Shown: positions 1 to 36,466 of the stretch, piece after piece
Layout of the letters: each line of letters opens with the position of its first letter
Numbering within the stretch: position 1 is the stretch's first letter
Assembly: GCA_014383215.1 (NCBI GenBank)
Contig: JACNIG010000140.1
Span: 1 to 36,466 of the forward strand
Direction: 5' to 3'
From: Candidatus Desulfatibia vada
GTDB taxonomy: Bacteria; Desulfobacterota; Desulfobacteria; Desulfobacterales; UBA11574
Length of the DNA stretch: 36,466 nt
Translations under genes and position numbers: made by a program
The notes under the pieces: model-generated
The model's database searches: none
What the model saw: the letters and a program-made list of their open reading frames with translations, nothing else
Told to the model about the DNA's origin: nothing

Positions 1-1191
1 CTCCTTACCGTTATCATGAACATTCTGTCCAACGTTTGCCAAATCAACCGTGCCGCAATAATGCTCGTAAATGAGGAGGAAGGGTGTCTCGAATATCTTC
101 ACGGTTTGGATTTGAAAAACGAAGTTCCGGAGGAAATGAAAAATTACAGAGTTCCGCTTGAGCGGGTGAGCAATATCCTTGCAAGGGTTGTCGTTACAGG
201 GCTGCCGGAGTATGTACCTGAAGTAGAGAGTTCAAGCCTGAGAAAAGAAAATATTATGTTAGCTTATGGAAAACCTGCTTCAATATACGTCGTTCCCCTT
301 GTCATCCGCTCCAAGGTGATCGGGGTTATCGCCACGGATGCGGTTGATGAAAAAGGTGTGCCCAAAGAAACCCGGGAAACGCTGGAAGTCTTTGCGCCCC
401 AGATCGCCATTGCCATTGAAAACGCAAGGCTTTACAGCAGGCTCCAGGAGCAGATGCAGGAACTCAAACGATCGAATGCCCTGCTTAGCCGCACGGAAAA
501 ATTCTCCTTTTTGGGGAACCTGGCCGCCAGACTGGCCCATGAAATCAAGAATCCCTTGACAGCAATCGGCACATTTTTTCAGATGTTTCCCAGCAGATAC
601 AATGACGAAGAATTCAGAAATGACTTTTATAAAATTGCAATGGAAGAAACAAAAAGGGTGAATAATCTTATTACAGAGCTGCTTGATTTGGTCAATACAA
701 GAGAAGCCCATTTTGAATTAAGCAATCTCCATGACCTGATTGGAAAAATGATTCTGCTGGTCTCGCCGCAGACAAATGCCAAGGAAATTATTGTCGAGCT
801 TAAATTTGATCCAAATATCGAACTGGTCTGGATGGATGCTGAAAAGATGAAACAGGTTATTCTAAATCTCCTTTCAAATGCGGTCGAAATTACTCCTGAG
901 GGGGGAAGGATCGAGCTTGCGACCCGAAAAGATAACGAGAAGGGCAAGCCGGCCATGATTCGAATCGAGATCCAAGATAACGGTTCCGGGATTCCTCAAG
1001 ATATTATTGATAAAATTTTTGATCCTTATTTTACCACTAAACACAAGAGTATTATGCACAGTGGTACCGGACTCGGACTTTTTATCGCCCATCAGCACAT
1101 GCAGGATCATGGTGGAACTATAGATGTAAGAAGCAAAGTCAAAGAAGGGACAACGTTTACACTGACACTTCCGGTATCTCATACCGCCTGA
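1..1191 (+). CDS. GAF-domain sensor histidine kinase (5' end truncated by window edge)
   Basis: Frame is open to base 1 (LLTVI before MNILSNV); GAF-like region, H-box LAARLAHEIKNPLTAIG, N-box NLLSNAVEITPEGG, G boxes DNGSGIP and GTGLGLFIAHQHMQDHGG. Confidence 0.92.
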   Translation, partial: LLTVIMNILSNVCQINRAAIMLVNEEEGCLEYLHGLDLKNEVPEEMKNYRVPLERVSNILARVVVTGLPEYVPEVESSSLRKENIMLAYGKPASIYVVPLVIRSKVIGVIATDAVDEKGVPKETRETLEVFAPQIAIAIENARLYSRLQEQMQELKRSNALLSRTEKFSFLGNLAARLAHEIKNPLTAIGTFFQMFPSRYNDEEFRNDFYKIAMEETKRVNNLITELLDLVNTREAHFELSNLHDLIGKMILLVSPQTNAKEIIVELKFDPNIELVWMDAEKMKQVILNLLSNAVEITPEGGRIELATRKDNEKGKPAMIRIEIQDNGSGIPQDIIDKIFDPYFTTKHKSIMHSGTGLGLFIAHQHMQDHGGTIDVRSKVKEGTTFTLTLPVSHTA

Positions 1192-1317
1192 CGTTAATCC
1201 CTTGAGTTAAAACTCAATGTGTCAGTTGTTTGTTGTCCGTTGTCAGTTGTAAATCTAACTCGGTTTATCCGGCGTTATGATAACGCTTTGGCTGAAGATT
1301 TATAAATCAAGACTTTA

Positions 1318-1393
1318 AATTTGAATTCCCCGCTGCTTGTCGAAGCGAGGCGTAGATCCGGCCTACCGGGGCAGCGCGGGATGAATTCAAATT
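1318..1393. repeat. Imperfect palindromic intergenic element with GC-rich core
   Basis: Left AATTTGAATTCCCCGCTGC and right GCAGCGCGGGATGAATTCAAATT are near-complementary; core resembles the palindromes at 33270-33331 and 33392-33460. Confidence 0.6.
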
Positions 1394-1426
1394 GGGATAG
1401 GAATTTTAGCATTTCACCAAACTGAT

Positions 1427-1451
1427 CCCGTCCCGCTGAAAGCGGGACGGG
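1427..1451. terminator. Perfect 11-bp stem hairpin (CCCGTCCCGCT-GAA-AGCGGGACGGG), candidate terminator downstream of the minus-strand kinase
   Basis: Inverted repeat read directly; lies just past the stop at 1477 (minus strand). Confidence 0.5.
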
Positions 1452-1476
1452 AGTTTCATAAAATCGTAACACGATT

Positions 1477-4107
1477 TTATTCTTTGTCAAGAATTTCCCT
1501 TAGTTTCTCTGACAGCTCCCTAATATTGAAAGGTTTCTGGATAAAGCCATCGCAACCCCGGGCCAGTATCTCTGTGGCCTGACCATTGATACTATAACCA
1601 CTTGACAGCAGCACCTTGATTTTGGGATTGATCTTTTTAAGCATATCATACGTTTCGCCACCGTCCATCTTCGGCATAATCATATCCAGGATGACCATGT
1701 CAATCTTGTCTCGATTTTTGTTATATATCTCTAAGGCCTCATTCCCACTCCCGGCTATCAAAACCTTATAGCCTAGTTTCTCCAGCAACCGCTTGCCAAC
1801 GTCAATAATCATTTCCTCATCATCCACCAGGAGAACTGTTTCAGACCCTTTTAGTATGTCTTTTTCTATTTCTTTCTTTGCTATAATCTCCTTTTCTGTG
1901 ACTGGGAGATGGATGGTAAAGGTTGTTCCTCTTCCCTTCTCGCTATAGACATTTATGAAGCCGCCATGATTCTTGACAATCCCATATACAGAAGCTAATC
2001 CTAAACCTGTACCCCTGCCCATTGTTTTTGTTGTATAGAATGGATCAAATATCCTTTGCTGGGTCGCTTTGTCCATGCCAACCCCGTTGTCGGTTACAGA
2101 GAGTTTTACATATTTTCCAGGTTTCATTTCAAAGAGCTTTGTGTAATGTTCGTCAAGACTTACATTTTCTGTTTGGATGTAAATATTACCACCTCCGGGC
2201 ATCGACTGCCAGGCATTGACATATAGGTTCAACAGCACCTGTTCTATCTGCCTCTGATCGACCTCTATCGCCCAAAGATTTTGTTCATATTTTCCACTAA
2301 TAGTGATCTCTTTTCTAGTACGGCCAAACATACGGTTTTGTCTTTTGACAAGATCGTTTAAGTCTGTGGGTTTGACCTCATATTTTCCGCCCCTGACAAA
2401 ACCCAGAAGCTGTTTGGTAAGAGCTGCTGCATTTTGAACATATTCTTCTATTCCTTTCAGATTTTCAAAATCCGGGGAGGTAGAGTCCTTATCCATTAAC
2501 ATCAGAGAGGCGTGTCCCTGGATGCCCATAAGGAGGTTGTTAAAGTCGTGCGCAATTCCGCCCGCCAAAGTGCCGACTGATTTCATCTTGTGAGCTTGAA
2601 GGAGCTGTGTTTCAAGTTCCTTTCTTAGTTTTTCAGCAAGCTTTCGTTCAGTTACATCTCTGGCAATACCTCGGAATCCAATGGCTTGATTATTTGAATC
2701 TCTTATTAAAGATGCCAAAGACTCAACGAAAACCTTAGAATCGTCCTTTCTGATGAGTTCAAGATTGATTGTTTTTGTAGTTTTACCTGATTGGTAAATT
2801 TCCTTTAAGGCTTGATAAATTTTCTCGGCAGTTCCTGCGTCCATGACCTGGCGGTGTTGCATGCCGATTAATTCGTATTTTGAATAACCAAGTATATTGC
2901 ACATCGAACTATTGAAAAAGGTAAAGTATCCGTTCATATCCACCTCAAAATATCCATCTTCGATGCTCTCGAGTACAGTTCGATATTTATCCTCACTCTC
3001 CCCCAGCGCCTCCTCGGCCAGCTTTTTCGATGTTAAATTTATCACATTTCCCATACAAGCCTTTTGCCCATTGTAATTGATAATTGTAGCAAAAGTTTCC
3101 AACCATAGCAGTTCGCCGTTTTTTTGTAATGCTCGAAACTCGTAATTTGTTGCATGATTAACACCACTGGCTCTGGCCATCTCTCTTTCTTCGACCATCT
3201 TACGATCTTCAGGGTGCACAAAATCCCAAAATTTTTTCCCGATCATTTCCTTTTTAGAATAATTCAGCAACGTTGATAGGCAATCATTTACATACGCAAT
3301 TACTCCGTCATGGTGGATGAATATTCCAGTCAAGGATTGATCGGTTAAGGCCCTGTATCTCTCTTCAGATTGAATAAGATTGCCTATAAGTTGATCTCGG
3401 TCTTGAACCGCAACTTCATAGTCAACTACCAGATCCTTGCTGATGATTTTTAAAACCCATCTGAGCATACGTTTAAACAGGTTTGGCTTTTTCTTCCAGG
3501 TCATTTGAAAGACGCAATACTCGTCACCATCAACGATGCATTTGGTTTCCTCACATTTAACATCTGCCGCCCCTGTTATTTTGGCTATACCTGTATAGAT
3601 CCCCAGGTTCCAGTTGCAGATATCTTTTGTTGGTCGAAAATTCGGGCGGTAACGGAGTTCAAATGTAGATGAATTGTCTGTTAACTCAGAGAGTTTTACC
3701 TCCTTTGTTCTGTTGAAGCGTGCATTGAGCTTTGCTGCCTGCTTACAAACATATTTGGTGCTAAATATTCTGCTTACAAAAAAGCTGCTCTTGGTAAAAT
3801 GTCCGACGGCAGCCTTCTCGCCCGCTTTAATAAGGGAGCTTGAACCACCAACAACGCTCCTAACATTTGCAAACAAAACAACGGAGAATCCATAAGAAAC
3901 CCAGTAGGCGGAGTCCGTTAAGTGGTGTTTCTGGATCGGTATTAGCCTTGACGGGTTTTTATTATCTGCAACAAGATATCTTTTATTATTAACCAGGCCG
4001 CTAAAAACCTGCCGAATCCCATCATCTCCATAATGCTCCTGCAGGTAACCCAGCAATCCTATAAAATTTGCGCAACTTACATCTTTATTCATCAACATTT
4101 TGGTCAC
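1477..4107 (-). CDS. Hybrid histidine kinase: N-terminal V4R-like domain, PAS x2, HisKA/HATPase, C-terminal receiver
   Basis: C-x3-G-IYTG...EETKCIVDGDEYCVFQMTW (V4R-like); PAS repeats; GGIAHDFNNLLMGI H-box; GTGLGLASVYGIVKNHGG; receiver VILDMIMPKMDG. Confidence 0.9.
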   Translation of the reverse strand: MTKMLMNKDVSCANFIGLLGYLQEHYGDDGIRQVFSGLVNNKRYLVADNKNPSRLIPIQKHHLTDSAYWVSYGFSVVLFANVRSVVGGSSSLIKAGEKAAVGHFTKSSFFVSRIFSTKYVCKQAAKLNARFNRTKEVKLSELTDNSSTFELRYRPNFRPTKDICNWNLGIYTGIAKITGAADVKCEETKCIVDGDEYCVFQMTWKKKPNLFKRMLRWVLKIISKDLVVDYEVAVQDRDQLIGNLIQSEERYRALTDQSLTGIFIHHDGVIAYVNDCLSTLLNYSKKEMIGKKFWDFVHPEDRKMVEEREMARASGVNHATNYEFRALQKNGELLWLETFATIINYNGQKACMGNVINLTSKKLAEEALGESEDKYRTVLESIEDGYFEVDMNGYFTFFNSSMCNILGYSKYELIGMQHRQVMDAGTAEKIYQALKEIYQSGKTTKTINLELIRKDDSKVFVESLASLIRDSNNQAIGFRGIARDVTERKLAEKLRKELETQLLQAHKMKSVGTLAGGIAHDFNNLLMGIQGHASLMLMDKDSTSPDFENLKGIEEYVQNAAALTKQLLGFVRGGKYEVKPTDLNDLVKRQNRMFGRTRKEITISGKYEQNLWAIEVDQRQIEQVLLNLYVNAWQSMPGGGNIYIQTENVSLDEHYTKLFEMKPGKYVKLSVTDNGVGMDKATQQRIFDPFYTTKTMGRGTGLGLASVYGIVKNHGGFINVYSEKGRGTTFTIHLPVTEKEIIAKKEIEKDILKGSETVLLVDDEEMIIDVGKRLLEKLGYKVLIAGSGNEALEIYNKNRDKIDMVILDMIMPKMDGGETYDMLKKINPKIKVLLSSGYSINGQATEILARGCDGFIQKPFNIRELSEKLREILDKE

Positions 4108-4557
4108 TAGCCGTCTTTATAACTCAAGTTTTTAAAATTTACATCAAGCCTGCCCTGGCGCGACGCGATTGTAAGAAACTATAGTATAGCATATTATAGT
4201 ATGATCTGATGAGATTAATCTAACTACTTATTTTAAATTTTTCAATGTGCAGCCAATTTTTTTCCATTTTGTACTGTTCAATAATGATTATGACGGAACA
4301 GACCGGAACAAAAACATCATCCTTTTTATCACGGTATGCACAGACCTTTTCAACAACTATTTGCTTGATATTTGCCATGGTTGCCATATTTTTCAGTTTC
4401 AAGAAGTCGTGAAAAAAACTCGCCGGCATTGCTCTATGCTAACAAATATCATCAATTCTTTTTGATTATATGGAATAATATTTTCAATATGTTATTGACA
4501 TTCATTGCCAAACAGGATACGGCAGACTTTCGGTTTTCTTAGTACTGATAGTTTTTA

Positions 4558-4620
4558 ATGTGCAAAATTGTGCTCATTGACGACTACGAAACCGTTCTAC
4601 CCATGACCACACCATCTTAA
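4558..4620 (+). pseudogene. Possible truncated response-regulator receiver start (MCKIVLIDDYETVLPMTTPS*)
   Basis: First ~13 residues match the beta1/DD start of REC domains (KIVLIDDYETVL), followed by a stop and an inverted-repeat element. Confidence 0.3.
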
Positions 4621-4640
4621 TGAATATTTAAAGATCATTT

Positions 4641-4893
4641 TGATGGCGTCGCAAAAAGTCCCATCTACTGCCTTGTAGTATTTCTGCAGAGACTCGGCAT
4701 ACTACATGTATGGCCTTGTTCCTGAAAAAATACTACGCTTTTTTATCCCGCCGGGGTTTGGCGGGGGTATATGAACCTTGGTCGCCTACGGCGCCGCCAA
4801 AGGCGGGTAAACCTTTTTACCTTGGCACGGCGTAGCTATGCGAAGACGGCTTAGCCATCTAAAATTGAATTCGGGACTTTTTACGAGATCATT
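4641..4893. repeat. MITE-like intergenic element bounded by imperfect inverted repeats
   Basis: Left TGATGGCGTCGCAAAAAGTCCC (4641-4662) is approximately the reverse complement of GGGACTTTTTACGAGATCATT (4873-4893); the same terminal motif recurs at 13808-13832 and 33642-33670. Confidence 0.5.
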
Positions 4894-4986
4894 ATTTTTT
4901 GTCCAATTTTTCTGCAAACTCGATTTTATCTGCAAGCTCGATGATTTTTGGATTTAATCATAAGGTACATCGGGGGAGGGCTTGTT

Positions 4987-5964
4987 ATGAAGATTAATTT
5001 AAGTTCTTTTTTGCAATGGCGTTTTAACATTTATATATTCGAAAAACTGGGGTGGCGAATCACCTTCTTTTATATAAGTATCCTGGGGAAATTATATTTT
5101 TTCTTTAATAGAAAAGAAAACTGGCAAATCAAAAAGGCTGTTAATACCGTTTTTGAGGATCGTAAAAGCAGATTTGAAATAAGCTCTATTACAAGTAATG
5201 TTTTCAAGGGGATATTATCCCATTACTATGAAAAATTATTTAATGCCTATTGCAATTCTGAAACACTGCGAAATTTTGTCGAAACACACATGGAAAGTGA
5301 AGGCATGGAAGCCATAAAACAAGGGCTTTCCAGAGGTAAGGGTGTACTGTTGGTTACAGGACATTACGGGGGAGTTGAACTCATTCCGGCTTTCTTAGGG
5401 GCCAATAATTATCAGGTCACTATTGTCGCGAAATTCAAAACAGAAGATTTGCGCAACAAATCAATACGGCAAGCAAAAAAGTTTTCAACAAAAATCATTG
5501 ACGCAGACAATACACCCAACATCATGAAAGCCGTATGCAAACACTTAAAAGAAAACCGCATCGTTATCACTCAATGCGACGAAATCGAAGAGTGGAAACC
5601 AGGCCGAAAGGATTGCATTTCTTTTCTGGGAAAACCGGTCCTGCTGGATAGAACCATAGATATTTTAGCCAAACGGTGCTGCGCGGCCGTGGTTTTTGGT
5701 GTGATGCACAGAGAGTATAACCATCGATACAAATTCATCGCAACTTCACTGGAAGAAATGGCCAAACAGTCTCAGCGGTCCCAAGACATCTCTATTGGAG
5801 CTTTGGTGTTACAATTTATGGAACATTATATTTACAAATACCCGGAAGGATGGTATCAGTGGAAAAAATATCCGGTACTCGATATATTTGAACCTGCCGG
5901 AATGAGACTTGAAGCTCCGCTAGCGCTCCCGCTGCCGGAACCTTCCTTTGGCAGAGTTTATTGA
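4987..5964 (+). CDS. LpxL/HtrB-like lysophospholipid/lipid A acyltransferase family protein
   Basis: GVLLVTGHYGGVELIP, CISFLGKPVLLDR, YPEGWYQWKKY motifs; start at the ATG after GGGGGAGGGCTTGTT (track start 4948 is probably too early). Confidence 0.8.
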   Translation: MKINLSSFLQWRFNIYIFEKLGWRITFFYISILGKLYFFFNRKENWQIKKAVNTVFEDRKSRFEISSITSNVFKGILSHYYEKLFNAYCNSETLRNFVETHMESEGMEAIKQGLSRGKGVLLVTGHYGGVELIPAFLGANNYQVTIVAKFKTEDLRNKSIRQAKKFSTKIIDADNTPNIMKAVCKHLKENRIVITQCDEIEEWKPGRKDCISFLGKPVLLDRTIDILAKRCCAAVVFGVMHREYNHRYKFIATSLEEMAKQSQRSQDISIGALVLQFMEHYIYKYPEGWYQWKKYPVLDIFEPAGMRLEAPLALPLPEPSFGRVY

Positions 5965-5987
5965 CGGGTATTTGTATATTTTGAATT

Positions 5988-6019
5988 CAAACTCCCTGTA
6001 GCTTGCTGCAGGGAGTTTG
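5988..6019. terminator. Hairpin CAAACTCCCTG-N10-CAGGGAGTTTG after the acyltransferase
   Basis: Perfect 11-bp arms just downstream of the stop codon; no strong U-tract. Confidence 0.4.
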
Positions 6020-6086
6020 AGTTATTGGTTCTTACTTCCAACCGGGCCAAACGATCATCATATGGGACGAATAGAAGCGAAAAACA

Positions 6087-7253
6087 GTGCAAATTAACAA
6101 AATCAGAGTACATCATATAAAGCTCCCTTTTGCATTCGATTTTTCTCATTCCTTAAGGAAAAGATCTTCAGCTAAGAACGTTATTGTCGAAATAATTGCC
6201 GAACAGGGCAAAATAAAAGGATACGGAGAAGGTGCTCCGAGATCTTACGTGACCGGGGAGTCACAAGATAGTGCGGTTAAAAGCATTCAGCGTTTCTTAA
6301 AGAAAAGTACTTTTCCCTGGGATTTGAATGATGTTTCTCAAATCCGGGATTTTGTTGACAGCCTTTCCAAAGACAAGGATCATAATGCTGCAATTTGCGC
6401 TCTTGAAACAGCCCTACTGGATGCTTTAGGGAAACGTCAGAACAGATATATTATGGACTATTTCTCTCAAGATTTTATTGCCGGAGATGTCTATTATGGC
6501 GTCTCAATCCCACTTGCCGACAAACAAACAGTATCGAAATTATGTCAATTATCCAGAAAGATGAACATCAGCAAGTTACGGCTGAAACTGGGAAAAGACT
6601 TCGAACAAAACAAAGCCATCATTGAAACCGTGCACTCGGTGTTTGGCAAAGATTGTGATCAAAGAGCGGACATCAATTGCTCATGGGACAAAAAGCTGGC
6701 CTTTAAACATATATCTCTGATAGAAAAATACAAAATCAGGGTTGTTGAACAGCCTATGGCCCTGGACGATCCTGACGTGGCCGATTTCGCCGGGGCTATG
6801 CAGGCTTCCGGTGTGGTTCTGATGGCCGATGAGTCGGCCTGCTCCTTAAGCGATGTAAAAAAAATTGCCAAAGAAGGCTATTATAAAATGGTAAACGTAA
6901 GACTATCCAAATGCGGCGGATTTAGAAAGTCTCTCGAGATAATTGACTATTTACGGTCGAACAAAATTTCTTTCCAGACCGGATGCCATCTTGGCGAGTC
7001 CGGTGTTCTTTCCGCTGCCGGCAGGGTGCTGTGTTTGCTCTGCCGCGATGCCGTTTACTATGACGGTTCTTATGATAACTACCTGTTAAAGGAAAATATT
7101 ACCCGTGAAAATGTAACTTTCGGCCCCGGCGGCAAAGCGGGTCCTCTAACCGGTTCCGGTTTGGGTGTCAAAGTAAGCGCTCAAAGCTTAGCGCGCTTGA
7201 GTAAAGGCGCCACCACCGCAACCGTATTAAACCCTAATTTTAATAGGAATTAA
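6087..7253 (+). CDS. Enolase-superfamily (muconate cycloisomerase / dipeptide epimerase-like) enzyme
   Basis: GEGAPRSYVTGE, SKLRLKLG, DQRADINCSWD, VVEQPM, MADESA, VNVRLSKCGG, GCHLGESGVLSAAGR; GTG start. Confidence 0.85.
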   Translation: MQINKIRVHHIKLPFAFDFSHSLRKRSSAKNVIVEIIAEQGKIKGYGEGAPRSYVTGESQDSAVKSIQRFLKKSTFPWDLNDVSQIRDFVDSLSKDKDHNAAICALETALLDALGKRQNRYIMDYFSQDFIAGDVYYGVSIPLADKQTVSKLCQLSRKMNISKLRLKLGKDFEQNKAIIETVHSVFGKDCDQRADINCSWDKKLAFKHISLIEKYKIRVVEQPMALDDPDVADFAGAMQASGVVLMADESACSLSDVKKIAKEGYYKMVNVRLSKCGGFRKSLEIIDYLRSNKISFQTGCHLGESGVLSAAGRVLCLLCRDAVYYDGSYDNYLLKENITRENVTFGPGGKAGPLTGSGLGVKVSAQSLARLSKGATTATVLNPNFNRN

Positions 7254-7255
7254 CA

Positions 7256-8071
7256 ATGAAATCAGATTTTGGTTATCCTTGTTGGAAAGAAGAACACAAA
7301 TCTATACTAAAAAACCTTGTTGGTAAAAACATTAAGATGTTGTTTTCAGGAGGCAAGGACTCGTCTGTCGTTATGTATTTTATCTCGAAAGCAGCAAAAG
7401 AATTCGGATTCGACTTTACGGCCCATGCAGGAGCATTTCCTGTTAGTAGATATACTGACACAGAAAAAAAAAGAATTGAATCATATTGGATTAAACGGCG
7501 TGTAAATATAACTTGGTATGATATAGCAAAAACGGATGACCACCTAAGAAGTTCAGAAAACCCATGCCTTATATGTCAAGAGGAGAGAAAAAAGTTACTT
7601 AAGGACATTTTGACCAGCTCAATAGACGACTGGGAGAACCTCGTCCTAATCGTATGCTTCTCCCTCTGGGACATCGTCAGTTACACCTTAGAGCAGTTGC
7701 TGGGTGATATTCTTTCTGATTCTGAACAACAGATCGGTATCGAAAGTAACAAACGGTTTAAGGAAACAGCCCAGCGTTTTTATCCTATCATCAAGATGAA
7801 GGAAGGATATACTGTTTTCAGGCCTTTAATCAAGTACAACAACGATGATATCTTTAAAATCATAACCCAAGAAGGTATTCCGCTAATCTCGATCCCTTGC
7901 GAGTTCAAAGACTTAAGGCCAAAGAGAATTCTAGAAAAATACTACGAAAAAATGGGGTTGCGATTTAATTACAATCAACTGCTTGCTTTTGCCAAACAAT
8001 CACTTAACCTCCCTGACATTTCTTCTTATTCAGCCATTGCCAAAGAAGACTATTTTCTCGACATTTTTTAA
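7256..8071 (+). CDS. PP-loop ATP-pyrophosphatase (PAPS reductase/TtcA-like adenylyl-hydrolase family)
   Basis: SGGKDSSVVMYF P-loop, ENPCLICQEERKK CxxC; ATG 2 nt after the upstream stop. Confidence 0.8.
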   Translation: MKSDFGYPCWKEEHKSILKNLVGKNIKMLFSGGKDSSVVMYFISKAAKEFGFDFTAHAGAFPVSRYTDTEKKRIESYWIKRRVNITWYDIAKTDDHLRSSENPCLICQEERKKLLKDILTSSIDDWENLVLIVCFSLWDIVSYTLEQLLGDILSDSEQQIGIESNKRFKETAQRFYPIIKMKEGYTVFRPLIKYNNDDIFKIITQEGIPLISIPCEFKDLRPKRILEKYYEKMGLRFNYNQLLAFAKQSLNLPDISSYSAIAKEDYFLDIF

Positions 8072-8268
8072 CCATTGATGAATTTTTGCTCAATGAAAAT
8101 ATTACCCGGGAAAATGTTTCTTTTGGATCAGGCGGTAAAGCAGGGCCTCTAACCGGTCCTGGTCTGGGGGTCGAGGTAAATCGTCAAAACCTGGCACGCC
8201 TGAGTGAAACATCCGAATCCATGACCCGCCCTGCAACCCTGAAACACGGTTTTTTGCTCCGGAACTAA
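8071..8268 (+). pseudogene. Duplicated C-terminal fragment of the upstream enolase-superfamily gene
   Basis: TIDEFLLNENITRENVSFGSGGKAGPLTGPGLGVEVNRQNLARLS aligns with SYDNYLLKENITRENVTFGPGGKAGPLTGSGLGVKVSAQSLARLS at the end of 6087..7253. Confidence 0.75.
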
Positions 8269-8493
8269 CATCAAATTCCAATATTCAATCGTTCGACCCA
8301 GAGGCTCTCAACAGGTGACCAAACCTTCCAGGTCGAGAGATTGTTTGGATTTTTGAATTTCGGTTATTGTGATTTGTTTGATATTTGATGTTTGTTATTT
8401 GGAATTTAACTTACTACATTTGAGCTTAGGTGCACCCCTATGGGGTGAAATCAAAGCCTGGCCCTCTGGACCAGGATATTTACTAAAAACCGC

Positions 8494-9678
8494 CTATCTG
8501 CCGGCCTTAATATCGAGGGTATACACTCGGAACGTTCGGGAAAAGCCTTTTAGTTCTTTTTCTCCTTCGAATTTGCATTTGAACTGATCGTTTACCAGCG
8601 CCCATGTTGCATGGCTAATGAGTACTTGGCCGGGTTCACATATGCTTTCCAAGCGGGAAGCCAAATTTGCGTGCATACCAATTGCTGTGTATTCTTTTCG
8701 CATTTTTGAGCCGAATCCGCCTACGGTTACCATCCCGGTATTGATACCGCACCTTATCTGTAAAGAGTGTTCGACGCCTTTTTTATACCATTTTTGCTGA
8801 AAATGTTTCATACTCTCTTGCATATCGAGGGCCATTTTAACGCATCTGACGGCATGGTCCTTATCGTTGGTGGCCTCGGGAGCTCCGAAAAATATGAACA
8901 AGGCATCGCCGGTTATATTTGCAAAAGTTCCTCCAAATTTCCTTGAAATATTATACATCAGCGAAAAATAGCTGTTCAATAGATGCGCCAAATCTTCAGG
9001 ATCAATGGCGTCGGACAGTTGGGTGAAATCTTTAATGTCTGAAAAAAACATTGTTAATTTTTTCCGATAATGCCCTTTTATTTCTTCAATCTGGCCGTTT
9101 AAAATCTTTGCCGCCAGTTGGGGAGGAACATAACTGGTCAAAATTTCCTGAGCATTTAATACTTTTTCTTTTTCTTTTTGCAATTCAATCGTTCTTTCTG
9201 CAACCAGCTGCTCCAAATTTTTTTGGTATCTCTTGTTTTCAAGGACAAGCCTGTATTTCTTAACGGCATTTTCAATAAGATGTTCCAGAAAATTAATATC
9301 TCTGCCCTTCTCAACATACCCTTCCGGTTTGAATTTGTTGATAACTTCACGAAGATCGTGTTCGGATTGAAAAGCTGTATAAAATATTATCAGCACATCA
9401 GGGCATTTTTCCTTTAACTTCGGGAAGGTTTCAAAACCATTCATTTTTTTCATTTTTACATCGAGTACAACACAATAAATTTGACTCGACAGAAGGTCAA
9501 GGCCTTCGTGCCCGCTTTCTGACGTTAAAACTTGGTATTTTTTGGAAAGTATTCTGGTAAGACCGAAGCGAATGGATTCATCGTCATCGATCACCAAAAC
9601 CACCGGCCTGTCATTTTCAACCACAACTTCCCTGGTGGGATCTTCAAACTTTTTCAACAAATCTTCAAATTCACTCAT
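8494..9678 (-). CDS. Response regulator with class III adenylate/guanylate cyclase output domain
   Basis: REC: VVLVIDDDESIRFG, CVVLDVKMKKMNGF; cyclase: FFSDIKDFTQLSD, NITGDALFIFFGAPEA, EYTAIGMHANLASRLES. Confidence 0.9.
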   Translation of the reverse strand: MSEFEDLLKKFEDPTREVVVENDRPVVLVIDDDESIRFGLTRILSKKYQVLTSESGHEGLDLLSSQIYCVVLDVKMKKMNGFETFPKLKEKCPDVLIIFYTAFQSEHDLREVINKFKPEGYVEKGRDINFLEHLIENAVKKYRLVLENKRYQKNLEQLVAERTIELQKEKEKVLNAQEILTSYVPPQLAAKILNGQIEEIKGHYRKKLTMFFSDIKDFTQLSDAIDPEDLAHLLNSYFSLMYNISRKFGGTFANITGDALFIFFGAPEATNDKDHAVRCVKMALDMQESMKHFQQKWYKKGVEHSLQIRCGINTGMVTVGGFGSKMRKEYTAIGMHANLASRLESICEPGQVLISHATWALVNDQFKCKFEGEKELKGFSRTFRVYTLDIKAGR

Positions 9679-9710
9679 GTTCTATGGCCTTGTTCCTTGT
9701 CTGTGATATT

Positions 9711-11444
9711 TCACAACAAATGAGGTGTCTCCGGCAAAGTTACCATAAAAACAGTGCCTTTGCCCGACTCTGATGCAACTTCTATTTGGCCGTCATACAG
9801 TTGAACCAGCCTTTTAACGACACCCAATCCGAGCCCTGTACCAGACTTAGGTTTAGTGGAAAAGAAAGGTTCGAAAATTTCATTCAGATGATCTGGTTGT
9901 ATACCTGCGCCGTTATCCTGAACTTTTATAATGATCGTATTTTTATCTTTATGGTTTCGTTTTTCAAGCAAGACATTAATTTCACCACAGTCAGTCTCTA
10001 TTTCAGAAATAGCATCCTTGGCATTTAGTATCAGATTGCTGAAAATTGAATTCATATGAGTCTCGTCGGCAACTACAACAGCCCTTTCCGCTCCAGTCAC
10101 GGAGTACTTGATGCCAATTTTTTCAAAATCCTGACTAAAACGCTGTTCATATTCGTTAAGCAGCTCAACCAGCTCTACAGGTGTATCTCCGGCCTTAATT
10201 TCAGACATCTTGGCATAATCACGAATCTGGCTGGTTATGGATTGACCTCTGTCAAGATCCTTTGATACACTGGAAAGGGTCACATTTATATGATATGCTA
10301 TGTTTGCGATAGTCTTGAGTTCCGGTATGAAGTCTTGAACGATTTTTTCTTTTGGAATGTTATATTCTTCGTGTATCCGGGAGACAGACTTTAAAAGGGC
10401 GGTGGCAGAATCCTGCAACACGGCCGCACAGGATTTATCCATGTTGTTATAATTGAGAGCGGTTTTTAACTCAAGCTGCGCACCGGTCAGAGCATTGCGC
10501 ATTTCATGGGCGAACCCGCCGGTAATGCGATGCTCAACAGATTTCTTTTCGGCCTCGACAAGTTTTGCCTGGGTTTCTTTTAGTTTAGCGGTGCGGTCGT
10601 TAATGATTCCTTCCTGGCTTAACGACAAATAGTTTAAAATCAGATTGTCATAATCTCTGGCTGTTATGTATTCAGGATCAATCATACTGTGGCAGAAGAT
10701 CATGAACCTTCTAAATTTATAATGATGGGTCCAATGCAATTCAAAAATACAGTCATCTCCCCCTTTATTGACACATTCGGTTTCTATGACAACAAGGTCA
10801 TAGGCCCCTGTGAACTTTCCCATTCCGGTATAAATGCCGGCGTTCCAGTCACACACATGCTGGGATATTTTACCCTTGTATTCATCCTTATAATTGAGCT
10901 TTACTCTTGAAAATCCCCTTCTGTATTCTATCAGGTTCGGGTCTTTGAGTTTATTAAGCTTCTTATTAATTGGAATTAAAATTTTTAACAGTTTTTTGGG
11001 CGAAAATATTCTGAGTAATTGAAAACGCTTTGGCTGTGCTGCTTCCAGCATGCGATAACCGGCGATGATTCCGGCCTGGAACAATGGGCGATAACCTCCA
11101 ATTGCCTGAGAGGCGTTTTCAAATAATTGCAGGGAAAATTCATTGCTGTGCCAGTATCGGTCATCTTTGAGGTGTTCTTCTTTGACCGGATAAGCCAAGC
11201 CGGCATCATCGGGATCTGAAATTAAATATTCAGGATTGTCTACCAATCCATCAATCAATTTTAGGACTGCTGCCCGTCCCGAGAGACCGCTTGGAAAGAT
11301 GGGGGTGGTCTCGATATAATTGAAAAGCTGCGCCCAGTTTTTACAACAAACTTCTTTGAGCATCGGGTTTGTGTGAGACGCAGTCATATCGATCTCCGGA
11401 GAAGAATTTCTCCTCTTCGTGGTTGATGTTTTCGTAAAAAACAA
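9711..11444 (-). CDS. Histidine kinase with N-terminal V4R-like sensor domain
   Basis: CDWNAGIYTGMGKFTGAYDLVVIETECVNKGGDDCIFELHW; H-box GGFAHEMRNALTG; NLILNAKDAI; GTGLGLGVVKRLVQLYDG. Confidence 0.88.
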   Translation of the reverse strand: MFFTKTSTTKRRNSSPEIDMTASHTNPMLKEVCCKNWAQLFNYIETTPIFPSGLSGRAAVLKLIDGLVDNPEYLISDPDDAGLAYPVKEEHLKDDRYWHSNEFSLQLFENASQAIGGYRPLFQAGIIAGYRMLEAAQPKRFQLLRIFSPKKLLKILIPINKKLNKLKDPNLIEYRRGFSRVKLNYKDEYKGKISQHVCDWNAGIYTGMGKFTGAYDLVVIETECVNKGGDDCIFELHWTHHYKFRRFMIFCHSMIDPEYITARDYDNLILNYLSLSQEGIINDRTAKLKETQAKLVEAEKKSVEHRITGGFAHEMRNALTGAQLELKTALNYNNMDKSCAAVLQDSATALLKSVSRIHEEYNIPKEKIVQDFIPELKTIANIAYHINVTLSSVSKDLDRGQSITSQIRDYAKMSEIKAGDTPVELVELLNEYEQRFSQDFEKIGIKYSVTGAERAVVVADETHMNSIFSNLILNAKDAISEIETDCGEINVLLEKRNHKDKNTIIIKVQDNGAGIQPDHLNEIFEPFFSTKPKSGTGLGLGVVKRLVQLYDGQIEVASESGKGTVFMVTLPETPHLL

Positions 11445-11472
11445 AAGTCTTGTTTATTGAAAACGCTGCGGC

Positions 11473-12666
11473 TTAAGCTGTCGTCGCCGTTGATTTTTCC
11501 AGATATCGCTTAAGGACTTGACCAAAGAGGCGGGTCCCTATATCCAGGACGGTTTCGTCAAAGTCAAAATACGGCGAGTGCAGACCATGCTGCATTCCCT
11601 TACCAGGATCGTGGCAACCAAGCCCTACCATTATACCGCCCCACTTGTTGCAAAAATAAGCAAAATCCTCGGCTCCCATTCTGGGTAGCAGAGAATGGAC
11701 ATGGTCTCCGCCCAGCACTTCTGTGGCAACATCCTGTGTGTGCTTTACAAGCTTGGGATCATTAACCAGTACCGGATATCCCGGAGTAATCTGAAGGGTT
11801 GCGGTAACATCGTGCGCCACTTCCACACCTTTTACCATTTGCTGAAATCGCACGACAATCTTTTCCCGTATTTCAGGGCTCAAGGTTCTTAGAGTCCCTT
11901 CCAGAAATGCTTTCTCGGGTATGATGTTTGATGTTGTTCCGGCCTCAAAGCGTCCAATGGTGAGTACGGCACTGTCGAGTGGCGGCAGCTCCCTGCTGAT
12001 GAGAGTTTGAAGTTGGGTTACCAAATGCGCTCCCGCAACAATGGGATCTTTACATTGATGGGGGTGGGCACCGTGACCGCCCCTGCCTTGCAGCTGTATG
12101 GTGAAGGTATCTGTGGCAGCGTTGCTTATTTTTGGAGCTATACCGATATCACCTGCAGCGAGTTCAGGATAAAGGTGGCAGGCAAAAGCGGCTTCTACGG
12201 GCAGCGAATCAAAAATACCGGTATTAAGCATGGCCTTTGCACCTGCGCCACCTTCTTCCGCAGGTTGAAAGATAAAGAGAATCTCCCCCGCTCCTTTCTG
12301 AGGCCAGTCCTTTTCCAGCATCCATCGAATCACCCCCAGGGCGATAGTCATATGACCGTCGTGGCCGCAAGCATGCATGCAGCCGTGGTGTTCGGATTTA
12401 TAAGGGGTTTCATGGGCCTCTTCCAAGGGCAAGGCATCCATGTCGCATCGAAAGGCCACGACCGGTCCGCTGCGTTGGGCGCTGAGTTTTGCCACTATAC
12501 CGGTTTTTCCGATACCTGCTTGAAAGGGGATGCCGAGAGAGTCAAGTACTTCACAAATTTTAGCGGCGGTCTTTTCTTCCCTGTAGGCCGGTTCGGGGAA
12601 TCGGTGAAACCAGCGGCGCAGTTCCACCAACCAATCGAAAAAATCCCCCGGCAATTTACTGGACAT
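11473..12666 (-). CDS. M20 family metallopeptidase/amidohydrolase (hippurate hydrolase / N-acyl-amino acid hydrolase-like)
   Basis: RRWFHRFPEPAYREEKT, RCDMDALPL, HACGHDGHMT, FQPAEEGGAGA, GRGGHGAHPH, MGAEDFAYF. Confidence 0.93.
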   Translation of the reverse strand: MSSKLPGDFFDWLVELRRWFHRFPEPAYREEKTAAKICEVLDSLGIPFQAGIGKTGIVAKLSAQRSGPVVAFRCDMDALPLEEAHETPYKSEHHGCMHACGHDGHMTIALGVIRWMLEKDWPQKGAGEILFIFQPAEEGGAGAKAMLNTGIFDSLPVEAAFACHLYPELAAGDIGIAPKISNAATDTFTIQLQGRGGHGAHPHQCKDPIVAGAHLVTQLQTLISRELPPLDSAVLTIGRFEAGTTSNIIPEKAFLEGTLRTLSPEIREKIVVRFQQMVKGVEVAHDVTATLQITPGYPVLVNDPKLVKHTQDVATEVLGGDHVHSLLPRMGAEDFAYFCNKWGGIMVGLGCHDPGKGMQHGLHSPYFDFDETVLDIGTRLFGQVLKRYLEKSTATTA

Positions 12667-12761
12667 TCCTACCTCTCCTAACCCGATTCATCATATTAGA
12701 ACGATAACTCACCGCCCATTCGCTGCGCTCATTAGAGCCGCAGAGGTTATCTATTTTGTTG

Positions 12762-12802
12762 TTTTGCCGTTGACCCCGCTTTTAGCGGGATCAACGGCAA
12801 AA
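12762..12802. terminator. Strong hairpin TTTTGCCGTTGA-C-CCCGCT-TTT-AGCGGG-A-TCAACGGCAAAA, downstream of the UbiA-family gene
   Basis: 12 + 6 bp arms with a single internal mismatch, located between two minus-strand genes. Confidence 0.5.
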
Positions 12803-12909
12803 GAAAAGTAACTTTTCTTTGCGCTCTGGAGCGCCTTTGCAGTGAAAATGGAAAACGAAATCAAATTACATATTTAAATTCTCCCAGAATTGCTCATGAA
12901 ATATGCGGG

Positions 12910-13809
12910 CTAACGGTTGGCAAAAAGACCGATTGCCAGCAATACAGGGGTTAAAATATTGATGACAACGTTGCGGCCCATATACGGTATCAGTTTTGGT
13001 ATATCATCGGCATGACGGGCCACGCCTTGCACGGTTGTTACTGCCAGAAAAATTGAAGCAAGGGCCACAAGGCTACCCAGGGGAAGGACTCCGGCAAGAT
13101 ATCCGAGAATGATCGACCCATATGCAGCGGCAAGAAATGCGCTATAAACCTTAACGCTGGCCTTTTTGCCGATGACAATCGGCAAATGGCATCTGCCGAT
13201 TTTTTTATCGGCTTCAACATCCGGAAACTGGTTTAAAAGCAAAAGGTCACTCACAAGAAAAAACGGAACCAAAGAGGCGTTAAATGAAGTCCAGGAGTAA
13301 GCACCGGTCAGAACAAAATCGGTGCCCATCACCATTAAGGGACCGAATCCCAGCCCTGGAGCGATCAAACACAAGAAAGGGTTGCGGGTAAACCATTTTG
13401 TATAAGCGACAATAGTAATCAGGCCGAGTATACCCAGAGGCAAAAGCCACAGCCCTCTGATATACACAAAATATATCCCGGCAAAGGCTGTAATCGCCAG
13501 GCATACAAGGCCGGAAATTAAAGCTACATGGGCTTTGTCAGGTCTGGCGGGCAAAGTCCCGCTGCCGCCGCTGAAGGGAGTTCGACGGGTATTGAAGTCA
13601 AGGCCGCTCCTAAAATCGTCATATTCATTGAGAGCGTTGACACTGATATGAGCGCTAACAGCGCCGATCAGGGCGATGAGAAGATAAAAAAGATTTATTT
13701 CACTGCCGGACCATGCTGCCGTGGCTGCGCCAAGGGCAACACATGCCGGAGGTAAAACGAGAAAGGGCAGCCGCATGGGGCCGAATATTATCGCTCTGTC
13801 AGCTTCCAT
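12910..13809 (-). CDS. UbiA-family (MenA-like) prenyltransferase
   Basis: Multiple TM segments; NALNEYDDFRSGLD and NQFPDVEADKKIGR prenyl-diphosphate-binding motifs. Confidence 0.85.
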   Translation of the reverse strand: MEADRAIIFGPMRLPFLVLPPACVALGAATAAWSGSEINLFYLLIALIGAVSAHISVNALNEYDDFRSGLDFNTRRTPFSGGSGTLPARPDKAHVALISGLVCLAITAFAGIYFVYIRGLWLLPLGILGLITIVAYTKWFTRNPFLCLIAPGLGFGPLMVMGTDFVLTGAYSWTSFNASLVPFFLVSDLLLLNQFPDVEADKKIGRCHLPIVIGKKASVKVYSAFLAAAYGSIILGYLAGVLPLGSLVALASIFLAVTTVQGVARHADDIPKLIPYMGRNVVINILTPVLLAIGLFANR

Positions 13810-14247
13810 TCGTGACTTTTTACGAGATCATTAAGGTTGACTATAATGTATTTGATTCAATCTGTTTTGCCGCGCACTATATGATGAAAACATTAAAACT
13901 TCAAGCTAAATTCAATAAACTCGAGGATCCGTCCTGCAACAAAAAGGTTGTTGATTTGCCTTTTAAAAGACATTATTCTACCTTAAGTACAGATCTCGTA
14001 AATAATGATAGATGATACGGTGATTTTTTGGACAAAACGCTCCATCTCTAATCAAAAAGTTGGGTTCAAAGGTTCAACGTTCAAAGATTCAAGGTTCAGT
14101 TTAAATCTGAACCGTGCCCAATAATAATGTAACCCTGAACGGGGAACTGTGAACCTGTGAACGCCTACTAAAGGTCTATGGTCAATTATATAAGATAAAT
14201 AACGAGGTCTGAATTAGGTGTACCCGATCCGGGATAGGAGTCGCACC

Positions 14248-15003
14248 ATGAAAAGATCCTTCCTTATTGTTTTGATCTTCACACTTTGTCCTGTGCTCCT
14301 TATATCCGCAAGGCCGGGAGATACTCCCAAATACCAGCAGGCCATAAAAAAAATGGTCGATTATCAGATACGTATGCGCGGCATTACCAATCAAAAAGTC
14401 CTCAGTGCCATGACCATCGTTCCCCGGCATCTTTTTGTACCCGCAGAGCTTGTCAACCGGGCATACGATGACCATCCTCTTCCTATCGGCCAGGGGCAGA
14501 CTATTTCACAACCCTATATCGTCGCTCTCATGACGGAAAGCCTGCAGTTAAAAGGAGGTGAGCGCGTTCTGGAAATCGGTACCGGTTCCGGTTATCAAGC
14601 TGCAATTCTTGCCAAGGTCGCCAAAGAAGTCTACACCATCGAAATCAAGGAAAAACTTTTCAAAAAGGCCGATAAATTATTGCAGTCAATGGGTTTTAAT
14701 AACGTCCAAACCCACCATGGCGACGGCTACTTCGGCTGGGCTGAAGCAGCACCCTTTGACTGCATCATGATCACCGCCGCCGTCGACCACATTCCGCCGC
14801 CTCTTCTTAAGCAGCTTAAAGACCGCGGAAGGCTTATTCTGCCCCTGGGCAACCCATTTGCCTATCAAAACCTTTCCCTTGTAACCAAAAACAAAGAAGA
14901 CTATTCCCTCCGGCAAATCACCGGCGTCCTCTTCGTCCCCATGACCGGCCACGCCCTCAGCCCGAATTCCTCATCAAAAACATTTCGGAAAGATTTCCCA
15001 TGA
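14248..15003 (+). CDS. pcm: Protein-L-isoaspartate O-methyltransferase family protein with N-terminal signal sequence
   Basis: PRHLFVP, DDHPLPIGQGQTISQPYIVALMTE, VLEIGTGSGYQAAILA; hydrophobic N-terminus MKRSFLIVLIFTLCPVLLISA; ATG preceded by GGATAGGAG. Confidence 0.9.
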   Translation: MKRSFLIVLIFTLCPVLLISARPGDTPKYQQAIKKMVDYQIRMRGITNQKVLSAMTIVPRHLFVPAELVNRAYDDHPLPIGQGQTISQPYIVALMTESLQLKGGERVLEIGTGSGYQAAILAKVAKEVYTIEIKEKLFKKADKLLQSMGFNNVQTHHGDGYFGWAEAAPFDCIMITAAVDHIPPPLLKQLKDRGRLILPLGNPFAYQNLSLVTKNKEDYSLRQITGVLFVPMTGHALSPNSSSKTFRKDFP

Positions 15004-17393
15004 TTTTTATAGCTGTTTTTCTGCTTTCACTCTCCGCGCTTACTTTTGAAGTGCTCCTTACAAGGGTTTTCTCTATTGCGCAATGGAACCATCTTTCCTT
15101 TATGGTCATCAGTATTGCCCTCTTTGGATTTGCAGCCAGTGGCACTTTTCTGAATATCCTGAATACACGTCAACAAGACTGGGGCGAAAGATTTACCGCT
15201 GTCGATTGGATAAAAGCCGTCATTATTCTCTATAGTGTCAGCGCAATCGCTGCATTTATCGTTCTGAATCAAATTCCACTCGATTATTTCAGGCTGCCCT
15301 TGGAGCCGGTTCAGACGCTTTATCTGCTGATCGCCTACCTTCTTTTGGCGCTGCCGTTCTTCTTCACCGGACTCATTGTCTCGGTTGCTTATGCTTATAT
15401 CCCGGAGAAAACCGGTCTTGTTTACTGTGCCAGCATGGCCGGTTCGGCCTGTGGTGCGATTCTTCCGATTGCACTTCTTCCCTTGTTCGGCGAAGGCAGG
15501 CTTATCATCTTTACGGCCCTCATCCCTTTGATAATTGTGTTTTGGACAGAATCTGAGCCTGCCGCAAAACATATTTCAGCTGCAAGCATCTTTCGCAAGA
15601 AACGATTCATTATGCAGGCATCCGGTCTTGGAATTTTTCTGCTTGCCGGCCTGATCACTGTAGCCGCCGGCAACCTGATCCAAATAAAACCTTCGCCGTA
15701 CAAAGCCGTCAGCCAAATGCTCCAGTTCCCCGACACCCGGATAACCGCAACCACTGCCGGCATAAGGGGCAGAATCGACAGCGTTAAAAGCCCCTATCTT
15801 CGCTTCGCACCGGGATTGAGCCTTAAATATGCCAATACGCTCCCCAGCCAGTGGGTGACCTTAAAAGACGGAGACGAGCCTTTTGTTTTTTATAATCTGC
15901 TGCATCCGGCACAGGCACGATTTGCCAATTTCACACTTCCCTACGCAGGATATCTGCTGGCCCCCGAGCCCGAAAATATTCTCCTCATCCAGCACGGCGG
16001 CGGAGGCCTGAGTATTCCCTGCGCCATGGCCGCCGGCGCCGAAGAAATTACCATCGTTCAAGAGCATCCTCAAATTGCCCGCCTGGTTCGAGACCACTAC
16101 GGAGTTTTTGTAGTAAACCAACATCCCCGCACCTTTCTGGCCCGATCAGATAAACACTTTAGGATTATCCATGTGGAAAGCTGGGGAACCTCCCTTCCCG
16201 GTTCAGCCGCCCTTGCTCAAGAATACCTGTTTACCGTCGAATCGTTCACACAATACCTGAACCACTTGAAAGAAAACGGAATTCTTATCATCGCGCGCAA
16301 ACTACTTCTTCCACCGGCAGATTCAATCCGTATGTGGGCGGCAGCATATGAAAGTCTCAGATCTATCGGAATCGAGAAGCCTGAACACCATATCGCTATG
16401 CTGCGTAACTGGAGTACTTTTACCCTGATTGTTTCGGTCCATCCTCTGTCCGATAATAAAGTGCTTAAAGAGTTTGCCCGGAATCGTAATTTTGACCTGG
16501 TGCACCTTCAAGGCCTTGTCCGCAGCGAGGCCAACCGATTCAATATATTTGAGGCGCCTTTTCATTTCCTTGAAATCAAACGTCTGGCTGAAGCCTACCG
16601 CCTGGGAACGGCAAAAGACTACTTTAAAACATATCCTTTGGACGTCGCTCCTCAGACCGACAACCGCCCTTTTCCCGGTAGATTTCTCAAATGGCTCCAA
16701 TTAAAAGCGCTTTACAAAATTACAGGGAGCAGATTTTATTCTCTCTTTATGTCCGGTGAAATCGTCGTTGCCGTTGTCTTTGTCGAAGCATTGGTGGTTG
16801 CGGCCCTTCTGCTGGTGCTTCCGCTGATTGCAATTGGTAAAGGAAGCCCCAAGCCTTCCTTTACCAATTGCCTTTACTTTTTAGCAGTCGGCGCAGGCTT
16901 CATGTTTGTCGAACTCTTCTTTATAAAAAAATATATCTTTATTTTCGGTGATGCGGTGGTCAGTTTTACGGTGGTGCTCGCCGGGGTTCTGGCTTCTTCC
17001 GGCTTGGGAGGATACTGGTCCCAGAGAATCGATCCACGGAGCCTACGGTTAACCCTGACGGTCTTAATCGCCGTGCTATCCCTTGTTTTTTTCGGCCTTG
17101 ACCTGCTTATCCATCACATAATCGGGCTTTCTATCACCATGCGCTACTTGATTGCATTGCTGCTGCTGGTCCCGGCGGGCCTTTTGGCGGGCCTGCCTTT
17201 CCCTCTGGGTATGCGGTATCTGCTGAAAAGTCCGGGCGAGCGGGCCTATGCCTGGGCGGCTAATGGCTGCGCTTCGGTTTTGGCATCAATTGCCGCCGCC
17301 CAAATCGCGCTCAGTCTGGGTATCCCAACAATTATAGCCTGCGGGATTGCGGCATATATGCTGGCATTTGTCAGCGCGAAAATTGAACCTTAA
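15000..17393 (+). CDS. Polytopic membrane protein with spermidine/spermine synthase-like central domain
   Basis: Many TM helices at both ends; central ILLIQHGGGGLSIPCAMAAGAEEITIVQEHPQIARLV; ATGA overlap with the upstream gene. Confidence 0.75.
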   Translation: MIFIAVFLLSLSALTFEVLLTRVFSIAQWNHLSFMVISIALFGFAASGTFLNILNTRQQDWGERFTAVDWIKAVIILYSVSAIAAFIVLNQIPLDYFRLPLEPVQTLYLLIAYLLLALPFFFTGLIVSVAYAYIPEKTGLVYCASMAGSACGAILPIALLPLFGEGRLIIFTALIPLIIVFWTESEPAAKHISAASIFRKKRFIMQASGLGIFLLAGLITVAAGNLIQIKPSPYKAVSQMLQFPDTRITATTAGIRGRIDSVKSPYLRFAPGLSLKYANTLPSQWVTLKDGDEPFVFYNLLHPAQARFANFTLPYAGYLLAPEPENILLIQHGGGGLSIPCAMAAGAEEITIVQEHPQIARLVRDHYGVFVVNQHPRTFLARSDKHFRIIHVESWGTSLPGSAALAQEYLFTVESFTQYLNHLKENGILIIARKLLLPPADSIRMWAAAYESLRSIGIEKPEHHIAMLRNWSTFTLIVSVHPLSDNKVLKEFARNRNFDLVHLQGLVRSEANRFNIFEAPFHFLEIKRLAEAYRLGTAKDYFKTYPLDVAPQTDNRPFPGRFLKWLQLKALYKITGSRFYSLFMSGEIVVAVVFVEALVVAALLLVLPLIAIGKGSPKPSFTNCLYFLAVGAGFMFVELFFIKKYIFIFGDAVVSFTVVLAGVLASSGLGGYWSQRIDPRSLRLTLTVLIAVLSLVFFGLDLLIHHIIGLSITMRYLIALLLLVPAGLLAGLPFPLGMRYLLKSPGERAYAWAANGCASVLASIAAAQIALSLGIPTIIACGIAAYMLAFVSAKIEP

Positions 17394-17506
17394 AAGCAAA
17401 GCTGATATTGATGGACAAATAAACAAAGATTTGTTAGAGTCGTCTTGGATTTTCCTGAAATATTAGGGTAGTTTTTGGCTCAGCCAAAAAGAAAAGGGAG
17501 ACATAT

Positions 17507-17998
17507 ATGAGTGATATCGATTTGCAAGCAGGCAAAATAAACCATGAAGGTGAATGGCTTGCTGTTGAGGATCTGAAAAGCAAAATACAGGCAAAAATGG
17601 ATGCCGGAGATATGAAATTCTCAAATCTTGCCACGGCCCTGGAAGAGCTCAATGCTGCCATGGAAAATTCACATACAATCGAAACCAAGATCGTTATTCC
17701 CAAGGCTGATTATGAAAAGCTTAAAGAGCTGGGAGGAGAGGACGACGATTTAGGCTGTGTGCGCAAGGCGGTTATGGCATTTTTGGAAATCGATGCCCAG
17801 GCAACACCTGCTTCCGAACGGGCAGCTGCGCCGGAAGAGAAAAAGAAACAGGCCATTAGATGTGCAAAATGTAAAGCAATGATTGAGATCCTTGCTGGTG
17901 AAGTACCGGCAGAGATAAAATGCCCTGAATGCGGCACAACCGGCCGCATAAAAGCTCAAAAAAGCGAAACCCGCCACCAGGATCATTTTCTGGGTTAA
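17507..17998 (+). CDS. Hypothetical protein with C-terminal zinc-ribbon (CxxC...CxxC)
   Basis: IRCAKCKAMIEI...IKCPECGTTGRIK; RBS AAGGGAG. Confidence 0.75.
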   Translation: MSDIDLQAGKINHEGEWLAVEDLKSKIQAKMDAGDMKFSNLATALEELNAAMENSHTIETKIVIPKADYEKLKELGGEDDDLGCVRKAVMAFLEIDAQATPASERAAAPEEKKKQAIRCAKCKAMIEILAGEVPAEIKCPECGTTGRIKAQKSETRHQDHFLG

Positions 17999-18097
17999 CC
18001 CGTATTTTTCACGAGCCGAGTTTTATAACCTCCAAGGCGTAAGTCAGGCTGCTTCGGAATTGTTAATTAAAGGTCCGGACTCGGATTGAGGCCGCCT

Positions 18098-18526
18098 ATG
18101 ATTAAATATTTGTTATCATTTCTGGCGCTGCTTTATGCCTTATCTCCTTATGATATCATCCCGGATTTTGCCATTGGTTGGGGCTGGATCGATGACCTGA
18201 TTGTTGTGTGGCTCTTGTGGCGGTTCTTCAAAGCCTGGCAAAACAAGCAAGCCGGTTACCGTAATTATTACAACCGGCAGTATTCAGAAAAAGAAACAGC
18301 CGGTGCCGATACACAGCCGGATGAATCCCACGGGCCCAAAGACCCTTATATCGTCCTGCAAGTGGAAAGAGACGCTTCCCCTGAACAGATAAAGCGGGCC
18401 TACCGTAACCTCGCCAACAAATACCATCCTGATAAGATTCAACATTTAGGCGAAGAATTTCGCAAACTGGCGGAAAAACGCTTTAAGGAAATCGAAGAGG
18501 CTTACCGGGAGTTGACATCCAAATAG
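18098..18526 (+). CDS. DUF1232-like membrane segment fused to J-domain (DnaJ-like) protein
   Basis: [26 protein letters not shown] then [33 protein letters not shown] (HPD motif). Confidence 0.85.
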
Positions 18527-18581
18527 AATTTTGCAGATATCGCGAACCGAGATACAGTTGACGAACAATAAATAACTTCGG

Positions 18582-21332
18582 CTATTTTCTTAGCTCATCC
18601 CTAACAGCTATCCCTATTTTTTCTAAAGTATACGGCTTTTTGATATATTGGCCTGCACCTAGTTTTAGAGCAGCCTTTGCATCGTCGGTTTCAGAAAACC
18701 CGCTGGCTATGACGGCTTTTTGGTTAGGATGTATATTTATTATCCGCTCGTAGGTTTCTCGGCCATTAATACCAGGGTCCATTATCATATCTAACACCAT
18801 CAAATCTGCTGAATTGTTTTTCATATACTCCACTGCTTCTTCACCACTTGAAACTGAAGTGACGGAATAACCCAGTTTTCTTAACACTCCAGTTGCGATT
18901 TCCCCCTGTTCTTCCACATCATCCACAACTAAAATTGACTCGCCTTTGCCCATATAATCTTCAAGGGACAATATTGATTCATCTTTTGCTATATCTTTTC
19001 TTGTTACAGGAAAATAAAGCGTGAAAGTCGTTCCTTTGCCTTCACGGCTTTGAACATCAATATATCCGTTGTGATCGTTGACAACACCCCAGACAACAGC
19101 CATGCCTAATCCTGTTCCGCTTCTTCCCATAACTTTTTTTGTGTAGAAAGGTTCAAAGACCCTCTCCATATCCATTGGAGTCATGCCAACTCCATTATCA
19201 GAAATTGCAAGAATGACATAATCTCCCTCATTAATATCATCATACCCTTTTATCGGTCTGTCTATATATCTGTTTTTGGTGGATATAAAGATTTTACCTC
19301 CACTGGGAACGGCCTCAGCTGCATTAGAAGTCAAATTCATTATAGTTTTGTAGAGATGAACAGAAGAACCTAAAATATTTAACAGCTCTTTTTCAAAATC
19401 CATTTCGAATTTAACATTAGGGTGAAATCCTTTTAATTTTTCATGCTCAGGGGATTTCAAATAATCAGATATAATATCATTTAAGGTCAAAACTTCAGTA
19501 ATGGCAACGCCTCTTCTCGCTAAGGTCAATAGATCCTGAACTATAACGGCAGCTTTTTCACCCGACTTTTTTATTGTTAAAACAGGTTTCCTTAAAGGGC
19601 TGTCCTCGGGAATATCCATTAATAACAACTCCGGATAACTTACAATGCCTGAAAGGACATTGTTGAGGTCGTGAGCTACCCCTCCTGCAAGGATTCCAAT
19701 GGTCTCCATCTTTTGGGCTTGTAGAAGTTGAGATTCGAGTTTCGCCCTTTCTTTCTCGGCGAGCTTGCGTTCGGTGGAATCCCGCGCAATACCCCTAAAC
19801 CCTATGGGCCGGCTTTCTGAATCTCTCATTAGCGAAACTGAAACTTCAACATATCTTTTAGAACCGTCTTTACTTATAACCTCCCAATTAAATGCTTTGG
19901 CAGGCTCTCCGGTTTTGTATACCCTGTTAAATGTTTCATATAGTTTTTTAGCGTTCTCTTTGTCTGTGTACTGCCAGTTATTCATGCCGATTAATTCATC
20001 TTTGGAATACCCAAGGATTTTGACTAATGAATCGTTGAAGAAGGTAAAGTTTCCGGCAATGTCAACCTCAAAGTAGCCATCTTCGATGTTTTCAAGGATG
20101 GTTCGATATTTTTCCTCGTTTTCTCGTAACGTCTCCTCAGCCTGTTTTCGTTCTTGGAAAAGGCCGTCAACATCTTCTTTTATTATTGCAATAGCATCAA
20201 AGACCAGCTTAAATGGATGGGAATTGCGAACATCTTCTGCTGAAATCCCCGTATGGTCCCAGTTTATAGCCCCTATGAATTGCAATAATTCATCTGAATA
20301 ATTTCTTATTTGATCCTCTACAGATGTTTTTCCCAGAAGACTTTTTCCTTTTTTAACAATTTTTGTTTTAGTCTCTTTTTGCTTCTCTCTTCCGATAATT
20401 GTCAATGCTGCTTCAAGATTATTTGTTAAGGCTACAGGAAAGGGAACAAATTGCTTGCTCACCCTAATTATTGCCCTCATAAATTTATTCAATCCGAAAC
20501 CTACCGATAAGCGGCAGGGGACTTTTTTGTTCAAATCTTTTATTCCGTCAATGTACATCCTCCTGGCTCTCCAGGTGGTTTTCTCCAATTTCTCCCAGTT
20601 GAGTATACGATAGAAATATCCTTTTTCCTTTAATCCAGCTTCATCAAGAACCTTCTCATGAAGTTTAAAAAATTTTTCTACATAATCTTCCCTCAGGGAT
20701 CCATGGGCAACAGAATATAAGACGTCGTTTCCTATGAGTTCAAAGCGAACGCCAAAATTATCCAGTTCAACCGACCAGTCCTCTTTTGTAAACATCTTAT
20801 ATTGTCTGGTGCCAATATTGATTTCATTCTGCATCAGCACATTAACCGCATGCTCCACGGCTTCCCTGTAATCCTTGACAGCAGCTACGGGGACAGATGG
20901 TTTTTTCAATTTTACGCCAACATTAAACATCCATTTTATCAATAAAGGGGCATTGAATCCCCAAAATCCGATGAGACGGCCTTCATTTGCCTCTTTAAGC
21001 ACTATATTGGCAAACATCATGCGGCTTTCTTGAGAGGGCTTTCCTTTAATCATGCTATAATCTCGAATTTCGGCATATCTTTTATCCCAAAGGTTTACCT
21101 CCTTTAAAACTTTTTTACGCTCCTCCAGAAGCCTCCGTGTCCCCTTATTGCTGAGGATGCCATTTGGGACCGTGCATAATATAGCGTTACCGATTAAGCT
21201 GAAGGATACCGAGTAATTTTCAGCGATATCGATATCTGACCATTCAGGTCGGCGAAAGATAGGTAACCCTGTCACCGGGCAGATGTGATTTTGCGCTGAT
21301 TCATTATTTGAGATTTTTTTTATTGGGTTCAC
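18582..21332 (-). CDS. Hybrid histidine kinase: tandem uncharacterised N-terminal domains, PAS, HisKA/HATPase, C-terminal receiver
   Basis: Two related N-terminal repeats; PAS EDGYFEVDIAGNFTFFND; GGVAHDLNNVLSG; GTGLGMAVVWGVVNDHNG; receiver LMVLDMIMDPGINGRET. Confidence 0.9.
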   Translation of the reverse strand: MNPIKKISNNESAQNHICPVTGLPIFRRPEWSDIDIAENYSVSFSLIGNAILCTVPNGILSNKGTRRLLEERKKVLKEVNLWDKRYAEIRDYSMIKGKPSQESRMMFANIVLKEANEGRLIGFWGFNAPLLIKWMFNVGVKLKKPSVPVAAVKDYREAVEHAVNVLMQNEINIGTRQYKMFTKEDWSVELDNFGVRFELIGNDVLYSVAHGSLREDYVEKFFKLHEKVLDEAGLKEKGYFYRILNWEKLEKTTWRARRMYIDGIKDLNKKVPCRLSVGFGLNKFMRAIIRVSKQFVPFPVALTNNLEAALTIIGREKQKETKTKIVKKGKSLLGKTSVEDQIRNYSDELLQFIGAINWDHTGISAEDVRNSHPFKLVFDAIAIIKEDVDGLFQERKQAEETLRENEEKYRTILENIEDGYFEVDIAGNFTFFNDSLVKILGYSKDELIGMNNWQYTDKENAKKLYETFNRVYKTGEPAKAFNWEVISKDGSKRYVEVSVSLMRDSESRPIGFRGIARDSTERKLAEKERAKLESQLLQAQKMETIGILAGGVAHDLNNVLSGIVSYPELLLMDIPEDSPLRKPVLTIKKSGEKAAVIVQDLLTLARRGVAITEVLTLNDIISDYLKSPEHEKLKGFHPNVKFEMDFEKELLNILGSSVHLYKTIMNLTSNAAEAVPSGGKIFISTKNRYIDRPIKGYDDINEGDYVILAISDNGVGMTPMDMERVFEPFYTKKVMGRSGTGLGMAVVWGVVNDHNGYIDVQSREGKGTTFTLYFPVTRKDIAKDESILSLEDYMGKGESILVVDDVEEQGEIATGVLRKLGYSVTSVSSGEEAVEYMKNNSADLMVLDMIMDPGINGRETYERIINIHPNQKAVIASGFSETDDAKAALKLGAGQYIKKPYTLEKIGIAVRDELRK

Positions 21333-21738
21333 CTTGTGCTCTCATTTTGTGTACTATTTTTGTGAAAAACATTCTCAAATACCGAACGTTGTATCCCCTT
21401 ATTCGTTCAGCTACCGATAGATTATTATTTATAAGCATTTATGCAAAAAGTGCGCCAAGGTTAGGATGAAATTGCATAAGAAAAGAAACGCTATTAAAAC
21501 AATATGATAAAGATAATATAAACTGTAGTTTATGGTCGGGGAGGGGGAAATTGTCCGAAAATATTGAATAAAGTCCGAAACAACTGAATTTTATACGATT
21601 TTCCGGGCTTTTGCTAAAATGAACAGTAAGAAATGGAACTGTGCGGAATTAAAAAGGGGGGTAATCTGCTAAATAATTGACGTGTACTGAGATAAAAATG
21701 ACGGACAAACCTCATAGAGCAACGAAAAACCCTGTACT

Positions 21739-21900
21739 TTATTGGATGGCGACATTTTGCTTCGCCAGGCGGTTCAACAGATCAGCCATTTTCGGTTCCA
21801 GATCCGGTAACTCTTCGCGGTGCGCAATATCCGCGACTATCGCCGGCCGGTGCAGGTTCGTATGTATGAGGGAAAGCGCACTTTTAGAATTAATTTTCTA
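21739..21900 (-). pseudogene. Possible gene remnant in frame after the acyl-CoA synthetase stop (KINSKSALSLIHTNLHRPAIVADIAHREELPDLEPKMADLLNRLAKQNVAIQ*)
   Basis: 54-codon stop-to-stop stretch with protein-like composition and no obvious ATG start. Confidence 0.3.
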
Positions 21901-23418
21901 TGTGCCGCCATACAGCTCTTTGATCTTGGCCCGGTCCGGGGTGCCGTCGTCAAGCAGAGGAAAGTCTGTTGCAAACTCGACGTACTGAGGTTTTTTGTAG
22001 CGGGCGATGCGCTCACCGACAAAATCGATCAGTTCTTTAGGTTCCAGGTTTTGACCGATTTTTAAGCGGCAGACAGCCTTGATGCCCTCTTTCCACTTGG
22101 GATCGGGGACGCCGAAGACCACCGTCTGCTCAACCGCGGGGTGCTGCAGTATCACTTTTTCCACCTCTGCCGGATAAACATTTTCACCGCCCGGTTTGAT
22201 AAGTTCTTTCTCCGGCTTGCGGCCCGCATACCACAGGAATCCGTCCTCATCGAAACGTCCCAGATCTCCGGTATGGTGCCGGCCCTCCCGGAAGGTGTCG
22301 GCATTATCTTCAGGAAGGTTCCAGTATCCTTTAAAAACCATGGGCCCTTTCACGGTAATTTCTCCGGTCTGCCCGGGTGCTGCCGGACGGTCGTAATCAT
22401 CCACAAGTTGCACGTGTCCCAGGGGGATCATCTTGCCGGCGCTGCCCGGCCGATCATTGTAACGTCCTACCGTGGCCAGACCGGATGTCTCTGTCTGTCC
22501 ATACAAACAGTAAAACGTGCCGCCGGTCATTTGCTGATACTTTTCGATGGTTTCGGGAGCTTCCAGTCCGATCACGGCCTTGAGGGTCTCGATCGCTTGG
22601 CCTGATTTCTCATGCTGCTCCAGAATGGAGCCCAGAATCGGAGAAAAATCGAACATGATCGTCACTTTTTTCTCTTGGATCAATTCAACGGCTTTTTCAG
22701 CGTCAAATTTGCTCATATTGACATTCAGAGCACCGGCATGAAAACTGCCGAGGGCCATCATCAGGCCGCCCACATGGAACATGGGCAGCAGATTGAGATG
22801 GACATCTGCGTCAGTCAGGTTCAGACATTGATGTAATTGCATATTGGCGCACAGCAGGTTGCCGTGGCTCAACAGGGCCCCCCGGGGTTTTCCGGCTACA
22901 GCCGCTGTATGAATGATGACAAAACCGTCGTCATTACCGACATCGGCCAATACGAAATCACCCGCATTGTCCATCAATGATTCAAAATCAAGGAAACCGC
23001 CCCTTGCGGGTCCCAGGTTAAAGTAGTTGTTCACAGAAGGGAGTTTGTCTTGACAGTCTTTGATCAGTTCCTGGAAGTCTTGATCGGCAAATACGGCCAC
23101 AGGTCCACAATCTTTAAGATTGTAACCGACTTCCTCGGCAGAAAGTCTCCAGTTGACAGGCAGCATGATGGCTCCAACGGCCGCTGCCGCTCCATAAAGG
23201 AGAAAATATTCAAGGCTGTTTTTACCCAAAACCCCGATGCGATCACCTTTACGGATGCCGGCTTGCTGCAGGCCGCCGGCCAGACGATCGACCTTTTCCT
23301 TATACCGGGCAAAGGTTAACGTACTGCCGCCGTCAGCCTCGAACCAGGCTGGTTTGTTGCTGAAACTGACCGCATTACGCAGGATTAAATCATATATGGT
23401 AAAATCATAAAGTCCCAT
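21898..23418 (-). CDS. AMP-dependent acyl-CoA synthetase/ligase
   Basis: LYGQTETSGLATVGR, GYWNLPEDNADTFREGRHHTGDLGRFDEDGFLWYAGR, ENVYPAEVEKVI; likely start MGLYDFTIYD. Confidence 0.9.
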   Translation of the reverse strand: MGLYDFTIYDLILRNAVSFSNKPAWFEADGGSTLTFARYKEKVDRLAGGLQQAGIRKGDRIGVLGKNSLEYFLLYGAAAAVGAIMLPVNWRLSAEEVGYNLKDCGPVAVFADQDFQELIKDCQDKLPSVNNYFNLGPARGGFLDFESLMDNAGDFVLADVGNDDGFVIIHTAAVAGKPRGALLSHGNLLCANMQLHQCLNLTDADVHLNLLPMFHVGGLMMALGSFHAGALNVNMSKFDAEKAVELIQEKKVTIMFDFSPILGSILEQHEKSGQAIETLKAVIGLEAPETIEKYQQMTGGTFYCLYGQTETSGLATVGRYNDRPGSAGKMIPLGHVQLVDDYDRPAAPGQTGEITVKGPMVFKGYWNLPEDNADTFREGRHHTGDLGRFDEDGFLWYAGRKPEKELIKPGGENVYPAEVEKVILQHPAVEQTVVFGVPDPKWKEGIKAVCRLKIGQNLEPKELIDFVGERIARYKKPQYVEFATDFPLLDDGTPDRAKIKELYGGT

Positions 23419-23673
23419 GTATGTACCCCAAAAAAATATTTGCCACGAAGGTACGGAGACACAAAGAATATATTTATTATTCTTGCTGCGTGCCTTGTTG
23501 TCTTCCTTTCCCGCCATCCAGTAAGCGGGGTGGCAATTAATATAGTTTTACCACAATGAACAAAAAATTCACCATTAAGGAACCAACCGGCCAACATGTT
23601 CCGGGGTAACGTAGATTCATAACTCGGAACATGTGGTCGGCGGCTCTTAACTGTCTACATTTAATTCAGTTTT

Positions 23674-23698
23674 AATAAAATCGTTTAACGATTTTATT
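23674..23698. repeat. Perfect AT-rich hairpin AATAAAATCGTT-T-AACGATTTTATT
   Basis: 12-bp perfect arms; near-identical stem ATAAAATCGT/ACGATTTTAT also at 1458-1480. Confidence 0.55.
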
Positions 23699-23843
23699 TG
23701 TCCCAAATTGAGGAATTTTCAAGTTTGCCGCAGATACAAGGAAAATGTCGTTCCGCTATAGTTGGCTATGCGGGACGGCATTTGACGCCGTAGATGCGGT
23801 GAAATTGGAAATCCCGTCTAAAATTTAAAACGCTCAGCTTGGG

Positions 23844-24437
23844 TTAAGGAAACGTAGCGTTGAAGGAGACCACTTTGCTCAGACCGTCGGCCTTGATAAT
23901 AGCCGAGCCCGCCTGCACTTGGACCGGGACGGTATATTCTGCAATTCCGGTCCACCAGGCTTCGAGTTGAGCCCAAACATTGGTGTTCTTTTCCTTCAGC
24001 TTGAAACCGCCGGTAACCAGCAGGCTCAAAAGTGACTGCCGCACATCAAAGTGGGCATGCACCTTGACCTGGTTGGTTTTACCTGCGGGTATCCACTGCG
24101 TTGCAATGGTACTGACCGTATTTAACACAAAATCCTCAAAGGCAACGTCAAATTGAAGTTTCTCCATCATTACCGGGAACTCATTGGGATTTTCAATGTT
24201 AAACGTAAACGCCAGATCAAGCGGCGCGCCCACATTGTCCGGTTTTCCCTTGGTGGGCTCTATTTTATTTGAAAAGTACCAATATCCGAAGGCATGCGCC
24301 ACTTCCATGGAGTCCAGAGTGACAACCGGTGCCTTAAAGTTTTTCTCGGTCGGCTTTACTTGCATACCGACACAGCCAAACAACAATGCGGCGACAATTG
24401 CTACACTAAAACATAACACTAACGATTTTTTTCGCAT
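23844..24437 (-). CDS. LEA14-like (WHy domain) lipoprotein
   Basis: Signal peptide plus lipobox-like LLFGC; NIENPNEFPVMMEKLQFDVAFEDF, IPAGKTNQVKVHAHFDV. Confidence 0.7.
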   Translation of the reverse strand: MRKKSLVLCFSVAIVAALLFGCVGMQVKPTEKNFKAPVVTLDSMEVAHAFGYWYFSNKIEPTKGKPDNVGAPLDLAFTFNIENPNEFPVMMEKLQFDVAFEDFVLNTVSTIATQWIPAGKTNQVKVHAHFDVRQSLLSLLVTGGFKLKEKNTNVWAQLEAWWTGIAEYTVPVQVQAGSAIIKADGLSKVVSFNATFP

Positions 24438-24464
24438 TTTTTCCTCCCTTATTCAATTCAAGGG

Positions 24465-25277
24465 TTAGGTTAGCCATCTTTTCCTGCGCTTGTAGTGCTT
24501 CACATCCCGAAAACTTTTTCGACCCCCAACATCGGTCAAGCCCAGATAGAAGTCCTTAATATCCGGGTTTTCCAGGAGTTTTTCGGCGGTGTCGTCCATA
24601 ACAATGCGACCGTTCTCCATCACATAGGCATAGGGAGCGACACTCAAGGCCAGCTTGGCATTCTGTTCCACTAAAAGGATCGAGATATTCTCATCTTGAT
24701 TGAGCCGGGTAATAATATTAAAAATTTCATGGATTAAAAGTGGTGCCAGCCCCATGGAGGGCTCATCCAGAAGGATCAGCTCGGGACTGGTCATCAGGGC
24801 ACGCCCGACAACCGTCATCTGCTGCTCACCGCCGCTGATAAAGCCGGCGGTTTCATTGCGCTTTTCCTTCAGGCGCGGAAAGTAGTTATAAACCATCTCC
24901 AGCCCCTCCTTGAGGGATCGGCCGTACTTGCGCATGTGAGCTCCCACTTTCAGGTTCTCTTCTACGGTCAGATGCTCAAATACACGGCGTCCTTCAATAA
25001 CCTGGACGATGCCCATTTTGGCGATCTTCTCTGCACCCATCTTGTCGATGCGCTGTCCCATGAATTCAATCGACCCGTCGGTAACCTCTCCGTTTTCGTG
25101 TTTCAACAGACCCGAAACCGCTTTCAGGGTCGTACTCTTGCCGGCGCCATTGGCTCCCAGAAGGGCCACAATACTCCCTTTGGGGATCTCAATGGAGACA
25201 CCTTTAATGACCAGAATGACCTCGTGATACTTGACCTCAATACTGTTGATCTTTAATATAGATCCTTTGTTCGACAA
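24465..25277 (-). CDS. livF: Branched-chain amino acid-type ABC transporter ATP-binding protein (LivF-like)
   Basis: LLGANGAGKSTTLKAVSGL, FISGGEQQMTVVGRALMTSPELILLDEPSMGLAP. Confidence 0.92.
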   Translation of the reverse strand: MSNKGSILKINSIEVKYHEVILVIKGVSIEIPKGSIVALLGANGAGKSTTLKAVSGLLKHENGEVTDGSIEFMGQRIDKMGAEKIAKMGIVQVIEGRRVFEHLTVEENLKVGAHMRKYGRSLKEGLEMVYNYFPRLKEKRNETAGFISGGEQQMTVVGRALMTSPELILLDEPSMGLAPLLIHEIFNIITRLNQDENISILLVEQNAKLALSVAPYAYVMENGRIVMDDTAEKLLENPDIKDFYLGLTDVGGRKSFRDVKHYKRRKRWLT

Positions 25278-25307
25278 AGCCTTAAAACCTCCTTGGGGGT
25301 GGGGATA

Positions 25308-26555
25308 TTACCAGCCGATCCAATCGTTAGCCCATTTTTGCGGCCAACGGCCCTTCAGATCGACCTTCTCTACGATTTGAAACTTTCCGTCTTTAATCTC
25401 ATAGATCGGCACTTGCCCCGCAACCCGGTGATCCGTTGCCGTAAAGGTAACCGGCGGTGCACCCAGCCCGATGTCGAAGTTTTGCATGGTTTCAAAACCT
25501 TTTTTCAGGATGCTTTCGCCGCTTAAATCCCCGGCGGCGTCAGCGCGTTTTAAGGCCTCCCAGAGAATCATTACATCCCCCCAGCCCTGAACTGTTCGAA
25601 TAAGACGTTTTTCCACAGGGATGCCGGGGTTGTACTTTTTGGCATACTCCACAACCTTGTCCATCAAAGGTACATTTTCACCGAAGAAAGCACAAACGGC
25701 GGCACCCATGACACCCTCGGAAGCTTTGCCGGCCAAGCGGGGCAGATTCTCATCAAATCCCCAGTTGTTGACAATATGATCGGCACCAAGGCCTAAGGCG
25801 TAGGCATCCCGGACGGTGGCTGCCACGGACATGGTGGTGTTGCCGTGCCATACCAGGTCGGCCTTGTAATCCTTCATGGCCAGAACCTGGCTCTTAGTGT
25901 CAATCGCAAAAAGTGAGACACTCTGATCAGGGCCGATATCAAAACCTAAAATTGTGGCTTGATCCTTAATGGCTTTGATCGGTGCACTGCAGTAAGGTGA
26001 GGCAAACATGTAGGAAGCGACAAAGCGCGGTTTGCGTTTCCCGTAGTCGGGATGCTGCGGCCATTTTTTGTCAAACCAGGCCGTAATAGCGGCTCTGGCA
26101 TTGGTGGAATAGTCGGTTGCAAAGAAAAGGTTGTAGGGCGTCTTTTTAGGATCAGTCAGGTGGCCGGAATAGGAAGCCGAAACATAAGGCATCTTATCTT
26201 TGGTCACCGTGGGTGAAAGCGCTTCGGTGTCACCGGTTCCCCATCCCAGCACGGCCACGACTTTAAGCCTCTTGAAGAGCTTGTACTTGGTGAGAGCCTC
26301 GGGAACACGGTAGCCGTAATCGAATTGATAAAGTTTAATTTGTTTGCCGTTGACACCGCCGTTGTCATTTATGTAGTGAATAGCTTCGGCAATGCCCAGG
26401 GCGTAATCTTTACCAACATCCGATGTTGCTCCGGTCATGTCATTGAGCGCTCCAACTTTTATGGTTGCAGCTTCTGTGTTGGGAGAAAATCCCGCCACGA
26501 GGGCCACACTCAATAGTAATACGAAAACTTTGGATAACACAGTTTTAATGCTCAT
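25308..26555 (-). CDS. livK: Periplasmic substrate-binding protein of Liv-type ABC transporter
   Basis: Signal peptide; IKVGALNDMTGATSDVGKDYALGIAEAIHYINDNGGVNGKQIKL; adjacent to liv genes. Confidence 0.9.
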   Translation of the reverse strand: MSIKTVLSKVFVLLLSVALVAGFSPNTEAATIKVGALNDMTGATSDVGKDYALGIAEAIHYINDNGGVNGKQIKLYQFDYGYRVPEALTKYKLFKRLKVVAVLGWGTGDTEALSPTVTKDKMPYVSASYSGHLTDPKKTPYNLFFATDYSTNARAAITAWFDKKWPQHPDYGKRKPRFVASYMFASPYCSAPIKAIKDQATILGFDIGPDQSVSLFAIDTKSQVLAMKDYKADLVWHGNTTMSVAATVRDAYALGLGADHIVNNWGFDENLPRLAGKASEGVMGAAVCAFFGENVPLMDKVVEYAKKYNPGIPVEKRLIRTVQGWGDVMILWEALKRADAAGDLSGESILKKGFETMQNFDIGLGAPPVTFTATDHRVAGQVPIYEIKDGKFQIVEKVDLKGRWPQKWANDWIGW

Positions 26556-26663
26556 ACTTTTTCCCCCTTTTTCAGAGAGTATCCTTGCCAGTGGGTTTCT
26601 ACCAAATTTTTTAAAATTATCACCTCCCTTGTTTTTTGGTTAATTGGTTGAGTGGTTTACCGG

Positions 26664-27764
26664 TTAGTACGAAAATGGCCAGAGATTGAAATAGTTTTTC
26701 ATTTGCCACCAGCGATAGGCCAGACCATTGGGCTCAAATATCATAAAGGCACAGATAGCCAGGCCGAAGGCGGCCTCCTTGATAAACAAAAAATCCATTA
26801 ATAGCTTGGGATATGTATCGGCCAGGGGTATGACCGCCAGTTGCAATAATTCCATCACCACGACCATAAATATGGAACCGAAAATGGCTCCGTGCAGTGA
26901 TCCCACTCCGCCGATCAGAATCACGCCCACCAGCCACAAAGACCAGAACCAGGGAAAATGCTCGGGACTGATGGCCGCCAGATTACTGATCCAGAAAGCC
27001 CCGGCAATTCCACCGATAAATCCGGCCACGAAAAAAGCCAGCAGCTTATATTTGACAACATTGATCCCCATAAGTTCAGCCGAAATATCATTGTCCCGGA
27101 TCGCCACCCAGGCCCGGCCGACTCTGGAGCGCAAAAGATTGGCTATAATCATCACACAGACGATTACCAGTATCAGCATCATAAAATAGACTTTTAAATC
27201 GCTGTCAATGATCCACGGTCCCACCTTGATAGTCCCCGGCGGCAACGAAAAGGCCTGACCGCGGCCGCCGATCTGGCTGACGTATCCTGTTATGATAAAA
27301 TCGACGGTTATGAACTGGGCCGCCATGGTCGTTAAAATCAGGTAAAACCCCTTGACGCGGGCCGACGGCAGCCCGAACAGCACACTCCAGATACCGGCGA
27401 CGAAAGCTGCGATCAGGATGCTGAGCGGATATGCCAGGCCGAAGTCCAGCATGAATTGCGGCCAGGGAAACTCTAAAATCAAAAGAGTGCTGGTGTAAGC
27501 GCCCACGGCGATAAAGGCGGCGTGGCCCAAGGTGATCTGACCGCAGTAACCGATCAGAAGCTGTACCCCCAGGGCTCCCAGCACGGTATAGCCGATCAGA
27601 TTGCAGACACTGATCCAGTATTCATCTGCAAACCAGGGGATGAAAACAAACAGGGTCAAAAAGAGCAGGATCATCTTGCCCCGGATGAAATTCGTCTGCC
27701 ACCAGGCATGATCCTGGTCATAATTTTGATGGTAAACTCCACAGGGAAGCCAGGTTGTTGACAT
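26664..27764 (-). CDS. livM: Liv-type ABC transporter permease (LivM-like)
   Basis: LIGYCGQITLGHAAFIAVGAYTSTLL, RAWVAIRDNDISAELMGINV, EHFPWFWSLWLVGVILIGGVGSLHGAIFGS. Confidence 0.92.
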   Translation of the reverse strand: MSTTWLPCGVYHQNYDQDHAWWQTNFIRGKMILLFLTLFVFIPWFADEYWISVCNLIGYTVLGALGVQLLIGYCGQITLGHAAFIAVGAYTSTLLILEFPWPQFMLDFGLAYPLSILIAAFVAGIWSVLFGLPSARVKGFYLILTTMAAQFITVDFIITGYVSQIGGRGQAFSLPPGTIKVGPWIIDSDLKVYFMMLILVIVCVMIIANLLRSRVGRAWVAIRDNDISAELMGINVVKYKLLAFFVAGFIGGIAGAFWISNLAAISPEHFPWFWSLWLVGVILIGGVGSLHGAIFGSIFMVVVMELLQLAVIPLADTYPKLLMDFLFIKEAAFGLAICAFMIFEPNGLAYRWWQMKNYFNLWPFSY

Positions 27765-27860
27765 AATAAATTTTCCGTTTAATTTGTTATAGTTGTTTAA
27801 TTTGTTATATTCGTTAAACCAATCGGACTAATCAAACAAACCGGACCAATGAAACCAGTT

Positions 27861-28745
27861 TTATACACGTTCAATTCGCTCCCAGCCCCAGAGACCGTGG
27901 GGTTTGAAGAGCAGGAAAATGACCATAAACACAAAAGGGGCGACTTCTTTGATGCCTCCCGGAAAATACTGGTCCAGGTAGGTTCCGCAAAAGTTTTGCA
28001 AGATGCCGATGATAATACCGCCGGCAATGGCACCGGGAACCGAATTCATTCCGCCCAGCACAACGGCCGGCAGCACCAGCAGCCCTAAGTAACCGACCGA
28101 GATGTTGAGTCCGTTGATGTTCCCCAGCAGGGTTCCGCCGACACCGGCGGCCATGAAGGCAATGGCCCAGGAGGCAGCATAAACAAAACGGGCGCTTACT
28201 CCCAGCGATAGCGCCGCCATCTCGTCGTCGGCCGTAGCCTGCATGGCCAGCCCCCAGCGGGTATACTTGAAGAAACAAACAAAAATAACCAGCAGCAAAA
28301 TGGCTGCTATAAAACTCCACAGATAGACCTGCCCGATGACCAGCGGCCCGAAACGGATCGGTTCAATTGAAAAAACAGGCGGCGAAAAGACCCGTGTATC
28401 AGTCCCCCAGATAAATTCCACGGTTCCTTTGAAGAAAAAGCTAAGGCCCACGGTGACCATGATCACCGTCAGCACCGGTTGGCCGATGAGCCGGTCCAAA
28501 AATATTCTTTCGGTCAGGATGCCCAGAATGAGCCCGATGATCAGTGAAAGCAACAGCGCCAGCAGAAAGGGGACTCCCATGGAATAAAAACTTAAGGAAA
28601 TATAGGCACCGATAAGGGTCATCTCTCCCATGGCCAGGTTCAGTACGCCCGAGCATTTATAGATCAGAACCCAGCCCAGCGCGACGAGGGCATAGATACC
28701 GCCTACCATGATCCCGGTGGTCAGGGTCATCAAAAACAGTTCCAT
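27861..28745 (-). CDS. livH: Liv-type ABC transporter permease (LivH-like)
   Basis: GGIYALVALGWVLIYKCSGVLNLAMGEMTLIGAY, GLLVLPAVVLGGMNSVPGAIAGG. Confidence 0.92.
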   Translation of the reverse strand: MELFLMTLTTGIMVGGIYALVALGWVLIYKCSGVLNLAMGEMTLIGAYISLSFYSMGVPFLLALLLSLIIGLILGILTERIFLDRLIGQPVLTVIMVTVGLSFFFKGTVEFIWGTDTRVFSPPVFSIEPIRFGPLVIGQVYLWSFIAAILLLVIFVCFFKYTRWGLAMQATADDEMAALSLGVSARFVYAASWAIAFMAAGVGGTLLGNINGLNISVGYLGLLVLPAVVLGGMNSVPGAIAGGIIIGILQNFCGTYLDQYFPGGIKEVAPFVFMVIFLLFKPHGLWGWERIERV

Positions 28746-28763
28746 GTGCGGATTCCTTTTTTC

Positions 28764-28875
28764 TTGCCACCAAGACCGTCACAAGTGAGCAGTCATCAGT
28801 GAGAAGTGATCAGTAAGGGAAAACTGATTACTGATAACCGATAATTGATCACTGACATTCGTGTCTTAGTGGCAA
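28764..28875. repeat. Intergenic element: TTGCCACCAAGAC ... GTCTTAGTGGCAA inverted pair enclosing a short-period TGATCAGT-type repeat
   Basis: Arms 28764-28776 and 28863-28875; the same TTGCCACNAAG motif is seen at 23440, 30920 and 30970-30997. Confidence 0.6.
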
Positions 28876-28947
28876 AGTTTTTTTGGCTCCGGTTCAGCCG
28901 TCGTAGCTAGGGCTACTATGGCGAAGTCGGCTTTGTCCGGATTTGGT

Positions 28948-30855
28948 TCAATCTTTTACTAATTTGATATGCAGATCCGTCTTAATGTGCGCTTTGCGCC
29001 CATCTTCATACGTAATCGTGGTATCGATATGCACGCTATCCTTGTCCGCATAAAGGGCATCCATTATTTCCTTATATCTTGTTTCCACAAAGGCCCGGCG
29101 CAGTTTGCGCGTACGGGTCAGTTCGTCATCGTCAGCATCGAATTCTTTGTAAAGGTTGATAAACTTGCGGACCTTGGCAGCTTCGGGCAGATCTTTGTTA
29201 GCCTGCAGGATTTGCTCTTGGACCAGATTGTAGACCTCGGGTTTCTGTGACAGTTCCGGATAGCTGGTGTAAGTAATCTTCTTTTCATCGGCCCACTTGC
29301 CGACCACGGCATAATCGATACAGACCACGGCTGTCACATAATCCAGCTTGTCTCCGATGATCCATGAATCCCTCAGGTACGGGCTGAATTTCAAGCGGGT
29401 TTCCAGATACTGGGGTGCGAAAGGTTTGCCGTCGCTTAAGGTCATGACGTCCTTGGAACGGTCGAAAACAACCAAATGGCCGTCGTCGTCGATAAATCCT
29501 CTGTCGCCGGAATAAAGCCAATCGCCTTGCAAGGTTTCGGCCGTTGCTTCGGGATTTTTATAATATCCCAGAAATACCGAGGGACTTTTACTAAGAATTT
29601 CACCCTCTTCGGTAATTTTTATCTCGGTTTCCGGCAGGGGAATTCCCACGGTGTCGAATTTGATATCGCCGCTGCGATGTACCACCGAAATCCCGGCGAT
29701 TTCCGTCTGACCGTAAATTTGCTTCAGATTGACGCCCAGGGAATGAAAAAAACGGAAATGATCCGGTCCCATGGCGGCCCCGCCGGTGTATGCATTGCGT
29801 ACACGGGAAAGCCCCAGATGGTCTTTCAGCTTCATCTGAACCCCGATGTAGGCCAGCCATTCCAGCAGCTTCCAGTACCAGGGTATCGGTTTCTTTGCAA
29901 ATTTTAAGTCGGCCACGTGATAGCCGATCTTGGTGGAAAGCTCATAGCACTTGCGCTTGATCCAGGATGCGTCCAGATACCTGACTTGCACCGTACGGGT
30001 CATCTGCTCATACATGCGTGGCGGTGCGAACATGACATGCGGGCCGATTTCCCGGATATTTTCCTGGGCGGTCTCGGGCTCTTCCGGGAAATTAATGGTG
30101 TAGCCGATCTGAAGACCGCAGGAAATCGACATCATCTGCTCGCCGATCCAGGCAAAGGGAAGATAAGAAGCGTAATCATCGTTCTCGTAGCAGGGATCGA
30201 TAGCCATCAGGTTCCGGCCCATGGTCAGCATATTATAGTGGGACAGCAAAGCGCCTTTAGGCAGTGCGGTCGTGCCGGATGTGTAGAAAAGGAGTGCGAC
30301 TTCATCACCATGCCCCTTAGAGATCAGCTCCTCAAAGAGTTCGGGTTTTTCCTGGTCGAGCTTCCGGCCCAGTTGCTGGACTTCTGTGAGGCTGATCAAA
30401 AAATCCTGATCATAATTACGCATACCTTTGGGGTTGTCCCATATGATCTTTTTCAGTTTGGGACACTCATTGAAAATGGAGATGGCTTTGTCGACCTCTT
30501 CCTGACCTTCGCCGAACAAAAATTTTGTGTCGGAATGGTCAATAATATATTTGACCTCCTCGATAAGGGAGTCCTGGAACAGCCACACGCCAATACCGCG
30601 GGCGCATATGGCCGCCATTTCGGCCCACAAGCCTTCCGGGCGGTTATCTCCGATCATGGAGACTTTGTCGCCGTCCGTAAGACCCAGGCTGATAAGTCCC
30701 AGGGTGATATATTTTACATTTTCAAAGTAATCGTGCCATGTAATGGGAAGCCAGATACCAAACTCCTTTTCCCGCATGGCCACTTTGTTCTTGCCGTATT
30801 TTTTTGCCTTTTCGTAAAACAGTTTGGGTATCGTCAGATCTTTTGTTATTTCCAT
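28948..30855 (-). CDS. Long-chain acyl-CoA synthetase (FadD/FAA-like AMP-binding enzyme)
   Basis: LLFYTSGTTALPKGALLSH, IYGQTEIAGISVVHRSG, DWLYSGDRGFIDDDGHLVVFDRSKDVMTLSDGK; likely start MEITKDLTIPKLF. Confidence 0.92.
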   Translation of the reverse strand: MEITKDLTIPKLFYEKAKKYGKNKVAMREKEFGIWLPITWHDYFENVKYITLGLISLGLTDGDKVSMIGDNRPEGLWAEMAAICARGIGVWLFQDSLIEEVKYIIDHSDTKFLFGEGQEEVDKAISIFNECPKLKKIIWDNPKGMRNYDQDFLISLTEVQQLGRKLDQEKPELFEELISKGHGDEVALLFYTSGTTALPKGALLSHYNMLTMGRNLMAIDPCYENDDYASYLPFAWIGEQMMSISCGLQIGYTINFPEEPETAQENIREIGPHVMFAPPRMYEQMTRTVQVRYLDASWIKRKCYELSTKIGYHVADLKFAKKPIPWYWKLLEWLAYIGVQMKLKDHLGLSRVRNAYTGGAAMGPDHFRFFHSLGVNLKQIYGQTEIAGISVVHRSGDIKFDTVGIPLPETEIKITEEGEILSKSPSVFLGYYKNPEATAETLQGDWLYSGDRGFIDDDGHLVVFDRSKDVMTLSDGKPFAPQYLETRLKFSPYLRDSWIIGDKLDYVTAVVCIDYAVVGKWADEKKITYTSYPELSQKPEVYNLVQEQILQANKDLPEAAKVRKFINLYKEFDADDDELTRTRKLRRAFVETRYKEIMDALYADKDSVHIDTTITYEDGRKAHIKTDLHIKLVKD

Positions 30856-30919
30856 TCCGTATCCGGTTCTTGGCTGCTTAATTGTAAAATTTACGTATTT
30901 TGCGGCAAAACTTTTTTCA

Positions 30920-30997
30920 TTGCCACTAAGGCACCAAGGCACGAAGAAAGAATACAATAATAGATATATCCTTGGTGTCTTTGTGTCTTAGTGGCAA
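30920..30997. repeat. Inverted-repeat intergenic element TTGCCACTAAGGCACCAAGGCAC ... CCTTGGTGTCTTTGTGTCTTAGTGGCAA
   Basis: Near-complementary arms read directly; same motif family as 28764-28875 and 23440-23466. Confidence 0.6.
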
Positions 30998-31002
30998 ATG
31001 TC

Positions 31003-31824
31003 TTATCTGCGGGTTGCATACAAGTCCTCTTCCCCCAGATAGGCTTTGATCACTTCAGGGTTATTCTGAACCTCTTCAGGGACACCGTCAATAATCATGT
31101 TGCCGAAGTTGAGCACAAAGACACGGTCGGAAAGGTCCATGACCACGCCCATATCATGCTCTACAAGGAGGCAAGTGACCCTCCAACGCTCCTCTTCGTT
31201 GATGTCCAGAATGAACCTGGCCATGTCTTCTACTTCTTCAAGATTGAGGCCGGCCAGAGGCTCATCCAGAATCAGAATTTTCGGCTCCAGGGCCAGCGCC
31301 CGGCCCAGTTCCACCCGTTTTTGCAAACCGTAGGGCAACATTCCCACGGGTTTGTTGCGAATGTGCTCAATCTCTAAAAGATCGATAATTTCTTCTTCAA
31401 TAAAGCTGCGGTGCCTGACTTCTTCCCGGGCAGTTTTACCGCGATACCATGTTCCGGCAACAATGCCCGATCGGTAGTGGATATGACGACCCAGGCGGAT
31501 ATTGTCAAGTACCGTCATGCCGCCAAAAACTTCAACTTTTTGAAATGTTCTGGCTATCCCCAGCATGGCGCGCTTATACGGTTTGAGATTATTGATATTT
31601 TCCTTGTTGAAATAGATATTTCCCTGTTGAGGCCTGTAAAGACCATTGATACAGTTCAGCATCACAGTCTTGCCGGCACCGTTGGGGCCAATAACGGAAT
31701 GAATCTCCCCCTCCCTTATTTTCAGGCTGACACCGGCCAGGGCCTGAACTTTTCCGAAGCTCATATGAATGTCGTCAAGTTCCAGGAGAACGTCTTGCGC
31801 TTGAGTTTCGTTGGAATTTACCAA
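31003..31824 (-). CDS. livG: Liv-type ABC transporter ATP-binding protein (LivG-like)
   Basis: VIGPNGAGKTVMLNCINGLYRPQQG, LPYGLQKRVELGRALALEPKILILDEPLAGLN. Confidence 0.92.
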   Translation of the reverse strand: MVNSNETQAQDVLLELDDIHMSFGKVQALAGVSLKIREGEIHSVIGPNGAGKTVMLNCINGLYRPQQGNIYFNKENINNLKPYKRAMLGIARTFQKVEVFGGMTVLDNIRLGRHIHYRSGIVAGTWYRGKTAREEVRHRSFIEEEIIDLLEIEHIRNKPVGMLPYGLQKRVELGRALALEPKILILDEPLAGLNLEEVEDMARFILDINEEERWRVTCLLVEHDMGVVMDLSDRVFVLNFGNMIIDGVPEEVQNNPEVIKAYLGEEDLYATRR

Positions 31825-32103
31825 TATGCTCTGCCTTCCTCTATATGATTCTAACCCAGGCTTGGCCCGGCTGTCGATTTTCCAAAAAAAAGAGATCCGA
31901 AGATCTTAAAAATGGTTTAATTTGTCAACCGCAATGCGTCGCTTCCCGGATCTCAATAATATTCTGAATATCATTCACTTGTAGTAACGCATTATGGTAA
32001 AATATTTTCCATTAATCAAGCAAAAATATTCTTATGCCCTAACCCGTATGAAGCGTAACCAAAGTCAGAACCAAGGGGCTAATTGAGCTAGGCTCAATTA
32101 AGG

Positions 32104-32766
32104 TTATAGAATCACCACTTTTTGCACCGCCTTAACGATTTCTTCAGGATCATCCATGACCTGAAGAATTTCAAGGTCTATCAGGGATATTCGGCGTTCA
32201 GCAAGCTGATGGTTCTTGATCCAGTCGACCAGCCCTTCCCAGAAGTCTGAACCGACCAGGATTAACGGAAACGGTTTGATGCGATGGGTTTGAATCAAAG
32301 TCACCGCCTCAAAAAGTTCATCCAGAGTGCCGAAGCCGCCGGGCATGATAATATAGGCAGAGGCATATTTGATGAACATGACCTTGCGGATAAAAAAGTA
32401 TTTAAAATCGAGTTTAATATTTGCATATTGATTGGGCGTTTGTTCAAACGGCAACAGAATGTTGAGCCCGACGGAGGTTCCACCTGCTTCGGTGGCCCCT
32501 TTGTTGGCCGCCTCCATGACGCCCCCGCCGCCACCGGTGATGACGGCGAATTTCCTTTCGGCAAAAAGCGCAGCGATTTGTTCGGTTTGTTTATAAACAG
32601 GATCATCGGGTTGCGTCCTGGCCGAGCCGAAGATTGATACGGCAGGGCCTAAATCATGAAGGGTATCGATGCCTTCAACGAATTCTCCCATGATTTTGAA
32701 CAACCGCCAGGCTTCACCGATTTTTAAATCATCAAGCAGAAATTGTCTTTCAATATTATTGCGCAC
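32104..32766 (-). CDS. LOG-family (TIGR00730-type, lysine decarboxylase-like fold) protein
   Basis: VITGGGGGVMEAANKGATEAGGTSVGLNI, IIMPGGFGTLDELFEAVTLIQT; GTG start with GAGGTGG SD. Confidence 0.88.
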   Translation of the reverse strand: MRNNIERQFLLDDLKIGEAWRLFKIMGEFVEGIDTLHDLGPAVSIFGSARTQPDDPVYKQTEQIAALFAERKFAVITGGGGGVMEAANKGATEAGGTSVGLNILLPFEQTPNQYANIKLDFKYFFIRKVMFIKYASAYIIMPGGFGTLDELFEAVTLIQTHRIKPFPLILVGSDFWEGLVDWIKNHQLAERRISLIDLEILQVMDDPEEIVKAVQKVVIL

Positions 32767-32785
32767 AGTACCACCTCTTCCCAAT

Positions 32786-32975
32786 TTAGTTAGCTTCCAT
32801 CCATAAACACTTTTGAGCACTAAGCAGTTTCCAATTCATAAATGAGGGATTTTTTCGAAGAGCAAGGCCGCACAAGGGTTTTCGACCGAGGCGTACTTTA
32901 GTACGTCGAGGGCGGAAACCCGCGGAGAACGCCGCTCATCGGAAAAATAGCCATTTATGGATGGAAACTAATTCG
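32786..32975. repeat. MITE-like palindromic element between the LOG gene and the selenoprotein gene
   Basis: Outer arms TTAGTTAGCTTCCATCCATAAA / TTTATGGATGGAAACTAATT; inner palindromic centre GGCGTACTTTAGTACGTCGAGG. Confidence 0.6.
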
Positions 32976-33002
32976 GCTTCCAGCCAAATTCACTCAAACA
33001 CC

Positions 33003-33221
33003 TCAGGTTTTACCGTTAAATCCGATAGTGACCTTGCCCTGGTCCACAATGACCGGCACCCGGCGCGCGCCGTCGGAATACTTCAACATATCCTTCATTT
33101 TGTCGGCATCAAATCGAACGTCATAATATTCCATCTCCCGGCCTTCTTTGGCGCAAGCTTCACGAGCTGCGGTGGTATAGGGTCAGGTGTCTTTGCCGTA
33201 AATTAAGGTTTTTTGCGACAC
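33003..33221 (-). CDS. Glutaredoxin-like selenoprotein (Uxx-star type), 72 aa with in-frame UGA read as Sec: VSQKTLIYGKDT-U-PYTTAAREACAKEGREMEYYDVRFDADKMKDMLKYSDGARRVPVIVDQGKVTIGFNGKT
   Basis: GTG start at 33221 after AAGGAGG; TGA at 33185-33183 at the redox-active N-terminal position of a UxxT motif; coding continues 59 codons to TGA at 33005-33003 with glutaredoxin-like VPVIVDQGKVTIGF. Missed by the ORF track. Confidence 0.9.
33152..33171 (-). promoter_or_regulatory. Candidate bacterial SECIS stem-loop
   Basis: CGCAGCU-CGUGA-AGCU(U)GCG: 7 bp with a bulged U, loop starts 18 nt after the UGA and has GU in the loop. Confidence 0.6.
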
Positions 33222-33263
33222 GGTTGCTTCCTCCTTGTTATGGTATTAGGTTGAACTGCAACA

Positions 33264-33460
33264 GCGAGCGCATTTCCCGCAGCTTGACGTAGTGTAGCGA
33301 AGATCCCGCCCAGCGGGTCTGCGGGGAATGCGAGCGAATCAAAAAATTAACAGAATTCCTTACAGTCGCGCGAAGCACTGCCGCAAGGCAGAACAATCTC
33401 TGCAAGCTAGCTTGATGGAGCGTAGCGGAAATCCCGCTCAGCGGGACTGCAGGGATTGTT
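33264..33460. repeat. Two tandem, diverged palindromic elements with conserved core
   Basis: GCATTTCCCGCAG...CTGCGGGGAATGC (33270-33331) and AACAATCTCTGCA...TGCAGGGATTGTT (33392-33460), both enclosing TAGCG(A/G)A(G/A)ATCCCGC(C/T)CAGCGGG. Confidence 0.65.
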
Positions 33461-33681
33461 CAAACAGACAAAAAAATTAATGCAATTTCAGTATATTGTC
33501 AGAGAATAGCCAAATTTTTTTTTAACAGTTGTTAAGTGTTTTGTCAATGATTACAGATTGACAAACATCATGGAGGTTGATAAAAAACATATGTTTTGCA
33601 TCTGATTGTTTCTTTCGTTTTTTGTCATGGGTCTTCATATATGATGAATTCGTAAAAAGTCACGAATTCAACACCAAAAAA

Positions 33682-33972
33682 ATGTCTACCATGGATAAAT
33701 CGGATATAGGGCTTTATCGGGATGTTGTTATCATCAACGCCTTGGGCCTGCACGCAAGGTCAGCAACCAAGATAGCAAAAAGGGCCCAAAACAGTAAATC
33801 AAAAATATGGATAATCAAAGACGGTGCCAAGGCGGATGCTTCCAGCATTGTCGACATCCTTACCCTTGCTTGCGAGCAGGGTTCAGAAATAACCATAAAA
33901 ATTGACGATCAATTGGATCATGAAATATTGAATGATCTTGTGAAGCTCGTTGAAAGCGGTTTTGGGGAATAA
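33682..33972 (+). CDS. ptsH: Phosphocarrier protein HPr
   Basis: VIINALGLHARSATKIAKRAQ, DASSIVDILTLACEQGSEITIKI; probable start MSTMDKSD (track start 33577 runs through a repeat motif). Confidence 0.88.
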   Translation: MSTMDKSDIGLYRDVVIINALGLHARSATKIAKRAQNSKSKIWIIKDGAKADASSIVDILTLACEQGSEITIKIDDQLDHEILNDLVKLVESGFGE

Positions 33973-33978
33973 AGTTAT

Positions 33979-35751
33979 ATGTTGAAAAACAACGGCACAG
34001 AAATGCAGATCCACGGTATTGCGGCCTCACCCGGAATATGCATAGGCAAGGCATATCTGGTTGGTCGAGAAGGTGTTGATGTTGTTGAAAAATATTTTGT
34101 CAAAAGAGAAAATTTAAAAGAAGAGATCAAACGTTTTAAGAATGCTGTAAAGAAGGCCAAAGACGAGCTCAATAAAATTATTGAACAAACCCCTAAAGAT
34201 TTTAGCCAGCATGCCCATATTCTTGAGACCCATATGGTGCTGTTCAAAGACAAGATGCTATATGGACGAACAATTGAGACCATTGAAAACGAACAGGTAA
34301 ATGCCGAGTGGGCTCTCAAGACAGTGGTATCGAATGTAAAAGCGATGTTCAGCGACATGACCGATTCCTACCTGCGGACCCGGGCGGCCGATATCATCCA
34401 TGTTTCTGACAGCATCATGCGTAATCTGGTTGGAGCCGAAACCGAGAGTATTGCTTCCATCGGCAAGCAGGTTATCCTGGTGGCGACCGATCTATCTCCT
34501 GCGGAAACCAGCCAGATACAGCTGGAGAAAGTCATGGGATTTGTAACCGACCGAGGCGGCAAGGCATCCCACACGGGCATTATCGCCAGGAGCCTTGAGA
34601 TTCCTGCAGTCCTGGGACTCGAAAATGTCACCCGTATAATCAAAAACGATGACATTATCATTGTGGACGGCACGGCCGGTGTTGTTATTATTAATCCCAC
34701 CGACCAGGCACTGATCCAATTCGAAGAACGCAAGGAACGGTACGAGGCGCATAAAGCCGTTATTTCGCGGGAAAGCCATCTTCCGGCGGAGACACTGGAC
34801 GGTATCCGCCTTCAGGTGATGGGCAATATTGAGTTTCCTGAAGAAGTCGTTGCCGTTATGGCCTACGGTGGAGACGGTATCGGCCTTTACCGCACGGAGT
34901 TTCAATATCTCAGTCACTCCGGTTTTCCCAGTGAAGATGAACTTTTTGATAAATACAAGGATGTTGTCGACGTTATCACTCCACGGCCGGTTACCATCCG
35001 AACTCTCGATGTAGATGGTGACAAAGCGGTTTCTTATGCATCCGATGCTGACGAGGCCAACCCTGTGCTCGGACTTCGCGGCATCCGATACTGTCTGCAA
35101 AAGCCTGACATTTTTAAGACCCAGCTTCGAGCCATATTAAGGGCTTCGGCGTTTGGGCACGTCAGGATTTTACTTCCCATGATCTCATGCCATGAAGAAA
35201 TTCTTGAGGCTAAAAAGATTTTAAATGAGGCCGCCGATTCTCTCGAAAATGAAGGTATCGATTATGACGGAAACATTGAAGTTGGGATCATGATCGAGGT
35301 GCCTTCAGCGGCCATTTTGGCGGATATTATGGCGAAAAGTGTTGATTTTTTCAGTATCGGCACTAACGATCTGATTCAGTTTTCGCTCGCAGTCGACAGG
35401 GTGAACAGGCAGGTAGCCCATCTTTATCAGCCGCTGCACCCTGCCGTTATCCGTATAGTCAAACATATTGCCGATGTAGCTCGTGACAGCGGCATAAATG
35501 TCTTTATGTGCGGCGAGATGGCAGGCGATCCGATGAACTTGCCGGTTCTTTTGGGGCTGGGGATAAAAAAGTTGAGCATGAACCCTCAATCCATACCGGC
35601 GGCAAAAAAAATGATAAGGTCTCTATCAATAAATGAAGCCAGATTTTTTATAACGGAAGTGCTGAAAGAGACTTCCACCAAAGGCGTCATGAACCTGGTG
35701 CAAAATACTTACGGCAGTATTCTATCCGATAAAATATTTAATGAAGGATAA
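33979..35751 (+). CDS. ptsI: Phosphoenolpyruvate-protein phosphotransferase (PTS enzyme I)
   Basis: DRGGKASHTGIIARSLEIPAVLG, GIGLYRTEFQYL, DVDGDKAVSYA, FFSIGTNDLIQFSLAVDR, FMCGEMAGD. Confidence 0.95.
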   Translation: MLKNNGTEMQIHGIAASPGICIGKAYLVGREGVDVVEKYFVKRENLKEEIKRFKNAVKKAKDELNKIIEQTPKDFSQHAHILETHMVLFKDKMLYGRTIETIENEQVNAEWALKTVVSNVKAMFSDMTDSYLRTRAADIIHVSDSIMRNLVGAETESIASIGKQVILVATDLSPAETSQIQLEKVMGFVTDRGGKASHTGIIARSLEIPAVLGLENVTRIIKNDDIIIVDGTAGVVIINPTDQALIQFEERKERYEAHKAVISRESHLPAETLDGIRLQVMGNIEFPEEVVAVMAYGGDGIGLYRTEFQYLSHSGFPSEDELFDKYKDVVDVITPRPVTIRTLDVDGDKAVSYASDADEANPVLGLRGIRYCLQKPDIFKTQLRAILRASAFGHVRILLPMISCHEEILEAKKILNEAADSLENEGIDYDGNIEVGIMIEVPSAAILADIMAKSVDFFSIGTNDLIQFSLAVDRVNRQVAHLYQPLHPAVIRIVKHIADVARDSGINVFMCGEMAGDPMNLPVLLGLGIKKLSMNPQSIPAAKKMIRSLSINEARFFITEVLKETSTKGVMNLVQNTYGSILSDKIFNEG

Positions 35752-35757
35752 TCCCTT

Positions 35758-36219
35758 TTGAACGAAAAACATATCAAGACAGTCGCTGAGAACAGAAAGG
35801 CCCGGCACAACTATGCTATCGAGGATGTCTACGAGGCGGGCATGGTCCTTTTGGGAACCGAAGTCAAATCCCTGCGGCTGGGCCTCGTAAACCTCAAGGA
35901 TTCCTATGCCAGGATAAGAAAAGGTGAGGTATTTGTTTATCAAATACACATTGGTACCTATCCCTTTGCCTATCATGACAATCATGATCCTTTAAGAATA
36001 AGAAAGTTGCTTTTGCACAATTACGAGATCAAAAAGCTGTATGGCAAAGTCAATGAAAAGGGTTTTTCCCTGATACCCTTAAAGCTGTATTTCCAAAACG
36101 GAAAGGCCAAACTAACCCTGGCCCTTGCAAGGGGCAAGCGCAAGTATGACAAGCGTGAAACCATTCGCCGGCGTGATCAGGACAGGGATTTAGAGCGATC
36201 TAAAAAGGAATACAAATAA
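35758..36219 (+). CDS. smpB: SsrA-binding protein SmpB
   Basis: ENRKARHNYAIEDVYEAGMVLLGTEVKSLR, KLYFQNGKAKLTLALARGKRKYDKRETIRRRDQDRD; TTG start. Confidence 0.95.
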   Translation: MNEKHIKTVAENRKARHNYAIEDVYEAGMVLLGTEVKSLRLGLVNLKDSYARIRKGEVFVYQIHIGTYPFAYHDNHDPLRIRKLLLHNYEIKKLYGKVNEKGFSLIPLKLYFQNGKAKLTLALARGKRKYDKRETIRRRDQDRDLERSKKEYK

Positions 36220-36466
36220 GAGCCAGTTTCAAAACGTCCCCTTTTGCCCAATCTTCCGTCTTCGCAGTAGCTACGACGGGACAAGCTGCGTCAGGCTCCT
36301 AAGTTTTTATTTTATAATCATCACACCTTATGTCCCGCTTCCCGCCTGCTCAAGGCACAAAGATGAAAGTGTTCTCTGCGACTTTGCGGTGAAATTCCAG
36401 CATACCATTATTCCAATTGTTGCCGTTGACTTTAGTGCGTTACTGGATTACTATAGGACATCATGT

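Follow-up and report, generated by a model that had tools for sequence, protein, structure and literature searches.

The minus strand of a 36,466-nucleotide stretch of DNA from Candidatus Desulfatibia vada (the whole stretch that was analysed, hereafter the window) carries a gene whose product is predicted from its sequence, with a probability of roughly 0.88 that covers the decoding of both in-frame UGAs as selenocysteine (Sec), to be a minimal (75 aa) double selenoprotein, glutaredoxin-like and of the thioredoxin fold. The chief interest of the gene is a SECIS in the 3' UTR: in the genes of the family to which it belongs, Uxx-star family 1, a bacterial SECIS (bSECIS) lying entirely in the 3' UTR quite probably recodes a UGA placed 9 nt before the stop codon, which is itself often UGA, so that one and the same message would contain UGA as Sec, as Sec again and as stop, told apart by hairpin distance; the C-terminal Sec would then be obligatory, while the active-site Sec may be Cys, in which case the hairpin that serves it largely lapses. 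The elements of the gene, and the open reading frame opposite to it, are the following.

32994-33221, minus strand: Uxx-star family 1 selenoprotein gene, 75 aa, matching NF041114
33230-33236, minus strand: Shine-Dalgarno sequence AAGGAGG, 8 nt 5' of the GTG and kept in the nearest relative (L131)
33183-33185, minus strand: predicted Sec codon 1, UGA, codon 13, in U-P-Y-T at the glutaredoxin active-site position
33003-33005, minus strand: predicted Sec codon 2, UGA, codon 73, TGA in 135 of 135 distinct homologues
32994-32996, minus strand: true stop codon, UGA, codon 76, 9 nt past Sec codon 2 (TAA in L131)
32961-33206, plus strand: antisense ORF, a mechanical artefact

The frame opened by the GTG at 33221 meets TGA at codons 13, 73 and 76; with the first two taken as residues, the read-through product is VSQKTLIYGKDT-U-PYTTAAREACAKEGREMEYYDVRFDADKMKDMLKYSDGARRVPVIVDQGKVTIGFNGKT-U-GV, followed by the stop. 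Codons 13-16 (UPYT) place a Thr three residues after the Sec (UxxT), and the second Sec, in the context T-U-G-V, stands two residues before the stop, the bases after the second UGA (GGUGUUUGA) reading Gly, Val, stop. The original prediction, made from the DNA letters alone, was right about the Shine-Dalgarno sequence and the GTG, about the in-frame TGA of codon 13 and the coherent glutaredoxin-like frame that continues past it, and about Thr as the partner residue; it described, however, a 72-aa product closing at 33003 with a single Sec. The Sec at codon 13 stands, and a second, invariant one at codon 73 had been missed; since the TGA at 33003-33005 is to be read as the second Sec codon and not as a stop, the gene ends at 32994. 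An ordinary ORF track does miss the gene, as had been said; the antisense ORF expected to be called in its place gave no Pfam match at E 0.1 and is rejected as a real gene, being only a shadow of the selenoprotein gene.

As originally proposed, the product falls among the Uxx-star glutaredoxin-like selenoproteins and has its first predicted Sec near the N-terminus, in the active site: the dedicated NCBI model NF041114 ("UXX-star selenoprotein family 1") is matched with 107.1 bits (E 3.9e-31, cut-off 72) in an alignment of residues 6-75 with positions 2-70 of the 70 in the profile, that is, through the last residue. The umbrella model NF041212 (Uxx-star subfamily) is passed as well (82.6, cut-off 66), and so is Pfam Glutaredoxin PF00462 (35 bits, gathering 22.9); the scores for family 2 (NF041211, 53.5 against a cut-off of 100) and family 3 (NF047338, 46 against 97) are both well below. 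The fold and layout of NF041212, NF041211 and NF047338 are common to the window protein, and all 50 aligned family members match the same model, NF041114. That the family was already known, as originally stated, is correct: Table 1 of a 2026 review gives Uxx-star family 1 as UxxT with two Sec (PMC13188914). The window protein is an additional sequence of this catalogued family, and its two-Sec form is not new; indeed, it has the UxxT, the C-terminal U-x-x-stop and the two Sec of the NF041114 family ("distant Grx-like protein 1") and differs from it in nothing of substance, its own particulars being the GTG start and the UGA used as true stop. From the family name and the profile we infer that "UXX-star" refers to the C-terminal U-x-x-stop (here U-G-V-stop) and not to the N-terminal UxxT.

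Two further features define the surroundings of the gene.

32104-32820, minus strand: downstream neighbour, LOG-type Rossmann protein (Pfam Lysine_decarbox PF03641)
33255-33456, no strand assigned: dispersed repeat, an insertion that parts the gene from its ancestral upstream region

A LOG-type protein is encoded on the same strand, at most 400 nt downstream, in 43 of 81 loci, and a divergent ptsH lies upstream, near the gene, in 41 of the 81 (both were checked by Pfam); farther upstream are found two genes which, by our own reading of the sequences, we take to be ptsI (44/81) and smpB (39/81). The region 28948-36219 contains smpB-ptsI-ptsH, the divergent Uxx-star gene, the LOG-type gene, a branched-chain-type ABC ATPase and an AMP-binding enzyme, in an order kept in many Desulfobacterales; this is conserved synteny, with no obvious functional link. 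Elsewhere the draft genome matches the repeat 48 times, with an identity that reaches 91% over 205 bp, whereas L131 lacks it at the same place; a possible 6-bp target duplication (TTSAAC) can be seen with it.

The predicted fold (pLDDT 92, pTM 0.81) has the order strand-helix-strand-helix-strand-strand, the last glutaredoxin helix being absent, and a structural comparison by VIA matched it best to glutaredoxins and NrdH-redoxins, over 65-71 residues and with Z about 10, including the Clostridium selenoprotein glutaredoxin cGrx1 (PDB 7c10, 7c12). The latter has the same fold and the same active-site redox position (VIA Z 9.9-10.1, about 27% identity), but it lacks the U-x-x-stop tail, and its partner position is occupied by Cys (the dithiol form) instead of the Thr of the window protein. 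In the predicted model Sec13 falls on the position of the glutaredoxin nucleophile and Sec73 lies in the tail, outside the region that known structures could be aligned to. Sec13 would thus take the place of the nucleophilic Cys of a monothiol-type glutaredoxin (in U-P-Y-T the resolving Cys at +3 is absent), and Sec73, carried by the short C-terminal tail that replaces the last glutaredoxin helix, would be a second redox residue, able to form with Sec13 a diselenide or selenenylsulfide couple. Such a redox pair is a plausible prediction, and the one that we favour over a site for a soft metal or a substrate. According to the latter proposal, the two Sec would make up a soft metal or metalloid site, or would hold an organoselenium or organomercury substrate, the glutaredoxin fold acting as a scaffold; the review raises the possibility that Sec in Uxx-star proteins serves to ligate metal or to hold some unknown substrate (PMC13188914), and both the missing resolving Cys of UPYT and the fact that the two selenols are kept together in most members would agree with it. 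It appears nonetheless rather doubtful, given the conservation of glutaredoxin features (K10, the VP motif at the cis-Pro position, a G-rich turn) and the lack of any metal-handling gene among the neighbours (the LOG-type protein and the divergent ptsH-ptsI-smpB).

In a survey of 389 genomes of the class, 181 gave a match to NF041114, 171 of which above the cut-off; the loci examined comprised 111 from genomes of the class (the window's own and its relatives) and 80 from named genomes, which include Acidobacteria, Planctomycetota, Myxococcota and Firmicutes, and these two sets, which overlap, left after the removal of duplicates 136 distinct homologues for site 1 (codon 13) and 135 distinct loci for site 2 (codon 73). 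The nearest relatives of the host genome among the named genomes are Desulfobacterales metagenome assemblies. Homologues with Sec or Cys at the position of codon 13, by which the first Sec was originally said to be checkable, are indeed present, site 1 being UGA (Sec) in 118 of the 136 and a Cys codon in the other 18; site 2 is TGA throughout (135/135), never TAA or TAG. It is followed in most homologues by G/R-V/I and then by a stop, which comes two codons past site 2 in 131 of the 135 loci and is delayed by one further codon in the remaining 4, and which in those 131 may be TGA (54), TAA (50) or TAG (27). Both TGAs are found in Desulfobacterota, and that of site 2 also in Acidobacteria, Planctomycetota, Myxococcota and Firmicutes. 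Since Sec is retained at site 2 even by homologues whose site 1 is Cys, the residue overlooked at the outset is the invariant one; to judge from these alignments, Sec73 appears to be the invariant residue of the family, and the N-terminal Sec appears to be replaceable by Cys. In the nearest relative (L131, that is G249, of the same genus) the 75-aa product is identical and the gene has four base differences from that of the window, all of them silent third-position changes downstream of the first UGA; the stop after Gly-Val is there TAA in place of TGA.

Some homologues depart from this layout. In L036, L071, L087 and L048 the tail is one residue longer (e.g., U-R-V-V-stop), so that U-x-x-stop does not hold strictly for the C-terminus; L119, L126 and L108 are divergent members in which site 1 is Cys and site 2 the sole Sec (e.g., GWGGKAURV, GWQGKCURA), and they may lie close to the border with other Uxx-star families.

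Downstream of each of the two UGAs a SECIS-like hairpin can be drawn.

33153-33170, minus strand: SECIS-like hairpin 1, in the coding region, GCAGCU-CGUGA-AGC(U)UGC, from the fold and silent-codon covariation
32970-32990, minus strand: SECIS-like hairpin 2, in the 3' UTR, AAUUUGGCU-GGA-AGCCGAAUU, from the fold, z and covariation

The bSECIS model calls for a loop of 3-9 nt with a G in its first two positions, an upper stem of 4-16 bp, a spacing of 16-37 nt and an MFE <= -7.5 (PMC13188914). The folds of the window's own sequences are weak, hairpin 1 having no advantage over shuffled sequences (z 0.25) and hairpin 2 a modest one (z -1.2), and the case for both hairpins therefore rests on the comparison across species. 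Hairpin 1 has 6 bp, one bulged U and a CGUGA loop with G at position 2, its apical loop lying 18 nt past the first UGA; loop, G and spacing fit the rules, with a borderline energy of -6.9 over the hairpin stretch and -9.2 over 48 nt (the rule being <= -7.5). Folding against dinucleotide shuffles gave no signal for hairpin 1 over all the homologues (mean z 0.07). As this stretch is coding, synonymous-codon permutation was used in place of plain shuffling; over nt 12-36 the real sequences then fold better (mean z -0.68, se 0.10), by -1.15 kcal/mol in the Sec forms and by -0.14 kcal/mol in the few Cys forms. In particular, the codons of Ala19-Arg20-Glu21-Ala22 are mostly GCU CGU GAA GCN among the homologues, and the loop-closing pair is formed in 114 of the 118 Sec forms versus 8 of the 18 Cys forms, the Sec forms relying mainly on two alternative silent solutions, U-A (79) and C-G (32). 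Among the 99 Ala codons found elsewhere in the stretch only 8 are GCT, yet GCT is the commonest codon at hairpin 1; likewise, CGT makes up 6 of the 79 Arg codons elsewhere in the stretch, yet it is favoured at the hairpin. Hairpin 1 thus appears to be under selection via silent codon choice and to lapse largely where site 1 is Cys; this decay without Sec amounts to a natural control, to be taken with caution, since some of the 18 Cys genes come from more distant lineages.

Hairpin 2, which likewise appears to be under selection, is wholly untranslated, starting three bases past the stop codon. It has 9 bp and a GGA loop, with the apical loop 21 nt past the second UGA and an energy of -11 to -12 kcal/mol, and it agrees with the bSECIS rules in loop size, upper stem, loop G, spacing and MFE. 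The hairpin 2 stretch gave a mean z of -2.24 over 100 homologues, and in 38 aligned sequences compensatory changes on both sides are seen in 8 of the 8 pairs counted, with a covariation score of 0.489 against a shuffled mean of 0.211 (<=0.125 with the partner slid); in 121 of the 135 loci the distance from the UGA to the beginning of the loop is 20-25 nt (0-based). Both hairpins share with the bacterial model the loop, the G and the spacing; hairpin 2 differs from it in lying entirely past the stop codon, bacterial SECIS elements being placed by the review within coding regions (PMC13188914). A search of the literature, outside which the Haft 2023 and 2025 papers fell, found no description of a 3' UTR bSECIS, and priority is not claimed. 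Rfam, run on the whole window, returned nothing at gathering scores, from which the absence of a SECIS is not concluded.

The host assembly, a 4.78 Mb draft genome that is 92% complete, contains all of the genes selA, selB, selC and selD for which a check had originally been suggested: a tRNA-Sec (selC) with anticodon TCA, selA and selB, and a selD (L211, G000:C200:6955-7872) that is itself a selenoprotein gene, its active-site sequence KTCGUAAK containing a TGA in frame. Co-occurrence of the Uxx-star gene with selA is uninformative, because selA is nearly universal in the class (360 of 389 genomes); of the 20 genomes listed as lacking selA, no fewer than 12 carry a Uxx-star gene, and most are fragmented drafts. 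In the proposed mechanism, the hairpin within the coding region would present to the UGA of codon 13, and the hairpin past the stop codon to that of codon 73, a G-containing apical loop about 18-21 nt downstream, and at each hairpin SelB with its Sec-tRNA would be recruited and Sec inserted; for the third UGA, at codon 76, the loop of hairpin 2 would be only 12 nt downstream, under the 16-37 nt of the model, and this codon, being too close to the hairpin, would act as a stop.

Were a single genome considered, a UGA so close to another stop would resemble tandem stops, with codon 13 alone read as Sec and codon 73 an ordinary terminator; this is, however, highly improbable in view of the 135 loci out of 135 with TGA only at site 2, of the G/R-V/I that follows in most and then of any of the three stops, of the covarying hairpin at SECIS distance from codon 73, and of the NF041114 profile, which spans that codon in a family tabulated with two Sec. 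A nonsense-damaged pseudogene of a Cys glutaredoxin, which a lone in-frame TGA would fit, has a negligible probability and is ruled out by the silent-only changes relative to L131 and by the conservation of the same TGAs across Desulfobacterota, with that of site 2 also in other phyla, together with a complete Sec machinery.

The double selenoprotein gene of the window is a clean example of how ordinary annotation can both break and shorten a gene, and the true end of a selenoprotein may be missed when a Sec codon lies near the C-terminus. It also raises the question of why the C-terminal selenol is never seen as Cys here while the active-site one can be, a non-replacement on which no biochemistry was found in the literature searched; the family lends itself naturally to testing how a ribosome distinguishes a Sec UGA from a stop UGA when the two are only 9 nt apart.
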